A DNA stretch of 64,000 nucleotides, from positions 1 to 64,000 of the forward strand of contig JAEPNO010000013.1 of the NCBI GenBank assembly GCA_017643365.1, written 5' to 3'. Below, piece after piece: positions 1 through 64,000 of this stretch; the first letter of the stretch is position 1; each line of letters begins with the position of its first letter. Under the pieces are notes generated by a model. That model was not told where the DNA came from. It worked only from the letters and a program-made list of their open reading frames with translations, and ran no database searches. A program made the position numbers and the translations under genes. The DNA is from Balneolaceae bacterium (GTDB lineage: Bacteria > Bacteroidota > Rhodothermia > Balneolales > Balneolaceae).

Positions 1-24
1 CTCGGTTCGACGAGATTTAGTAGA

Positions 25-1281
25 TTACTTCGAAGACAGATACTTAACCCCTGACACACTTAATTGAACACTCCCACGATTTACATTCACTTGATTACGG
101 AACTCCATGCTTCCCCAATTGATAAGACTATCGGCAGAGTTATTGTTGTTCCAGTTTTGGATGGAAACTACTCCTGTTTCACTTACTGCAACCGTACCGG
201 TATTATTACCGCTTATATTTTGGAAAGTAGCGTTCCCACACACTTCCAGTCGCCCGGCTTGTTGAAAGAAAACCGAACCCGAAAACTCACCCGATAGGCA
301 TTGGGTTTCTCCGCCCGAAAAACGTATTTGCCCAGAGGTTTGGGTGACCGGATTAGCGCAGTCACACGTTATGCCTGAACCTTCCGGTTCATCTACCGGC
401 TCAGGCAAGCGCTCGGCCAAATACTCGGCATTAAAATACAACAGCGCGTAGCCTTCACTAGTTAAACTCTCATCTTTCTCTTGTTCCACCAACTCTATAA
501 AGTTAGAAAGGGCGTTGGCTGCGGACAGGGAATCCCCCGCTTGCAAATTGGCTTTTACTTCAGAAAGATCGTTTTCCAACTTCCCGCAAACCTTGGCATC
601 AGTCGCCCAATCTAGTTCGGTGCAGGATCGGAAACGGAATGTTTCGAGGGTGTCAGAGAAGGAGTCGAGGCTTATTGTAGAATCGGGGAGCCAAGGGCCT
701 AGGGTGAGTTTTTCTACACCTACTGAGCTGAGCGAATCTACTATACTATCTAGTTTTCCAAAAGGACCCTCCAACTCATATGGAAATGAAACCCAGAAAG
801 TATTTTCTGAGATGCTAGTTGATATTGAAGGTGGGTAGTCTGACTCAAAAGAATAGTTAGTCAAACTATTTCCTGGCGTAAGTCCAGGAACGCCTTTAAT
901 TTTTGACCAAAATATGTATCCCCTATTTTGCGAATATATACCTAACCATTCAGAACTTGGAGTAGTAATGTTTGATACTAAAAGACTTGAAATAATGTAA
1001 AAACGCCGAAGTAGTTGAAGAGATTCGAGTTCATTTGTTAATTCATATCTATAATGAAAATTACCTGATTCATTCTCAGAAACCATAGCTTTTATAGTTG
1101 GTATGACATTATTCCTGGGCATTATTGTTCCAGTAAATGAACTGTCTGAATCTGGATATTTATATGTTAAAACATAATATCCTTCTAGTGAATCGTATCT
1201 AATTTCTTCTATTAGTTGTTGTGAATAAACTAAATCACAAAGTAAAATTACTAAAGAAAGTGCAAGTATATATTTTCTCAT
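25..1281 (-). CDS. Exported protein with FIMAH-like helical module and beta-rich C-terminus
   Basis: No function is recognised. A signal peptide covers about residues 1-20, ending at LVYSQ-Q. Residues about 60-190 form a beta-rich domain with the pattern YRYELTN...W...PGNSL. Residues about 205-300 hold a helical module (DTLETFRFRSC ... LQAGDSLSAANALSNFIELVEQ) like the FIMAH domain (moderate confidence). Both parts recur in the proteins at 9335-10722 and 10834-11703. Only this copy has an extra C-terminal section with cysteines and N/S/G-rich repeated strands, suggesting a beta-helix, and it stops abruptly, so it may be truncated. It starts 6 nt after the interrupted gene upstream, so the two are probably co-transcribed. 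Confidence 0.7.
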   Translation of the reverse strand: MRKYILALSLVILLCDLVYSQQLIEEIRYDSLEGYYVLTYKYPDSDSSFTGTIMPRNNVIPTIKAMVSENESGNFHYRYELTNELESLQLLRRFYIISSLLVSNITTPSSEWLGIYSQNRGYIFWSKIKGVPGLTPGNSLTNYSFESDYPPSISTSISENTFWVSFPYELEGPFGKLDSIVDSLSSVGVEKLTLGPWLPDSTISLDSFSDTLETFRFRSCTELDWATDAKVCGKLENDLSEVKANLQAGDSLSAANALSNFIELVEQEKDESLTSEGYALLYFNAEYLAERLPEPVDEPEGSGITCDCANPVTQTSGQIRFSGGETQCLSGEFSGSVFFQQAGRLEVCGNATFQNISGNNTGTVAVSETGVVSIQNWNNNNSADSLINWGSMEFRNQVNVNRGSVQLSVSGVKYLSSK

Positions 1282-1287
1282 AACAGT

Positions 1288-2163
1288 TTAATTGTTATAT
1301 AAGTATAAATGGTAGTGTTCATTTGCTTCACTTCCATGTAGAGAGGAATTATTATCTGCTCCAAGTAAAAAGAATAAGTCTTCAAATAATAAATTTATAA
1401 ATATTTCAATATCATCATTATCTAAGATAGGTTCACCGAGTTCATTAACTAAAGCAGACAGTAGCACTCCATTTCTGTTGTTTCCAATGGGTAGGTTTCG
1501 TGTAGTCCTAATATCAACGTCACGTCCAACCCTGTGATTGAGGTGTGAACCTGTCCATCTACCAAAAATGTCGAATTTACCACCATTAGGTAGGCTCATA
1601 TCATTAATGTTTAAAGGGGTTTGTCTGTTATCTTGAGTACTATCCGCTAACACAATTGCTTCCCAAGAGTTTGATAGATCAATTAGAAAATCAACAAGTT
1701 CTTGCGTACCATAATGATTGTTATCTGGAGCTCTGGAGTCTTGATGTAGATGATCAACTCTTGGCCCGAAGTGACTCGGTGTTCCACCAACTTTTGAATA
1801 ACTAGTTCCTTCTGGTAGTAAAATCAAGTTTGGGACCAAAATATTTACAGTATCTCTTGCATACAGAGTATCGGTTTCTTGAATATATCGAGCTACTAAT
1901 TCAATCTGACCTCCAAATTCAGGAGCATTATACCTAAGGCGTAATCCCCCTGTTTCTTCATTTGTTAGAGCATCTAATTCACCTTGAGCAGAATCTTGTT
2001 CTGCTATATTTACTAAGTAACCCATTATGTTATTAGGAGGTGTAATTAAATCACCCGATCCTCCTGTGTCTTGGTGATTATGGCCACCTGATTCTGTTAT
2101 CCATTCTGCTTTTACATTTATGGCAGTGTTTCCTAATGGAGTGCCGCCACTTTTTAAAGTCAC
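1288..2163 (-). CDS. Ig-like plus LAS-type (M15/M74-like) peptidase domain protein, C-terminal segment
   Basis: This is the last open segment of the interrupted frame 4002-1288. Residues about 1-105 look like a bacterial Ig-like fold (VTLKSGGTPLG...NVKAEW). The C-terminal half has the metal-site pattern of the LAS superfamily (D-Ala-D-Ala carboxypeptidase/MepA): NHRVGRDVDIR supplies H and D, and EHYHLYL supplies the HxH. A peptidoglycan or peptide hydrolase role is inferred from these motifs only. A GTG start at 2163 has GAGG five bases upstream, so separate translation is possible, but there is no signal peptide without the upstream segments. Confidence 0.6.
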   Translation of the reverse strand: MTLKSGGTPLGNTAINVKAEWITESGGHNHQDTGGSGDLITPPNNIMGYLVNIAEQDSAQGELDALTNEETGGLRLRYNAPEFGGQIELVARYIQETDTLYARDTVNILVPNLILLPEGTSYSKVGGTPSHFGPRVDHLHQDSRAPDNNHYGTQELVDFLIDLSNSWEAIVLADSTQDNRQTPLNINDMSLPNGGKFDIFGRWTGSHLNHRVGRDVDIRTTRNLPIGNNRNGVLLSALVNELGEPILDNDDIEIFINLLFEDLFFLLGADNNSSLHGSEANEHYHLYLYNN

Positions 2164-2172
2164 AATAACCTC

Positions 2173-3495
2173 TTAAAGACTACTTTCAACTTGACTAAAG
2201 TCGAAGTCATTAGGGGCTCCAGTTGAAGGTATAGTTGGCCACATTTCTTTAGGCTCAGGAATTTCAATACTAAATTCTATTTCTGGCTGTTCATCCCCAA
2301 TCCTAAACTCAAAGCAATTCACAAAAATGTTGTCCTCAAGGGCATCAATGGGAAGTCCGCAATTGGGATCGTTAATATCATTATTTTCCGAGTAACCCGG
2401 GGGCAGATTAAAAAGGTCATCTGCTGCATTGGTTGTATGGGCGGCCATTTTACCGGCCGTTAAGCCTTTTACCATATAGCCGTACACGCGCACTTTAAAG
2501 GTGCTGTCTTGGGTAAGGCTGTCGGTGCGGGCCAAAAGGCTCGCATTGCGGGTAAAATCATCCAGGAAAACACGACCTGTAAATGAGCCTCCGCCCGGTC
2601 CATCATCATCTTGCTCGCTAAAAATGGCAATAGGAAAACCATCTACTTCAGGTACATCGTATAACTCCATAGTATAGCTGGCAAAAATGTCCGGCAAAGT
2701 AGAATCTCCGTTTTGGTAAGCCAATTCGGGCTCTACCATTGCCTGATAAAAGCCTGCAAGTGTGTCAATAGGAATAGTTTGAGGCGTATCAAGCACAAAT
2801 TCGAAATTGTGACCTGTTGTGTCTTCTTCGATGGTTGGTATAGTAATCACTAAACTACTGGAACACTCTGATCGTTGAGAAAAGCTAAGAAGTTCTTCCG
2901 CTTCCAGGTTATCCTCTAAAAGCTCAAAATTTGGAAATAGGTTATCTGAATACGAACCAAATGATATATCCAAAATGTCACCGGCTTGAACATAGCCAAT
3001 AACAATATTACGATCATTGTCACTATTATCCGTAGAATTTAAGATCTCCACTTTAATGGTTGGAGGATAAACCTGAAGAGTGAATTCTTTACTTCCAATA
3101 AAATGCCGATTATACGAAACGAGTTGAATTCCATTGTAACTCGTTCGCAACGAATCAAAAAGTGTAGTGATGTCAGTTTCATAAATTTGGAGTGTATCAC
3201 CATTTTCCGATAGTACAAGGTCTGCGGGAGTAATATATGTTGCTGGTGAAAACAATGTATCTGAAGCAGGTTTATTGTAATACGTGGCTTCTAATTCTTT
3301 CCATTCATTAATAATTGGGAAAGCACGAAGTGAAGCAGATAAATCAGAATTGTTTGTGTCGGCTTGAAATATCAACGTTGATGAATTAAAAATTCCGTTT
3401 GATTCAATATCTTTGATTCCAAAATCAAGAAGAATGGATGCATTTACTGAATCTGGATTCATCCCATCATTATATCCTGATGCCACCAATGTCAA
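2173..3495 (-). CDS. Middle segment of interrupted exported protein (DNRLRE-like domain)
   Basis: This is the middle open segment of the frame 4002-1288. Its N-terminal ~150 residues (ILLDFGIKDI ... TYYNKPASDTLF ... FIGSKEFTLQVYPP) resemble DNRLRE-type beta-sandwich domains, which often sit in secreted proteins. The rest is beta-rich and contains YGYMVKGLTAGKMAAHTTN. The only available starts are rare codons such as TTG at 3495, and there is no signal peptide, so an independent gene is unlikely. It ends at TAA 2175-2173, ten bases before the next segment. Confidence 0.5.
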   Translation of the reverse strand: MTLVASGYNDGMNPDSVNASILLDFGIKDIESNGIFNSSTLIFQADTNNSDLSASLRAFPIINEWKELEATYYNKPASDTLFSPATYITPADLVLSENGDTLQIYETDITTLFDSLRTSYNGIQLVSYNRHFIGSKEFTLQVYPPTIKVEILNSTDNSDNDRNIVIGYVQAGDILDISFGSYSDNLFPNFELLEDNLEAEELLSFSQRSECSSSLVITIPTIEEDTTGHNFEFVLDTPQTIPIDTLAGFYQAMVEPELAYQNGDSTLPDIFASYTMELYDVPEVDGFPIAIFSEQDDDGPGGGSFTGRVFLDDFTRNASLLARTDSLTQDSTFKVRVYGYMVKGLTAGKMAAHTTNAADDLFNLPPGYSENNDINDPNCGLPIDALEDNIFVNCFEFRIGDEQPEIEFSIEIPEPKEMWPTIPSTGAPNDFDFSQVESSL

Positions 3496-3534
3496 GTTCT
3501 CTCCATAATTAATATCAGGATTGGGTCTACTTAC

Positions 3535-4002
3535 CTAAGTGTCTTTGGTAGCTGGAATTGAAAAAATTCTGGAATCTTGGAAATATTCAAACAACTCGTT
3601 ACATGTTAATGATGGATTCTTATAGTTTATTGGGGTTCCAAGTACTTGCGTAACCGTGCTTGAACCTGATAATACAGTATTAGGTTTTGTTACCGTATAG
3701 TTCCATAGATCATCTGAGTTCCGGTTATAAAAAGAAGCATTTTGCACTTTTAATTTCAGGTAGCCGGATTTCAATACTCTATATTTGCCAAATCCAATTT
3801 CGCGTAGATCAGGATAATAAAGCGCCCCCGGGTCTGCTATTTTGGTTTTGTAATTACTCGGAAAGTTCGCATCAGCATCATTGCTTTCAGAAACAATTTC
3901 AACCGTCTCATAAATAATAACCTGTGCATCCGCACTATATATTGATAAAAAAGTAAATAATAGTATTACTACTACCCTTGTTTTTACACCCCGATTTTTC
4001 AA
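3535..4002 (-). CDS. N-terminal segment of interrupted exported protein
   Basis: The TTG start at 4002 opens a signal peptide (basic KNRGVKTR, then VVVILLFTFLSIYS, cleavage near ADA-Q). About 130 residues of unrecognised beta-rich sequence follow, ending in FSIPATKDT at TAG 3537-3535. The frame continues open after the stop. The leader 27 nt upstream matches the leader of the gene at 11703 in sequence and spacing, which supports the unusual TTG start. Confidence 0.5.
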   Translation of the reverse strand: MKNRGVKTRVVVILLFTFLSIYSADAQVIIYETVEIVSESNDADANFPSNYKTKIADPGALYYPDLREIGFGKYRVLKSGYLKLKVQNASFYNRNSDDLWNYTVTKPNTVLSGSSTVTQVLGTPINYKNPSLTCNELFEYFQDSRIFSIPATKDT

Positions 4003-4028
4003 CGTATTCTTTTTTAGAATTAAACAAC

Positions 4029-4064
4029 TGTAACTAATGAGGAAGTGGGGTAAGATATGTTACA
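4029..4064 (-). promoter_or_regulatory. Conserved inverted-repeat leader TGTAAC-N24-GTTACA (copy 1)
   Basis: A 6-bp inverted repeat with a 24-bp spacer ends 27 nt before the TTG start at 4002. Its core CAACTGTAACTAATGAGG is identical to the copy at 11730-11765, which has the same spacer length and the same distance to its gene. A shared regulator-binding site or promoter element is inferred. Confidence 0.5.
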
Positions 4065-4116
4065 ATACTAATCCAATAAGTTTCAATATTCTACGCGTAT
4101 AGTTGCTCTAAGGTGC

Positions 4117-5784
4117 TCAAACCCCCGAATCCGCCAGATATTCGTGAACGTATTTGATGCTCATGGCGCCTTCGCCCACGGCAGAGGCCACCCGATTCAT
4201 GGCTCCGGCGCGGACATCCCCCGCTGCAAAAATGCCGGGCGCACACGTTTCCAGTAAATATGGCGTGCGTTCAAGTTTCCACACTTTGGCAAAATCATCG
4301 TATTTGTTGAGCTCTTTCCCCGTTTCGATGAAGCCTTTTTCGTTTTTTATGATCTGATTTTTGACCCAGTCGGTATAAGGCCGTGCGCCTATAAAAATGA
4401 ATAGTCCATCGGCGTATACGGTTTCGGTAGATTCCCTTTCAGAGTTTGAAAGTACCAGCGTTTGTAACTGCCCGTTTCCATTGGCTTCAACTACTTCGGT
4501 AAAAGGAACCAGTTCGATATTTTCGGTTTTATTGATTTGATCAATCAAATAAGAACTCATACTGCTCACCAGCGATTCACGCCGAATCACGATATGCACC
4601 TTTTCGGCAAAAGTGGATAAATACATGGCTGCTTGCCCGGCAGAATTCCCACCCCCAACGATGTACACCTGTTTACCTTTAAAAGCGTGCGCTTCGGTCA
4701 TGGCCGCGCCGTAATACACGCCGGCTCCTGTAAAGTCGCTGAGCCCTTTACTTTCCAGTTTTCGATAATTCACGCCCGTGGTGATTACCACGGCTTTTGC
4801 ATTTACCGAGCTTCCATCCGAAAGATGAATGGTTTTATACTGATCTTGCGACTCAATGCCCACAACTTCCTGCGGCGACAAAAACTCCACGCCAAATCGA
4901 GTGGCCTGGGTGATAGCTCTTCGGGCGAGATCGGAGCCGGAAAGTCCGTTCGGGAAACCCAAATAATTTTCGATTCGAGAACTCGTGCCTGCTTGTCCGC
5001 CCGGCGCTCGTTTTTCGATGAGCAGCGTTTTCAATCCTTCCGATCCGCCATAAACTGCGGCGGCTAATCCGGCCGGACCGGCACCAATAATCACTACATC
5101 ATAAATTTCGGCATCGGGATTTGGACTGCGCCCCAATTTTTTGGCAATCTCGATGGGACTGGGTTCGCACATGTGGCTTCCATCTTCAAAAAAGATGGCA
5201 GGAAGTTGCCCGGAGTTCAGCCCGTTGGTTTCCAATAATTCCGTTGCTTTTTCGGATTGTTCGATATCCATCCAGCGGTAAGGAATCAAATTTCCGGATA
5301 GAAAATCTTTGATCTCGTGCGATTTTGGCGAGTACTGATAACCCACCAGTTTGATCCCCTGAAAATCGGGCTTGAAGTTCGCCTGCCAGTCGTCGAGTAA
5401 ATCGTCGAGTACGGGGTACAGTTTCTCTTCCGGTGGATCCCAGGGCTTCAACAAATAGTAATCGAGTTGTACTTCGTTGATGGCTTTGATGGCAGCATCG
5501 GTATCGGAATAAGCGGTGAGCAACACGCGTTTAGCTTCGGGAAAGTGCGTTTTGGCTTGCTCCAGAAAGTCCACGCCGATGATTTCCGGCATCCGTTGAT
5601 CGGTTAAAAACAGGGCAACCGTTTCCCCTTTTGATTTTAGCTCGGGAAGCGATTCAAGGGCTTCTTTGGGGGAGTCGGTACTTAAGATTCTATACTCCGA
5701 TCGATAGCGCTGGCGCAGATCTCGACTTATCGCCCGCAACACCTGCGAATCATCGTCAATAGCAAAAAGAATGGGTTTTTTCAT
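4117..5784 (-). CDS. Response regulator fused to glutaredoxin-like and thioredoxin-reductase-like domains
   Basis: A three-part cytoplasmic protein. Residues 1-125 are a receiver domain (DDD 10-12, phospho-acceptor D62, T90, K113). Residues about 143-215 resemble glutaredoxin, but the CPYC site reads SPKS (152-155). Residues about 225-555 are an FAD/NAD(P)H oxidoreductase of the thioredoxin-reductase family, with GAGPAG at 234-239, a second GGGNSA motif and a C-terminal AGDVR motif. The CxxC of classical TrxR is absent (GVYYGAAM at that place). Phosphorylation may control a flavoprotein that acts without a disulfide; this is inference. It is the last gene of the 9196-4117 operon, and the upstream kinase at 7262 is the likely partner. 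Confidence 0.9.
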   Translation of the reverse strand: MKKPILFAIDDDSQVLRAISRDLRQRYRSEYRILSTDSPKEALESLPELKSKGETVALFLTDQRMPEIIGVDFLEQAKTHFPEAKRVLLTAYSDTDAAIKAINEVQLDYYLLKPWDPPEEKLYPVLDDLLDDWQANFKPDFQGIKLVGYQYSPKSHEIKDFLSGNLIPYRWMDIEQSEKATELLETNGLNSGQLPAIFFEDGSHMCEPSPIEIAKKLGRSPNPDAEIYDVVIIGAGPAGLAAAVYGGSEGLKTLLIEKRAPGGQAGTSSRIENYLGFPNGLSGSDLARRAITQATRFGVEFLSPQEVVGIESQDQYKTIHLSDGSSVNAKAVVITTGVNYRKLESKGLSDFTGAGVYYGAAMTEAHAFKGKQVYIVGGGNSAGQAAMYLSTFAEKVHIVIRRESLVSSMSSYLIDQINKTENIELVPFTEVVEANGNGQLQTLVLSNSERESTETVYADGLFIFIGARPYTDWVKNQIIKNEKGFIETGKELNKYDDFAKVWKLERTPYLLETCAPGIFAAGDVRAGAMNRVASAVGEGAMSIKYVHEYLADSGV

Positions 5785-5808
5785 CCCTTCGGGAATTAAA
5801 GATTTAAA

Positions 5809-5850
5809 ATGAAAAATTTAAAATTAAAGCTGCCATTTAAAATTTTTCAT
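5809..5850. repeat. Imperfect AT-rich inverted repeat between two operon genes
   Basis: ATGAAAAATTTAAA at 5809-5822 pairs with TTTAAAATTTTTCAT at 5836-5850, with one bulged base. It lies in the 80-bp gap between the histidine kinase and the response-regulator/reductase gene. It could trim or attenuate the transcript, but chance pairing in AT-rich DNA is possible. Confidence 0.3.
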
Positions 5851-5864
5851 CTTTCATTTTGAAT

Positions 5865-7262
5865 TTATTTTTGGGGGAAAGTCAGTTTGAATTGGGTGTT
5901 TCCGGGTTTGGAGTTTAGCTCGATGCGGCCTTCGTGTTTTTCTACAATTTTGCGCACTACATCCAGTCCAAGTCCGGTGCCTTTGCCAACATCTTTGGTG
6001 GTGAAAAACGGATCGAAAATCTGGGATTGAATATCCGCAGGAATGCCCGGACCATCATCCTGAAATACAAATTCAATATCGCCATTTTTGGCCGACACAT
6101 GTATTCGGAGATTTCCACCCTCATCAACTGCATCAATGGCATTGTCGATAATGTTTGTCCACACCTGATTGAGCTCGCTCACGTATCCGCAGAACTCGGG
6201 AAGGTCTTTTTCTACGTTCACATCAACGGTTAAATTTTTGACCTTCGCTTTATGGTTCAGCATGGTAAGCGTGCTTTTCAGCATCTTTTTGATGTCCACC
6301 GCTTCTTTATCCGAGCCGCGATCCATGTGCGAATAGGTTTTCACCGACGACACTAACTCCGAAATCCTGCGCGAGGCATCTTCAATTTCTTCCACCATTT
6401 TTTCGGTGGTCAGCACGTCTTCGATCCAGCCCAAAACCGATGCCAACGGTTCTTCGCTTAGATGCGCCTTCACAAACTCTAAGTCCTCAACGCTAAAGCA
6501 AAACTCAGCAAAAGTGGGAGCATACTCGAATCCAAGCTCGATGTTATGATCGTCCATCCAATCGGTGAGTTCATCCTCCAATGCGGTGCGTTCCATCAGC
6601 GATTGATTATTGGTGCTGCCGCCACCGGCTTTGCGAAAAACAAGCTCGTTAATGGCGTCCACCTGCTGATCGGTGAGCTTGATGTGCATAATGGCTTTAA
6701 ACTTGTCGGGCTTGGCGCGGATGTTATCCCTTAGCGCTGTAGCTGATCGCACCATAGCCGAAGCAGGATTATTCAATTCGTGAGCCAATCCCGCAGATAA
6801 TTTACCTAAGGCCACCAGTTTCTCGTTTTGCACTTGCTGATTGGTAAAACTCCGAATCCGATCAGAGAGTTGGTGCACAAAAGCTTCAATCAATTCATAG
6901 CGCTTAGCAATTTCCGGAAAAATGCTCTCATGCGTTTCCAGAAGTGTGGTTTCATCAACAACGGTTAAATATCCCACCGAAGATTGCATGCGCGAAAAGG
7001 GGAGTTTTCCTGAAACGTCGCCCGTTTTAAAGTTGCCGAGTTTCAGCAGTTGCTTGCCTTGCTTAAGTTCGATTTTCACCTCACCATCCAAAAAAATCAG
7101 CATGCGATCAATTTCATCGCCGGGCTTAGCGAGGTGCTCATCCGGTTGATAAGTGCACACTTTGGAGTTTTCCACCAGCCAGGAAAGTTGATCGGCCGGC
7201 ACGTTCGAAAACGCATCGAGCGATTGCAAAACCTGCACTACATATTCGTTGTATTTATTCAT
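5865..7262 (-). CDS. Soluble sensor histidine kinase with N-terminal cyclic-nucleotide-binding-like domain
   Basis: This is a cytoplasmic kinase without membrane segments. Residues about 10-130 form a cNMP-binding-like beta-barrel, then a helical linker and an H box GLAHELNNP (H161). The ATPase domain carries ELNQVWTNIIDNAIDA (N box), DDGPGIP and GTGLGLDVV. The ATG at 7262 overlaps the stop of the zinc-finger gene as ATGA and is preferred to a start 13 codons upstream. Its natural partner is the receiver domain of the next gene downstream. A paralogue lies at 16562-17983. Confidence 0.9.
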   Translation of the reverse strand: MNKYNEYVVQVLQSLDAFSNVPADQLSWLVENSKVCTYQPDEHLAKPGDEIDRMLIFLDGEVKIELKQGKQLLKLGNFKTGDVSGKLPFSRMQSSVGYLTVVDETTLLETHESIFPEIAKRYELIEAFVHQLSDRIRSFTNQQVQNEKLVALGKLSAGLAHELNNPASAMVRSATALRDNIRAKPDKFKAIMHIKLTDQQVDAINELVFRKAGGGSTNNQSLMERTALEDELTDWMDDHNIELGFEYAPTFAEFCFSVEDLEFVKAHLSEEPLASVLGWIEDVLTTEKMVEEIEDASRRISELVSSVKTYSHMDRGSDKEAVDIKKMLKSTLTMLNHKAKVKNLTVDVNVEKDLPEFCGYVSELNQVWTNIIDNAIDAVDEGGNLRIHVSAKNGDIEFVFQDDGPGIPADIQSQIFDPFFTTKDVGKGTGLGLDVVRKIVEKHEGRIELNSKPGNTQFKLTFPQK

Positions 7263-7519
7263 GATGGTAGAATTTCGTCGTCGATAAAGCAATACACCCA
7301 CTCTTCACCGGGCTCAACCGAGCGAATAATGGGATGCTCGTGCCGCAAATAATGCTTGCGCGCGTGTTTGTTTTTGGAGGAATCACAACAGCCAATGTTA
7401 CCACAACTCATGCACATGCGCAGATGCACCCATTTATCTCCACGATCTAAACACTGTTTACAAACCAGATCGGTAAAAGGAGCTTTAAATTCGATGCTTT
7501 CTGTATGCGTGCAAGCCAT
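7259..7519 (-). CDS. UBP-type zinc finger protein
   Basis: A single small domain of 86 residues. The zinc ligands typical of the ubiquitin-carboxyl-hydrolase-type finger are visible: C3, H5, C20, C23, C36, C39, C44 or C45, H52 and H60/H62, with the spacing CMSCGNIGCC. In eukaryotes this fold binds the free C-terminus of ubiquitin; the bacterial ligand is unknown. Its stop codon overlaps the kinase start by ATGA, so translation is coupled and a role in the same signalling pathway is likely. Confidence 0.88.
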   Translation of the reverse strand: MACTHTESIEFKAPFTDLVCKQCLDRGDKWVHLRMCMSCGNIGCCDSSKNKHARKHYLRHEHPIIRSVEPGEEWVYCFIDDEILPS

Positions 7520-7633
7520 AGTACCGTTTCTGTTGGTTTGAGTTTGTGGTGATGTAATGTAGGTTAAAGTCGAATTCTGTTACTAAAAATCAAAGCTGGT
7601 TATATCGTTCAAAAATCGGACACCAAGAATCCG

Positions 7634-9196
7634 TTATGCTAGATCCAGCGACATCGAGCCGTCAATTTCTTCACTGAGGCTCAGTTCCGCAAGTTTCTGT
7701 CCGGCCTGTCGCATAGGCAAGCACACGGCATTGGCTCCGGCTTCGGCCAGCTGTGCCGACTCATCATCCCGTATCGTCAACGCATAAATATCGTTCGGAT
7801 ACTCATTTTCACGGAGCATTTTGGTAGCCTGAATTTTTGTATCGGGATTGGTCATCGCCAGGATAATCGCTTTCACACCCGACAAATCGATATTTTGCCA
7901 CAACTCGGGATCGTAGGCATCGCCATAAACCACACGCCGGCGTTCTTTTATGTTTCGTTCGATGCGGGCGGGATCACTATCTAAGCCCGTTACCCGATGT
8001 TCGCGCTCTTTCAAATAATCGTAAGCGGCGGAACCGGCCTGTCCCATCCCAATCACCAAATAATGTGCGCCACCCACCGAAACTACTTGATCGCCCGGGT
8101 GCTTGGTTTCCCGTTCAAAAGGAATCAGGCTGAACTCATATTTTTTCCAGAGCTTGTTCGCGTTCGAAGCAATGGGCGCGTTGATCGCATAACTAACCGC
8201 GGTTATCATGGCCATGGCAATGAGCGCAGATTGTGGGATAAATCCCGCACCGGCAGCAACGGCTCCGGCTATTAAGGTAAACTCGCTGTACGAGGTGAGG
8301 GTGGTCATCACCATAAAGGCGTTTCTGGAACGTAATTTAAAGGCGATGAGCAGGAAAAAATATAAAGCCGACTTGATCGGAAGAACGGCAATCACCACAA
8401 GCGCGAAGATCAATGCGCTCATGTCGGGCAAGCCTGCCAACCCGATTTCGAGGAAAAATCCCACCAAAAACGCTTCTTTCAAGCCCCACAGTTTTTCGGC
8501 TAATTCATCCGCTTGTTTATGTCCTGATAAGACTGCTCCGGCTGCTAAAGCGCCCAGCTCAGAGGAAAGCCCGAGCACTTCGAACAGCGTTCCGGTTCCC
8601 ACGGCTAAGATTAAGCCGAAAAGTAATTGAAGTTCTTCGTGTCCGCTGGCTACGAACAATTTCAGGATTAGAGGACGGGCAAGTGGGATGAGCAAAAGTC
8701 CGAGGCTCCAATAACTGGGCAAACCACCACCGCTTAGCGCCAGAATTACGATGGCTACCAAATCCTGTAAAATCAAAATCCCGATGGCAACCCGTGCGTG
8801 ATAAGCGCCGAGTTCGCCACGCGCTTCCAATGCTTTTGCGGCCAATACCGTACTCGAAAATCCGAGCAGAATACCGATAATTAATGAGGCAACCGGTTCA
8901 AAACCGAAGGCTAGCGCAATTCCACTAAAAATGAGCGCTGAAATGGCGAGGTGTAAACCGCCGGCACCAAATACTTCAGGACGAATAATATTCTTGAGGC
9001 GAAGGTGCAGCCCAACGGTAAACAAAAGCAGAAGCACACCAAGATGACCCAGTTCGTGAATTACATCCGTTTCGATGTGAATTCCGGAAAGCGAAAGAAC
9101 GATACCGGCAGCCAAATAACCGATGAGAGGAGGCAAGCGAAGCGCCTGCATTGCCATGCCCAGCACGTATGCCAATACCAGCCAAAGAATTTCCAT
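7634..9196 (-). CDS. Kef-type K+(Na+)/H+ antiporter with TrkA-N domain
   Basis: A monovalent cation:proton antiporter-2 family member of 520 residues. About 12 hydrophobic segments occupy residues 1-350, opening MEILWLVLAYVLGMAMQALR and containing the conserved LxxFTVGL region. A cytoplasmic Rossmann TrkA-N domain follows (about 375-500, VIGMGQAGSAAYDYL). Kef systems move K+ out during electrophile or redox stress and are gated through the nucleotide-binding domain. It is the first gene of the operon with the zinc finger, kinase and reductase-like regulator, which suggests redox-controlled ion flux. Confidence 0.9.
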   Translation of the reverse strand: MEILWLVLAYVLGMAMQALRLPPLIGYLAAGIVLSLSGIHIETDVIHELGHLGVLLLLFTVGLHLRLKNIIRPEVFGAGGLHLAISALIFSGIALAFGFEPVASLIIGILLGFSSTVLAAKALEARGELGAYHARVAIGILILQDLVAIVILALSGGGLPSYWSLGLLLIPLARPLILKLFVASGHEELQLLFGLILAVGTGTLFEVLGLSSELGALAAGAVLSGHKQADELAEKLWGLKEAFLVGFFLEIGLAGLPDMSALIFALVVIAVLPIKSALYFFLLIAFKLRSRNAFMVMTTLTSYSEFTLIAGAVAAGAGFIPQSALIAMAMITAVSYAINAPIASNANKLWKKYEFSLIPFERETKHPGDQVVSVGGAHYLVIGMGQAGSAAYDYLKEREHRVTGLDSDPARIERNIKERRRVVYGDAYDPELWQNIDLSGVKAIILAMTNPDTKIQATKMLRENEYPNDIYALTIRDDESAQLAEAGANAVCLPMRQAGQKLAELSLSEEIDGSMSLDLA

Positions 9197-9334
9197 AGGA
9201 TGTACCCGATTTAGAGTGAGTGCGATTAGAACATCGAGCAGAATATTAAACCGTGCTCGTCAATTTCCAAATAGAGAAAAGTGATTTAGGTGATTGACGG
9301 ACGTATTGTGGTAATCAATTTGATAGGATTAATC

Positions 9335-10102
9335 TTAATGATCCCCACCCTCCAATCTCCTTCGTAAATACTCGGCGTTAAAAAACAGCAGGGCATAGCC
9401 TTCGCTGGTTAAACTCTCATCTTTCTCTTGTTCCACCAACTCTATAAAATCAGAAATGGCGTTGGCAGCAGACAGGGAATCTCCCTCTTGCAAATTGGTT
9501 TTTATCTCAGAAAGATCGTCCTCTAACTGCCCGCAAACGGTGCCATCATTTGCCCACCCTAATTCTTCGCACGATCGAAAGCAAAAGGTTTCGAGGGTGT
9601 CGGTAAATGAATCGAGGCTCATTGTGGAGTCGGGGAGCCAAGGGCCGAGGATGTAACCTGAGAAGGAATTTGACATCAAAACTGATGAAGAGCTTATTCC
9701 ATACTTACCATTATTACCTTGTATGAAAAAAGAACTTACTCGGGGAATACCTAGAGAGTAAAAACTTAATGAGTCAGTACTTTCCCCAGGTTTGATTAGT
9801 GATTCCCTAAAATAGTCAAGAGGAATCTTTATGCTCCAGCTTATTAATCCATTTGACATATTAGGACTAAATTCCCAATTTTTTGGAAGAATAACTGTAG
9901 AGGGGGGGGTTGCTAAATTTTTTAGAGCAATATCTTCAATAGATTGAAGACTTTCTTCACTATTAAATACTGAGAAATTATAACGGAACTTAGTTCCGAT
10001 GGAGGCAACCTGAACGGAAAGGGCAGCATCCAAAGCATTTCTTGGCAAGGGGTTAGGCCGGGTTATTATACTTTTTTTATAATTTATCCCATCCCATCCC
10101 AT
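9335..10102 (-). CDS. Exported-protein C-terminal part, out of frame with upstream half (pentamer frameshift)
   Basis: This holds the same two domains as the proteins at 25-1281 and 10834-11703: a beta-rich part (FRYNFSVFN ... ISWSIK ... IKPGEST) and the helical FIMAH-like module with LQEGDSLSAANAISDFIELVEQ, ending near EYLRRRLEGGDH. It has no signal peptide of its own. It begins inside the end of the upstream frame at three GGGAT repeats. With two repeats the frames join as FQWDGINYKKS, giving one protein of about 460 residues. A run of eight C (9902-9909 on the complementary strand) lies within the coding region. Confidence 0.6.
   Translation of the reverse strand: MGWDGINYKKSIITRPNPLPRNALDAALSVQVASIGTKFRYNFSVFNSEESLQSIEDIALKNLATPPSTVILPKNWEFSPNMSNGLISWSIKIPLDYFRESLIKPGESTDSLSFYSLGIPRVSSFFIQGNNGKYGISSSSVLMSNSFSGYILGPWLPDSTMSLDSFTDTLETFCFRSCEELGWANDGTVCGQLEDDLSEIKTNLQEGDSLSAANAISDFIELVEQEKDESLTSEGYALLFFNAEYLRRRLEGGDH
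9902..9909. repeat. Homopolymer tract of eight G (C8 on the coding strand)
   Basis: A G8 run sits inside the coding part of 9335-10102, encoding T-P-P. It is currently in frame. Such runs are prone to slippage and stand out in AT-rich DNA. Confidence 0.6.
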
Positions 10103-10722
10103 TGAAATGTAACCGGTTCATCATTCCAATCAACCCCAATAATCTCTTTTATTCCATTAGGTTCAAAATCTACCACCTGAATAGAATAATCTTTTAATTT
10201 TATTTCAGATTCACCAAAAACATCAATTGTATTAATTCTTTCGCCAGAGACTCCATTCCAGGAATAAATCCAGAGTTCAGTGCTAGTTCCACGCATTCCT
10301 TGATCCCATTGCGAAATTATTTCAACGTTTCCATCCCCATTTATATCTAAAATGCCTAACACTTCAGAATTCAGATTATTAAACAAAATTTCTTTTTCAG
10401 ATTGCCACAGAATGCCCCCATCCTTATAGATACCTACAAAAGCATATCTTTCATCAGAATCATTATCTACTGGCCCCATTGTGGTAAATAAATATCCGTT
10501 ACTGAATATTTGATTCGGATTTTCAAATCCAAAGTTAAGATTTGGATAATACTTCTTGTTATAGGCAGCTATATAATATGTATCTCCAGTTTGTTGAAGT
10601 ATCAAATCTGAAATCTCTTGTTCTATATTTTCAATTCCGTTAGAACTTATTTGTCCATAGGACAGATTATGTGATAAAAGAAAGATGAATACAATTGAGA
10701 TATGTTTGACGGATATTTTCAT
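10084..10722 (-). CDS. Secreted VCBS/FG-GAP-like protein, N-terminal part of a frameshifted gene
   Basis: A signal peptide spans about residues 1-23 (MKISVKHISIVFIFLLSHNLSYG-Q). The body resembles FG-GAP/VCBS propeller repeats: LDINGDGNVEIISQWDQG, and VVDFEPNGIKEIIGVDWNDE. It ends VTFQWDGMG at TAA 10086-10084, directly on three tandem GGGAT units. Removing one unit continues it in frame into 10102-9335. It lies 111 nt downstream of 10834 and is probably in the same operon. Confidence 0.65.
   Translation of the reverse strand: MKISVKHISIVFIFLLSHNLSYGQISSNGIENIEQEISDLILQQTGDTYYIAAYNKKYYPNLNFGFENPNQIFSNGYLFTTMGPVDNDSDERYAFVGIYKDGGILWQSEKEILFNNLNSEVLGILDINGDGNVEIISQWDQGMRGTSTELWIYSWNGVSGERINTIDVFGESEIKLKDYSIQVVDFEPNGIKEIIGVDWNDEPVTFQWDGMG
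10086..10100. repeat. Three tandem ATCCC/GGGAT pentamers at a frameshift
   Basis: The plus strand reads ATCCC three times, then AT. On the coding strand this is (GGGAT)3. Three copies give a TAA stop for the upstream frame; two copies would fuse it to the downstream frame. A pentanucleotide repeat of this kind can switch a frame by slippage. Confidence 0.75.
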
Positions 10723-10833
10723 AATTCTTTATGTTTAACTTAGTTTTTGGCTTAAAATCAGCCCCCCTGATCTTTTAAGTTTGTAATTTTAATGTCCAAG
10801 AAACGGAAGTATCCAGACTTCCATAGCTATTAC

Positions 10834-11703
10834 TTAATTCTCACCCACCAATCTCCTTCGTAAATACTCGGCGTTAAAATAAAGCAGCGCGTAGCCCTCG
10901 CTGGTTAAACTCTTGTCTTTCTCTTGTTCCACCAACTTTATAAAGTCAGACAGGGCATTGGCAGCGGACAGGGAATCCCCCGCTTGCAAATTGGCTTTTA
11001 TATCAGAAAGATCGTTTTTTAACTCCCCGCAAACCCCGGAATTGGTAGCCCAATTCAGTTCTTCACAGGACCGGAAACGGAATGTTTCGAGGGTATCGGT
11101 GAATTCCAGCGTATTTTCGATTCTATTTTCTTGTGGAAAAATCATATGCCCCTTTTTAGCAGTGTCAAAGAATGAGGAATTCTCAACTGAATCTGGTTCT
11201 TGACCAGCTTGAAGGATTATCCAAGCCCAACCCTCCATAAAGTACGGTTTTATAGTTGGCAATTCTTTAGATGTGAAACCAAAACCATCAAGAACTTCAC
11301 CTGGTTTAACTCTAAACTGAGCCTTTTTTGAGGCCCAAGAAATTCTCCCTGGATTTCCGCTCTCATTATAACTCCAATTTGAAGGAGATTTTATAGAATG
11401 GATCTTGGAATCAGAAATTATTAACCAATACCACACGTTTTGCTCGCTTGATAATTTATTTTCTATAGAATAATTATAAACTAATGATTCATCTTTTTTA
11501 GAAACCTCAATTGAAATTTCTATCTCGAACTTATCTTTCATTGGGTGAGTAAAAATTGTTAGAGAGTCACCATTAACTACCTTAGTTCTGCTTTGAGCAA
11601 TAATATTGCTGGATAAAGCACAAATTAAAAAGAGAGAAACGATTGTAGGTCTGTTAACTACCCCCGAAGCTCCAGTGGCCATTTTTATTTTCCAATTATT
11701 CAA
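10834..11703 (-). CDS. Exported protein with FIMAH-like helical module
   Basis: No function is recognised. A TTG at 11703 or ATG at 11682 opens a long N-region followed by a signal peptide (IVSLFLICALSSNIIAQ). The middle domain (LVYNYSIENKLSSEQ ... WSYN ... RISWASK ... VKPGEVLDGFGF) aligns by eye with the corresponding parts of 25-1281 and 9335-10102. The last ~95 residues are the shared module (DTLETFRFRSCEELNWATN ... LQAGDSLSAANALSDFIKL). It is the first gene of the second family operon and has the shared inverted-repeat leader. Confidence 0.72.
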   Translation of the reverse strand: MNNWKIKMATGASGVVNRPTIVSLFLICALSSNIIAQSRTKVVNGDSLTIFTHPMKDKFEIEISIEVSKKDESLVYNYSIENKLSSEQNVWYWLIISDSKIHSIKSPSNWSYNESGNPGRISWASKKAQFRVKPGEVLDGFGFTSKELPTIKPYFMEGWAWIILQAGQEPDSVENSSFFDTAKKGHMIFPQENRIENTLEFTDTLETFRFRSCEELNWATNSGVCGELKNDLSDIKANLQAGDSLSAANALSDFIKLVEQEKDKSLTSEGYALLYFNAEYLRRRLVGEN

Positions 11704-11729
11704 CGTACATATATTAAGTATTAACCAAC

Positions 11730-11765
11730 TGTAACTAATGAGGGTAGGGGACGAAAGGTGTTACA
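11730..11765 (-). promoter_or_regulatory. Conserved inverted-repeat leader TGTAAC-N24-GTTACA (copy 2)
   Basis: Same half-sites, same 24-bp spacer and same 27-nt distance to a TTG codon as at 4029-4064. The spacer is only partly conserved (TAATGAGG at one end, then G-rich), so the conservation is focused on the half-sites. Confidence 0.5.
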
Positions 11766-11863
11766 GTTTTATCGAAAATACCAGTAGAAAATTGTAATGC
11801 AGATCCGGTTGATTGAATTGTAGATGTTATGCTTAATGAAAGCAGATCAACTCTGATTACTAA

Positions 11864-12544
11864 TTAATCACTTGTCAAGCGATCTGCAATAATCCGGTTA
11901 ATTTGATCTATCTCATCCTGATTGACGGTATGTCCCATTCCCGGATATATCACTTTGGTGACATCAGCATTTAACTGCTCGAAAATCCGAGCTGAATCAT
12001 GCACGCGTTGTTCGGGAATGTGGGCGTCAACATCGCTGCATCCTATAAAAACGGGAGTTTTCGCTAAATCACCGGAATACCATTCGGGGCGTAATTCATG
12101 CCCAATTAATCCGCCGCTTAAAACAAACAATCCGCCGTAGGTTTCGGGATGTCGGGCTATATATTCTGAGGCTAGGCATGCACCTTGGGAAAATCCCAGT
12201 AAGAAAATCTGAGCTTTCGAGAATCCATCTTTTTCCGCTTGTTGAATTGCATCATGCACCGCTTGCAATCCCGAATTTAATCCGGGCTGGTTTTGGTCCT
12301 GTGGCGCTAAAAACGAGTAAGGATACCACGTATAGCCCGCTGCCTGTGGCGCATACAATGTAAATGCGTCGGAATTGGAAAACTCATTCGCCAACGGTAG
12401 CATACTTTGTGCGTTTGCACCGCGACCGTGAATCATGATCATTGCAGCTTTGGCTGATGCGGGTTCTACACCGCCTTGCAGCAATTGCTCTTTTTGATGA
12501 GGGCCTATAAATGGTTTGTTTGTTGAAACTCTGAATAATTCCAT
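11864..12544 (-). CDS. mhqD: Alpha/beta-hydrolase of the phospholipase/carboxylesterase family (MhqD-like)
   Basis: A 226-residue serine hydrolase. The nucleophile elbow GFSQG has S119; D171 or D173 (GCSDVDAHIP) and H205 (GMGHTV) complete the triad, and HGRG at 39-42 forms the oxyanion region. In Bacillus, MhqD belongs to the MhqR regulon and acts with the ring-cleaving dioxygenase MhqO in methylhydroquinone resistance. Here it lies 11 nt after an MhqO-like gene, which supports the same role. The substrate is not known from sequence. Confidence 0.85.
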   Translation of the reverse strand: MELFRVSTNKPFIGPHQKEQLLQGGVEPASAKAAMIMIHGRGANAQSMLPLANEFSNSDAFTLYAPQAAGYTWYPYSFLAPQDQNQPGLNSGLQAVHDAIQQAEKDGFSKAQIFLLGFSQGACLASEYIARHPETYGGLFVLSGGLIGHELRPEWYSGDLAKTPVFIGCSDVDAHIPEQRVHDSARIFEQLNADVTKVIYPGMGHTVNQDEIDQINRIIADRLTSD

Positions 12545-12555
12545 GGTTCTTTTTA

Positions 12556-13482
12556 TTAATCTAAACTTGGTAGTGTTCGCTCGATGAGATCACGGCGAGG
12601 CTCCAGCCACGGAGTTAAAATCAATTTCTCGCCCAGATGCTCGAAATCTTCGTCTACGGTGTAACCCGGATCATCGGTCGCCATTTCGAAGAGCACTCCG
12701 CCCGGCTCGCGATAATACACACTCTTGAACCAATGACGGTCGATAATGCCGGTGGCGTCAAGACCTTTACTCAGTACTTTTTCACGAAGTTCGTTTAGTT
12801 CGTCCACATCTTTCGCACGAAATGCAACGTGATGCACAATCCCACGTCCGCCTTTGCCCGGTTCTTGCTCTCCCGTTTCGATAATTAACGAGCTGCCGAT
12901 GTTGGCGTCGGTCTCGAATAGAGTTTGATTACCCTCCGAAGTAGATTCGCTGAATCCGAGGATATCCTTTAAAATATCCACCGTGCCATCGGCTTCGCTC
13001 AGTTTCAAGCGGGTAGATTCAAAGCCCTGAATGGCCGATTCGTTGGGAACCGTGCTTTCGAAGGCGCTCTCTTTTTCTTTGGGTGATCCATCAAACACCA
13101 AATCGAGTTCTAATCCATCGGGATCGTTAAAACGAATGGCTTGCTTCCCAAAAACTTCAAAAAAATCGGAATGGTTGATGTCGAGATAGTTCAATCGCTC
13201 GAGCCAGTAATCTTGGGAGCCATCCGGCACTTTGAATGCGACATTTACAGCCTCGCCGGTTCCTGTGTTTCCTTTGTGCGCTCGTGGCCAAGGGAAAAAC
13301 GTTAAACTTGAGCCGGGTTGCGCGGCTTCGTTGCCATAAAACAAATGATAGGTTCCGGGGTCGTCTTGGTTGACCGACTTCTTCACCATCCGCATGCCCA
13401 AACCTTTTACATAAAAATCTGCGTTTTCTTTCGGTCCGCCTGCAAGCACGGTGATGTGATGTAATCCTTTGTGATGTTTCAT
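12556..13482 (-). CDS. mhqO: Ring-cleaving dioxygenase, MhqO/glyoxalase superfamily
   Basis: About 308 residues in two vicinal-oxygen-chelate modules. The first opens KGLHHITVLAGG and the second contains GRGIVHHVAFRAKD and PGGVLFEMATDDPG, which supply the metal-binding His and Glu. The family cleaves hydroquinone-type rings with Fe(II). The ATG at 13482 is chosen because the conserved family N-terminus begins MKHHKGLHH; a start ten codons upstream would run towards the operator palindrome. Co-directional with the MhqD-like hydrolase. Confidence 0.87.
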   Translation of the reverse strand: MKHHKGLHHITVLAGGPKENADFYVKGLGMRMVKKSVNQDDPGTYHLFYGNEAAQPGSSLTFFPWPRAHKGNTGTGEAVNVAFKVPDGSQDYWLERLNYLDINHSDFFEVFGKQAIRFNDPDGLELDLVFDGSPKEKESAFESTVPNESAIQGFESTRLKLSEADGTVDILKDILGFSESTSEGNQTLFETDANIGSSLIIETGEQEPGKGGRGIVHHVAFRAKDVDELNELREKVLSKGLDATGIIDRHWFKSVYYREPGGVLFEMATDDPGYTVDEDFEHLGEKLILTPWLEPRRDLIERTLPSLD

Positions 13483-13519
13483 GATGTTCTCCGGTGTAAA
13501 ATTCTGCCTCAAATCTACA

Positions 13520-13543
13520 AAATAGTTTAACGTTAAACTATTT
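13520..13543. promoter_or_regulatory. Perfect 24-bp palindrome upstream of mhqO-like operon
   Basis: Half-site AAATAGTTTAAC at 13520-13531 is followed directly by its exact reverse complement. It lies 37 bp upstream of the ATG at 13482. MhqO/MhqD genes in Bacillus are repressed by the MarR-family regulator MhqR at a palindromic operator, so an operator is the natural reading. No MarR gene lies in this window. Confidence 0.65.
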
Positions 13544-13641
13544 GTTGTTGTCTATCACTTACATTGTATTTGTTGATGGAAGCAGTGCAAAGAAATGGTC
13601 GGTAATCGCTATTTTCTTTTCAAACTAACAACGACTACTTC

Positions 13642-14886
13642 ATGAACATTTACGCCATTGTAATTCTTTCGGCATTGCTGCTCGATTATTTGATCGGCCT
13701 GATCACCAACATTCAGAATCTCAGATCGCTTTCGCACGAACTCCCCAAAGAATTTGAAGGAGTTTACGATGCAGAGACGTACGCAAAATCGCAGCAATAC
13801 ACACGGGTTCGCACTCAGTTTGGGTTCATCAACGGCACCTTTGATGTGTTTTTATTATTGGTATTCTGGTTTTATGGAGGCTTCAATTTCCTGGATCAAT
13901 GGTTGCGAGGCTTCCCTTTTAGTGAGTTAACCTACGGACTGCTGTTCATTGGGATTTTAGTGATTGCAAAGTCGATCATTTCGTTGCCATTCAGTATTTA
14001 CTCCACTTTTGTGATTGAGGAACAATTTGGTTTTAACAAGACATCCCCCAAAACCTTTGTACTGGATTTACTGAAAGGAATGCTGCTTGGAGCACTCATC
14101 GGGATTCCATTATTAGCGGGGATATTAGCCTTTTTCATGTATGCCGGCGATTGGGCGTGGCTGTACGCTTGGGCTGCGGTTACGTTGTTTTCTTTGGTGA
14201 TGCAGTACGTGGCTCCAACATGGATCATGCCGTTGTTCAATAAATTTACGCCATTGGAAGAGGGCGAGCTTCGCAACGAAATTGAGGAATACACCGAGAA
14301 GGTAAACTTTAATCTGAGTGGATTATTCGTGATCGATGGCTCGAAACGCTCAAGCAAATCCAATGCTTTTTTCACGGGCTTTGGCAAGAACAAACGAGTG
14401 GCGTTGTACGATACGTTGATCGAAAATCATACCACCCAAGAGTTGGTGGCAGTGTTGGCTCACGAAATCGGGCACTATAAAAAGAAGCACATCATAAAAG
14501 GAATGGTGATAAGTGTGGTGCATACAGCGGTGCTATTCTTTTTGCTCTCCATCTTTTTAGAAGAACGCGGTTTGTTCGATGCGTTTTATATGGATCAGAT
14601 GTCGGTGTATGCCGGACTAGTATTTTTTGGGATGTTGTACGCTCCCATCGAAATGATTTTGTCGATTTTCATGCAGATGTCGTCGCGGAAACATGAGTTC
14701 GAAGCCGATGCCTATGCCGTTGAAACAACGGGCAACAAACAAGACATGATTTCAACGCTCAAAAAGCTATCGAAGGATAATTTATCGAATCTTACACCGC
14801 ATCCGTGGTACGTATTTTTGAATTATTCGCACCCGCCGGTGTTAGAGCGCATCAGAGCAATAAAGGCGCTGAAAACGAGGAATTAA
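13642..14886 (+). CDS. M48 family Ste24-type endopeptidase (CAAX protease 1-like)
   Basis: A 414-residue integral membrane zinc protease. Several hydrophobic segments precede the zinc motif AHEIGH (H274, E275, H278), and the third ligand lies in HEFEADAYA near residue 354. The domain order and length match Ste24/CAAX prenyl protease 1 homologues, which in bacteria have no prenylated substrates and probably serve membrane-protein quality control. Monocistronic, divergent from the mhq-like operon. Confidence 0.92.
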   Translation: MNIYAIVILSALLLDYLIGLITNIQNLRSLSHELPKEFEGVYDAETYAKSQQYTRVRTQFGFINGTFDVFLLLVFWFYGGFNFLDQWLRGFPFSELTYGLLFIGILVIAKSIISLPFSIYSTFVIEEQFGFNKTSPKTFVLDLLKGMLLGALIGIPLLAGILAFFMYAGDWAWLYAWAAVTLFSLVMQYVAPTWIMPLFNKFTPLEEGELRNEIEEYTEKVNFNLSGLFVIDGSKRSSKSNAFFTGFGKNKRVALYDTLIENHTTQELVAVLAHEIGHYKKKHIIKGMVISVVHTAVLFFLLSIFLEERGLFDAFYMDQMSVYAGLVFFGMLYAPIEMILSIFMQMSSRKHEFEADAYAVETTGNKQDMISTLKKLSKDNLSNLTPHPWYVFLNYSHPPVLERIRAIKALKTRN

Positions 14887-14916
14887 GAATCATTTTTTGT
14901 TAATTAAGAGAAAAAA

Positions 14917-15099
14917 GTGATGGGAAAAACTGCTAAAAAGAAAAAAACTTCATCTAGTCTGCTGGATACTTTAAAAAAACTGGATGGATCAAAAAAATCA
15001 TTTGACGCCAAAAAATTTACGGGCACTATTAACTGGGAAATTGATCCATTGGAATATCAAAAGGAAGTAAGAGAAGATCGAAGTGAATATTCTAGTTGA
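14917..15099 (+). CDS. Putative antitoxin of a PIN-domain toxin
   Basis: A small, lysine-rich protein of 59-60 residues (start GTG 14917 or ATG 14920) with no recognised family. Its C-terminus (DPLEYQKEVREDRSEY) is charged, as in toxin-wrapping antitoxin tails. The stop at 15097-15099 overlaps the PIN toxin start at 15083 by 17 nt, the classic arrangement of type II toxin-antitoxin pairs. The role is inferred from this context. Confidence 0.6.
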   Translation: MMGKTAKKKKTSSSLLDTLKKLDGSKKSFDAKKFTGTINWEIDPLEYQKEVREDRSEYSS

Positions 15100-15448
15100 T
15101 ACTAACATCATCATTTATCACACAAATGGTGATTCAAGTTTAGAACAAATATTAGATGGGAATACAATTTTTGTATCTGATATTACAGAAATGGAAATAT
15201 TCTCTTATCCAAATCTTTCAGAGAATGATGATGAGCTTTTGAGAAGCTACTTTGATGGGTTAATTCGCCTTTCAATTAATGATCGCGTGAAAACGGAAGC
15301 AATTAAAATCCGGAAAAAAAGTAAGATTAGATTATTAGATGCAATTATTGCTGCAACAGCAAAAGTGTATGATTTAGTATTTATATGTGCAGATTCAGAT
15401 TTTGATAGAATTCAAGATTTCAAATACATGAAGTATGAAAGAAACTAA
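15083..15448 (+). CDS. PIN-domain (VapC-like) toxin ribonuclease
   Basis: A 121-residue single PIN domain. The acidic metal-site residues are visible: D6 in LVDTN, E36 or E38 in DITEMEIF, D86 in LLDAIIAATA and D104/D106 in CADSDFD. Such proteins are Mg2+-dependent RNases that cut tRNA or rRNA and are neutralised by the co-encoded antitoxin. The GTG start at 15083 lies inside the antitoxin gene. It is more AT-rich than its neighbours, hinting at acquisition. Its end overlaps the start of the next gene by 14 nt. Confidence 0.85.
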   Translation: MNILVDTNIIIYHTNGDSSLEQILDGNTIFVSDITEMEIFSYPNLSENDDELLRSYFDGLIRLSINDRVKTEAIKIRKKSKIRLLDAIIAATAKVYDLVFICADSDFDRIQDFKYMKYERN

Positions 15449-16565
15449 AAACATCGAAACCCTTGCCATTCATAGTGGCAGTAAACATTGGTCGGGCAGT
15501 AAAGCCATTGCAGCGCCCATGGAACCTTCAACCACCTACGAACATCATGTTGAAGGGCATCAAGATGGGGATTTCATTTATTCGCGGTACGAAAACCCGA
15601 ACCGATTACAGCTGGAGCAGTTGCTGTGTTCGTTAGAGCAAGGTGAAGCCGGCGCTGCGTTTTCATCGGGTGTGGCAGCCATTACTGCGATGTTTATGAG
15701 CGTTCCAAAACATGCGCACATCATCATTCCCAACGATTTGTATCACGGTTCACGATCCATCCTTGAAAACTTCGCCGATCGGTGGGGACTTAGCTACACC
15801 AGCGTTAACACCACCGATCTCGAGGCGTATGCTGCAGCCATCAAACCGGAAACAAAACTGGCGTTGCTGGAAACTCCATCGAATCCCTTATTACTGATTA
15901 CCGATCTGGAAAAAACCATTCATGTGGCGCATCAGAAAGGTGTTCGTGTTTGCGTAGATAACACTTTTTCGACGCCCTACAATACTACCCCGATTAGCTA
16001 CGGCGCTGATTTCGTGATGCATTCTACCAGTAAATTCCTCGGTGGACATTCAGATATTTTGGGCGGTGCAATCATCGCGGCTAAAGCCGACGAACATTTC
16101 GATGCAATCAGAATGATCCAACGAAAGCAAGGCTCGGTGCCCTCTCCCTTTGATTGCTGGTTGTTGGCGAGAAGTATCCGAAGTTTTCCGCATCGGATGA
16201 GAATGCATAATCAAAATGCGTGGGAAATTGCACAGTTTTTAGCTTCTCACAAAGCCGTTCAACAAGTGTATTATCCGGGTTTATCTACCCATAACGGACA
16301 CGAAATTGCGGCGGCACAGATGAAAGGCTTCGGCGGGATGATCTCGATGTTGATTAATGGCGATCAAGAACGAGCGCTGGAAATTGTTGGTCGGGCAGAA
16401 ATTATTCGGCGGGCAACCAGTTTGGGCGGAATTGAAAGTTTGTGGGAGCATCGGCGTTCGAGTGAAGGAGATCATTCATCAACTCCGGAAAACCTGATTC
16501 GTTTCAGCGTTGGATTGGAACACATCAAAGATTTAACCGAAGACCTAAACCGTGCGTTGGCTTAG
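15435..16565 (+). CDS. PLP-dependent trans-sulfuration enzyme (cystathionine gamma-synthase/beta-lyase family)
   Basis: A 376-residue Cys/Met-metabolism enzyme of the fold-type I class. The Schiff-base lysine is K200 in HSTSKFLGGHSD, and the phosphate site includes YSRYENPN (49-56) and SSGVAA (77-82). The family makes or splits cystathionine or eliminates thiols; which reaction is used here cannot be told. The ATG at 15435 sits within the end of the toxin gene, so a displaced or internal promoter is likely. Its stop shares four bases with the convergent kinase gene. Confidence 0.88.
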   Translation: MKETKNIETLAIHSGSKHWSGSKAIAAPMEPSTTYEHHVEGHQDGDFIYSRYENPNRLQLEQLLCSLEQGEAGAAFSSGVAAITAMFMSVPKHAHIIIPNDLYHGSRSILENFADRWGLSYTSVNTTDLEAYAAAIKPETKLALLETPSNPLLLITDLEKTIHVAHQKGVRVCVDNTFSTPYNTTPISYGADFVMHSTSKFLGGHSDILGGAIIAAKADEHFDAIRMIQRKQGSVPSPFDCWLLARSIRSFPHRMRMHNQNAWEIAQFLASHKAVQQVYYPGLSTHNGHEIAAAQMKGFGGMISMLINGDQERALEIVGRAEIIRRATSLGGIESLWEHRRSSEGDHSSTPENLIRFSVGLEHIKDLTEDLNRALA

Positions 16566-17983
16566 CAATCCCGAACGGGCAAGATAATTTTAAAACTTGC
16601 CCCACCTGATTCCAGATTTGATACTTTGATAAAGCCACCGTGCTGGCGAACAATCTCGTTGGATATCGCAAGTCCTAAGCCCAGCCCGAATTCTGCACCC
16701 TGATTTTTGGTGGTAAAATTCGGTTCGAAAATACGGTCGATAATCTTTTCGGGGATGCCCGGACCATTATCGGTGATCTCAACCACAATTTTAAAATCGC
16801 TTTCTGCTTTGGTCTTGATAGTGATGTCGCCACCATTGGGAAGCACATCGCAAGCGTTAACCAAAATATTGGTCCAAACCTGATTTAATTCTCCCATTTT
16901 TCCACAGGTTTTTGGGATTTCTTTCAAATCGAGTTCCACATTCAGATATTTCAATCTATTTGAAAGGATCAGTATCGTATCGTTAATGCCTTCGCGAATG
17001 TCAATTTCTTCCCATTCGTTGTTATCGTGGCGGCTATAACTTTTGAGGCTTTTTACGAGATTTGCGATTCGCTCGCTGGCAACCTGAATGTTGTGGATAA
17101 ACTTACCCGATTCGAATTGCTGCACCATTTGATCCAGGCCAACCTTCTTTTTGTGCTTGAGGATAAGCGCCAAGGCCTCGTCGGGCATTTGGGCGAGTTT
17201 ACGAATTTGAGATCGTTCTTTAACCCAGGGAAACTGTTTTTGAATCTGGAGCATGTTCGTTCGGATATCGGTACTGCTCACGGGTTTTGATTCCAGTCCC
17301 AATTTAAAAATCTGTGAAAAGGCATCGTTCAGATGCATCTCCCCAAAGTTAGATTTCAACATTTCTGAGGAACGGAGTAGTGCCGCAGCAGGATTGTTTA
17401 CCTCGTGCGCAAAGCCGGCAACCAACTCACCCAGAGTAGCCATTTTCTCTTGATGCACCAGCTTTTGATGCGAGCTTTCCAATTGCTCATAAGCTTCTTT
17501 CAGTTGCTCGCCTTCGTCCTCAAGTTGCTTGTTCAGTGCATTCATTTTGGACTCGAGCTGCACATTTTTCTGGAAACGATCGGCCATGTTGCTAAGCATC
17601 AGTTTTTGAACCGGATTGCTCAACTTTGGGTGATTGGTCATTATCGTTTCGTACTCGTCCTGACGGATGCAAAGCGCAATGGTGTTCTGGGTGCATCTAC
17701 AGGTTGTGAGCGAATGATTACCGGTGGTAAAGGCAACCAATCCAATAAAATGTCCCGGTGAAAGTGTAATCAGATCTAGTTCGGTGCCATCCTCGCGTTG
17801 ATGATTAAGTATAACCTCACCTTCGAGCAGTAAATACAAATGTGGGATTGGATCGCCCTGCCGAAATAGAACCTCATCTTTCGAAAAAGTGCGCAGAAAT
17901 TGCTGCAACTCGGGCGATTCCGTTATGGCTCGCCGAATAAACTTCAGTAACTCCTGTCGATCTGAAAACGCTTTGGTAGGCAT
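16562..17983 (-). CDS. Soluble sensor histidine kinase with N-terminal cyclic-nucleotide-binding-like domain (second copy)
   Basis: The same architecture as the kinase at 5865-7262: cNMP-like barrel (about 25-135; RQGDPIPHLYLLLEGEV), then a coiled coil of about 50 residues (EDEGEQLKEAYEQLE), H box GFAHEVNNP (H193) and an ATPase domain with ELNQVWTNILVNACDV, DNGPGIP and GLGLGLAIS. There are no membrane segments. Its ATG overlaps the stop of the response regulator as TAATG. It is the terminal gene of the porin-transporter-regulator-kinase run. Confidence 0.92.
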   Translation of the reverse strand: MPTKAFSDRQELLKFIRRAITESPELQQFLRTFSKDEVLFRQGDPIPHLYLLLEGEVILNHQREDGTELDLITLSPGHFIGLVAFTTGNHSLTTCRCTQNTIALCIRQDEYETIMTNHPKLSNPVQKLMLSNMADRFQKNVQLESKMNALNKQLEDEGEQLKEAYEQLESSHQKLVHQEKMATLGELVAGFAHEVNNPAAALLRSSEMLKSNFGEMHLNDAFSQIFKLGLESKPVSSTDIRTNMLQIQKQFPWVKERSQIRKLAQMPDEALALILKHKKKVGLDQMVQQFESGKFIHNIQVASERIANLVKSLKSYSRHDNNEWEEIDIREGINDTILILSNRLKYLNVELDLKEIPKTCGKMGELNQVWTNILVNACDVLPNGGDITIKTKAESDFKIVVEITDNGPGIPEKIIDRIFEPNFTTKNQGAEFGLGLGLAISNEIVRQHGGFIKVSNLESGGASFKIILPVRDC

Positions 17984-18480
17984 TAGTGATCCGTAATTTT
18001 ATGCGTTCGCATGTATTCTAAAAGGCGCACGCTATCCAAAATCATCATGTATTGCATAGGATTATATCGCTGAGCCATAATGTAATTGGTAAGCTGAGCA
18101 GTCACCACCTCTTCCAGTTGTTCTTTGGTCCACGGCTTGGCAATGTAGTGGTCGAGCTGGGCATTGTTGATGGCCTGAATGGTATCTTCGAGTCCGGCCT
18201 GACCGGTAACCAATACTTTCTTAGCGTTGTGCTGTTGGTTGTTGGTTTGTAGTTCGATAAGAAAATCGACGCCATTTTGCCCGGGCATCACATGATCGCA
18301 AAGTACCAATCCAATTTCATTACCGGCAGCGTAGATATCCTCAACCACCTGCTTGGCTTCTTCCGATGAGTTCGCTGATTCGATAGGGAAATACCCCTCG
18401 AATTGCTCCAAATCGTTAACCAGAGCTTCCATCACTTCAAGTTCATCTTCAACTACAAGAATAAATATTTTTCGATCCAT
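17983..18480 (-). CDS. Single-domain response regulator
   Basis: A receiver domain of about 125 residues with acidic pair E11/D12, phospho-acceptor D62 (LCDHVMPG), T92 and K115 (IAKPW), plus a short tail of about 40 residues (NPMQYMMILDSVRLLEYM). There is no DNA-binding domain. The tail is too short for an enzymatic output. It is translationally coupled to the kinase and lies 6 nt after the transporter gene. Control by protein-protein contact is inferred. Confidence 0.9.
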   Translation of the reverse strand: MDRKIFILVVEDELEVMEALVNDLEQFEGYFPIESANSSEEAKQVVEDIYAAGNEIGLVLCDHVMPGQNGVDFLIELQTNNQQHNAKKVLVTGQAGLEDTIQAINNAQLDHYIAKPWTKEQLEEVVTAQLTNYIMAQRYNPMQYMMILDSVRLLEYMRTHKITDH

Positions 18481-18486
18481 GACTGC

Positions 18487-19887
18487 TTAATTTAGAATGA
18501 ATGGCCAGTAGAACAAGGCATAAATTACCACGAGTATGATTCCGAAAATCCCAACGGAAATGCCAGCTTTTGCCATGTTCGAGGTTTGAATGGTTCCGGT
18601 GCTCATCGCGATCGCGTTTGGAGGTGTTGAAATGGGCAGCATCATTGCCATGCTGGCGCTAACTCCAATTACCAAACTCACTATGATCAGGTTGAATCCT
18701 TCGCCGGCAACTCCCGACGTTGCTAAACTCACCGCCAGTGGGATGAGCAAAGTTGCGGTAACGGTATTGGAGAGGAAGTTACTCATCAACACCGAAACCC
18801 CCGCAAACACAACCAGCAAGCTGATGGTGCCGAATGAGCTCCATTCTATGCTACCTACTATCCATTCGGCAAGACCTGTGCTTTTCATCGAAATGCCTAA
18901 GGAGATACCGCCGGCTACTAACCAAAGTACTTCCCAAGGTAGTTTTCGAATATCTTCTTTGGTAACCACTCCACTCAGAGTTAAAAATACTACCGGAATT
19001 AAAGCAATGATCGCACTTTTAACGCTGTGGAAACTTTCGGTCACCCAGAAAAGCACAGTGGCAGCAAACGCAATATAAAGCAGAATCGCATTTCCTGAAG
19101 TGTTGAACTTTCCCGACATGTCGATTTCGATCGATTCCGCTTCAGGCTTAAACATTTTGATAAGGAGGAACCAAGTGAAGAGTAAAGCTACAACTACCAA
19201 CGGGGTGGCAAGAATCATCCACTCGCCAAAAGGGATGTTGATGCCCTGTTGAGACAAAGCGCCAATCACAACGGCGTTTGGTGGAGTACCGATGGGCGTG
19301 GCAATTCCACCGATATTCGCCGCAAACGGTATACACAAAGACAAACCAATTCTAAGTGGATCTGTTTTACCGATGCGAGCCATTATGGGAAGAATTACGG
19401 TCATCATCATAGCTGTGGTGGCAGTGTTACTCATAAAGGCAGAGAGCAAGGCGGTAACTACCATCAAACCTAAAACAATAGATCCCGGTTTTTTACCAAA
19501 TGGGGATAAGAGAATGCGAGTGAGGTTACGATCCAGATCGTATTTAACGGCTGCATCAGCAAGCACAAAACCGCCGAGAAATAAAATGATGATCGGGCTG
19601 GCTAGGGTGCCAATGAAAGCAGTGTAGTCATCCGGCGTATACTGCGCAGTGCTTTCGGGGAAAAGAAAGCCTTGCTGGCTGAGTAAAATCACCTGAAGAA
19701 ATATGACGAGCACCGAAGTTGCGTAAATCGGGAAAGGCTCGAGCATCCAGTAAGCAGCAGCTAGAAAGAAAATCCCCAAAGCTACATGTCCGGCGTCCGA
19801 CAGCCCTTCGAGCTGAAAGAAGAACGGCGAAATCAAACCCAGCAGGCCAATGGATATTCCAACTATTTGTTTAGTGTCGAGTTTCAT
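18487..19887 (-). CDS. DASS/SLC13-family anion:Na+ symporter
   Basis: A 466-residue polytopic membrane protein. Both SNT signature motifs of the divalent-anion symporter family are present: SNTATTAMM (153-161) and LSNTVTATLL near residue 370. Each is followed by the glycine/proline stretch of the substrate site (ATPIGTPPNAV; PISTPPNAIA). Substrates of the family are dicarboxylates, citrate or sulfate; the choice cannot be made here. It lies 18 nt after the porin gene and 6 nt before the regulator. Confidence 0.9.
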   Translation of the reverse strand: MKLDTKQIVGISIGLLGLISPFFFQLEGLSDAGHVALGIFFLAAAYWMLEPFPIYATSVLVIFLQVILLSQQGFLFPESTAQYTPDDYTAFIGTLASPIIILFLGGFVLADAAVKYDLDRNLTRILLSPFGKKPGSIVLGLMVVTALLSAFMSNTATTAMMMTVILPIMARIGKTDPLRIGLSLCIPFAANIGGIATPIGTPPNAVVIGALSQQGINIPFGEWMILATPLVVVALLFTWFLLIKMFKPEAESIEIDMSGKFNTSGNAILLYIAFAATVLFWVTESFHSVKSAIIALIPVVFLTLSGVVTKEDIRKLPWEVLWLVAGGISLGISMKSTGLAEWIVGSIEWSSFGTISLLVVFAGVSVLMSNFLSNTVTATLLIPLAVSLATSGVAGEGFNLIIVSLVIGVSASMAMMLPISTPPNAIAMSTGTIQTSNMAKAGISVGIFGIILVVIYALFYWPFILN

Positions 19888-19905
19888 TACTTTGATGAGT
19901 GAGTG

Positions 19906-21081
19906 TTAAAAGCTGATGGTAAATTGAGTGAGAAATTCGAAGTAATCGCAGTTTTTGATAGTAGCAAATTGTTCGCTTACATATCCTAATTGAGCTTGAA
20001 GTTTTAGTGAGTGTCCGATAAAAAAGTAATTTAACCCGGCAGATACTTTGTTTTGCTGCGTAAACTTGCCAAGCTCAGAGTGATGAATATCATCAGGGTT
20101 GAGACTACTGATCCTGGTTGTTAGCTCGAACTTATCATCTACAAAAAATCCGGCCTGAGTATAAAAACCTTCGCCACTGATTTTGTCGGCAAGATATCGC
20201 TGACCATCAACTTCCAATAGTTCATTATCTACACTTCGTTTGATGAATTCGGCATTTATCGAAAATCCATGGTACTTGAAAACAACATCGGCATATCGGT
20301 CGAAAATATCGTCTTTTGAGCCATCCCAAGCCACATTTCCGAGTTTGGTGTATGCATCTTTGTTAAAATAAAAACCGGCGCCGATACTCAATTTTGGCTT
20401 CTGTTCTTTTCGGATGTCGCTTTCAATGTAATCTCCGCCTTTGGTAAAAGCGCCAAACGGCAAGACCTCAACGCGCGACATGTACGCCCAACCACCGGGA
20501 GCCGTTTTTAGGTTTTTGCCTTCACCGTGAGTAAGCGCACCGGAGATCTTGAATTGAAAATTTGGGTTTACAGGGATGGTTCGGCGAAATCGAATACCCA
20601 AATCGTAATCGGTAAAAAAGAATCGACTTACGCTAGAGCGATCCACCATTTGTAGGTTTTTCGACGTTGTTTGAAATTGCCGAAACGTAGGCGGGAAAAA
20701 CTGTCCGAAGGTTATTTGAGTATAGCCATCGGGTTTCCAACTGTACTCGGCATTTAACAGCGTAACGCTGCCTTGATCCATCCCCAATTGTACCAGATAA
20801 TCGAGTTTGTTGTGGAATAAAAACCCACGGAAAATAGCTCGCTCTCGTCGGATAATGTATTCGCCTTGCAGATTATCTTGCTCGCTTACAATTTGTGTGA
20901 GTGCTATTTGCTGCTGAAGCCGAAATCCCACTCGGAATTCCATGAATCCATCGGGGCTGATAAAATGCACACCTTTTTCTGGGCTGACCGTTAATTGTGT
21001 CTCTCTTTCTTGTGCGTTCAATAAATTTGTGGATAAAAAACATAGCGCAAGAACTAGCCATCCACAAAAAAGCCGTTTCAT
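19906..21081 (-). CDS. Outer-membrane porin of the O/P (OprO/OprP-like) family
   Basis: Signal peptide 1-23 (LVLALCFLSTNLLNAQ), then a beta-barrel of about 365 residues with alternating aromatic strands and a C-terminal FEFLTQFTISF strand ending in phenylalanine. The family members pass phosphate, pyrophosphate or other anions. Pairing with a DASS transporter suggests outer-membrane uptake of the same anion. It is the first gene of the operon. Confidence 0.87.
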   Translation of the reverse strand: MKRLFCGWLVLALCFLSTNLLNAQERETQLTVSPEKGVHFISPDGFMEFRVGFRLQQQIALTQIVSEQDNLQGEYIIRRERAIFRGFLFHNKLDYLVQLGMDQGSVTLLNAEYSWKPDGYTQITFGQFFPPTFRQFQTTSKNLQMVDRSSVSRFFFTDYDLGIRFRRTIPVNPNFQFKISGALTHGEGKNLKTAPGGWAYMSRVEVLPFGAFTKGGDYIESDIRKEQKPKLSIGAGFYFNKDAYTKLGNVAWDGSKDDIFDRYADVVFKYHGFSINAEFIKRSVDNELLEVDGQRYLADKISGEGFYTQAGFFVDDKFELTTRISSLNPDDIHHSELGKFTQQNKVSAGLNYFFIGHSLKLQAQLGYVSEQFATIKNCDYFEFLTQFTISF

Positions 21082-21252
21082 GTTTTTTTACCTCTGTTAA
21101 ATGTATAATGGAGAAATAGCTTCGTTTCTTTCTTTTGATCAAGATTACGAGCGTTTTAAGAATATTATGTGAAGGTTTTTCAATGTGATAGAAAAGAAGC
21201 GCTTCCATCAAAAAGAAATTCTTAACCACTCAAATTTGTAGTACTTTTTGAT

Positions 21253-22173
21253 ATGATTATCGACCCGGAAATACTATCGAAACTCAGCAACATCGAGCTG
21301 CGTGCAAAAAAAATTGTAGAAGGATTTATTTCAGGATTGCATCGCAGTCCTTACCACGGGTTCTCGGTAGAGTTTGCTGAACATCGTCCGTACAACCCCG
21401 GCGATGACTTCAAGCACATCGACTGGAAAGCTTACGGCAAGAAAGAACGCTTTTATGTGAAGCAATACGAGGAGGAAACCAATCTTCGGTGTTATGTTAT
21501 GCTCGACACGTCGTCGTCGATGCTGTACAAACATTTCGGGGCGTGGAGCAAACTACGCTATGGAATTCATTTTGCAGCTTCGTTAATGTATTTGATGCAT
21601 CGCCAGCGAGATGCTTCCGGCTTGATTCCTTTCAGCGATGGGCTAGAGACCTTTATCCCCGCAAAAAGTACCTACGCGCATTTACGACAGATTTATCTTC
21701 AGCTAGAGCGGGAATTAATCAGCGAAGAAAAAAAGGATCGAGCACAACGGAAAACGGCTTCTGCCCAGGCTATTCATGAAGTTGCGAAGCGACTTAACCA
21801 TCGTAGTTTAGTGGTGATAATCACTGATTTATTCGAAAATGTGGATGAACAGGAGGCGTTGATATCAGCGCTTAAACATCTACGCCATCGCAAACACGAG
21901 GTGTTATTGTTTAATGTTTTGGAACATCGCAGCGAACGAGATCTTGCCTTTACTAATGATCGGATTGTGTTTGAAGATTTGGAAACCGGCGGCGAAATGG
22001 AGGTGATTCCATCGCAAGTACGCGCCGATTACAAAGCCACCATCGAAGAATACACCCACAAATTCCAAATGGCATGCAGTGAATTCGAAATCGATTTCGA
22101 GCAGATCGATACCGAAGGCCAATTTGATACTGCGTTGATGGCTTTTCTAAATAAGAGAAGGCGGCTAGGGTAG
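21253..22173 (+). CDS. DUF58 domain protein
   Basis: A 306-residue cytoplasmic protein. The DUF58 signature RPYNPGDDFKHIDWKAYGK lies near residue 50, followed by a von Willebrand A-like segment with LDTSSSM. Members usually work with MoxR-type AAA ATPases as chaperone-like or assembly modules. No MoxR gene lies beside it here. It is divergent from the porin operon and convergent with the SDR gene, with five bases between stops. Confidence 0.9.
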   Translation: MIIDPEILSKLSNIELRAKKIVEGFISGLHRSPYHGFSVEFAEHRPYNPGDDFKHIDWKAYGKKERFYVKQYEEETNLRCYVMLDTSSSMLYKHFGAWSKLRYGIHFAASLMYLMHRQRDASGLIPFSDGLETFIPAKSTYAHLRQIYLQLERELISEEKKDRAQRKTASAQAIHEVAKRLNHRSLVVIITDLFENVDEQEALISALKHLRHRKHEVLLFNVLEHRSERDLAFTNDRIVFEDLETGGEMEVIPSQVRADYKATIEEYTHKFQMACSEFEIDFEQIDTEGQFDTALMAFLNKRRRLG

Positions 22174-22178
22174 TTTTA

Positions 22179-22976
22179 TCAAATCACCTTACTTCGCTTT
22201 AAAATCTTATTGAGTAACCACGGCGAAATTCGCTTCATGATTAAGCCCAAGCGTTCTTTGGGGCTGGAAATGTAGATCTCTTCTTTCTCTGCTTTGATGT
22301 CGCTCCAGATGCGTTGCACCATTTCGTTGGCGTCCATTGCATCGCTATGCAAACTGCCCATTTTGCCAAACGAGCTGCCATCAGCCGTTAGCGAATTCTG
22401 GGTGATGTTGGTTTTTATTGGGCCGGGACAAACCATAGTAACCGCAATGTTGTATTCGTACATCTCTTGGCGGATGCAATCGAAAATGCCTTGTAAAGCA
22501 TGTTTACTTGCAGCGTAGCCCGACCGATATTTAGTGCCGAATTTTCCGGCCACACTGCTGGTTACGATAATCTGCCCGGATTTGCGCTCCATCATATGTG
22601 GGAGAACAAATCGTGTTAGAGCCACCGATCCAAAGAAGTTTATTTCCATCAGTCGGCGAATGGTATCCATGTCGGTTTCAGCGAATAACGAACGCTGGCT
22701 CACCCCGCCATTGTTTACTAATACATCAATTCCACCAAATAAAGTGAGCGCAGCTTGGCTTTTTTCTTCAAGGGATTTGGAGTCGGCTAAATCTAATGGG
22801 AGTACTTTTATTCGGCTATCATCTCCGCCAAGTTCAGTTTTAACACGCTCAAGCTCTTCTTTTCGCCGAGATGAGAGAATAAGATTGGCACCATCTCTAT
22901 AAAAAAAATGTGCAAAAGCTTCGCCAATCCCCGACGATGCCCCTGTTATCCAAATAGTTTTATTTTTATAGTTCAT
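22179..22976 (-). CDS. Short-chain dehydrogenase/reductase
   Basis: A 265-residue classical SDR. The NAD(P) motif is TGASSGIG (11-18), the structural motif is NNGG at 88-91 in place of NNAG, and the catalytic residues are S140 or S141, Y154 and K158 (YAASKHA). R37/R38 after the second strand suggests NADP(H). The length and motifs fit the DHRS7-like SDR group. The substrate is unknown. Confidence 0.9.
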   Translation of the reverse strand: MNYKNKTIWITGASSGIGEAFAHFFYRDGANLILSSRRKEELERVKTELGGDDSRIKVLPLDLADSKSLEEKSQAALTLFGGIDVLVNNGGVSQRSLFAETDMDTIRRLMEINFFGSVALTRFVLPHMMERKSGQIIVTSSVAGKFGTKYRSGYAASKHALQGIFDCIRQEMYEYNIAVTMVCPGPIKTNITQNSLTADGSSFGKMGSLHSDAMDANEMVQRIWSDIKAEKEEIYISSPKERLGLIMKRISPWLLNKILKRSKVI

Positions 22977-23015
22977 TCTGATAACTTTTTGCTGAACTTA
23001 ATCAATTTTACAGAC

Positions 23016-23717
23016 GTGAACACCAACCACACAATTTTACTGCTAGAAGACGAAATAGAGTCTGGCGAGATGCTGGCTAACTTTCTTGAGATAAATAGTT
23101 TCGTAGTGCATTGGGCCAAAGATGGAAAAGAAGCACTCGATATCATCGAAAACCATGCAAACGAAATAGAGTTAGCCGTGCTTGATATAATGGTGCCTTA
23201 CATGGATGGCAAAGAGATTTGTAAGCATATTCGAAAACATCCGGTTATAAACGAAATTCCTGTGCTATTTTTGACGGCTCGCGACGAAGAAAAAGATGAA
23301 ATTGAAGGCTTACAGCTTGGTGGCGATGATTACATAAAAAAACCGGCCAGTCTTAATTTGATAAAGGCGCACATCGAAACGCAGTTACGTCGGCAAAACC
23401 CTGAGAAAACACACTGGTTGCGTTACGGAAATGTGTATCTGGATACGGATGCCAATGAGATGTACATCAACGACGAGCAAGTTGACCTAACGCATACCGA
23501 ATATATTATCGCGGAGTTGATGTTTCAGCACCCAAAATTAGTGTACAGCCGGCAGGAAATTTTAGAGCACATCACCGACGAAGAGAAATATATTTTTGAC
23601 CGAACTGTGGATGTTCATATCAAAAACCTGCGTATTAAAATGAAAGACGCCGGAAAGATGATAAAAACCTACCGAGGCGTAGGTTACGGGTTTAACCGGG
23701 AGTTTATTAACTCGTGA
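23016..23717 (+). CDS. OmpR-family response regulator transcription factor
   Basis: A 233-residue protein with a receiver domain (E11/D12, phospho-acceptor D57, T87, K109) and a C-terminal winged helix (VDLTHTEYIIAELMF ... FDRTVDVHIKNLRIKM ... TYRGVGYGF). GTG at 23016 is chosen because the conserved receiver starts right after it; a start 36 codons upstream would add non-conserved sequence inside the divergent SDR gene. It overlaps the kinase gene by GTGA. Confidence 0.92.
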   Translation: MNTNHTILLLEDEIESGEMLANFLEINSFVVHWAKDGKEALDIIENHANEIELAVLDIMVPYMDGKEICKHIRKHPVINEIPVLFLTARDEEKDEIEGLQLGGDDYIKKPASLNLIKAHIETQLRRQNPEKTHWLRYGNVYLDTDANEMYINDEQVDLTHTEYIIAELMFQHPKLVYSRQEILEHITDEEKYIFDRTVDVHIKNLRIKMKDAGKMIKTYRGVGYGFNREFINS

Positions 23718-25120
23718 ACATCCAACAAAAACTAGCGCTTACCTACATTACTTTACTGTCGATTGGAGTGGTTGTGATTAGTGCCTATGCAATACTAAGC
23801 ATTCGCACTTTTTTATTGGATGAGGCCATTTCGCAATTCGAGGAAGATGCCCGAACCTTTGCGGAATCGTTAGAAGAAGAAGACGACTTTACAGATCTGT
23901 TTATTAAAACTACATTCACGGCAGACTTAACAGGCTACCAAATTGCCTTGTTTGATTCAACAGGAACCGTGTTGGTAAACGCCCCTGTGGATGCTCCCGA
24001 ATTTCAGGATTCGAGAGCGTTTCTAAATGATGATCTATTGAGCGAATTAGATCGTGATGAACAGGTGATTCTTAATGATGAAGACCTGGATCAGGTGCTC
24101 TCGTTTCACAAAATTAATCGCCAGATTACAGAAATTCGATATTTGCGAATTTCTAAAAGTAAGCAAGATTTGTATGCTGCTGCGGCTTCTATCCGACATT
24201 TGATTTACGGGGCAATGATCGGCTCCATCTTAGTAGTGATTATTGTGAGTTTCATATTTGCCCGATATCTAGGTAAACCAATCAAGCAATTGGAAGAGGC
24301 TGCTTTGGATATTGCCGATGGGAATTTGGATCGCGAGATAGATTTGGCTAGAAAAGACGAGTTTGGATCGCTTGCTAAATCGCTGAATAGCATGGCAGCG
24401 AAACTAAAAGACGATTACGAAAAGCTTAAAACCTTAAACGAAAAACAGAACGAGTTTTTTGCAGACATCGCCCATGAAGTTAGAAACCCGTTGCATACTA
24501 TTTCGGGCGCAATGGAAATGCTACAACTAGATGGATTAAGCGACGAGAAAAAAGCGCAATATTTACATACCGCCCAAAAACAAGTAGATCGGGTTGTCCG
24601 GCTTTTTCAGGATATAAAATCGTTGCAACGATACGACATGGATGAAGGGTACATCCACAAATCTACTTTTATAATTGAAGACTTAGTTACTGAAGTGGTA
24701 AAGACATATCAGCCTATTGCATCGGATAAAAACTTAGCCCTGATTTTCGATAAAACCGGTGAGCACTTAGTATTTGCAGATTATGAAAAGATGGAGCAAG
24801 TGTTGGATAATCTGGTTTCGAATGCCATCAAATACACTCACGATGGGCAAATTCAAGTGAAGTGTACTCCTCAAGAGGGAAAGGTAAACGTACAGATTAT
24901 TGATAGTGGAATTGGCATTGGAGCAGAACATTTGGATAGGCTGTTCGACCGATTTTATAGAACCGACAAAGCACGTAGCCGCGATAAAGGCGGAACCGGA
25001 CTTGGTTTAGCTGTTGTAAAGGGAATCTTGAATGCACACAACGTTGAGATTTTGGTAGAGAGCACTCCCGAGGTGGGCTCAACGTTCTACTTCTCTTTAC
25101 CAATAGAGGAAAAAGCTTAG
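23714..25120 (+). CDS. Membrane sensor histidine kinase (HAMP, HisKA, HATPase)
   Basis: Transmembrane helices near 8-30 and 162-184 enclose a periplasmic domain of about 130 residues. A HAMP linker follows (185-240), then the H box ADIAHEVRNPLH (H254) and the ATPase with DNLVSNAIKYT, DSGIGI and GTGLGLAVV. It is translationally coupled to the OmpR-type regulator. The signal sensed is unknown. The stop shares TTAG with the convergent aquaporin gene. Confidence 0.93.
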   Translation: MNIQQKLALTYITLLSIGVVVISAYAILSIRTFLLDEAISQFEEDARTFAESLEEEDDFTDLFIKTTFTADLTGYQIALFDSTGTVLVNAPVDAPEFQDSRAFLNDDLLSELDRDEQVILNDEDLDQVLSFHKINRQITEIRYLRISKSKQDLYAAAASIRHLIYGAMIGSILVVIIVSFIFARYLGKPIKQLEEAALDIADGNLDREIDLARKDEFGSLAKSLNSMAAKLKDDYEKLKTLNEKQNEFFADIAHEVRNPLHTISGAMEMLQLDGLSDEKKAQYLHTAQKQVDRVVRLFQDIKSLQRYDMDEGYIHKSTFIIEDLVTEVVKTYQPIASDKNLALIFDKTGEHLVFADYEKMEQVLDNLVSNAIKYTHDGQIQVKCTPQEGKVNVQIIDSGIGIGAEHLDRLFDRFYRTDKARSRDKGGTGLGLAVVKGILNAHNVEILVESTPEVGSTFYFSLPIEEKA

Positions 25121-25731
25121 TCGCTGGTGTACCAGTGTAAAAGTGCAGCCAATGTGCCACCGGTAATAGGGGCAACGGTATAAAGCGGAATACTTTCAAA
25201 GGAAGTGCCACGCTCGGCCATAAAATCAATTATGGAAGTACTGATTGACATGGCAGGGTTCATATAAGCCCCCGAAATATTTACACCAATCATGATACAA
25301 GCTGTTAATGTTAAGCCAACACCGATCGCATTAATTTTAAAGGATTCGTGCCCGTTGTTTTTTATCAAATTGAGATATGAAAGCACGAACAAAAAGCTAA
25401 GAAATATTTCAACCGTTGCTTGCTGATACAAATTTGTGGAGGTAGGCGGTTCCACAAAAAACACTGTTCGGGTAACCATTAGAATAATTCCGGCGGCAGC
25501 AAACGCGCCTAAAAGTTGGCTGGCGAAATATCCCAAAAAAACATTGAATGAAATTTTACGCCGAAGAAAATAGGCGAAGGAAACAGCGGGATTGAAATGT
25601 GCACCGGAAACATGCATCCCCATATAAATTAACACAGTGAGAACCATCCCCAATGCTAATGGCTCGGTGGTTAGCCCAAAAGCTAATACCAATGCCAAAG
25701 TCCCGATTACTTCGATTAAATATTTACGCAT
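25117..25731 (-). CDS. Aquaporin/MIP-family channel
   Basis: A 204-residue six-helix channel. The two pore motifs are HFNPAVSF and YMNPAMSIS. The first is a canonical NPA. The ATG at 25731 gives the normal MIP N-terminus (MRKYLIEVIGTLALVLAF); a start 28 codons upstream adds non-conserved residues. Water and glycerol specificity cannot be separated from sequence alone. Confidence 0.88.
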   Translation of the reverse strand: MRKYLIEVIGTLALVLAFGLTTEPLALGMVLTVLIYMGMHVSGAHFNPAVSFAYFLRRKISFNVFLGYFASQLLGAFAAAGIILMVTRTVFFVEPPTSTNLYQQATVEIFLSFLFVLSYLNLIKNNGHESFKINAIGVGLTLTACIMIGVNISGAYMNPAMSISTSIIDFMAERGTSFESIPLYTVAPITGGTLAALLHWYTSD

Positions 25732-25912
25732 TCTCAACCGCCAAATAAACTTCCGTCCTTCCAGATTGCAGTAAACTAATTGCAACCAATAGTAATTGCA
25801 AACATCAACAAACAATCAATTTAAATGTTGGTATATTGCCAACTCTAAGCTTTTGAGTTCACTTGAGCTACAAAAATCAGATTTTCAATATTTAATATCT
25901 CTCTCTTTGTAT

Positions 25913-26233
25913 ATGCTGGATAAACTAAAACAGCGTTGGAATATCCATAGCAACACACAGGTGCTAATCATTTTAATAGTGTTTGCTATAACTGGGTTCT
26001 CGGTACTTTATGCCAAAAAGTTAATTTATTCGTTCATCGGGGTCGATCCTGAGTGGGCGTGGTATATTAGATTACCCATCTGGATGCTTGTAGTACTGCC
26101 TACTTATTACGCTTTATTGATAAGTTGGGGAACCATTTTCGGGCAGCGCGAATTTTTTATCTGGTTCGCTAAGAAGTCGTATCTCAGATTTAATAAGAAC
26201 AAAGCAGAAGAAACTTCTAGCGCTGAGCGTTGA
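25913..26233 (+). CDS. Small membrane protein, DUF6787-like
   Basis: A 106-residue protein with two predicted membrane segments: QVLIILIVFAITGFSVLYA and IWMLVVLPTYYALLISWGTIF. The ending FFIWFAKKSYLRF and the overall pattern match a small family common in Bacteroidota, which I recognise as DUF6787 with moderate confidence. The start MLDKLKQRW is chosen over one 39 codons upstream. Its end overlaps the convergent MmcQ gene by 17 nt. Confidence 0.7.
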   Translation: MLDKLKQRWNIHSNTQVLIILIVFAITGFSVLYAKKLIYSFIGVDPEWAWYIRLPIWMLVVLPTYYALLISWGTIFGQREFFIWFAKKSYLRFNKNKAEETSSAER

Positions 26234-26573
26234 TTTGCGCTTGTACTTTTTTGGTGTGGCTTGCCACAACTAAGTCGTAAGAATGGGTGATTAATTCTTG
26301 AATAAAATCATCATCCAATTCCCCTTTCATTTCAACCGTGTTCCAGTGTTTTTTATTCATGTGATAACCGGGATTGATTTCCGGGTATTCTTCTCTCAGA
26401 ATTACGGCTCTTTCCGGATCACATTTTAGGTTGATGCTTCTGAATTCGTCGACATCAGCAAGAGCGAACATTTTATTCGCCACTTTAAAAACAAGCACTT
26501 TATCGTCGAAGGGAAAGCTTTCGGTTACTTCGGGGAATGCAAGGCAATAATCACGAAATTCTTCAATATTCAT
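26217..26573 (-). CDS. MmcQ/YjbR family protein
   Basis: A 118-residue CyaY-like-fold protein. Family features are MNIEEFRDYCLAFPEVTESFPF at the start, FKVANKMFAL, LKCDPERA and the conserved GYHMNKKHWNTV. Members are described as DNA-binding (double-wing) proteins of unknown function. Confidence 0.92.
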   Translation of the reverse strand: MNIEEFRDYCLAFPEVTESFPFDDKVLVFKVANKMFALADVDEFRSINLKCDPERAVILREEYPEINPGYHMNKKHWNTVEMKGELDDDFIQELITHSYDLVVASHTKKVQAQINAQR

Positions 26574-26593
26574 TCTTCGTACGGTTTAAAGGC

Positions 26594-28420
26594 TCAATTT
26601 TTTCGATAAAGTAATAAACCGCCGCTTCTTGTTCCGATCAATAACTCCGGAGTGCCATCGCCATTTATATCCTTAAAAAGTGGAGCACTTAAGGGTGCTG
26701 TGGCAGTTGTGATTGGTAACTCAGCTCGTTCGAATGTTGGAGATTCGGGTGTGCCCTTGTTTTCGAAATAAAGCAGACCTTCAATTTTACTTCCGGTTAA
26801 TAAGTCGAAGTCACCGTCGTTATCGGCATCACAAAAAGTAGGGGTACTTCGGTGTTTCGATTCAATTCCATCAAAGGCTACTTCTACATACTCGAATGTG
26901 GGTTCGGTTTTGCTTCCCACATTTCTGAACAAGTGAATGTCTCCACCGGATGAGCCCGACACAAGGTCTAAGTCACCGTCATTGTCGATGTCGATGGCAC
27001 GAGGCACAGCGTTACTGCCGCGTGGCAACTCAACGAAGGCCTCTGATTTTAGCTCAAACGATCCCGATTGATTGATATAGTAGGCGATGTCGCCTTTCCA
27101 GCTTCCCAGCAGGAGATCGGCAAAACCATCGTTGTTTAGATCGGTAAGTTCGGGCGCATAGTGATATCCATTCGGCAGATCAATATTTCCAACTTTTTGG
27201 AACTCAGGTTGGGTTGCAGAACCAATATTCTCAAAAATATAAACTACCGATGATTTCAAGTTTGAAGGATCGATTTTATTGGCCAGAAGAAGATCAATAT
27301 CTCCATCACCATCAATATCGCCGGCAGCAGGAATGCTTTCATCGCCAACATCAATTTGTTCTAAAAACTGTTTGGTTTCCAGCTTAAATCCGGTGGGAGT
27401 TTGCTCGTAATAAAAGAAATTCTCAGCGGTAGTTCGATTGGCGTTATAAGCTCCACCCAATACGCCAAGCAACAAATCGGCATCGCCATCCATATTCCAA
27501 TCAACCAGAGCCGGTGCGTTGTAACCGCTGCTTTCTACGGGATTGCCGGGTGGGAAGGGCTGGGGTTCACCTCTGAAAATTGGATTTTTACATGTGCCTT
27601 CATTTTCGAGAAGAAGAATGCTCGGTTCAAAAAAATCGCCCCAGAAAATATCTTCATCACCATCGCTGTCAATGTCCATAAAAGTCATGGTGTTTGCGCC
27701 ATGCATGGTTCCAAATTGCTTTACGATTTCGATGTCTTCGAATCGCTTAGTAAGTAATTCGAACTTTGGAATATCATTTTCATCAAATCCGGTTGATTCA
27801 TAACGCGAAACGGTGCCTTCTAAACTACCAATAAACAAATCTGGAAGTCCATCGCAATCAATGTCGGTTACATTGGGGATGTTTTGGCGATCAGAAAAGA
27901 TGGGTGTCCCACTAGCGTCTTTCAGGGAATCAGCCATCAGCACAAAATTTGGGGTTTCTGCATTTCCGGTATTTTTATAATAACTGATGTAGCTGAAAGG
28001 CTGTTCGGTGAGTAAATCAAAATCCCCATCCTGATCCATATCTACAAAACGAAACCATTCGCCAATATCGATTTCGAAATATTGTTCAGACCGAAAAGTG
28101 AGCGGGTTTTCGCTTCCCGGATTGGTGTTTTCGAAGAACATGAGTTCATTGGTGTGTTCCTGCACAAATAAATCAGGATCGCCGTCTGCATCAATATCCA
28201 CAAACTGTGGCCGGGGTGTATTTAATCCACCCAGAAAAGGATGATCTAAGGACGAGCCGGTTTCATCGAGCACGGAAATCCAATCAATGGTTCGAGTGAA
28301 TTCTCCCTCACCGGAATTGCTATTTGGTAATTGAGAACTTGAAGAACAGGCTATCCCGGTAATGATTGAAAGGAGGAGTAGTTGAACTGAAAGTGATGCA
28401 AAAGAGTGTCTGTTTTTCAT
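26594..28420 (-). CDS. Secreted lipoprotein with about ten VCBS/FG-GAP repeats
   Basis: A 608-residue protein with a lipoprotein signal (LLLLSIITGIAC). About ten calcium-type loops follow, such as DIDADGDPDLF, DMDQDGDFDLL, DIDSDGDEDIF, DIDGDGDIDLL and DADNDGDFDLL, spaced by 45-65 residues, predicting an extracellular beta-propeller. It lies 5 nt after the YVTN propeller gene, so the two are an operon. The ligand is unknown. Confidence 0.88.
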   Translation of the reverse strand: MKNRHSFASLSVQLLLLSIITGIACSSSSQLPNSNSGEGEFTRTIDWISVLDETGSSLDHPFLGGLNTPRPQFVDIDADGDPDLFVQEHTNELMFFENTNPGSENPLTFRSEQYFEIDIGEWFRFVDMDQDGDFDLLTEQPFSYISYYKNTGNAETPNFVLMADSLKDASGTPIFSDRQNIPNVTDIDCDGLPDLFIGSLEGTVSRYESTGFDENDIPKFELLTKRFEDIEIVKQFGTMHGANTMTFMDIDSDGDEDIFWGDFFEPSILLLENEGTCKNPIFRGEPQPFPPGNPVESSGYNAPALVDWNMDGDADLLLGVLGGAYNANRTTAENFFYYEQTPTGFKLETKQFLEQIDVGDESIPAAGDIDGDGDIDLLLANKIDPSNLKSSVVYIFENIGSATQPEFQKVGNIDLPNGYHYAPELTDLNNDGFADLLLGSWKGDIAYYINQSGSFELKSEAFVELPRGSNAVPRAIDIDNDGDLDLVSGSSGGDIHLFRNVGSKTEPTFEYVEVAFDGIESKHRSTPTFCDADNDGDFDLLTGSKIEGLLYFENKGTPESPTFERAELPITTATAPLSAPLFKDINGDGTPELLIGTRSGGLLLYRKN

Positions 28421-28425
28421 CGATT

Positions 28426-29532
28426 TTATCGTGTTCCAATTCCTGTTGGATTCATCCCAACTTCGATCACTTTAACGATTTCGAGCGTGTTGGTATCGAT
28501 AACCGTTACCGTACCTTTTTTAGCCATTGCTTCACTGCCGTGACCGCTGTGACTTGAGTGATCTCCGCCGCTCATCATATTCATTTTCATGTTGTTGTTG
28601 GTAACAAATAAGTATTTGTTATCGGCTGATAAAACAGCGCCATGTGGTTGAGCAAGTCCTTCGCCGGTAATAACTTTTTTAACGCTCATTGCTTCCATAT
28701 CTACCACAGTGATCGAATTTCCTTCTTTGTTGCCAAAATAAACGAATTGTCCGTCATCAGAATAAACCGGGTGCCAAGGTTGTGCGTTTACATCGAGCGT
28801 TTTTGTTAGCTTGGGAGAGAGGGGATCTGAAATATCGAAAACCAGAAATTTCCCGGTCATTTGAGTAGTGCCCACCAAGGTTTTATTATCGGGCGAAATG
28901 GCAAAATTCACGAACATGTGGTTCATGCCTTCCATCGTAATAAGTTCACTATCGCCGGAGCTAATATCGGTGGTTAAAATTTGGTTGGATGACAAACTAG
29001 CTACAAAAATATGCTGCGAGTTTGATAAGGTTGCGATTGCATGAGGACGGGTAAAAAATAGATCAACCTCGTCCATCACCTTCATACTGGAGCGATCTAC
29101 TACTGCAAAACTTTGAGGCGGATTTACGGCGCTCATCGAACGACCAACAAATAACACGTTATCGGTTGGGTGAAGGGCCATTAAACCGGGTACTTCCAAA
29201 GATGCCCGTGAAACGAGTTCGTTGGCAGCATTAAATTTGAGAACTGTGTTTTCGCCAATCAGGCTAACGTACCAATGCGAGCCATCGGCTTCAACTACTG
29301 TGTGATGTGGTTTCGCATTTTCCGAAAACCCTAACTTTGTGAGATCAATAGTTTCTTCAATTTCTAATGAATTGGCATTGATTACTGATATGGACGCAGA
29401 ATTCTGATTGCACACATAAACAAAATCTTTAGCCTGTTGTGCAAAAATAGTCCCTGTTGATACAATTATAGCAATCAGTAACAAGCTGCATCGGAGCAGC
29501 ATCTTTGAATTGAAAAATGAATGAGCTCTCAT
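28426..29532 (-). CDS. Secreted YVTN-type beta-propeller protein with His/Met-rich loop
   Basis: A 368-residue protein with an N-terminal signal (LLLIAIIVSTGTIFAQ) and repeated blades of the YVTN/NHL-like type (FVYVCNQNSASISVIN; YLFVTNNN; GTVTVIDTNTLEIV). Between the last blades is a His/Met-rich insertion at about 315-337 (MKMNMMSGGDHSSHSGHG), which looks like a metal-binding loop. The function is unknown. It is the first gene of a two-gene unit with the VCBS lipoprotein. Confidence 0.82.
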   Translation of the reverse strand: MRAHSFFNSKMLLRCSLLLIAIIVSTGTIFAQQAKDFVYVCNQNSASISVINANSLEIEETIDLTKLGFSENAKPHHTVVEADGSHWYVSLIGENTVLKFNAANELVSRASLEVPGLMALHPTDNVLFVGRSMSAVNPPQSFAVVDRSSMKVMDEVDLFFTRPHAIATLSNSQHIFVASLSSNQILTTDISSGDSELITMEGMNHMFVNFAISPDNKTLVGTTQMTGKFLVFDISDPLSPKLTKTLDVNAQPWHPVYSDDGQFVYFGNKEGNSITVVDMEAMSVKKVITGEGLAQPHGAVLSADNKYLFVTNNNMKMNMMSGGDHSSHSGHGSEAMAKKGTVTVIDTNTLEIVKVIEVGMNPTGIGTR

Positions 29533-29564
29533 GGCGAATAATGGATAAATAGGAATCTAAAAAT

Positions 29565-29596
29565 AAAAAGGATCTCCGGCACTAAACCGGAGACCC
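29565..29596 (-). terminator. Rho-independent terminator after choice-of-anchor protein gene
   Basis: On the minus strand TCTCCGG-TTTAGTG-CCGGAGA forms a stem, followed by CCTTTTTATTTTT. It lies just after the stop at 29612. Confidence 0.75.
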
Positions 29597-29611
29597 TGAT
29601 ATAAGGTGTTG

Positions 29612-31993
29612 TTATTTATTAATAACAGGACTTGTCTCAAGAATAAACAAGCCTTCGGTACCACTGGTCATAACAATTACACCACTTTTGAAATATGGGT
29701 AATTACTCCAGGTTCCGCTAAAGCCGGCTTCGTCTTTCATAAACGGGAAAGTATCGAAGAATCCAACACGAGTTGGGTTTGCCGGGTCAGAAACATCAAT
29801 TACTTGTAGCCCTGAAACATAGTTCGAAGCATACATAATGTTATCTTTGATGTACAAGTTGTGATCAGATGACGCATTGTCGTTGAAGTACTGAGTTAGA
29901 ACTTGAGGATCGTCGAGGTCGGTTAAATCCCAAACAATAGTTCTGGTTTGCTCAACGGTTCCCATCAATTCATCCAACTCATCGTTTTGGAAGAAGTACT
30001 GATGATCTTCGGTAAACCAACCCTGGTGAACATAACCGTAGTCAGGATATGATCCTGTAGAAAGTGCAATTGGGTTTTCTTTGTCGGTTACGTCTGCAAC
30101 ACTAATTGCAGTTTCATTTGCACCAATGCAAATTTCTTTGCCTTTATGCTCTGTATCCGGTCCGTCATAAATCACACACTGAGCATCATGCGAATATCCG
30201 GTTCCACTTCTTCCGGTAGATGGATCAGCAAAACAACCTTCAAATTCCGGAGATTTCGGATCTTGAATATTTACCATGTGTAAACCACCGCCGCAAGTCA
30301 TGCCACCGCCACTTGCACCAACAATGTATGCGTATCCGGTTTCTTCGTTAATAACCACGTTGTGAGCACTATCAATGTTGTCGTAATGTGCATCAGCATC
30401 TAGTAACATTGGCTCGCCATCAAACTCGCGTAAACGGGTTAGATCAACAACCTGCATACCGTGTGGGCCGGCACCATCAGCTACAATGTAAGCGTGATTT
30501 TCGTACACCTTGATGTCTCTCCAAGCATTTGCACGTGCGCCTTCGGTCATTGGTAGGTTTGCTACATACACCGGGTTTGAAGGATCGCTGATATCTACAA
30601 AAGAAGTACCTTCGGTTCTACCAACAAGTGCATATTCTTTACCGGTTTCAGGATCTTCCCAGCCCCAGATGTCGTTTAGGTTAACACCACGATCGCCACC
30701 AATTTCACGGTTTGGCAAGAATGAAACCAGGTTAACATTTTCGCAACCAAATAGGTTAGCTGCACCGCCTTCGCAATCAACTTTACCATCAGTTACTGAA
30801 GTTAGTAAGTTGGTTGGCTCGCTGATTACAATATTAACTGCATCCCAGTTGCCCATGTCATCTTGTTCCATAATAGCAGCTGCTCCTGCACGATGATCAA
30901 CACCAAATAGTCCTGAAACTGCGATGCCGCCATCGATTGCCAGCGAATAACCGAAGTAATCGCCTGGATTTTGGCCAACATCTTTAAGTTTTGTAGATGA
31001 GCTGAATGAACCATCTTCGTTCATCATAAATCGGTACAAGCTACCGGCAGAGCCGTTAGAATTTACTGCAGTTACCCAAGCTTCGTTTTCGGTGAAATCG
31101 ATTGCATAACCGAATGAATGTCTGCTTTTACCATCAAATGCAGCAAGGCGACCATCAGCCATCCAGCCGTTTTCTGATTTGCGATAAACAAATACAGAAC
31201 CGATTCCATCCTGGCGAAATGCGCCAACCAATGCTAAGTCGTTTTTGATAGCAACAGCGCTACCAAATCCGGAGCGTTCGGTGAGAGCAGAGCTCTTTAA
31301 GGTTCCGGTTTGTGCCCAGTCACCGGCATCATCCATAGCATAAACGTAAGCTGCACCGCCATCACGGTTAGTAGCAGCTACTATTAAATTAGTGCCATCA
31401 AATGCTAATTCTGATCCAAAACCTGTTTCAGCGGTATCGGTATTCATAATCAGATGCTCTTGCATCCAGTTGTTTCCGTTTGCTTTAAAAACGGCTACGG
31501 CGCCGTCACCAAGTTCAGGTACGCCAACAAAAGCGTATTCGTTGCCGAGGGCAACACTCGAACCAGCTGTAGTTACAGCAGAATCGGCTTGTACTGTAAG
31601 AGCAGAAATCTGAGTCCACGAACCATCGTTGGTTTGCATAAAGATGTAAGCTCCACCTTCGTCTTCATTTTTATTAGGCGCGCCTACCATTAACATATTG
31701 TCATTTGCAGAAATGGCTTGACCAAAACCGTCGCCAATTACGCCATCTTCTGCTTTAATCATAAAAGTTTGCGACCATTCCCCATTTTCTTGTGTGAAAA
31801 TATAAACCACACCGGGTAAATGAACGTTGGAAGGTTCGCCAATAAAAACGTTACCGTTCGAGATGTCTACAGCTTGACCGAAGCCCTGCATTTGATTCAT
31901 ATTACCATCCGGAGTTGACTGAGCGACGGCTCCTTGAACCATCAACGCCAAAACGAGTGTGCTTAAAAGTCTAGATATGTGCTTCATATTCAT
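29612..31993 (-). CDS. Choice-of-anchor B-type secreted protein (FG-GAP plus LVIVD propellers)
   Basis: About 793 residues. The signal peptide ends near MVQGAVAQ. Residues about 30-400 hold FG-GAP-type repeats (FGQAVDISNGNVFIGEPS; FGSAVAIKNDLALVGA), a first propeller. Residues about 430-790 hold LVIVD-type repeats (SFVDISDPSNPVYVANLP; QVIDVSDPANPTRVGFFD), a second propeller typical of choice-of-anchor B proteins. No C-terminal sorting domain is seen. ATG 31993 or 31987 are equally possible starts. The cell-surface role is unknown. Confidence 0.85.
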   Translation of the reverse strand: MNMKHISRLLSTLVLALMVQGAVAQSTPDGNMNQMQGFGQAVDISNGNVFIGEPSNVHLPGVVYIFTQENGEWSQTFMIKAEDGVIGDGFGQAISANDNMLMVGAPNKNEDEGGAYIFMQTNDGSWTQISALTVQADSAVTTAGSSVALGNEYAFVGVPELGDGAVAVFKANGNNWMQEHLIMNTDTAETGFGSELAFDGTNLIVAATNRDGGAAYVYAMDDAGDWAQTGTLKSSALTERSGFGSAVAIKNDLALVGAFRQDGIGSVFVYRKSENGWMADGRLAAFDGKSRHSFGYAIDFTENEAWVTAVNSNGSAGSLYRFMMNEDGSFSSSTKLKDVGQNPGDYFGYSLAIDGGIAVSGLFGVDHRAGAAAIMEQDDMGNWDAVNIVISEPTNLLTSVTDGKVDCEGGAANLFGCENVNLVSFLPNREIGGDRGVNLNDIWGWEDPETGKEYALVGRTEGTSFVDISDPSNPVYVANLPMTEGARANAWRDIKVYENHAYIVADGAGPHGMQVVDLTRLREFDGEPMLLDADAHYDNIDSAHNVVINEETGYAYIVGASGGGMTCGGGLHMVNIQDPKSPEFEGCFADPSTGRSGTGYSHDAQCVIYDGPDTEHKGKEICIGANETAISVADVTDKENPIALSTGSYPDYGYVHQGWFTEDHQYFFQNDELDELMGTVEQTRTIVWDLTDLDDPQVLTQYFNDNASSDHNLYIKDNIMYASNYVSGLQVIDVSDPANPTRVGFFDTFPFMKDEAGFSGTWSNYPYFKSGVIVMTSGTEGLFILETSPVINK

Positions 31994-32196
31994 TTTTTGG
32001 ATTATCATTTAGAGATTGGAATATACCATCTGTTTGAGGTTTTTCAATCAAACAAGTTGTTTACCTAAACTCTGTGAGTTTGTTACAACGTTTTTTGCTA
32101 ACAAAAGTAAACGAAAACGCTTCAAATTTAGTGCTTCTTGCCCTTTTAAACAGTCTAGGTTTAATGAGGTTGAACCATCCCAAGAATCTTTAAAAC

Positions 32197-32228
32197 AAAA
32201 AAAGCCCACCTTAAAAAAAGCGGGCTTT
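32197..32228 (-). terminator. Rho-independent terminator after hmuY-like gene
   Basis: On the minus strand AAAGCCC pairs with GGGCTTT (32222-32228 with 32201-32207), then a run of T. It lies 46 nt after the stop of the HmuY-like gene. Confidence 0.75.
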
Positions 32229-32273
32229 AAAATTAACTGATGATTGAGATTTCAATCAAAAAAGGGAATTGTG

Positions 32274-33356
32274 TTACTCAAAGAATCGAGAACCATCGGT
32301 TTGAACCGCAAACTCGATCGTGTAATGACGGTCTTCTGGTCGAGTGAAGAAGTTTGCAAACAATTCGGTTGTAGTATCCGGGTTGCCTTTATAGTAGTTC
32401 AAGACTCGGATTTTAGCGTATTTCTCGTCGCTGGTTTTAACAACTAAAGTTGTGCCATCTTTTGGTAAAATTGCGTGCTTCGGTCCGGTTGGAGCTTGAC
32501 CGGTGTACGTATACCAACTTGTGTTTGCATCGAGATAGCCTTCGACAGGAGCTTCAGTCACCAATTCAAAAGCGATATTTAATGCTTGGATACCACCGCC
32601 GTTGCCAAAATTAGCGATGATGGTAGTTGCGTTAAATCCGATATCCCACTGTGAAGAAAGCGAATCTTCAACAACTGCTCCTGTTTCAAAGTCGAAGAAC
32701 GTGTATTTGTCTTCGTGATAAAGCTGAGTGGTTTCTGCACCTTGAATGGTATAGTTGAACGTAAAGAATTTGTCAGCCGGACGAGTTCTGAAATCAGCAA
32801 ATTGCGAAGTAGATACATCAGGGTTGCCTTCGTAATAGCTTAGAAGCTGGATTTTTGCATAGCGACCATCAGAAGTTAGTACAACAACGGTTTTGTTCGT
32901 GTCTGCGATAACTGCATGCTTCGGTCCGTTTGGAGCTTCGCCGGTGTATGTATACCAGCTGCCTGATCCGCTGAGTTCAGCATTATAGCCGCTTGTTGGC
33001 GCTTCAAGTACTGCGTCGTACTCAGTTTCAAGAACTTGGATTCCACCGCCATTGCCTGAATTAGCAAGTATGGTAGTTCCGCCAAATGCGATGTCCCATG
33101 CAGCAGAAAGAGAATCGTCTACCGTGCTACCAGCATCAAGATCGTAAAAAGTGTATCCCGGATTTTCTTCCGTATTACCTTCTACGTCGGTTGCAGGAGC
33201 AGCTGGTGAAAAAATAGTATTCACATTAGCTTGGATGTCGGTTGCGATTTCAGCTTCAACTTCAGCAGGACCGCTATTTCCGGCTTCTTCACAGGCCGTG
33301 AAAATCAAGGTAGATCCCAAAAGTAGAAGAAATGCACTATTGATTATGTTTTTCAT
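32274..33356 (-). CDS. hmuY: Heme-binding lipoprotein with two tandem HmuY domains
   Basis: A 360-residue lipoprotein (lipobox FTAC, C22). Two HmuY-type repeats are clear: about 68-205 and 218-352. Each contains Y-T-F-(Y/F)-D, DSLS.(A/Q)WDI.F, (T)TI.AN.GNGGGIQ, SWYTYTG.AP.GPKHA and YAKI..L.YY.GNPD. HmuY takes heme from host or environment and passes it to HmuR. Two fused copies in one polypeptide are unusual. It is encoded 17 nt downstream of the TonB receptor gene. Confidence 0.85.
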   Translation of the reverse strand: MKNIINSAFLLLLGSTLIFTACEEAGNSGPAEVEAEIATDIQANVNTIFSPAAPATDVEGNTEENPGYTFYDLDAGSTVDDSLSAAWDIAFGGTTILANSGNGGGIQVLETEYDAVLEAPTSGYNAELSGSGSWYTYTGEAPNGPKHAVIADTNKTVVVLTSDGRYAKIQLLSYYEGNPDVSTSQFADFRTRPADKFFTFNYTIQGAETTQLYHEDKYTFFDFETGAVVEDSLSSQWDIGFNATTIIANFGNGGGIQALNIAFELVTEAPVEGYLDANTSWYTYTGQAPTGPKHAILPKDGTTLVVKTSDEKYAKIRVLNYYKGNPDTTTELFANFFTRPEDRHYTIEFAVQTDGSRFFE

Positions 33357-33373
33357 GTTGGATGAATTAGTCT

Positions 33374-35680
33374 TTAGAATATATTTATGTTTATTTGTGT
33401 GTAAAATGTTCTGCCCGGGTTTGATGGGAGCACAATCTCGTCTTGAAAATCGAAAAGGTTATTAATGCCAAACTGCACTTTGTAGCGTTCGGCGAAAGTC
33501 TTAGAGATGGAGTAATTAACAATAGTGTTTTGGAATGGATTGTCGTCATTCAACACATACTCGCTCTCTTCATCAATGCCATTGTCGTTGTAGTCGAAAA
33601 ACCAGTATTTGCCACGAAGCATAAATCGAAGTCCGGTTTCAATGCCCGATTTCTCAAAATATTGGTACAGTTTTGCATTGAAGGTGTGCTTAGATCGGTT
33701 GTAGAGCGGGATGTAAACTTGTTCCGTTTTGGTAACTACAACACCGTTTTCTACGCGATCGAAAGTTCTGGTGATTTGTCGCCGAGCATCTAGATATTGA
33801 TAGCCTAATGAAATCCGTAAACCGTTAAAGTACGAAGGTTGGAACTTCAGCTCAGTCTCGAGACCTTGGGTGTACACTTTGTTCAAATTGAAATACGAAA
33901 ATACCGACTGACCGTTTGTTTTAAGAGCAATGCGCTGGGTTTCGATAAGGTCGTTGATGCTATTTCTGAAAGCATTGAAATTGATCTGAATATCATCGTT
34001 TACGAATAGATCAGATCCGGCATTGATAGCAAACGACTCTTCTGCGCGGATATCGGTTATTTCACTCGGGCTGAAATAAAGCTCCTCAATTTGTCCGTCT
34101 TCTTCTAGGCGTTCGATGCCCTCCACCACGGTGCTCGTACCAAATACGCTGTAGCCCGCAATTGGATTGGTAAAGTTGAGAAAAAGCTGACGGAAATCCG
34201 GTGCTTTAAACCCACCACCAAACGATGCTCGGAATTGAATTTTGTCGTTGGCTTTGTACAGCGCCGAAAATTTTGGACTCAATTGAGAGCGGTACTCACT
34301 GTGCGCATCAAAACGAAATCCACCAATAAGCGACAGCTTTTCGCTGGCTTGCCACTCGTGTTGCCCAAACATGAAGTAGGAATTAAAGCCGGGAACATCT
34401 GCATAAATTTCGGCGGTCAGGTCTTCGCGATTCATACCAATTCCGGCAATGGTAGAGTGATCAGAATTCCAGAAAGCAGAGGCTTTTGATTCGTATTTAT
34501 TCAGCGTTTGGGAGAATGAATCAGAAAAATAAATCTCGCCGGATTCTGTAAAAATGCTCTCTGATTTACTTTCGAAGGTGGATAAAAAGGCATTGGTTTC
34601 AAGAAGAAATTTATTTCCGAGATAGAAATTCAATTCCGGTGATAGACTGAAATCAGTTTGGAGGTCTTCGCCTACTATTGCATCTGTGCTATTTCCATTA
34701 CTGATTTCATCGTTATAAAACTGGTCTTCAGAGTAGTATCGGGTGGAAATGCCAAAATCCAGATTCGAATTAATGCGGTAGTTCACTCCGCCCGATAGCG
34801 TAATATTTTCATACTCGGGGATGGTGGGAGCAACCGTTTTATCGTTCAAATCGTAGCCGCTCGAGCCGTTGTAGTTTCCGAAAAAGCGACCACGCAGACG
34901 ATCTTTTTTAAAGGTTCCATTTAGACCTGCATCGTACGTAGAGTGAGATCCATAACGGCCGTTTACATCCAGCGTAAAAGGTTTACTTCCTTTTTCGGTG
35001 ATGATGTTGATCACACCGGCAAGCGCATTACTGCCCCAAAGTGCCGATGAAGGTCCTTTCACAATTTCGATTTGTTCGATATTGCCTACCGAAAGTCGGG
35101 TAAGATCTAGGGTTCCGGCGGTCCGGCCAATTACCGGCTGGTTGTCGATAAGAATAAGCGTGTACTCAGGATCAAATCCCTGAACCTGAATACCGGTACC
35201 GTGATCGGAAACGATATTCAGACCGATTTGCTCATCCAGAATATCACTCAAACGTAAACTTCCGGAAGCCTCAATTTCATTTTGGTTCACTACCGAAACA
35301 GGAACGCTTACATCTTGCAGCATTTTGCTTGTTCGATTAGCGGTTACAACCACAGGGTTGTTGTCGTAAATCTTTTCATCGAGAATGATCTCAAATTCGC
35401 TGTCCGCAGGAAGAGGAATCTGAACAGTTAACTCTTTGGATTGATAACCGACTCTGGAAACGACAATGGGATACTCACCCGAGTCAAGATCTTGGAGCTG
35501 AAATTGCCCTTCTGCATCAGAAATAGCCCAAACTGATTGAGAAACGTAAATAGTGGCTTCAGAAATGGGCTGTCCTTGCTTGGTAGATACAACACCCTCA
35601 ATAGAGAATTGTTGAGCGTACAATCCCGAGTGAATAGCAAAAAAAATACTCCAGAAGATGGAGTGTTTTAAAATATTCAA
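33374..35680 (-). CDS. hmuR: TonB-dependent outer-membrane receptor (HmuR-like)
   Basis: A 768-residue receptor. Signal peptide, then a carboxypeptidase-like beta-sandwich (about 25-105; SIEGVVSTKQGQPISEATIYV). The plug domain (about 115-230) has NPVVVTANRT, IEIVKGPSSALWGSNALAGVINIIT. A 22-strand barrel of about 530 residues ends in FYTQININIF. Heme is inferred as substrate from the adjacent HmuY gene. It begins the operon, and the promoter should lie in 35681-35824. Confidence 0.85.
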   Translation of the reverse strand: MNILKHSIFWSIFFAIHSGLYAQQFSIEGVVSTKQGQPISEATIYVSQSVWAISDAEGQFQLQDLDSGEYPIVVSRVGYQSKELTVQIPLPADSEFEIILDEKIYDNNPVVVTANRTSKMLQDVSVPVSVVNQNEIEASGSLRLSDILDEQIGLNIVSDHGTGIQVQGFDPEYTLILIDNQPVIGRTAGTLDLTRLSVGNIEQIEIVKGPSSALWGSNALAGVINIITEKGSKPFTLDVNGRYGSHSTYDAGLNGTFKKDRLRGRFFGNYNGSSGYDLNDKTVAPTIPEYENITLSGGVNYRINSNLDFGISTRYYSEDQFYNDEISNGNSTDAIVGEDLQTDFSLSPELNFYLGNKFLLETNAFLSTFESKSESIFTESGEIYFSDSFSQTLNKYESKASAFWNSDHSTIAGIGMNREDLTAEIYADVPGFNSYFMFGQHEWQASEKLSLIGGFRFDAHSEYRSQLSPKFSALYKANDKIQFRASFGGGFKAPDFRQLFLNFTNPIAGYSVFGTSTVVEGIERLEEDGQIEELYFSPSEITDIRAEESFAINAGSDLFVNDDIQINFNAFRNSINDLIETQRIALKTNGQSVFSYFNLNKVYTQGLETELKFQPSYFNGLRISLGYQYLDARRQITRTFDRVENGVVVTKTEQVYIPLYNRSKHTFNAKLYQYFEKSGIETGLRFMLRGKYWFFDYNDNGIDEESEYVLNDDNPFQNTIVNYSISKTFAERYKVQFGINNLFDFQDEIVLPSNPGRTFYTQININIF

Positions 35681-35763
35681 AGCTGTGATGATGTTGATGA
35701 ATGAATTATTTAGAATCAGTCCAAAGAAACGAGAGAAATGTGAAGATTTTGTGAAGATGGCAC

Positions 35764-35797
35764 AAAAAAACCCGCTAAAGGTTCAAATTTGCGGGTT
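35764..35797 (-). terminator. Rho-independent terminator after DUF427 gene
   Basis: On the minus strand AACCCGC-loop-GCGGGTT is followed by TTTTTTT. It separates the DUF427 transcript from the heme operon. Confidence 0.75.
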
Positions 35798-35824
35798 GAA
35801 TGTGAAGATAGTGTGAAGAATCAA

Positions 35825-36106
35825 TTACGGTTCAACCTGTACACCTTTCCAAAAAGCAACATGATCTTTAATCTCGGATGCAGCATCTTTAGGATTTGGG
35901 TAATACCAAGCAGCATTTTGATTGTCTTTTCCATCAACTTCTAGCGAGTAGTAGCTAGCCGTACCTTTCCAGGGGCACACCGTTTGATGTGAAGTTTCGT
36001 TGAAGAATTCTTTATTGAGTGAAGAAGGCGGGAAATAGTGATTGTTTTCAATTACGATGGTTTCATCGCTTTCGGCCAAGATCCGACCATTCCAAATTGC
36101 TTTCAT
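35825..36106 (-). CDS. DUF427 domain protein
   Basis: A 93-residue single-domain protein. Family features are MKAIWNGRILAESD near the start, HYFPP, TVCPWKGTASYYS and the conserved AAWYYPNPK. The function is unknown. Its stop is followed by a hairpin terminator, and it starts 10 nt after DUF423. Confidence 0.92.
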   Translation of the reverse strand: MKAIWNGRILAESDETIVIENNHYFPPSSLNKEFFNETSHQTVCPWKGTASYYSLEVDGKDNQNAAWYYPNPKDAASEIKDHVAFWKGVQVEP

Positions 36107-36116
36107 AGGATGTGTT

Positions 36117-36497
36117 TTATGAGGATTGTTGTTTAGAAACTACTTTCCAGCCAAAAACAATCCAACCTGCAATTAATAATAAACCACCTATTGGAGTTAT
36201 GACGCCAAAGAGCCCGATATCGGTAAGGCAAAGTGTGTACAGCGATCCCGAGAAAATAAAAATGCCGCCGAGAATGAGTAAAGGTGCAGATTTAGCTACG
36301 GTGCCACCTTGCTTCCCAATAACAGCCATCAACATCACACCCAGTGCATTCCAGGTGTGATAAAAAACGGCTGTTTCCCAGGTATTCATGCGTTCCGGGC
36401 TTAGAATTTCTTCTAAAGCATGTGCTCCAAATGCACCAATAGCAACAGCAGCTGCCAATAAGAACGCAGAAATCCGGATAAGAGATTGATTAGACAC
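36117..36497 (-). CDS. DUF423 (YgdD-like) membrane protein
   Basis: A 126-residue inner-membrane protein with four hydrophobic helices. The family's GAFGAHALE motif (22-30) and YHTWNALG sit in the first half. It is followed closely by DUF427 and preceded by the DUF6263-like gene by 5 nt, so a three-gene unit is likely. The function is unknown. Confidence 0.9.
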   Translation of the reverse strand: MSNQSLIRISAFLLAAAVAIGAFGAHALEEILSPERMNTWETAVFYHTWNALGVMLMAVIGKQGGTVAKSAPLLILGGIFIFSGSLYTLCLTDIGLFGVITPIGGLLLIAGWIVFGWKVVSKQQSS

Positions 36498-36502
36498 TCG
36501 GT

Positions 36503-37357
36503 TTAATTTGCAGTGAAGGTGGTTTTAGTAACCGTTTTGATGGTCATAGGGATTTGCATGCCTTGAGTTTGAGCGTTGCCTGAAATATCATTTACGCTCT
36601 CGAAAGTGGTAGGTATACCGGTGGCTGCATTTAATTTGTACGTTGCCTGCTGGGTTCCTTCCAATTGCATATCAACATTCATTCCCATTTGAACAGTGGT
36701 AGCATCAATCTTAATGTCACTTTCGGCGCCGATGGTAGTATCATCCTGATAGCTGTAAGTGGTCGTCATTTCAACCGGCATGTTGTTAATGTTAGAATCT
36801 TCGTTGCGCGTCCACTCGTTAGCGCTATCGTTATTGTAGATGCTGAATCGTTGTCTTAACGAAGTTCTAATTGTTTCTTCACCAAAAATCGCATCAATTT
36901 GAGCTTTCAACTGCGGATTGTCTTCCACTTTCGCATTTACTTTTTCGATGATTTCATCAAGCCCGTTAATCTCTTTAATATCGCCGGTAGCCGACATCGT
37001 GAATGTATATGACGACCCTTTGATGGCTGCAAATAATCCGTTTCCGGTGCTTGCATCTTCCGAGTCCATAGTCATATTCATCATTGGCGACTTCATCTCA
37101 GTTTTTTGGGTAAGCGTAGTTACTTTGATGTTATAAAGTCCGTCGTCGGTTTGCCCAAGAACTTCGATCTGTTCTGTAGCAGTATTAGAGGTGTTGATGG
37201 TGTTCGGATTTCCCATGATGATTTGAGAGATCTCTTGACTCTGATCAACAGATACTGTAAATACTGCCCCGGTCTCAAGATTGTAAGAGCGAACTTGTGC
37301 CGTCAAAGTGATGCTGAACAGCGTAAGAAAAATAAATAGTGAAGAAAGCTTTTTCAT
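36503..37357 (-). CDS. Exported protein, DUF6263-like
   Basis: A 284-residue protein with a signal peptide (LFIFLTLFSITLTAQ) and a beta-rich mature part (GAVFTVSVDQSQEISQIIMG; TYKLNAATGIPTTFES). The pattern of an N-terminal lipocalin-like lipid-carrier-type strand set fits the DUF6263 family, with moderate confidence. The function is unknown. It is the probable first gene of the unit continuing into DUF423 and DUF427. Confidence 0.7.
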   Translation of the reverse strand: MKKLSSLFIFLTLFSITLTAQVRSYNLETGAVFTVSVDQSQEISQIIMGNPNTINTSNTATEQIEVLGQTDDGLYNIKVTTLTQKTEMKSPMMNMTMDSEDASTGNGLFAAIKGSSYTFTMSATGDIKEINGLDEIIEKVNAKVEDNPQLKAQIDAIFGEETIRTSLRQRFSIYNNDSANEWTRNEDSNINNMPVEMTTTYSYQDDTTIGAESDIKIDATTVQMGMNVDMQLEGTQQATYKLNAATGIPTTFESVNDISGNAQTQGMQIPMTIKTVTKTTFTAN

Positions 37358-37486
37358 AGATAGTTATTGATGGTTTCAAAAGGTAAACAAAGTAAGGAAT
37401 CTAAATGATTGTAGCTTTTTTTTGGTTATGTGATTAGTAACAAAAGGATCGTTAACTTTAGCTCTCATTTTTAAACAATTGAAATT

Positions 37487-37987
37487 ATGACAAACGGAAA
37501 GATTTTAGCCTTTGGCGGTATTTTTACAATTGCATTTGCCGCCTTTTTATTCTGGCCACAAAACGAAGAAACCTCACAACCTTCAGTCACAGTGGCCAAT
37601 GTTGGTGAAGATAAAGTTGAGGTGGTGATGTATAAGCGTGCAACCTGTATGTGCTGTGCTAAGTGGGCCGATCATATGGAGACGGCTGAGTTTGCAGTAG
37701 AAGAAGTGGTGCCCGAAGATTTATTTGCGGTAAAAGACGAGGCCGGTATCCCTCAGGAATTAGCGAGCTGCCATACCGCCAAAGTGGGAGGCTATGTAGT
37801 TGAAGGACATGTACCATTGGAAGATGTTCGCAGGTTATTAGAAGAGAAGCCTGATGCCATTGGTATAACTGTGCCCGGAATGCCAATTGGCTCGCCGGGG
37901 ATGGAAGTAGAAGGCCGCCCGGCAGATAACTACGATGTGTTACTCATCCACAATGATGGCACCACCAGCGTGTGGGCGTCGCATTAA
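37487..37987 (+). CDS. DUF411 metal-binding protein
   Basis: A 166-residue protein anchored by a hydrophobic N-terminus (FGGIFTIAFAAFLFWP). The DUF411 cysteines are C54, C56, C57 (ATCMCC) and C95-H96 (ASCHTA), followed by the conserved GYVVEGHVP and GMPIGSPGME. Members are linked with copper handling in the periplasm. It stands in the same part of the window as SCO1 and PCuAC genes but in opposite orientation. Confidence 0.92.
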   Translation: MTNGKILAFGGIFTIAFAAFLFWPQNEETSQPSVTVANVGEDKVEVVMYKRATCMCCAKWADHMETAEFAVEEVVPEDLFAVKDEAGIPQELASCHTAKVGGYVVEGHVPLEDVRRLLEEKPDAIGITVPGMPIGSPGMEVEGRPADNYDVLLIHNDGTTSVWASH

Positions 37988-38012
37988 TAGCTGACTTATT
38001 TAATTACTCTTT

Positions 38013-38039
38013 AAGGCTTCAATTATTTGAAGCCTTTTT
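38013..38039 (+). terminator. Rho-independent terminator after DUF411 gene
   Basis: AAGGCTTCAA-TTAT-TTGAAGCCTT followed by a short run of T, 25 nt after the stop at 37987. Confidence 0.85.
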
Positions 38040-38141
38040 GTTAGATGGAAATTATGGCTTTTTGATGAGTCACTGTGAATGACCAACTATAATACTCGGA
38101 GCCTTAATCTAACTCTTTAATATTTTTACTAGTCTTCCTGA

Positions 38142-38157
38142 TCCGCCAGCTGGCGGA
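38142..38157. repeat. REP-like palindrome TCCGCCAGCTGGCGGA, copy 1
   Basis: A perfect 16-bp palindrome in intergenic DNA. The same sequence is at 39108-39123 and a variant is at 38454-38469. Confidence 0.8.
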
Positions 38158-38167
38158 GAAGGAAGAC

Positions 38168-38372
38168 TGACAATGATGCATGGTGCTTAAATCTAACAAA
38201 TAAATATATTTAATAGTCATCCTGAGGATACTTCCGAAGGATCTAAACGGATTGAAGATTCAAATTATAATTATAGATATTATCGTTATCAACGCTGATA
38301 GAGTTGAGGGATAATAACTTAGTTTGCTGCCCTTCATCCGTCTAGGTTCATCGCATTCGCTCTGAATGACCT
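38168..38372. repeat. Intergenic repeat unit 1
   Basis: About 205 bp from ACAATGATGCATGGTGCTTA to CGCTCTGAATGAC. Shared blocks with the other units are GGTGCTTAAATCT, AAGGATCTAAACGG, TATCAACGCTGA and CCTTCATCCGTCTAGGTTC. This unit uses a different text (TCATCCTGAGGATACTTCCG) where the others carry the palindrome. No gene is visible in the unit. Confidence 0.7.
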
Positions 38373-38394
38373 TGCAGGGACGGATCTGAATAAC

Positions 38395-38604
38395 GGACAA
38401 TTATGCTAGGTGCTTAAATCTTACTCATGTTATTAATTAATGTGTCTTCCTGATCCGCCGGTTGGCGGAGAAGGATCTAAACGGGTTAGAGCATCAATTA
38501 GAGATTTTAGCAAAAGCCGCTATCAACGCTGACAAGGATTGGCAGTGATAACTAAGTTTGTAGTCCTTCATCCGTCTAGGTTCATCGCTTTCGCTCTGAA
38601 TGAC
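38395..38604. repeat. Intergenic repeat unit 2
   Basis: About 210 bp with the blocks GACAATTATGCTAGGTGCTTA, an imperfect palindrome TCCGCCGGTTGGCGGA at 38454-38469, AAGGATCTAAACGG, TATCAACGCTGA and CATCCGTCTAGGTTCATCGC. It is directly followed by the region of the GIY-YIG gene. Confidence 0.7.
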
Positions 38605-38655
38605 TTAAATTGGAATGTCATCGAATTATCTAACTTCTACATGAATGACAATCAC

Positions 38656-38967
38656 TCATTTTGGTGGCCAACTCCCGCAAACTATCTTGTTCAAAAAAGC
38701 AAACGATGGGTTAAACGATTTTATCAAATCTAATTTCCATTTCCTAGATTTGCCTTTTATGTACTTTTCTGCTCTTATAGCATCGTCAGGATTATTAAAG
38801 GTATCGTAATAAACTAGATTATAACAAAAGTACTTACCTGCAAAAGTTTCTGGTTGTCCTCGGTTTAGGTAGTGGGTTTTTAACCTAAATTGCAGATCAT
38901 TCGTCATGCCTGTATATAAGGTAGTCTTTTTAGGATTCGTTGTGATATAAACATAATACTCTTTCAT
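38656..38967 (-). CDS. GIY-YIG nuclease-domain protein (UPF0213-like)
   Basis: A 103-residue protein. The GIY-YIG motif reads YYVYITTN ... LYTGMTN near the N-terminus. Conserved RLKTH, a late glutamate (AEKYIKGKSRKWK) and an aromatic C-terminus follow. The ATG at 38967 is used; a longer frame of 29 codons upstream consists only of repeat sequence translated. It lies between repeat units 2 and 3. A structure-specific or mobile-element-linked nuclease is possible; no activity can be stated. Confidence 0.82.
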   Translation of the reverse strand: MKEYYVYITTNPKKTTLYTGMTNDLQFRLKTHYLNRGQPETFAGKYFCYNLVYYDTFNNPDDAIRAEKYIKGKSRKWKLDLIKSFNPSFAFLNKIVCGSWPPK

Positions 38968-39050
38968 ATTTGTAAGATGGATTTCAAATGAAGTCCTTAC
39001 AAAAAAAAATAAGTCATTCTGGGCCAACAGCTGGCGGATCTGAAAGACCG

Positions 39051-39257
39051 ACAATTATGCTTGGTGCTTAAATCTAACTCATGTTATTAATTAATGAGTC
39101 TTCCTGATCCGCCAGCTGGCGGAGAAGGATCTGTACGGATTAGAGCATAAAGCGAAATTAAAGAAAGAAAGGCTATCAACGCTGAAATAGTTTGGAGATG
39201 GACTCAAAGTTATTTGCCTTTCATCCGTCTAGGTTCATCGCTTTCGCTCTGAATGAC
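39051..39257. repeat. Intergenic repeat unit 3
   Basis: About 207 bp from GACAATTATGCTTGGTGCTTA to GCTCTGAATGACA, containing the perfect palindrome at 39108-39123 and the same ordered blocks as units 1 and 2. Just before it (39020-39045) is a partial unit, AACAGCTGGCGGATCTGAAAG. Confidence 0.72.
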
Positions 39258-39335
39258 AAAGTAAGATTATAGGTGGGGCATAGATCTAGGATTGTTTTAC
39301 TCTGAATGACTATAAATAAAACAGAATTTTAACGA

Positions 39336-39806
39336 TCAATTAGAGGCTTTAACCGGAATGCGTATCAACTGTAATTCATTGGATGAAAAGGCCAGCTCAA
39401 GCACTATAGAATCACCTTCAGAAAGATTCATTTCCGGTCGGATGATCATCACATGAATTCCACCGGGTTTAAGTTCTACACCTGAATTTGCAGGGATTGG
39501 AACTGCTCCTACCGGACGCATTCCCATCATTCCGCCATCGGCTTCATAACTTTCATGAATTTGGGTGTCATCAGCATTGGCATAACTTACTGAAAGCAAA
39601 GTGTCGGCAAAGGTTTCATTATTGCGGATTGTAAAATATGCAGCTGTCATCATTCTGGCATGGGCAGGGCGCGCCCAACCATTTGATATCTCCAAAGAAC
39701 CATTTCCGATGTTTACAGTATTCTTCTCTGGAGTTTCTTGTTTTGGCGAGCAGGCTAAGATCAGTGCGATCAACAGTAAAACCGAACGCGAAGCTAAACG
39801 TGTCAT
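39336..39806 (-). CDS. PCu(A)C periplasmic copper chaperone lipoprotein
   Basis: A 156-residue lipoprotein (ILACS, C19). The copper ligands of the PCu(A)C fold are visible: H84 (IHES), M93/M94/M96 (GGMMGM), H118 and M120 (PGGIHVM). These proteins deliver Cu(I) to the CuA or CuB sites of cytochrome oxidase. The ATG overlaps the stop of the SCO1 gene by ATGA, supporting a shared role in oxidase assembly. Confidence 0.92.
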   Translation of the reverse strand: MTRLASRSVLLLIALILACSPKQETPEKNTVNIGNGSLEISNGWARPAHARMMTAAYFTIRNNETFADTLLSVSYANADDTQIHESYEADGGMMGMRPVGAVPIPANSGVELKPGGIHVMIIRPEMNLSEGDSIVLELAFSSNELQLIRIPVKASN

Positions 39807-40375
39807 TGGCGTATTTTTTGGAAGTCTTCAACAATTAAATTCGGCACCATTGGTTGGCTACCACCATACTCGATAATCACACGCGATTGTGGATCCATCA
39901 CCATAATTTTATCCGAATGATTGAGAAAGTACAGCTCTTCGCCGGCATCGGTTGTAGTGGTGAACGAAACCTGAGTGCGAACCCGCAGACTATCCATCAA
40001 TGCCGAAACGGTAGTGGTATCTCCGGTGATAAAATCAAAACTGTCATCTAATCGAAAAGCAGACTTGTACTCTGCTAGTTTCGAAGGAGTATCACGTTCC
40101 GGATCGAATGAAAATCCAAGAAAGTGGACATCTTCCGGCGAGCCTAATTCTTCTTTAATTTTGATCATATTTTGTGTGATCAGCGGGCAAATATCAGGAC
40201 AATTAGTGTACACAAATCCCATCACCACGTACTTGCCTTTGTAATCGTCGGGGAAGGTAACCGAAACACTATCTTGTGTGAGAAGCTCAAAGGAGGCATC
40301 GTTCAAATCGTCGATAACCTGAGTGCGTTGGCAGGCAAAAAAGAGAAAAAAAGATAAAACTAGGAGTAGTCGCAT
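39803..40375 (-). CDS. SCO1/SenC family copper-delivery protein
   Basis: A 190-residue membrane-anchored thioredoxin-fold lipoprotein (LFFAC, C15). The metal ligands are C59 and C63 (TNCPDICP) and H151 (FLNHSDK). SCO1 proteins insert copper into the CuA site of cytochrome c oxidase. It forms a two-gene unit with the PCu(A)C chaperone downstream. Confidence 0.92.
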   Translation of the reverse strand: MRLLLVLSFFLFFACQRTQVIDDLNDASFELLTQDSVSVTFPDDYKGKYVVMGFVYTNCPDICPLITQNMIKIKEELGSPEDVHFLGFSFDPERDTPSKLAEYKSAFRLDDSFDFITGDTTTVSALMDSLRVRTQVSFTTTTDAGEELYFLNHSDKIMVMDPQSRVIIEYGGSQPMVPNLIVEDFQKIRQ

Positions 40376-40441
40376 CGAAGTATTTTTGATGAATAATCTG
40401 GGGATGGAAAAGTACGAAACTAATGCTTTAATAGCCGTTAA

Positions 40442-41368
40442 TTAATGCGAATGCGCTAATTCGTGATGGTGAGCCGAGCACGGTTCAAACTCAAATTCCA
40501 ACGTGGAGTGAGTGATCTCGTATTTGTCGTGCAGTAGTTTTTTGATGGCTGATTTAACCTCTTCCATGTTCATCACATCTTCTTTTTCGATAACCACATG
40601 GCACTCAAGCAACACCTGCGATTCATCCAATCGCCAAACATGCAGATGATGAATACCGCATACTTCATCAATAGATTTTAAACTCGAAGTTAGTTCGTCG
40701 AGATTGAGCCCCGAAGGCTTCGATTCCATCAAAATATCGATGGTTTCGCGCAGCATGTGGTAAGAATGCCACAAAATGTAAGCGCCAATAAAAATAGTGA
40801 GAATAGTATCAACAATGTACCACTGATATTGGATAATCAGCCAGCCACCTATAATTACCCCAACCGACGAAAACGCATCAGACAAAATGTGGATATACGC
40901 GCTCTTCATGTTTAGATTCTCTTTCGAATCTTTAAATAAAAGCGCGGCGGTAATCACGTTGCCGAGTAAGCCCACAATAGCTACATAAAACATGGTGTAG
41001 CCGTCAATCTCTTGTGGATCGAAAAAGCGCTCGAAGCCTTCTTTTACCAAAAAAAGCGCGACAATTACCAATGTGATTAGATTGATAAAAGCCCCGATTA
41101 TCTCTGCACGCTTGCAACCAAAGGTTTTTCGCTGATTGGCTCCTTTCTTAGAGATTTTGCGAGCCACCAAGCTAATGCCAAGCGATGCAGTATCGTTGAG
41201 ATTGTGAACGGCATCAGAAAGCAGCGCCAGGCTATTGGAAAGAATTCCCCCAACAAACTGAGCTAAGGTGATAATCAGATTTAGCGCAATCGAAATCCAG
41301 AGTTTACCGATGGAGGCATCCTCAAAATTGTGATGATGGTGGTGATGGTGATTATGATCGTGAGCCAT
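40442..41368 (-). CDS. Cation diffusion facilitator (CzcD/ZitB-type zinc exporter)
   Basis: A 308-residue transporter with a His-rich N-terminus (HDHNHHHHHHHNFED). Six transmembrane helices follow, with the H-D metal sites in SDAVHNLND (helix 2) and HILSDAFSS (helix 5), and a cytoplasmic domain of about 90 residues rich in H and E with HHLHVWRLDE. Family members export Zn2+ and related metals against H+. Monocistronic or separately promoted. Confidence 0.92.
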   Translation of the reverse strand: MAHDHNHHHHHHHNFEDASIGKLWISIALNLIITLAQFVGGILSNSLALLSDAVHNLNDTASLGISLVARKISKKGANQRKTFGCKRAEIIGAFINLITLVIVALFLVKEGFERFFDPQEIDGYTMFYVAIVGLLGNVITAALLFKDSKENLNMKSAYIHILSDAFSSVGVIIGGWLIIQYQWYIVDTILTIFIGAYILWHSYHMLRETIDILMESKPSGLNLDELTSSLKSIDEVCGIHHLHVWRLDESQVLLECHVVIEKEDVMNMEEVKSAIKKLLHDKYEITHSTLEFEFEPCSAHHHELAHSH

Positions 41369-41402
41369 ATCCGAAGATAAGAAATCGGCAGCTTAATAGC
41401 GT

Positions 41403-41852
41403 TTATACGCCGGCAAACCAGATTCCAAAACTGATAATGATCGAAGCCAGCATCAAAAAGTAAGCTTGTTTTACCGGCTTGTCGGGTAATAGCGTTTCGA
41501 TGGGATGTTCATCAATAAATTCGATCAATTCCGATCGAATTTCCTTTTCCTGCTCGTTCAAAATTTCTTCACTTTGAGCAAGTAATTCGGCACGGTTCCG
41601 AAGCTCTTCTACTTGCTGATTTAGAAATTCAGCAATGGTCAATTCATCAATTTTTGCAAGCCCACTTATGATGAGGTATGCCGGAATTCCCACCATAAAT
41701 ATGGCAATGGCCACCAACGATTTGTCGTAGACCGAAAGATCAACAAACAAACCCAAAAGCATGCTTACCATTGCAGCTAAGCCCATAATGCAAAGTAATG
41801 CGCTCAAAATGAGGCGTAGTTTCCAATTATTTAGTGCTTTGGTGAGTATCAA
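41403..41852 (-). CDS. Hypothetical membrane protein with coiled-coil segment
   Basis: 149 residues, not recognised. Two adjacent transmembrane helices (LILSALLCIMGLAAMVSML; SLVAIAIFMVGIPAYLIIS), a glutamate-rich helix of about 45 residues (QQVEELRNRAELLAQSEEI) and a last transmembrane helix (YFLMLASIIISFGIWFAGV). It lies 15 nt after the M14 peptidase gene. Confidence 0.72.
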   Translation of the reverse strand: MILTKALNNWKLRLILSALLCIMGLAAMVSMLLGLFVDLSVYDKSLVAIAIFMVGIPAYLIISGLAKIDELTIAEFLNQQVEELRNRAELLAQSEEILNEQEKEIRSELIEFIDEHPIETLLPDKPVKQAYFLMLASIIISFGIWFAGV

Positions 41853-41867
41853 AATTAGATAGTTTAA

Positions 41868-43121
41868 TTAATTCGCTGCTTTCCACTCTTCAAGCAAAAG
41901 ACGCATCAACGAGTTTGCGGAATGTACACCAAGTTTTTGAATTTGGTCAATCGGAAGTTCATCGTTTACTTCAAACGTTAAAGCGTCGGCTCCGAAGGTG
42001 TGAAATAACCAGTTTTTTGAGATCGGTGACGAAGTATCAAACTCTTCTGATACAAAATTTAGTTCCGGTAGCTCAGCGTTCACTATTTCGAACCAGCGCT
42101 GGGTAAGATTATCCGGCGTGGTTACAATTTCGCTATTAATTGGGTAGAAAATATTCTCGTTAGTTGAATGGAAGTCGATACCATAATACACTCGTTTCGA
42201 CGGATCGTTGAGTATTGGGGTAAGAGCATATTGAACAGATCTTGTTTCAGGTTGATTGAAGTTCTGCCAATCACGATTTAAATCTACACCCTTGGCATTA
42301 TGGCGCCAATGCCCGTTAACCACACCATCGGGGTTGAGCATTGGATAAGCCTTTACCACAAAATGTTTTCTGAATTCGGTAGCCAAATCAGAATCGCCAA
42401 TTAAGGTGTTAAAGAATTCGCGATAAGTGAGAAATCCGGAAAACTCAGGCGGATGTTGTCGGCTCAAAAGCACCAAAACTCCGGCTTCGTCAACCTTAGT
42501 TTCATCCACAGTGTATTCAATAATAGCCCGATTTTGATTGGAGAATCCTACGGTATCAACTTCAATAAACGATTGGGTAAAATTCCGCGATTCGTGCAGT
42601 AATTCTGAATATCGGCTGTTATCCAGAAAATGTGCTGAAATTGTTTGTGGCTCGGTTTCTAGATACAGCCCAAAAGTGGTGCTTCCATTGGTGGTATCGT
42701 ACACTGCATTGTTGATAATATGCGTGGCCGACATACTGCCCATTTGGCGATATACTTTAGGAACATAACGATGGCGCCCCTGTTTGTACGCCAATCGTAA
42801 TTGGATAGGAATTGGTTCATCAGCCCAAATTTTAAACGCAAACCAAGGGCTGTTGTTTATGGGATAATTCTCCGGCTCGATGAGCACCTCATAGGTGGTT
42901 TCGTTAACTTGATAAAAATCAACGGCTCTAGCGCTTTCAAATTCGTTGGTAAGCCACACTTTTGGTTCACCCGCGCCAATAGTTCTTCGTTTCTGTGGAG
43001 TGATTTCTTTGCCGGTAGTATTAGTAACACCGGGCGGATCGTACGAGAATCCTGTAAACTCTTGTGATGATTTGCAAGAGACTAAGATTATCGAAACAAA
43101 TAACAGTAACTTCAGTTTCAT
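41868..43121 (-). CDS. M14-family zinc carboxypeptidase-like lipoprotein
   Basis: 417 residues with a lipoprotein signal (VSIILVSC). An N-terminal beta domain of about 150 residues precedes the catalytic domain, as in the cytosolic-carboxypeptidase-like M14 branch. The zinc motif is HPPE (LLSRQHPPEFSGF), with NPDGVVNGHWRHNAKGVDLN for substrate, the late histidine in GIDFHSTN, and catalytic E in LTFEVND. ATG 43121 is preferred because it starts directly before the signal peptide. Confidence 0.85.
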   Translation of the reverse strand: MKLKLLLFVSIILVSCKSSQEFTGFSYDPPGVTNTTGKEITPQKRRTIGAGEPKVWLTNEFESARAVDFYQVNETTYEVLIEPENYPINNSPWFAFKIWADEPIPIQLRLAYKQGRHRYVPKVYRQMGSMSATHIINNAVYDTTNGSTTFGLYLETEPQTISAHFLDNSRYSELLHESRNFTQSFIEVDTVGFSNQNRAIIEYTVDETKVDEAGVLVLLSRQHPPEFSGFLTYREFFNTLIGDSDLATEFRKHFVVKAYPMLNPDGVVNGHWRHNAKGVDLNRDWQNFNQPETRSVQYALTPILNDPSKRVYYGIDFHSTNENIFYPINSEIVTTPDNLTQRWFEIVNAELPELNFVSEEFDTSSPISKNWLFHTFGADALTFEVNDELPIDQIQKLGVHSANSLMRLLLEEWKAAN

Positions 43122-43238
43122 AATATTGATACCCATTTGCGTTTAAAATAGGAAGCTATCACGTGCTTTTAAACTTTTAAACTGCGTTTTATTAAAGAAA
43201 AGTTAGGAGTATACTGTTAAGCATTTTCAAGCCATATT

Positions 43239-45230
43239 TTGATCCGATTTTTATCCCAACATAGCATTATTTTACCGTTTATTATCTGCATCATGTTCGG
43301 GTTTTCTGCTCAAGTACTTGCGCAGGAAGAAGAGGACCCACCTCGTATCTGGAAAGTTGAAATTGAAGGTAATGAGCGCTTCGAGGATTTAGTGATAAAG
43401 CGATACATCGCAAACGAACGACCTGCATTTCTGAAAAGAATATTCAAAAGAAACTCAGCGGGTATGGAGGTCGATATTTTTGAGATTCGTAAAGATGTAA
43501 TCCGCATCGAGCGTTTTTATCAACGTAGGGGATACCCGGATGTAGAGGTAAGATTTGAGTTGAGAGACGATGGATCGCCCGATAGAAAAGAACTTACTAT
43601 TGTGATAAACGAAGGTGAACCGCTGATTATCCGAAATGTTGAAATTGAAATCGATGCTGATGAAACAACCCGAGCGTATATTCTAGAAAGCAGCGAATAC
43701 AATCGTACCGTAAACAGGGTGCCCTTTCGTGAAGGTCGAAGATTCCAGCAGATTGAAGAATCTGAAGTGGTGGGTACATTTACACGAGCACTTAAAAATA
43801 TTGGTTTTGTGTATGCAAATACTTCTGTTGTAGTGAATGTTGATTCAGCGGCGAACGAAGCAAAAATTACCATTAAAAATACGCCCGGTCCACGAACTCG
43901 AATTACTTCGATCGAAATTGAAGGCAATGAATCACTAAATGATGACATCATCATTCGCGAAACCGGTTTGAAGATCGGTCAAATTTATTCTGAGAATAGA
44001 ATCAGAGACGCCCAACGAGAAGTTTTTAAGCATCATTTGTTTAGGCTTGCACTCATGTCGGTGCCCGATCAACCAAAAGACACATCGTTAGTTTTAAAAT
44101 TACGTGTTAAAGAATTATCTCTTCGCTCCTGGCGAATTCGAGGTGGAATCGGGGATTTTGATCGACTAGATGAATCAATAACATTGAATAATTTCTGGAA
44201 ATTACTCCGCGGTCAGGCAACTTGGGTTCACAGAAATGTGGCGGGTAAAGGCACTCAGTTTAGTTCCTCAGGCAGGCTTTCTTATTACGAAAAAGGACTA
44301 AGTGCCGAGTATCTAATCCCGTATGTGTTTAACACCAAAAGCAGTTTCAATATCAGTCCATTTATCGAAAACAGAATTGAGCCTTCGTATTCGATTACCA
44401 CCGGAGGGTTAATAAACACGTTGGGATACGAGTACAACCGTAGTTTAACGGGTACCTTCTCTTACGAATTCGCACTCAATAATGAGTATGATATCACCAA
44501 CAATGGAAACGTGGATGTAAGTGCCGTTCTCCCGGATAGCGTGCTTAATTACAACATCTCTAGTTTCTCGTTTAATATGTACTACGCCCGTGGTTTAAGC
44601 AGAGGGAGAAGGGGGCTGATCGTACAGCCATATTTGGAACTATCCGGTTTGTTTGGTGAATCTACTTTTAGTTTCCAAAAAGCAGCACTAGATGTTCGAA
44701 AGTACACCGAGCTAACCAATAAATTGGTGTTGGCAACGCGTGTGCAAGCAGGAGCTATTTACTATTCCAAACAAGATTCACTCCCGGCTGATATCGAATT
44801 TTATGCAGGGGGAACAAACTCCGTTCGTGGTTTTAGTAGGCGCGATTTAGGCCCGAAACAAGCTATCGTATCCGAAGCAGATGATGGGTCGGGGCAACAA
44901 GAAGTTAATTTTGTGCCGGTGGGTGGAAAAGCCATGTTCACATTTAATGTTGAGCTAAGGCAGCAACTAGATCGTTTACTCAAGGGATTTGGCATTGCTA
45001 CCTTTTTAGATGGAGGTCAAGTTTGGTCTGGATTAAAAAGACTGGATGATCGGGAAATTCAATATAGTACCGGCGGCGGAATACGCTACCAAACTCCGAT
45101 TGGCCCGCTCCGCGTAGATTTGGCCTATATTTTAAATCCAACCGACAAAGACCTTGAGGTAATAACCGGAATACAGGATATCCCCGGGCGACGATGGAGA
45201 ATTCACTTTAGTATTGGGCAAGCGTTTTAA
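43239..45230 (+). CDS. tamA: BamA/TamA-family outer-membrane protein
   Basis: A 663-residue Omp85 protein. A TTG start gives a signal peptide (LPFIICIMFGFSAQVLAQ). POTRA-type domains follow (VEIEGNERFEDLVIKRYI; VEIEIDADETTRAYI; IEIEGNESLNDDIIIRETG). The C-terminal half is a 16-strand barrel with GTNSVRGFSRRDLGP (the VRGF motif) and last strand RIHFSIGQAF. Adjacency to the TamB-like gene (stop/start TAATG) makes TamA the best call. Confidence 0.87.
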   Translation: MIRFLSQHSIILPFIICIMFGFSAQVLAQEEEDPPRIWKVEIEGNERFEDLVIKRYIANERPAFLKRIFKRNSAGMEVDIFEIRKDVIRIERFYQRRGYPDVEVRFELRDDGSPDRKELTIVINEGEPLIIRNVEIEIDADETTRAYILESSEYNRTVNRVPFREGRRFQQIEESEVVGTFTRALKNIGFVYANTSVVVNVDSAANEAKITIKNTPGPRTRITSIEIEGNESLNDDIIIRETGLKIGQIYSENRIRDAQREVFKHHLFRLALMSVPDQPKDTSLVLKLRVKELSLRSWRIRGGIGDFDRLDESITLNNFWKLLRGQATWVHRNVAGKGTQFSSSGRLSYYEKGLSAEYLIPYVFNTKSSFNISPFIENRIEPSYSITTGGLINTLGYEYNRSLTGTFSYEFALNNEYDITNNGNVDVSAVLPDSVLNYNISSFSFNMYYARGLSRGRRGLIVQPYLELSGLFGESTFSFQKAALDVRKYTELTNKLVLATRVQAGAIYYSKQDSLPADIEFYAGGTNSVRGFSRRDLGPKQAIVSEADDGSGQQEVNFVPVGGKAMFTFNVELRQQLDRLLKGFGIATFLDGGQVWSGLKRLDDREIQYSTGGGIRYQTPIGPLRVDLAYILNPTDKDLEVITGIQDIPGRRWRIHFSIGQAF

Positions 45231-48200
45231 TGGCAGAAAATCAACAACATAGCTTTCCTTGGTTTAAAACAATTGCAATTACTTTGGCGATTGTAATTGG
45301 GGCATTTTTTGCAGGACTTTGGCTGATAAACAGTGAATGGCTTTTCAATAAAATCGAAGAAAAAATAGAGGAAAAAGCCTCCGAAGCTTTAGAAGCTGAC
45401 TTTGATATCAGAAACTTGCATGGTGATCTTTTCTCTCATCTGATATTTGAAGGGATTAGCTGGCAGAAAGCAGAAAACAATATTAAAATCGGCGAGATCC
45501 GAATCGATTATACCATTAAAGAGGTGCTGTTTGGGGATGTGAATATCCGGGGCATTTATGTGGATTCTGTGTTGGCCAGTTTTAACAATCCCAACCTGGA
45601 GGAATTGATCCCCACTCAAGATGACGAAGAGTCGGAATATACCTTTGTGATAGACATTTTGTCGATAAGTGATCTTCGCACGGAATACCGCGATGAGGAA
45701 TACTTTAAAGACACAGCGCTTGTTGTTGATGATTTTCAACTGGTTTCGGAATTACAAATCGGCGAAACAAACAGTGTTAGCATTCAGGATCTTTCCTTTA
45801 TGATCGAAAGTGGGAAATTACCCGGCGATTTAATGGTTGGATTACAAGGGGCTGTTGATGACCAAGAAATTAAACTCAACGATATCATTCTTAAACTCGG
45901 TTCAACCATCCTGAATGGGCAACTTGATGCCAATCTTTCAAACGAATCGCTGGGTAGCCGTTTTGCCGGAAACCCGGTGTATCAGCAAACCATTACCGAA
46001 TGGACAGATAAAGAATTAAACGCCGACGATTTTGATGTTCGTCTAAGTTTAGAAGGGACTTTTAAGGATTTCGAGATTACCGTTTCTGTTGAAAGCGCCA
46101 ACATTGATGAAGGCGAAGTTAGAGCTCACCTAATATCAGAGCCGAACTGGACGGTTAAAGAAATTGAACTGAATGCAGCGTATTTAAATTTTGATCAGGT
46201 GTTAAATGACAGTACCTATGCTGCAACCGGCCCGGTACGTTTTCACTGGGAGGGTACAATTGAACCGGCAGAAGAGGAATATTCAGGCGATTGGATTGCG
46301 GAATTATCGAATCCTTATTGGAATCAGTATCAATTTAAGAACATGGTTTGGGAAGGCACTATCGATGACGGTGAAGTGGAATCGTTGCTAAAAGTTGAGG
46401 CCGAAAGTGACCAACTTTTTTATGCCGAAACCGAAATTACTGAGCTCTTTGATGAAGTCCCAAATTGGTGGGTAAAATTTGAATTGGTAGACATAAATCC
46501 AAGTTCTTGGATCGAAGAATCAGCCCTGGATGCTTCGATGACTCTGTCCGGTGAAGTGGAAGGTTTTGGATGGGCCTTACCGGATTCCGGTTGGACATAT
46601 ACAATTGCAAACCAACGATTAAACAATGATTCAGCCATTCCAATTCAAGTTTACGATGAAGAGATAAACGAGCTTAAATTAAGTGGTGAAATCGGCAAAT
46701 TAAAAACCATAGCCGACATTGAAATCGACCAGGAAGGGAATGGGCTAACCGGCGATTTTCAGGCAACCAATTTATTTAGCGAACTACCACAGTACAGTTA
46801 TTTCCTCGAGTTTGATTCCATTGATGTGGGGAAATTCAAGACTCTGGAAGGGAATTCGACCAATATAAACGGCAGCTTTTATGGAATTGGAAATGGAAAA
46901 ACACTAGAAACCATTCACTTGTTTGGAACGCTATCCATTACCGAAAGTGAGATAAACAACGCCCGCCTCGACACCTTCAAAAGTGCCATCAATTTAGATG
47001 AAGGGTTGCTAATTATAAACGAAGGAACCATTGAAAGTGAAATTGCGAAAGGGAATATTCAAGGTCAGCGCAATCTCTTTGATTTTTCTGATCCTGATAA
47101 CCGCTTAAGCCTGAATCTTGAATTGTTGAACTCTCAACCTTTGGCAGGATTTTTTGACCTCACAACCTTGCAAGCTACAGGAACGGTTTCCGGCGAAATA
47201 ACAGAAGTTCCGGATGTGGGCTTAGAAGGAACATTCAATTTGAACTTAAATGATATACAGGTTGATTCCCTTTTTAAAGCCATATCGGTGATTGGTGATG
47301 CAAAACTAGGGCTGGGCGAACGCATCGATTTTGATGCAGGCTTATCTATCGAGCAACCGCGCATACAAGATATTGAGCTGCAGGATGTGATGTTGGATGT
47401 AATCGGGCAAACCACTTCGGATACCTTAACTGCGAACTTGGATGTAACCATTACCGGAAGCGACCGTGGCAGATTGGTTCAAAAAGCTGAAATCAAAAAA
47501 GATTTAAATGCTTTGGTGATGGATCTCCACTTTACTCAGTTTGATTTCATTACTCCGGAGTCGGACCTCGTATTACAAAAGCCGTTTAATATTCGATTAA
47601 CCGAAAATAGCTTTGGAACCGATACCTTGGTGTTGTCTTCCGAAAAAGGAGCATTTCTCGAATTTTCAATCCCATACGTAACCGAAACGGATAAGGAAAT
47701 GATTCTTTCAGGGAGTGATTTTGACATCGGTTTGATTCAAGAAATTGTGTTGGGAGAGCGGTATTTAGATGGATTGCTTTCCGCTGATGTTTCCTATCAA
47801 CAAGTAGAAAACCAAACCACAGGAAAAGGGCATGTGGTTATTAGTCAGATCGATTATGACGGCACAATTGCCGACAGTTTAGTTGCTGAGTTTGAAATAA
47901 AGGATGAACGCCTCCAATTTGAAACTGCCCTAAGCTGGGATTCTAAAGAAATGATTACCGGATCAGCTAACGTGCCGTTTGTTATTGATACGGACGCTTT
48001 AGACAATGAATTCTTTAACCGTTCTGTTGAAGGTTCGTTAACAGTTCAGCCTACAAATTTGGTACGATTTAAAAAGTTACTCGCCGATCTTGGAATCGAA
48101 AATACGACCGGAGTTGCCTCCTTCGAAAGTTCAATGAGTGGAACCGCAGGCACCCCATTATTTACCGGGAAATTAACCATTGATGAACCGGTTCTCTCCG

Positions 48201-49681
48201 GAATTTCTATAAATTCGATTAATTCTGAATTTGAATACAGTGCAGAGCGGCAAACACTGGATATAAAAAGCGAGATTTTTGCAGCAAATACAACGGCTGC
48301 TGAGATTACCGTTGCTTATCCATTCGAAATCGATTTTGAAACGCTTGAATTCAAGCTTCCCGGCGAAGATGACCAACTTGATATTAAAGCAGTGAGTAAT
48401 AATTTAAATCTGGCGCTATTCGAAGATTTCTTGGATCCCAATTATGTTTCGAAATTAAAAGGAGTACTCAATGCCGACATAACCTTCGCCGGCACAATTG
48501 GCGATATTGAACCAAATGGGTTCATCAATATTAAAAATGCTGCTTTTGATGTGCCATATTCAGGCATTCAATTGCGTAACATTAATTCTCAAATTAATGT
48601 TGATGCCAGCAAACTTACTATAAAGCGTGTTTATGCCGAAAGTGGAAGAGGTAGGTTTTCTGCAAGCGGTACCGCTGCTTTAGATGGTCTTTCGCCATCT
48701 GATATCAATATCAAAACGGATGCTCGGTTGTTCGAAATTTCGAATACGCGAGATATGAAGCTGGTTATTGATTTAGATGCATCCATGAAAGGAGAGCTCT
48801 TGCAGCCGGATCTTTCGGGAGAATTGATAGTGAATAGTGGCTACTATTATTTAAGCAATTTCGGCGAAGAAGCAATCGAAGAGATCGAATTGGAAGATGA
48901 AGGCATCGATTCGTTTGCTCCATTTGATTCCCTTGCAATTGATATGACCTTGGAACTGAGGCGAGATTTTTTCGTCCGCTCCCGAGATTACTTAGACCTC
49001 CAACTTGAACCGATAGGGACCCTCGAGATTGCTAAAGAACGTGATGAAGATATTCGTTTATTCGGATCATTGAACGCCGATCAGGGGTATATTCGTCCAC
49101 TCGGCAAACGTTTTGAAATTGAGCGAGGCACCTTTCAATTTATAGGGGAATATGACAATCCCGAGTTGGATATCCGAAGTGCGTATGTGCCTCAAACTCG
49201 CCAAAAAGGGGAATCCGTGATCTTGTATTACGTGATTACTGGAACGGCTGAAAATCCGGAATTTAGTTTCGAAAGCGAGCCGGAAATGGAGCAATCGGAT
49301 GTGATTTGCCACACTTTGTTTAATAAGCCATGCTATTCGTTAGATTCGTGGCAAAGTGTGCTTGCCGAGGGTAACGATGCAATGGCGTTTCAGGCTTTAG
49401 CTGATGTCATCCTCGACGAAGTTGAATCGATCGCTACCAGAGAATTAGGTGTTGATGTAGTTCAAATAGACAACTCCGGACAAAATGGAGCAACGGCTAT
49501 TAGAACCGGGTGGTATCTGAATGAGCGAACATTCTTTTCCATCATAAATGAGATCACCAGTTCCACTCCAAAAACGCTATTTGTTTTGGAATATATCCTC
49601 AATGAAAATTGGGATCTTATCATAACCCAAGGCGATGATTCCCGGCAAGGCATAGATGTTCGCTATCAATTCGACTACTAG
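45230..49681 (+). CDS. tamB: TamB-family translocation/assembly or lipid-transport protein
   Basis: A 1483-residue protein with one N-terminal membrane anchor (IAITLAIVIGAFFAGLWLI). A very long stretch of beta strands follows, with no catalytic motif, as in AsmA-like bridge proteins. The C-terminal ~350 residues match the TamB (DUF490) domain: GDIEPNGFINIKNAAFDVPY, GRGRFSASGTAALDG, LNADQGYIRPLGKRFEI. TamB-type proteins span the periplasm, moving lipids or helping outer-membrane protein insertion. Translationally coupled to tamA. Confidence 0.9.
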   Translation: MAENQQHSFPWFKTIAITLAIVIGAFFAGLWLINSEWLFNKIEEKIEEKASEALEADFDIRNLHGDLFSHLIFEGISWQKAENNIKIGEIRIDYTIKEVLFGDVNIRGIYVDSVLASFNNPNLEELIPTQDDEESEYTFVIDILSISDLRTEYRDEEYFKDTALVVDDFQLVSELQIGETNSVSIQDLSFMIESGKLPGDLMVGLQGAVDDQEIKLNDIILKLGSTILNGQLDANLSNESLGSRFAGNPVYQQTITEWTDKELNADDFDVRLSLEGTFKDFEITVSVESANIDEGEVRAHLISEPNWTVKEIELNAAYLNFDQVLNDSTYAATGPVRFHWEGTIEPAEEEYSGDWIAELSNPYWNQYQFKNMVWEGTIDDGEVESLLKVEAESDQLFYAETEITELFDEVPNWWVKFELVDINPSSWIEESALDASMTLSGEVEGFGWALPDSGWTYTIANQRLNNDSAIPIQVYDEEINELKLSGEIGKLKTIADIEIDQEGNGLTGDFQATNLFSELPQYSYFLEFDSIDVGKFKTLEGNSTNINGSFYGIGNGKTLETIHLFGTLSITESEINNARLDTFKSAINLDEGLLIINEGTIESEIAKGNIQGQRNLFDFSDPDNRLSLNLELLNSQPLAGFFDLTTLQATGTVSGEITEVPDVGLEGTFNLNLNDIQVDSLFKAISVIGDAKLGLGERIDFDAGLSIEQPRIQDIELQDVMLDVIGQTTSDTLTANLDVTITGSDRGRLVQKAEIKKDLNALVMDLHFTQFDFITPESDLVLQKPFNIRLTENSFGTDTLVLSSEKGAFLEFSIPYVTETDKEMILSGSDFDIGLIQEIVLGERYLDGLLSADVSYQQVENQTTGKGHVVISQIDYDGTIADSLVAEFEIKDERLQFETALSWDSKEMITGSANVPFVIDTDALDNEFFNRSVEGSLTVQPTNLVRFKKLLADLGIENTTGVASFESSMSGTAGTPLFTGKLTIDEPVLSGISINSINSEFEYSAERQTLDIKSEIFAANTTAAEITVAYPFEIDFETLEFKLPGEDDQLDIKAVSNNLNLALFEDFLDPNYVSKLKGVLNADITFAGTIGDIEPNGFINIKNAAFDVPYSGIQLRNINSQINVDASKLTIKRVYAESGRGRFSASGTAALDGLSPSDINIKTDARLFEISNTRDMKLVIDLDASMKGELLQPDLSGELIVNSGYYYLSNFGEEAIEEIELEDEGIDSFAPFDSLAIDMTLELRRDFFVRSRDYLDLQLEPIGTLEIAKERDEDIRLFGSLNADQGYIRPLGKRFEIERGTFQFIGEYDNPELDIRSAYVPQTRQKGESVILYYVITGTAENPEFSFESEPEMEQSDVICHTLFNKPCYSLDSWQSVLAEGNDAMAFQALADVILDEVESIATRELGVDVVQIDNSGQNGATAIRTGWYLNERTFFSIINEITSSTPKTLFVLEYILNENWDLIITQGDDSRQGIDVRYQFDY

Positions 49682-49858
49682 AAAAAAGCGACGCGAAATC
49701 TAATTCCACCTCATCAAATTATGACCTCATCTACACCTGCCTCAAATAATGAGTTTCGGTGCATAAATATCTTTTCCTTCGCATGGAGAAGGACTCGTTG
49801 ATATAGAATTGTGGTAAACTCGAATTGAGTGAACTCTGAGAAACATCGGTTTCTTATT

Positions 49859-49909
49859 CCCCTCCAGTGGAGGGGTGCCCACCGAACGGTGGGCGGGGTG
49901 GTGTTGAAC
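49859..49909. repeat. Intergenic palindromic repeat, copy 1
   Basis: Two consecutive hairpins: CCCCTCC-AGT-GGAGGGG (49859-49875) and GCCCACC-GAAC-GGTGGGC (49877-49894), then GGGGTGGT. Both stems are perfect. It could also act as a two-way terminator between tamB and the metallo-hydrolase gene. Confidence 0.7.
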
Positions 49910-49992
49910 AATTGAACAATCGAACACGCGAACTTCGAACTCTGAGAAGTACGAATGTGCGAATCAAGAATTACGAATTTCGATTTATTCAA

Positions 49993-50058
49993 TTCCCCTC
50001 CATTGGAAGGGTGGCACGACGGTTCCTGAGCATGTCGAAAGAGTCGTGACGGGGTGGT
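49993..50058. repeat. Intergenic palindromic repeat, copy 2
   Basis: CCCCTCCATTGGAAGGG, then CACGAC (50015-50020) pairing with GTCGTG (50043-50048) around a loop of GGTTCCTGAGCATGTCGAAA, then GGGGTGGTTA. Same order as copy 1, but with a different second hairpin. Confidence 0.65.
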
Positions 50059-50082
50059 TACAGTAGCCTGCGAATCGAAAAA

Positions 50083-50991
50083 TTATTTATTCGTCAACTC
50101 ATCATAAGCCGTATTCAACTCAAAATCGAGGCCAAGAAACCAACCTTCGAAAGCAAATTCTTCGAATCCGGGAAGCACTTCGGTACGGGCAATTTCTTCC
50201 TTCGATTTACCTGCATCAATGCCTTTTTGTACGAAACTCAGAAGTTCTTCAAGAAAGTCACTCATCACAATAACATCGCCTTTTGAGCCGGTTACGCCAT
50301 ACTTAGGATTTCCATGCCCAAAAATGTAGATAGCATCGTTTGGCAGGTCATCCGCCGTTGATCGAAGCACTTGCACCCAATTTGTGATGTTAGCTCCGGC
50401 GCCCGGATCGATGTACGGATACGCACGATTGAAAACTAGATCACCCATGTGAGCAACGTTAGCATTCTCGAAGTAAATCACAGAATCGCCACCGGTGTGG
50501 GCAGGACCGTAATGCGTAAGATGCACCGTTTCGTCCCCTAAATCCTGACTCCATTTGTCCGCAAAAGTCATGTCGGCATATACTTGAGCATCTACCGTTT
50601 CCTGATCGCGACTTTCTGCCGCCGTTTTTTGATAGCCCGGCACATTTTCGTGAGCTACAATGTGTGAGGTAAAACCTTTGAACGCCGAATTACCTGCTGT
50701 ATGATCACCATGATGATGCGAGTTGATGAGATAATCCATTTTACGGGAAGTCATATCCTTAACGCCGGCAATAAAATTAGCTGCTGTCTCGGGATATTGG
50801 GAATCTACGGCAACCAGGGCATTGTCGTTCATCAACCAACCTATAGTGCCGCCACGTTCACGGTACATGCCAACGCCACGCCTGATTTCTGTGAAATTTG
50901 ATCGTTTTGCTATGCTCGAAAAAGTAGGAAATGGCATTAGTGCGGCCGCACCAACAAGTGCGGTGTTTCGAAGAAAATCAGATCGTTTCAT
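50083..50991 (-). CDS. Metallo-beta-lactamase-fold hydrolase, exported
   Basis: A 302-residue MBL-fold protein. The dinuclear zinc motif HxHxDH is at 92-97 (SHHHGDHTAG), with later ligands in HYGPAHTGGD and HMGDLVF. The N-terminus (MKRSDFLRNTALVGAAALMP) resembles a twin-arginine-like or Sec signal but has only K-R, so export is probable rather than certain. The family includes quorum-quenching and lactamase-like enzymes; the substrate is unknown. Confidence 0.87.
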   Translation of the reverse strand: MKRSDFLRNTALVGAAALMPFPTFSSIAKRSNFTEIRRGVGMYRERGGTIGWLMNDNALVAVDSQYPETAANFIAGVKDMTSRKMDYLINSHHHGDHTAGNSAFKGFTSHIVAHENVPGYQKTAAESRDQETVDAQVYADMTFADKWSQDLGDETVHLTHYGPAHTGGDSVIYFENANVAHMGDLVFNRAYPYIDPGAGANITNWVQVLRSTADDLPNDAIYIFGHGNPKYGVTGSKGDVIVMSDFLEELLSFVQKGIDAGKSKEEIARTEVLPGFEEFAFEGWFLGLDFELNTAYDELTNK

Positions 50992-51006
50992 ATGTAGTTG
51001 GTTTGG

Positions 51007-51642
51007 TTAATCGAGCGAGCCCAGGTAGCGACCCTTCACAAAATTTATAGCCAGCAATAGATTCATGCAAATCGCAGCCAAAATAGAATAAACTACCGAC
51101 CAGAAATCAACAACAAAAAATGCACAAATAATGATGGCAGTGTCTACAACCATTTGAAAACGCCCAGCGTTTACATCGTGGTATTTTTGCAAATAGAGTG
51201 ATACAATGTTCACTCCTCCTAAGCTGGCTTTATGCCGGAAAAGCATCAAAACGCCCGTTCCGATAGTTAATCCGCCGAAAACAGCGCCAAACCAAGGGGT
51301 TATTTCTCCAAACTCAAAAACTCGAGGTATAAGCTCGGTAAATGCCGATAAAAGAAATACAGCAGTGAAAGTTTTTAGCGTAAAAGGTATTCCGAGCCTC
51401 CAGATTGCAAGTGTATAAAAGGGAAGGTTTAACACAAAAAATACTTGCCCAAAGCTGAAATCTGTGTAGTACGAAATCAAAAAAGCGAAACCGGCAGTAC
51501 CACCGGTTAATAATTTAAGTTCCGTAAAAATAGCTACTCCAAAAGCAACGAGTAGCGAACCGATCAACAATGCTTGAAAATCTTCAAAGGCAGAGTGTTT
51601 TTTTAATTTTGGATCGATGGTAATGGTTTCAGTTTTTGCCAT
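51007..51642 (-). CDS. YitT-family membrane protein
   Basis: A 211-residue inner-membrane protein with five to six hydrophobic segments. The family features LKLLTGGTAGFAFLISY and GLTIGTGVLMLFRHKASLGG are present, with a missing C-terminal cytoplasmic DUF2179 domain that longer members carry. The function is unknown. It overlaps the GroES-like gene by TAATG, so the two are coupled. Confidence 0.9.
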   Translation of the reverse strand: MAKTETITIDPKLKKHSAFEDFQALLIGSLLVAFGVAIFTELKLLTGGTAGFAFLISYYTDFSFGQVFFVLNLPFYTLAIWRLGIPFTLKTFTAVFLLSAFTELIPRVFEFGEITPWFGAVFGGLTIGTGVLMLFRHKASLGGVNIVSLYLQKYHDVNAGRFQMVVDTAIIICAFFVVDFWSVVYSILAAICMNLLLAINFVKGRYLGSLD

Positions 51643-52013
51643 TACCCGCCTAGTTCATCTCTGATCAGAAGCAAAATCGCCGAATGAGGAACAATCAAAT
51701 AAGTCTCATTCTCGAACTTTATTTCATGGGCTCGACTTTTCAGGAAAATCGCCAAATCACCTTCTTCGGCTTGCATGCCAATGTACTTGGTGTCTTCAGA
51801 GCCTTTCCAGGCTTCTTCAACTTCCATATTTGGGATTGGATAGCCCGGACCGGTCTTTAAAATGTAACCGCTTTGTATTTCTTCTTTCTCTTTTACGGAT
51901 GCCGGAAGCACCAAACCACTGCGGGTGTGGGTTTCTAAATCACGAGGTTTAATCAATACCCGATCGCCGACTACAATAAAGTTTTCGATCGAATTTAAAT
52001 ATTGTTGAATCAT
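51642..52013 (-). CDS. GroES-like (Cpn10-fold) protein
   Basis: A 123-residue protein with the Cpn10 core GDRVLIKPRD at about 17 and a C-terminal strand pattern EGDLAIFLKSRAHEIKFENE ending in SAILLLIRD. It has a variant mobile-loop region (THTRSGLVLPASVKEKEE) and an insertion WKGSEDTKYIGMQ. No groEL lies nearby. It could be a specialised co-chaperonin homologue rather than the housekeeping one. Confidence 0.8.
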   Translation of the reverse strand: MIQQYLNSIENFIVVGDRVLIKPRDLETHTRSGLVLPASVKEKEEIQSGYILKTGPGYPIPNMEVEEAWKGSEDTKYIGMQAEEGDLAIFLKSRAHEIKFENETYLIVPHSAILLLIRDELGG

Positions 52014-52096
52014 TGTGTTAATTAATACGAAATGGGAACTTGAGAACTTTGGTTTCGATGATCAACTAACAGCAAACACAATGCCAGCATTCTACC

Positions 52097-52951
52097 ATGA
52101 CAAACAAACTATGCATAATTACAGGGGCTAACTCAGGAATCGGATTCGAAACTGCCAAAGAGCTTGCCCGCCAAGGCGCTTTTATTGTGATGGTTTGCCG
52201 AAACGAAGATAAAGCCATAGCCGCTAAAAAAGCCATTCAACAAGATACACCAAGTGCCGGAATTGACATTGTGTTGTGCGACTTTTCAAGTCAGGACGAA
52301 ATTCGAAAAGCGGCCGATGAGATCATCAATAAATATGAAATAATTGATATTCTGATCAATAATCATGGGTTTATCGGCAGCGAATTTTCGGAAACCGTAG
52401 ATGGCTTTGAAAGCACATTCGCCGTTAATCATTTGGGATACTTCTTGTTCACAAATTTGTTACTACCTACGATTTTGAACTCAGGAAGTGCCCGAATTAT
52501 TAATGTAGCCTCGGAAGCCCATCGCAATGGAAAGTTCGATCCTGAAAATCTTCAGATGAAGGACAATTATAAATCGTGGGAAGCCTATGGTAATTCAAAA
52601 TTATTCAACATCCTTTTTACGATCGAGTTAGCGGAGCGACTTAAAGGAACTGGGGTTACGGCAAATTGCTTGCATCCGGGTGTAGTGAAAACAAATTTTA
52701 GTGCAGGATTGAACCCGATTTTTAAACTTTTTTGGTGGATGGGGCAGCCTTTTATGAAAACTGAAAAAGAGGGAGCAGCAACCACTATTTATTTGGCAAC
52801 ATCGCCCGAAGTGGAAGAAGTAAACGGTGCGTATTTTGCTGATTGCAAAGTTAAAACACCTCGAAAGCAAGCCATGGATCCCGAAGCAGCCAGAAAGCTA
52901 TGGGAAATCAGTGAGGAATTAACCGAGCTTAATAAGGAGACAATTTTGTGA
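52097..52951 (+). CDS. Short-chain dehydrogenase (retinol-dehydrogenase-like)
   Basis: A 284-residue SDR. Cofactor motif TGANSGIG (9-16), NNHG at 88-91 in place of NNAG, S139, Y164 and K168 (YGNSKLF). The N-terminal R35 after the second strand fits NADP(H). This group (RDH/WWOX-like) often acts on retinal-like or lipid carbonyls, but the substrate here is unknown. It overlaps the next gene by GTGA. Confidence 0.9.
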   Translation: MTNKLCIITGANSGIGFETAKELARQGAFIVMVCRNEDKAIAAKKAIQQDTPSAGIDIVLCDFSSQDEIRKAADEIINKYEIIDILINNHGFIGSEFSETVDGFESTFAVNHLGYFLFTNLLLPTILNSGSARIINVASEAHRNGKFDPENLQMKDNYKSWEAYGNSKLFNILFTIELAERLKGTGVTANCLHPGVVKTNFSAGLNPIFKLFWWMGQPFMKTEKEGAATTIYLATSPEVEEVNGAYFADCKVKTPRKQAMDPEAARKLWEISEELTELNKETIL

Positions 52952-53319
52952 AACCAAACATCTCGCATTTCGCGGCAATTTTTCCGGCAAAAGATCCTGA
53001 ATCCCTAGCAAATTGGTATGCTGAAAAACTTGGTTTCGAAATCACCTTTAAATGGGGCGAGCCGGTCGATTACATCGTAACTAACAGAGAACACAAGGTT
53101 TCGATTCATTTTAGCAAGTCGGATAATGAAAATCTACAACCGAGTATGCTATATGTATTTTGCGAAGATGTAGACGCAATACATGCGGAATTTGTAAAGA
53201 ATGGAGTGGATAAGTTGTCAGCTTTGGAAGATCAGGAGTATCAGATGCGGGATTTTGATGTGGTAGATCCGGTTGGCAATCGATTAACTTTTGGAATGGG
53301 GATTGGAGAGGAATCTTAA
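52948..53319 (+). CDS. VOC-family (glyoxalase/bleomycin-resistance-like) protein
   Basis: A 123-residue single-module vicinal-oxygen-chelate protein with FPAKDPESLANWYAEKLGF at the start and DFDVVDPVGNRLTFGMG at the end. GTG start coupled to the SDR gene. Substrate and metal use are unknown. Its stop shares TTAA with the convergent phospholipase D-like gene. Confidence 0.85.
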   Translation: MKPNISHFAAIFPAKDPESLANWYAEKLGFEITFKWGEPVDYIVTNREHKVSIHFSKSDNENLQPSMLYVFCEDVDAIHAEFVKNGVDKLSALEDQEYQMRDFDVVDPVGNRLTFGMGIGEES

Positions 53320-54458
53320 ATTTCTTGCTTAATCACTCTAATTGCAGATTCATACACTCGCTTGATGATGGGTCTACGCTTCCAGCGCTGGCGCGTTATT
53401 TTTTCGGTATGAGTTAAATCTTCTTCGAAATGTGCGTTTAAGGTTGAATTTAACTCTTTATCAATGGCTACAAGATTGATCTCGTCGTCTTTTAACATCG
53501 AACGATGATTAAAGTTTGCACTTCCAAAGCACGAAACATCATCATCAATCATTAATAGTTTTGCGTGCATCATCGTTTTCTGGTAGTAATAGAGTTGCAC
53601 TCCAGCTCCCAATAATGGCTCGAAAATATCTTCAGCGGCTATTTTAGAAACACGTTTATCAGTATGATTGCCCGGTAAGATGATCTTTACATCCACGCCT
53701 TCTTCGGCTTTTTGGCAAAGTAGTTTTACCAATGCTTGATCGGGGTTAAAGTAGGCCGTACACAGATGAATTTGCTCTTTTGCACTAGACAATAGCGTTT
53801 GATACAACAGTACAATATCACTCCATCGCACCGAAGCAGATGTGCGTAATACAAGAATTTCTGTTGAGCCTGTGGCAGGTACATTATCTGTTTGAAATAA
53901 ATCGGTATCTAAAGCATCGGTAGCTTCCACCCAATTTTCTACAAAAGCTGATTTTATTCCACGAACAGCAGGACCTTGAATTTTGAAGTGAGTTTCACGC
54001 CATTCCTGTGGATTTCGAGCATTTCCTTCCCATTCTTTGGCTATTCCAACACCGCCTGTAAATGCGATCTCGTCATCACATATAAGAATTTTTCGATGTG
54101 TTCGGTTATCCGATTTCCAAATTTTCCATCTGGCTAAAGGCCTGAACCAAATTACATGCGCACCTGCTTGTTTCATCTGATCAAGCAGGGTTTTATTCAT
54201 AGGTAGGGCGCCAAATGCGTCGAGCAATACCCGAACGGGGATGCCTTCTTTGGCTTTATTTGCAAGGGCTTGAGCGAATTGATCGGCAATATTTCCTTCC
54301 CAATAAACAAAGGTTAGAAAATCGACGCTTTTAGTAGCGTTTTCGATCGCCGAGAGCATCGCAGGAAATATTTCATCCCCATTTTTCAACACTTCAATAG
54401 TGTTGCCTTGGGTAAATGGAATTCCTACGGTTTGCTCTAATAGCGAGGTTGTGTTCAC
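53316..54458 (-). CDS. Phospholipase D-like protein (cardiolipin synthase family)
   Basis: 380 residues with two HKD motifs: H121-x-K123-x4-D128 (HRKILICDDE) and HAKLLMIDDDV near residue 298, each followed by the GS/GG-type motif (FTGG; FGSANF). There is no N-terminal membrane anchor of the usual ClsA type, which fits the ClsB-like group. A role in cardiolipin or phosphatidyl exchange is inferred. Confidence 0.88.
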   Translation of the reverse strand: MNTTSLLEQTVGIPFTQGNTIEVLKNGDEIFPAMLSAIENATKSVDFLTFVYWEGNIADQFAQALANKAKEGIPVRVLLDAFGALPMNKTLLDQMKQAGAHVIWFRPLARWKIWKSDNRTHRKILICDDEIAFTGGVGIAKEWEGNARNPQEWRETHFKIQGPAVRGIKSAFVENWVEATDALDTDLFQTDNVPATGSTEILVLRTSASVRWSDIVLLYQTLLSSAKEQIHLCTAYFNPDQALVKLLCQKAEEGVDVKIILPGNHTDKRVSKIAAEDIFEPLLGAGVQLYYYQKTMMHAKLLMIDDDVSCFGSANFNHRSMLKDDEINLVAIDKELNSTLNAHFEEDLTHTEKITRQRWKRRPIIKRVYESAIRVIKQEI

Positions 54459-54465
54459 TTAGGTA

Positions 54466-54633
54466 TTATGCATTGGTGGGTTTATTCCCAACAATAAGCG
54501 ATAATACGAAGAGAGCTACAAATACAAAGAAAAGAATTTTAGCAATTCCTACTGCGGCTCCGGCAATTCCTCCAAAACCAAAAATTGCAGCTACAATTGC
54601 GATTAGTAAAAAAGATACACTCCAGCGTAACAT
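54466..54633 (-). CDS. Small DUF1328 (YtjA-like) membrane protein
   Basis: A 55-residue protein, opening [16 protein letters not shown] and containing [19 protein letters not shown]. Two closely spaced hydrophobic helices and the glycine motif match the DUF1328 family. A good Shine-Dalgarno AGGAG lies 6 nt before the ATG. It is just downstream of the other small membrane gene and before the phospholipase D-like gene. Stress-related family of unknown function. Confidence 0.88.
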
Positions 54634-54645
54634 ATATTCTCCTTT

Positions 54646-54843
54646 CTATTTTGATCGCGCTACTACAAGCCCAACGAGCATAACAACACCGGATATAATT
54701 ACCGGAGTAATGTCGCCGGTGCTTACGGCTACGTCTGCTCCAAATGCTTCAAAAGATTCAGAGTTTTGAAAATATTGATATCCAAAATAGAGCAAACCGA
54801 GTAATCCACCGCCTGCAAGTATGCTTCCAATAGTGCGTTTCAT
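54646..54843 (-). CDS. Small two-helix membrane protein, DUF3185-like
   Basis: 65 residues: helix 1 (IGSILAGGGLLGLLYFGYQY), a linker with NSESFEAFG and STGDITP, helix 2 (VIISGVVMLVGLVVARSK). The spacing and linker resemble DUF3185, moderate confidence. It lies 12 nt upstream of the DUF1328 gene, so the two are likely co-transcribed. Confidence 0.72.
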   Translation of the reverse strand: MKRTIGSILAGGGLLGLLYFGYQYFQNSESFEAFGADVAVSTGDITPVIISGVVMLVGLVVARSK

Positions 54844-54940
54844 AATGTAATTTTTGTTATTGTTTCACTATTGGATAGGTCGTTGAGAACAAAATGTTCC
54901 AAATTTGTAGCTTAAAGGCTGATTTTGGTCAAACTTGCAG

Positions 54941-55606
54941 TTACTCTTTGATGTGGCGGGTAAGCACCTCGCTCATATAATCGAAGAAAGGACGGATAGC
55001 CAAAAAGGCTTTTACCACTTCAAACACAAAGTCTTCCGATCGAGCTTCCTCATCGCTGAACGACTTCATAAAGGTGAAGGATTTGAAGCGAATCAGATCG
55101 ATGTTGGGATGGTCTTTGGCAAAACCTTTCGGTGCAGTTTTAACTTGTTCACCCTGTAATTCACCCCAAGTTTCTTTGAACTCTGAATTGGTTAGAATGG
55201 CTCGTAGTGGGTTTGCATCGTGAGCAAGTTCATCGCGAATAAGTTTCAAATCAGCTGAATTAGGATTCCAAAATCCAACACCTAAAAACACGTTCCCGGG
55301 CTCGAAATGAACGTAATATCCACCACGAAGCCATTTGGTGGCACGTTTTAAACTTCCGGATAGCGATGTCTTGTACGGGGATTTATCCTTGCTGAATCGC
55401 ACATCTCTGTAAATCCTAAACATCGATTTCTTGCCCGATTCATTCTCGATGTTGTCCACTTTTTTCACCTCGCCGATTAAGGTGTCCATAAAATCAGCCA
55501 CATTTTGGTGCGCTTGCTGATACCGTGGTTTGTGCTCATTAAACCAATCGCGGTTGTTGTTCTTTTTTAGATCGGATAAGAATTCAAAGGTGTTTGAGTC
55601 AATCAT
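54941..55606 (-). CDS. DUF2461 domain protein
   Basis: 221 residues. Family signatures are FLSDLKKNNNRDWFNEHK at the start, FRIYRDVRFSKDKSPYK and GGYYVHFEPGNVFLGVGFW. The function is unknown. Preceded by a lipoprotein gene with 18 nt between. Confidence 0.93.
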   Translation of the reverse strand: MIDSNTFEFLSDLKKNNNRDWFNEHKPRYQQAHQNVADFMDTLIGEVKKVDNIENESGKKSMFRIYRDVRFSKDKSPYKTSLSGSLKRATKWLRGGYYVHFEPGNVFLGVGFWNPNSADLKLIRDELAHDANPLRAILTNSEFKETWGELQGEQVKTAPKGFAKDHPNIDLIRFKSFTFMKSFSDEEARSEDFVFEVVKAFLAIRPFFDYMSEVLTRHIKE

Positions 55607-55624
55607 GAGTTTGGGAAGATTTGT

Positions 55625-56098
55625 TTAGTAAGAGCGAGGCCTTGTGTCGGGTTCAGCAATTCGTTGCATTCGCGAAAACGGGAAATCATTACAACCCGTT
55701 CGTGGTGTTTCAGGGTTTACCGTGGCAAAGTTTTCGGCATCCAAGGCAGTTTCGGCGTTAAATACACTTAAGCAAAAGGCCCATTCGAAAGGCGACATGT
55801 TTTCGAGTTGAATCCAATCGATGCGCGTCCATTTTCCGGGATCATAACTATTCGCCGAATCGTTCTGAGCAATCAAAAACTGTTGATCGAGCGCCCATTT
55901 CTTTATGTGATAATTATCATTAGGTAAAAGAATGAACAAAGAATCCGAAACCAAATATTGAATTCCATAATCATCCTCGAAAGTGCCCAATACATAATCA
56001 GGGGGAGAAGGCTCCGATAGATTTGGGGTATTTTTTTTATTACTGCAATTCAGAGAAAAGAATATCGAAAACATGACAAAAAGGGTGCAGGTTCTCAT
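55625..56098 (-). CDS. Hypothetical lipoprotein
   Basis: 157 residues with a lipoprotein signal (FSIFFSLNCS, lipobox LNC). The rest (DDYGIQYLVSDSLFILLP ... WTRIDWIQLENMSPFEWAF) is unrecognised. The ATG overlaps the stop of the YdeI-like gene by ATGA. Confidence 0.72.
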   Translation of the reverse strand: MRTCTLFVMFSIFFSLNCSNKKNTPNLSEPSPPDYVLGTFEDDYGIQYLVSDSLFILLPNDNYHIKKWALDQQFLIAQNDSANSYDPGKWTRIDWIQLENMSPFEWAFCLSVFNAETALDAENFATVNPETPRTGCNDFPFSRMQRIAEPDTRPRSY

Positions 56099-56724
56099 TT
56101 CGTTTTCTTTCCCGCTTTAAGCAATTCGATAGTTTTAAGAATCCGGCGCTCTCGCGTTTCAGGTTTTTTGGCTTGATGAATCCATCCCACATATTCACGT
56201 TTATATGTGTAGGCAATTTCATCAAAGAACGCTTGGGCATCGGGGTTTTCATCTAACAACCGTTGTAAGTCTTCGGGCGGAGTAACGGTTTTCGTGACTC
56301 TGTCAACGCCCGGTGGGTCTTGCCCAAATGTGGATGGCTTTTTACGCTCTTCAACTTTCACTAGGCGCATACTCGACCAATCGTCATCAACAGAAATCAG
56401 CCGGACAGGCTCCATTCCGTACTCTTTAATAATGTTCCAGGTAGTGTCTCGGTTCAAATTGGTTGGAATCGAGCCGGTTTTTTTTGGATAACTCAACCAA
56501 AGCAATCCCTGTGGTTTTAAGTGTTTATCCGCTTTTGGTAAAAACTGCCCAATTTCGTTTTCATCCTTTGCAAATAGGATCACCGAATCATAATTATGGT
56601 CCTTAAAATGATTGTATTGAATGCGAATTCCTTCGAATAACGGATGTACTCCCGGATTCGAATTCAGCAGCAATACCGAATACTCTTCTTTCAGCTGAAA
56701 TTTTTTTGCCAGCGTTGTTGCCAT
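56095..56724 (-). CDS. YdeI/OmpD-associated-like protein
   Basis: 209 residues. The C-terminal ~75 residues carry the YdeI/OmdA pattern (TPPEDLQRLLDENPDAQAFF ... WIHQAKKPETRERRILKTIE). The N-terminal ~120 residues have a DUF3052-like fold (LLNSNPGVHPLFEGI). ATG 56724 with GGAG upstream is chosen over a start 22 codons earlier. Members are described as bacteriocin-protection-like or of unknown function. Confidence 0.82.
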   Translation of the reverse strand: MATTLAKKFQLKEEYSVLLLNSNPGVHPLFEGIRIQYNHFKDHNYDSVILFAKDENEIGQFLPKADKHLKPQGLLWLSYPKKTGSIPTNLNRDTTWNIIKEYGMEPVRLISVDDDWSSMRLVKVEERKKPSTFGQDPPGVDRVTKTVTPPEDLQRLLDENPDAQAFFDEIAYTYKREYVGWIHQAKKPETRERRILKTIELLKAGKKTK

Positions 56725-56948
56725 AACTCCTTCTGTTAGATACCAAACAGAAAGTGCAAAAAAACAATCAAACATGTTGATGTTGCCCATTAAAACTTCG
56801 ACTAACTGGATGAATGCTTCGGTCCTACATCACTAAAGTGCAAACAGGCCTGTAAAAATTTTAGCCGAAGTGCCTTTTTTTTTGGAAAAGCCTGAATATG
56901 CTTTAGATTTTGCGCACCAAGCTAGTATGATCTAACTAACCAATTCCT

Positions 56949-58262
56949 ATGAAAAATATTAATGCTCGACTAAGCCTCATGATGTTCCTTCAATTCTTCA
57001 TCTGGGGTGCTTTTTTTGTAACCATGGGGGCGTATTTACTTGAAGTGTTTAAAGGCGAAGAAGGCTTAAATTCCATAATTGGCTCGGCCTACGCCACCCA
57101 TAATTGGGCCGGTTTACTGGCTCCGGTTTTTGTTGGTTTGATCGCCGATCGATTTTTTAATGCCGAAAAGGTAAATGCAATCTCGCATTTATTGGGCGCG
57201 GGATTATTATGGTATGCATCAACCATTACCGAGCCGGGCTTATTTATTTGGATCATGTTGGCCTACTTTATGTTGTACATGCCAACTTTGGCATTGGTGA
57301 ACGCCATTGCCTTCGCAAACATCAACGACCCGGATACGGAGTTTCCTAAAATCAGAGCTTGGGGCACCATCGGCTGGATTCTGGCCGGATTTATTGTTGC
57401 TCAAACTGTACTAGGCTTTTTTGAGATTCCTTTGTTAGGATGGATTACCGGTATAGAAAGCAATATCCAATCCACCGACATCCCGTTAAAAGTGAGTGCG
57501 GTAATTTCGGTACTGTATGGTTTGTATAGTTTCACATTACCAGAAACGCCTCCATCAGCCAAAGGGGAAAAATTCGACCTCAAACAAGCGTTAGGACTAG
57601 ATGCAGTAAAATTATTAACGGATAAAAACTTCGCTGTTTTCTCTTTTTGCTGCTTTGCAATCAGTATTCCACTCGCATTTTATTACGCCCGAACAAACGA
57701 CTTTATAGCTGCAGTAGCTTTTGGCGCAGAATCGCCTTCTTTTATGGCTATTGGACAGATAAGCGAAGTTCTTTTTATGCTGGCGATTCCGTTTTTCTTA
57801 ACTCGATTAGGAGTAAAATGGATGCTCCTCGTTGGAATGCTTGCCTGGACCGCTCGATATTTTCTATTCGGATTCTTCCCTAGTTCAACAGCATTAGTGA
57901 TTTTGGGAATCGCATTACATGGTATTTGCTACGATTTCTTTTTTGTAACCGGTCAGCTTTACGTGGATAAGAAAGCCCCCAAACATTTGCGAGCGAGTGC
58001 GCAAGGCTTTTTTAATTTACTTACCTACGGTGCGGGTATGTTGATTGGAAACTACGTATTGGGTTGGTGGGGCGATAACATTGCCTTAGATGGTTCTACA
58101 AGCGAAGGTTGGTTATCAGGAGCTCAATCGTTTTGGGTGATGCCGGGTGTAGTTGCGCTTGGGGTAGCGGCATTGTTTTTCCTCACATTTTGGGACAAAG
58201 AAGCAGACAATAAAATCCAAAAAGAAACAGATTTAAACCCTTCATCCTTCATAGATTTATGA
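56949..58262 (+). CDS. MFS nucleoside/sugar permease (NHS family)
   Basis: A 437-residue twelve-helix transporter. The conserved opening LSLMMFLQFFIWGAFFVTMG, the GLIADRFF loop and PKIRAWGTIGWILAGF match the nucleoside:H+ symporter group used in Bacteroidota sugar clusters. It overlaps the dehydrogenase by ATGA, so substrate import and oxidation are coupled. The exact substrate is unknown. Confidence 0.88.
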   Translation: MKNINARLSLMMFLQFFIWGAFFVTMGAYLLEVFKGEEGLNSIIGSAYATHNWAGLLAPVFVGLIADRFFNAEKVNAISHLLGAGLLWYASTITEPGLFIWIMLAYFMLYMPTLALVNAIAFANINDPDTEFPKIRAWGTIGWILAGFIVAQTVLGFFEIPLLGWITGIESNIQSTDIPLKVSAVISVLYGLYSFTLPETPPSAKGEKFDLKQALGLDAVKLLTDKNFAVFSFCCFAISIPLAFYYARTNDFIAAVAFGAESPSFMAIGQISEVLFMLAIPFFLTRLGVKWMLLVGMLAWTARYFLFGFFPSSTALVILGIALHGICYDFFFVTGQLYVDKKAPKHLRASAQGFFNLLTYGAGMLIGNYVLGWWGDNIALDGSTSEGWLSGAQSFWVMPGVVALGVAALFFLTFWDKEADNKIQKETDLNPSSFIDL

Positions 58263-59425
58263 GTTTAGCGAAGCGAAAACTGCGAATGGGAATGATTGGC
58301 GGAGGTGTTGGCGCTTTTATCGGTGCTGTTCATCGCCTTGCAGCAAACCTGGATGGACAGATTGAATTGGTTTGTGGAGCCTTTAGTAGCAATCCCGAAA
58401 AATCGAAACAAACCGGCGAAGAACTTTTTCTGGATGATGACCGCGTATATGGTTCGTTCAAAGAAATGATTGAAACGGAATCAAAATTACCTGAAGATAA
58501 GCGCATGGATTTTGTCTCCATCGTTACGCCCAATCACGTGCATGCCGAGCCCGCGTTAATGGCCCTTGAATATGGATTCCCGGTGATTATCGATAAACCA
58601 CTCTGCTTTAACATGGACGAAGCCATGGCTATCCAAAACAAAGTAAAGGAAACAGGATTACCGCTGGCACTCACGCATACCTACACCGGATACCCGATGG
58701 TGAAAGAAGCGCGACAGCTTGTTAAAAGTGGGAAATTTGGCGCTATCCGAAAAGTGATGATGGAATATCCCCAAGGTTGGCTTTCTGAGAGATTGGAAGA
58801 CACCGATCAAAAACAAGCTGCCTGGAGAACCGACCCACGTAAATCGGGCAAGAGCGGTGCCTATGGCGATATAGGTACGCATGCAGCTAATATGGGTGAG
58901 TATGTTTCAGGCTTACAAATCACCAAAGTGCTGTCGATGGTTAAAAAGATTGTCCCCGGACGATTGTTGGATGATGACGCAAGCGCGTTTATGGAATTTG
59001 AAGGCGGCATTCCGGGAGTATTAACGGTTTCGCAAGTTTCAGCAGGTGAGGAAAATGCGATCAGAGTTCGGGTGTATGGCGAAAAGGGCGGACTTGAATG
59101 GACGCAACGCGATCCTAATACTTTGTTGGTAAAATGGAACGACAAACCCGACGAGGTTTATCGAACCGGAACGGGATATGTAAGCGAAGCCGCGCAAGCA
59201 AATTCAAGAACACCGGCTGGACATCCCGAAGGTTATCTGGAAGCGTTCGCAAACATTTATCGAAATTTTGCCATGCACTTGAGAGCAATTGATGCAGGTG
59301 AGGATCACAATATGAATATCTTCGATTATCCAGAAGTTGATGATGGAGTTCATGGTATGAGCCTGGTTGATGCTGTGATTGAATCCACCGAAAAAGGAAA
59401 TATTTGGGTAAACGTAAAGCACTAA
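58259..59425 (+). CDS. Gfo/Idh/MocA-family oxidoreductase
   Basis: A 388-residue dehydrogenase. N-terminal Rossmann fold with RMGMIGGGVGAFIGAVHR, then VTPNHVHAEPALMALE and VIIDKPL with the family's EKP-like lysine. The C-terminal domain has GDIGTHAANMGEYVSG. Members oxidise cyclic polyols or sugars with NAD(P). It sits between the permease and the isomerase gene. Confidence 0.92.
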   Translation: MSLAKRKLRMGMIGGGVGAFIGAVHRLAANLDGQIELVCGAFSSNPEKSKQTGEELFLDDDRVYGSFKEMIETESKLPEDKRMDFVSIVTPNHVHAEPALMALEYGFPVIIDKPLCFNMDEAMAIQNKVKETGLPLALTHTYTGYPMVKEARQLVKSGKFGAIRKVMMEYPQGWLSERLEDTDQKQAAWRTDPRKSGKSGAYGDIGTHAANMGEYVSGLQITKVLSMVKKIVPGRLLDDDASAFMEFEGGIPGVLTVSQVSAGEENAIRVRVYGEKGGLEWTQRDPNTLLVKWNDKPDEVYRTGTGYVSEAAQANSRTPAGHPEGYLEAFANIYRNFAMHLRAIDAGEDHNMNIFDYPEVDDGVHGMSLVDAVIESTEKGNIWVNVKH

Positions 59426-59431
59426 AAGATT

Positions 59432-60487
59432 ATGAAAACCATTAAAGGACCGGCAATTTTTTTAGCCCAATTCATCGACGAAAAAGCACCGTTTAATTCT
59501 TTAGATGGGCTTTGTAAATGGGCTTCTGATTTAGGCTACAAAGGCATTCAAATTCCAACTCTGGATTCTTGGCTGATAAATCTTGATAAAGCGGCTGAAA
59601 GCCAAACCTATTGCGATGAGTTGAAAGGTAGAATCAATGAGTATGGGTTAGAGATCACCGAGTTGTCTACACATTTGCAGGGGCAATTGGTAGCAGTGCA
59701 CCCGGCATACGATTTGATGTTTGATAATTTTGCCCCCGATGCCGTTAAGGGAAATCCAAAAGCACGAACCGAATGGGCGGTGGATCATGTAAAAAAAGCA
59801 GCGATCGCCAGTCGACGATTAGGAATCAGTGCTCATGCAACCTTTTCAGGTTCATTGATCTGGCCGTATTGGCATCCATGGCCGCAACAACCGGATGGGT
59901 TAGTTGATCAAGGTTTTGAAGAACTCGCAAAGCGATGGGTTCCTATTTTGGATGTGTTTGAGGAGAACGGTGTGGATGCCTGCTACGAAATTCACCCCGG
60001 CGAAGACTTACACGATGGAGTTACTTTCGAGCGCTTTCTAGAGGCAACAAATCACCATAATCGAGCAAAGATTCTGTACGATCCCAGCCATTTTGTGCTG
60101 CAACAACTGGACTATCTCACTTATATCGATCATTACCATGAATACATTAAAGCGTTTCATGTAAAAGATTCGGAGTTTAAACCGAATGGAAAAAAGGGCG
60201 CTTTTGGCGGATACGGAACCTGGAAAGATCGAGCGGGTCGATATCGATCACCCGGTGATGGGCAAATCGACTTTAAAACTATCTTCACAAAATTAACCGA
60301 ATATGGCTGCGATGTTTGGGCCGTGATGGAGTGGGAGTGTTGTATAAAAAGTCCGGAACAAGGTGCCCGTGAAGGAGCAGGATTTATTCAATCGCATATT
60401 ATAGAAGCAACTGAAAAAGTATTTGATGACTTTGCGGGCGGTGATATTGATGAAGCCACCAATCGAAAAATTATGGGGCTTGATTAG
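59432..60487 (+). CDS. Sugar phosphate isomerase/epimerase (xylose isomerase-like TIM barrel)
   Basis: A 351-residue TIM-barrel enzyme with metal-ligand candidates in YEIHPGEDLHDG, LYDPSHFVLQQLDY, FHVKDSEFKPNGK and VMEWECC. The family acts on keto/aldo sugars or inositol-like substrates. With the upstream dehydrogenase and permease it forms a sugar or inositol catabolic set; the substrate cannot be named from sequence. Confidence 0.9.
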   Translation: MKTIKGPAIFLAQFIDEKAPFNSLDGLCKWASDLGYKGIQIPTLDSWLINLDKAAESQTYCDELKGRINEYGLEITELSTHLQGQLVAVHPAYDLMFDNFAPDAVKGNPKARTEWAVDHVKKAAIASRRLGISAHATFSGSLIWPYWHPWPQQPDGLVDQGFEELAKRWVPILDVFEENGVDACYEIHPGEDLHDGVTFERFLEATNHHNRAKILYDPSHFVLQQLDYLTYIDHYHEYIKAFHVKDSEFKPNGKKGAFGGYGTWKDRAGRYRSPGDGQIDFKTIFTKLTEYGCDVWAVMEWECCIKSPEQGAREGAGFIQSHIIEATEKVFDDFAGGDIDEATNRKIMGLD

Positions 60488-61113
60488 TCGCTAACTTCAG
60501 GCGTTTGTTCATCTGGCCACAATTGAACCTCGTTGCCAAATGGGTCTTCGATAATTACTCTAGAGGCTAATTGAATAAAGCGAGGAATTGTGAAGGTATA
60601 TTCGCTTGCAAAAGCGGCATCGCAATCTTGATCCGGTGTGGATTTAAATAACCAGACTTTCAAATCATTGGAGAAATTAGCAGGATGCTCTAATTGAAAC
60701 GCATGTCCATCATCGCAACCGGAATAGTTTACTGTCAGTGTAAGTTCGTTGTTATCAACCAATGGTTCCGGGTCTTCTATCGAAATTGAATATTCGTACC
60801 CATAAACGTTATAGCGTGCTTCATCAATTATTAAAAATGTTGCGAGTTGAGTAATCCATATTGGCTCATTATCTACCGGTACTTTTACAATGTAACCGTT
60901 CCCTAAGGGTCGATCTATTTCAAACTCATGCTCCTGGGCAGTTTTTTCGAGGTCTTCGTACGTGGCACCTTGTTCTAAAAGAACAAATACCTCACCCTTA
61001 ATATATTCGAGAGCAATTTCAGTACCCTGATCGTTAGTGGTAAAACATGCTTGAGTTGAAACAAGAACAACAGCGAGTAAAAGTAGTCTGGAGATGTTTT
61101 TTATATCTGGCAT
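60484..61113 (-). CDS. Hypothetical lipoprotein
   Basis: 209 residues from ATG 61113. The lipoprotein signal is LLLLAVVLVSTQAC. A first part (EVFVLLEQGATYEDLEKTAQ) resembles inhibitor-I9-like ferredoxin folds only weakly. A beta-rich second half has two cysteines (NYSGCDDGHAFQ; DQDCDAAF). The function is unknown. Confidence 0.75.
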   Translation of the reverse strand: MPDIKNISRLLLLAVVLVSTQACFTTNDQGTEIALEYIKGEVFVLLEQGATYEDLEKTAQEHEFEIDRPLGNGYIVKVPVDNEPIWITQLATFLIIDEARYNVYGYEYSISIEDPEPLVDNNELTLTVNYSGCDDGHAFQLEHPANFSNDLKVWLFKSTPDQDCDAAFASEYTFTIPRFIQLASRVIIEDPFGNEVQLWPDEQTPEVSD

Positions 61114-61169
61114 AATAGTTTTTTCTCTCTGAATAAACGCCAATTTTGTAAATATAGTGCCTTATCAAT

Positions 61170-62567
61170 TTAAGAAAATGGGCCACATACCAAAGCTTTT
61201 TTTACTCCGGGTGCTAAATATTCAATTCCACGAATTAACTGGTCATCGCCAAGTAGAATTTCTGCGATCTGTCCGCTGTATTTGATGGCAGTTTCGCGCA
61301 TAAAACCCATCATTGGCCAACCCCATAATGCAGAGAATAAAATCCCGTTTTCTTCAAAGTAAGGATTAGTGAGGTAAGTGCATTCTATTACGTTTTCAAC
61401 TGCACTTCGATTGGTCGCTGAGCCACCTATTAAATCGATTACAACTGTTCCTTTTTCAAGTAATTGTTGGGTGTGATTTTTAGTGATCAAAAAGTTTTTA
61501 CCGCGCAAATGTTTAGGTTGCTCAGCACCGTTTATAATGAGGTCAGCATCTTGTATATAAGATTCGATACGATCGGCTGCAGTTTGATGTTTTCCTAACA
61601 CACGAATTTCTTTTACACCGGCATCGTAGCATTCGTGGATGGCGCCCATCCCAACATTGCCATAACCCAATACAGTTACAATAGCTTCAGAAGGTTGCAA
61701 TGCTTTAGTGCTATTCGTTTTCAGTAATTCTAAGCCATAGCGAGCTCCGGCGCGACCTGTTTCGTGTAAAGCCTCAATTTTTCTTTTCCCAAATTCCGGA
61801 GCGGGATTCACATGGCGGTAATATTTTAAAGCCTCTTTTCCGTGTTGTTCAACAAATTCATTAACATCATAATATCGAACAGAATGTTCTTCTAATGTTG
61901 TGATTAGTGAAGGTGCGTCGCTAATAGTTGAAGAATCGAAAACCACGCGGATTTGTTCATTTAGCTCACCCAAATCTTCGATGTTTCCATCAACATGATG
62001 TAGCACTAGACTAAATGGATTGTGGTTCATTAGTCGGCGAATTACACCCGACATCTTAGTATTGTACCCGATCACATGAAATTGATCTCGATCAATACCT
62101 GCAATTCGTAGGTCCATCTCAACACAATTGTCTGCTGCCATTAATCCCAGAACCAGTTCTTTAGGTTGCTTTTCGGGCGATTGCACCACGTTTTCCATTG
62201 CAATTACATTGATTTTATGCTCCTCAAGTAATTTTGCTCGCTCAGGAAAAGAATGAAAATGTGCCATGCAAAAGAGTGTACTTCCGGCTTTCATTTTTGG
62301 GATGCTTTCCATCGCCGGACCTTTGAACTTTATGATAAGATCTTTGTTTCGGTACAACTCATCATGGGTAACGATAGAAGCACCAACTTGTAAATATTCT
62401 TGGTTTGAGAAACCAACACCTTCTCCCGCGCCGTCTTCTACTTCCACTTTGCAGCCGGCAGAAATAAGTTGTTCAACGTCTGATGGAATAAGCGCCACAC
62501 GTTTTTCAAGCGCACCCGGATTTTCAGGTGATTCTACTTCTTTAGCTAAACCGATTGATTTGTACAT
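61170..62567 (-). CDS. Alanine dehydrogenase/pyridine nucleotide transhydrogenase family protein
   Basis: 465 residues. N-terminal AlaDH/PNT domain: EKRVALIPSDVEQLISAG, EDGAGEGVGFSN. A central NAD-binding domain has VTVLGYGNVGMGAIHE. The long C-terminal part and the absence of a PntB partner argue for a single-polypeptide dehydrogenase rather than transhydrogenase alpha. Exact reaction is unknown. Confidence 0.82.
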   Translation of the reverse strand: MYKSIGLAKEVESPENPGALEKRVALIPSDVEQLISAGCKVEVEDGAGEGVGFSNQEYLQVGASIVTHDELYRNKDLIIKFKGPAMESIPKMKAGSTLFCMAHFHSFPERAKLLEEHKINVIAMENVVQSPEKQPKELVLGLMAADNCVEMDLRIAGIDRDQFHVIGYNTKMSGVIRRLMNHNPFSLVLHHVDGNIEDLGELNEQIRVVFDSSTISDAPSLITTLEEHSVRYYDVNEFVEQHGKEALKYYRHVNPAPEFGKRKIEALHETGRAGARYGLELLKTNSTKALQPSEAIVTVLGYGNVGMGAIHECYDAGVKEIRVLGKHQTAADRIESYIQDADLIINGAEQPKHLRGKNFLITKNHTQQLLEKGTVVIDLIGGSATNRSAVENVIECTYLTNPYFEENGILFSALWGWPMMGFMRETAIKYSGQIAEILLGDDQLIRGIEYLAPGVKKALVCGPFS

Positions 62568-62850
62568 GGTGCTTGTTCTAGGGATTAATTCACTTCTATA
62601 GCATGTACTGTGAATATACTAATGCAAAAGCATTTAAAGTATGTTAAGCGCTATTTGGAATTGGATGATATAAATGGGATATTAAAAACAACAAGTTAAA
62701 GGTCAGGACTCGGTCTTTTAGTACAGTATTTGATTCCCTTCTCTAGTTTGTAAATTAAAATATCCGCACAGCCGATTTAGAATGTAATTCACGAGCTCAT
62801 ATTTTGTGAACAACTGTACCTGTGCAAACAAGTAAATACACGATTTAATA

Positions 62851-63060
62851 ATGGAATACGGTAAAGTAAAATGGTTTAATGACGAAAAAGGATTCGGATT
62901 TATAACCAGAAATGAAGGTGGCAACGATGTGTTTGTACACCGAAATAATGTAGAAAATTTAGCTCACCACGAATCGCTTAAAGATGGCGATGAAGTTGAG
63001 TTTTCAATTACTGAGACCCCTAAAGGGTTAAATGCATCTGAAGTTTACGTTCTCGAATGA
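62851..63060 (+). CDS. cspA: Cold-shock-domain protein
   Basis: 69 residues of a single cold-shock fold. RNP1 is KGFGFI (13-18), RNP2 is DVFVH (26-30), preceded by the canonical GKVKWFN. It binds single-stranded RNA or DNA. The ~280-bp upstream gap leaves room for a long leader, common in this family. A strong terminator follows. Confidence 0.96.
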   Translation: MEYGKVKWFNDEKGFGFITRNEGGNDVFVHRNNVENLAHHESLKDGDEVEFSITETPKGLNASEVYVLE

Positions 63061-63080
63061 ACGTAAGATTTTACACATTA

Positions 63081-63112
63081 AAGCCGCTACTTAATGAGTA
63101 GCGGCTTTTTTT
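63081..63112 (+). terminator. Strong Rho-independent terminator after cold-shock gene
   Basis: AAGCCGCTAC (63081-63090), 7-nt loop, GTAGCGGCTT (63098-63107), then T7 in total. Twenty nt after the stop at 63060. Confidence 0.95.
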
Positions 63113-63119
63113 ATGCTTG

Positions 63120-63482
63120 TTAATCTCGTGCTTTAAAACTTGGGTTTTGAATGATTCCGAACGTGTTGCCAAATGGGTCGATGACCGTAGCTACATAAAC
63201 CTCACCTCCGACATACGTCACTTCTTCGTCGGGAGTTGCGCCCATTTTTAAAAGCATTTCCCATGTCTCATTTATATCGGTAACCCCCCAGTACACCACA
63301 GCACCATCTTTACTGGGAGTGCGCTTTGGGATTAAGCCCAACTCGTATCCTCCTATATCAAAACCGACGTAATAGGGTTCATCAAAATAGGGTTCCTCTT
63401 CTAAAATCGAAGTATACCATTCTTTCGCTTTAGCCAATTCCGGAGCAGGATAAATGACGGTTCTTAGTCCTTTAAAGCTCAT
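63120..63482 (-). CDS. VOC-family (glyoxalase-like) protein
   Basis: 120 residues, one vicinal-oxygen-chelate module pair. It opens FKGLRTVIYPAPELAKAKEW and closes VIDPFGNTFGIIQNP. Substrate unknown. The ATG overlaps the stop of the M14 peptidase gene by ATGA. Confidence 0.87.
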   Translation of the reverse strand: MSFKGLRTVIYPAPELAKAKEWYTSILEEEPYFDEPYYVGFDIGGYELGLIPKRTPSKDGAVVYWGVTDINETWEMLLKMGATPDEEVTYVGGEVYVATVIDPFGNTFGIIQNPSFKARD

Positions 63483-64000
63483 TCTTCAGGTGTTCCTAGA
63501 GTGATTTCTTTTTCAATGTATCCGCCACGCGTTGATAGTACTTTTACTGTGCCTTTAGCACCATCGATACCATTTAGTTTTACAATAAAAACAGCGGTTT
63601 TCGATTCGCCCGGTTCAGTGTATCCTAAATAAACCGTTTTATCGTATAAATCCGGGGTAGTAATTTGGACAGCAGCATCTTCAAAACCTTTAGTGAGTTC
63701 TTCATCAAACTGAAGTTGAACACGGTCTTCCTTTACAATTTTTACTAACTGTGCCTGTTTTAAGGCAACCGGCAAATTTCCTGCGTTCGAAATTTCAACC
63801 TCAATTTGATATGTAGATCCATCGATTTTATTAATATCGATATTCTGTAGTGTGATTTGAGGCAGTTCAAGTGCCATGGCTAAATTAAACAGGGCTTGTT
63901 TTTCTGCCCAGTGTTCGAGCATCCAAGGAGGTCCGTTTTGACCAAAGAATTTTGGATGAAAACCTCCAATTTCTACCGCTCCAAGAGTTGGGTGATCAAA
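63479..64000 (-). CDS. M14-family metallopeptidase, C-terminal part (runs off the window)
   Basis: The frame is open to the right edge, so the true start lies outside. The visible N-terminal part reads DHPTLGAVEIGGFHPKFFG, which carries the M14 catalytic-glutamate region (EIGGF), followed by GPPWMLEHWAEKQALFNLAM. The last ~110 residues form a beta-sandwich (TYQIEVEISNAGNLPVAL), as in M14 peptidases with a C-terminal transthyretin- or CARDB-like domain. Partial gene. Confidence 0.8.
   Translation of the reverse strand, partial: FDHPTLGAVEIGGFHPKFFGQNGPPWMLEHWAEKQALFNLAMALELPQITLQNIDINKIDGSTYQIEVEISNAGNLPVALKQAQLVKIVKEDRVQLQFDEELTKGFEDAAVQITTPDLYDKTVYLGYTEPGESKTAVFIVKLNGIDGAKGTVKVLSTRGGYIEKEITLGTPEE

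Follow-up and report, generated by a model that had tools for sequence, protein, structure and literature searches.

A surplus GGGAT unit splits the gene of a predicted exported FIMAH-type protein in a Balneolaceae bacterium: probable recent inactivation of one ancestral gene

When a reading frame breaks at a short tandem repeat, is the repeat a switch, the scar of a gene loss, or an error in the assembly? The question is raised by a locus of Balneolaceae bacterium (assembly GCA_017643365.1, contig JAEPNO010000013.1), where two minus-strand open reading frames (ORFs) meet at three tandem GGGAT pentamers. The locus was analysed within positions 1 to 64,000 of the contig, a stretch of 64,000 nucleotides to which we refer as the window. 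An earlier note, made from the letters of the window, had proposed that the two ORFs are halves of one exported protein and that the repeat has the classic layout of a gene for a phase-variable surface protein. The features on which the argument turns are the following.

10084-10722, minus strand: upstream half, a 212-codon ORF with a signal peptide and an FG-GAP-like part, its stop TAA at 10084-10086
9335-10102, minus strand: downstream half, a 255-codon ORF in which a middle domain is followed by a FIMAH-like C-terminus, without a signal peptide of its own
10086-10102, minus strand: tandem GGGAT array of 3.4 perfect copies (TRF), the site of the frame switch
10654-10722, minus strand: signal peptide of Sec type by visual inspection, MKISVKHISIVFIFLLSHNLSYG
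10138-10347, minus strand: FG-GAP_3-like stretch, below threshold, residues 126-195 of the upstream half (P0001)
9362-9535, minus strand: FIMAH-like domain, below threshold, residues 190-247 of the downstream half (P0002)
9902-9909, minus strand: C8 homopolymer, in frame, inside the downstream half

On the minus strand the site reads ACA TTT CAA TGG GAT GGG ATG GGA TAA ATT. The upstream ORF (10722-10084) closes with ...VTFQWDGMG*, its TAA lying immediately past the array, and the downstream ORF (10102-9335), which opens with MGWDGINYKKS, is in frame -1 with respect to the upstream one, the two overlapping by 19 bases that contain the ATG at 10102. That the frame switches exactly at three tandem GGGAT units, as the note had claimed, is borne out by the ORF coordinates, by TRF and by a mechanical count of copy-number states, in which 2 or 5 copies (2 modulo 3) are the only numbers that leave the 460-codon frame open and 1, 3, 4 or 6 copies bring a stop at codons 211-217. 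The surplus unit aside, these 460 codons are free of other stops and frame changes. In a codon-usage test each half is stop-free, and scores best, only in the frame given here, though the signal is weak, the codons of this gene type being atypical. The (GGGAT)3 site itself (GGGATGGGATGGGAT, 10086-10100, minus strand) is a single occurrence both in the window and in the 3.77-Mb genome. By chance, 0.1 perfect three-copy pentamers are expected per window; on the 464 kb of the genome over which the background rate was measured, one perfect pentamer array of at least three units was seen against 1.4 expected under a third-order Markov model. Arrays of this type are thus rare locally and not enriched in the genome, and it is the coincidence with the frame switch that goes beyond chance.

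Whether the halves belong together can be judged from related genes. The halves were searched separately in related genomes and then jointly in 92 genomes of the family, and five full-length homologues were recovered from four related Balneolaceae genomes, every one of them a single ORF of about 460-780 codons: 463 residues in G002, of the same genus, 462 in G045, about 762 in G039, which is extended at the C-terminus, and open frames of 487 and 472 codons in a pair of adjacent G100 genes. Among the full-length types found, only the present copy is split. In the alignment, an invariant W.G pair marks the point at which both halves meet, and the DNA of G045 at the junction, AAA TGG GAT GGT ATA AAC TAT, matches the two-copy reading of our locus, CAA TGG GAT GGG ATA AAT TAT, nearly base for base. 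The ancestral state is therefore two copies, and the present assembly carries one surplus unit. None of the five full-length homologues has a tandem repeat at the junction. A scan of genome contigs for nearer relatives returned four loci only, with no sister strain among them. Read from these comparisons, the view that both ORFs are one gene, broken by one surplus GGGAT, is strongly supported. The note's two-copy reading, which joins the halves into a protein of ~460 residues, has accordingly held up; it had named homologues that are always two genes as the observation that would speak against it, and all five full-length homologues proved to be the opposite.

The same comparison bears on two readings in which the break would be no lesion at all. 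According to the first, two separate genes overlap here by chance. Stand-alone paralogues of the downstream half do exist (P0003, L010, L011), but they own signal peptides, which the downstream half does not, and the homologues of the pair are fused, with the W.G of the junction present in both halves. Judged by the single-ORF homologues, this reading is largely refuted already, and we consider it the most improbable of all. According to the second, translation itself would bridge the break, either by a -1 shift near GGG ATG GGA TAA or by a restart at the ATG at 10102, so that the halves would be made in a fixed ratio. The 19-base overlap with its ATG would suit such coupling, and a hairpin can be drawn across the array and the bases downstream of it; yet that hairpin is unremarkable (z = -1.35, with 20 of 200 shuffles as good), a canonical X XXY YYZ heptamer is missing from the upstream frame, none of the five homologues shares the break, and a downstream half made in this way would be without a signal peptide. 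Programmed frameshifting or translational coupling is, in our estimation, highly improbable.

What the intact gene would encode is less sharply defined. FG-GAP_3 scores 17.8 bits in the upstream half, under the Pfam cut-off, and FIMAH (PF22888) scores 19.8 bits in the downstream half, under the gathering cut-off of 24.8 that is exceeded by both the neighbouring paralogue P0003 (27.0 bits) and the homologue P0006 (26.5 bits). The domain labels are weak, yet they hold: the C-terminal half can be aligned with the exported FIMAH-domain proteins of Balneolaceae, paralogues and homologues alike, at 31-49% identity, differing from them in being part of a split full-length type, and the full-length homologues also start with an apparent signal peptide. 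The product may fairly be described as a predicted exported and probably surface-related protein, of repeat type in its N-terminal part and FIMAH-like at its end, and the note's claim of an exported protein with VCBS-like and FIMAH-like parts is supported to that extent, at sub-threshold scores. The predicted structure of the G002 homologue, with a mean pLDDT of 42, is too poor for use, and a literature search for FIMAH brought up nothing but papers about the fimbriae of E. coli, which are unrelated. In several relatives (L068, L073, L075, L076, L081) FIMAH genes lie near ORFs whose ends resemble a sorting signal for type IX secretion, as in ...YFYRIIADAPSKKKIIEDKKMMLIK.

The surroundings of the split gene contain further members of the same gene set.

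10834-11703, minus strand: paralogue of the downstream half (P0003), intact-looking, with its own signal peptide, 44% identity
1288-4002, minus strand: gene of an exported protein, in parts CBM96-like and Peptidase_M74-like, with two in-frame stops, TAG at 3535-3537 and TAA at 2173-2175
25-1281, minus strand: FIMAH paralogue that meets the end of a multicopy element at about position 75 and is cut there
1-75, minus strand: end of this multicopy element, which recurs at eight further contig ends

Within the same 12 kb, two related genes are broken as well: two nonsense codons interrupt one of them, and the end of a multicopy element cuts the other. In the gene at 4002-1288, one frame of 904 residues is interrupted by two in-frame stops. 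The first falls inside a CBM96 domain: with X written in place of the stop, the domain scores 37.3 bits instead of 18.4. At the second, the G002 homologue (52% identity), a counterpart in which the N-terminal part is missing, is open. The FIMAH paralogue at 25-1281 stops abruptly in the 75-base sequence common to eight other contig ends and has thus been cut by a multicopy element; Transposase_mut (PF00872), sought as the identity of that element, had no match in the genome. The CBM96- and FIMAH-type neighbours evidently form a dispensable gene set, and one more frameshift among them needs no special reason.

The locus, then, holds one ancestral gene with one surplus unit, currently in the off state and set among broken neighbours. 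The explanation that we favour, and hold to be probable, is that a recent five-base duplication made by slippage inactivated the gene, an ordinary loss within a related gene set that is being lost in the lineage. In the ancestor, the Trp-Asp-Gly-Ile codons TGG GAT GGG ATA would by chance have held two GGGAT units, to which slipped-strand mispairing would have added a third. The +5 insertion would shift the frame and end translation after ...FQWDGMG, so that the product would be at most a truncated, exported N-terminal part, and the FIMAH-bearing half has no signal peptide and would probably not be made. Loss of one unit would restore the frame, and the change is therefore reversible in principle, though we do not think of it as a maintained switch. 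Because chance supplied a two-unit array in these codons, a single slippage event suffices as explanation. As to pseudogene criteria, intact single-ORF homologues and a defined lesion are both present. Further degradation, which would be expected of an old pseudogene, is absent from the 460 codons and is seen in neighbouring genes only, so any decay must be very young. We infer that the lesion is recent, was made by slippage and is not under selection for switching. Against decay stand the intact-looking paralogue at 10834-11703 and two homopolymer tracts, the C8 run of this gene and a G8 run in its G039 homologue, which decay leaves unexplained. Should the tract prove not to vary, the locus would show cleanly how two pentamers that adjoin by chance lead to a slippage frameshift, and would warn against calling any short array at a frame break a phase switch.

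A more mundane alternative to inactivation is that the third unit arose by error in sequencing or assembly, or that the assembler chose a minority allele, and that the true sequence has two copies. In favour of this, the assembly is a draft of 51 contigs whose ends hold collapsed repeats, and there is no other break in the frame. On the other hand, a whole and perfect five-base unit is atypical of base-call errors, other long ORFs in the window are without obvious frame breaks, and the two in-frame stops of the neighbouring gene cannot stem from indel errors. We regard an error as unlikely.

The reading that the earlier note preferred is that the array slips between two copies (on), three (off) and other counts, so that the full protein is exported by a fraction of the cells. 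The architecture invites this interpretation: the array lies inside an ORF, the length of the repeated unit is no multiple of three, and both halves are otherwise open. There are, moreover, pentamer precedents in Haemophilus influenzae. The lipopolysaccharide flippase of the hmg locus (HI0867) carries a TCAGC pentamer in its ORF whose 2 and 3 units match on and off states (PMC2651432). As in the GGGAT gene, two units fit expression and three do not; there, however, copy number differs between sequenced strains, whereas here we have one assembly, of an unrelated lineage, and an exported protein. In hsdM, pentamer slippage likewise shifts the coding frame, but the (GACGA)4 array has four units and changes at a measured high rate, as against three units known from one assembly (PMC2651432). 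The (GCTGGC)n array of Salmonella mutL is a further likeness, in that the gain or loss of one unit in a very short array turns the function of the gene on or off; its 6-base unit keeps the frame, though, and the 5-base GGGAT breaks it (PMC2955026). One difficulty is the length of the array. Studies that use PhasomeIt set the pentamer cut-off at five units (PMC6321876, PMC5953494), above the three present here, and one study sets it at three (PMC2651432), so that 3.4 units clear only the loosest threshold, at the bottom of the calling range. The note's description of the locus as classic for a phase-variable surface gene is not supported: classic tracts have at least five units (PMC6321876, PMC5953494), and further the homologues are repeat-free at the site, the class of array is not enriched in the 464 kb of genome, and the related neighbours carry inactivating lesions of other, unrelated kinds. 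None of the papers searched mentions phase variation for Balneolaceae. Phase variation strikes us as possible, if doubtful. Were the tract to vary within a population, it would represent repeat-driven switching of an exported protein outside the host-associated pathogens in which such switching has mostly been described.

The homopolymer tracts speak on the side of switching, each being rare in its genome. G/C runs of at least eight number only six in the whole genome, a rate at which roughly 0.002 would be expected in a gene of this length, and one of them is the C8 run of the downstream half; the G039 homologue has its G8 run at a different place (L065, about codon 190 of a 784-codon frame), in a genome that has no more than seven of them. 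When relatives were searched for G8 tracts, the counts differed widely between genomes, and for this reason the coincidence of C8 and G8 is only suggestive. We treat the pair as a lead that favours switching, spotted post hoc and made up of in-frame tracts that, at eight bases, are short. A bolder version would have the environmental Balneolaceae turn exported FIMAH proteins on and off through several small tracts in each gene, GGGAT and C8 here and G8 in G039; to this we give little credence, though if it were true the FIMAH family would be a set of contingency genes.

Other G/C runs came to light as well. Two G9 runs lie 333 bases apart in this genome (L019, 1501-1509 and 1834-1842; G000:C5:32288 and 32621), one just upstream of and the other inside the same 348-codon open frame, so that the pair is a candidate means of controlling a further gene by slippage. 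A C8 run stands where a frame of 111 codons is truncated (L017, 1479-1811; G000:C3, about 119719); this frame resembles the start of a two-component-regulator propeller protein and is adjoined by a second truncated copy. In the assembly of a relative, a G homopolymer of more than 70 bases, possibly an artefact, begins at G100:C2 position 586716.
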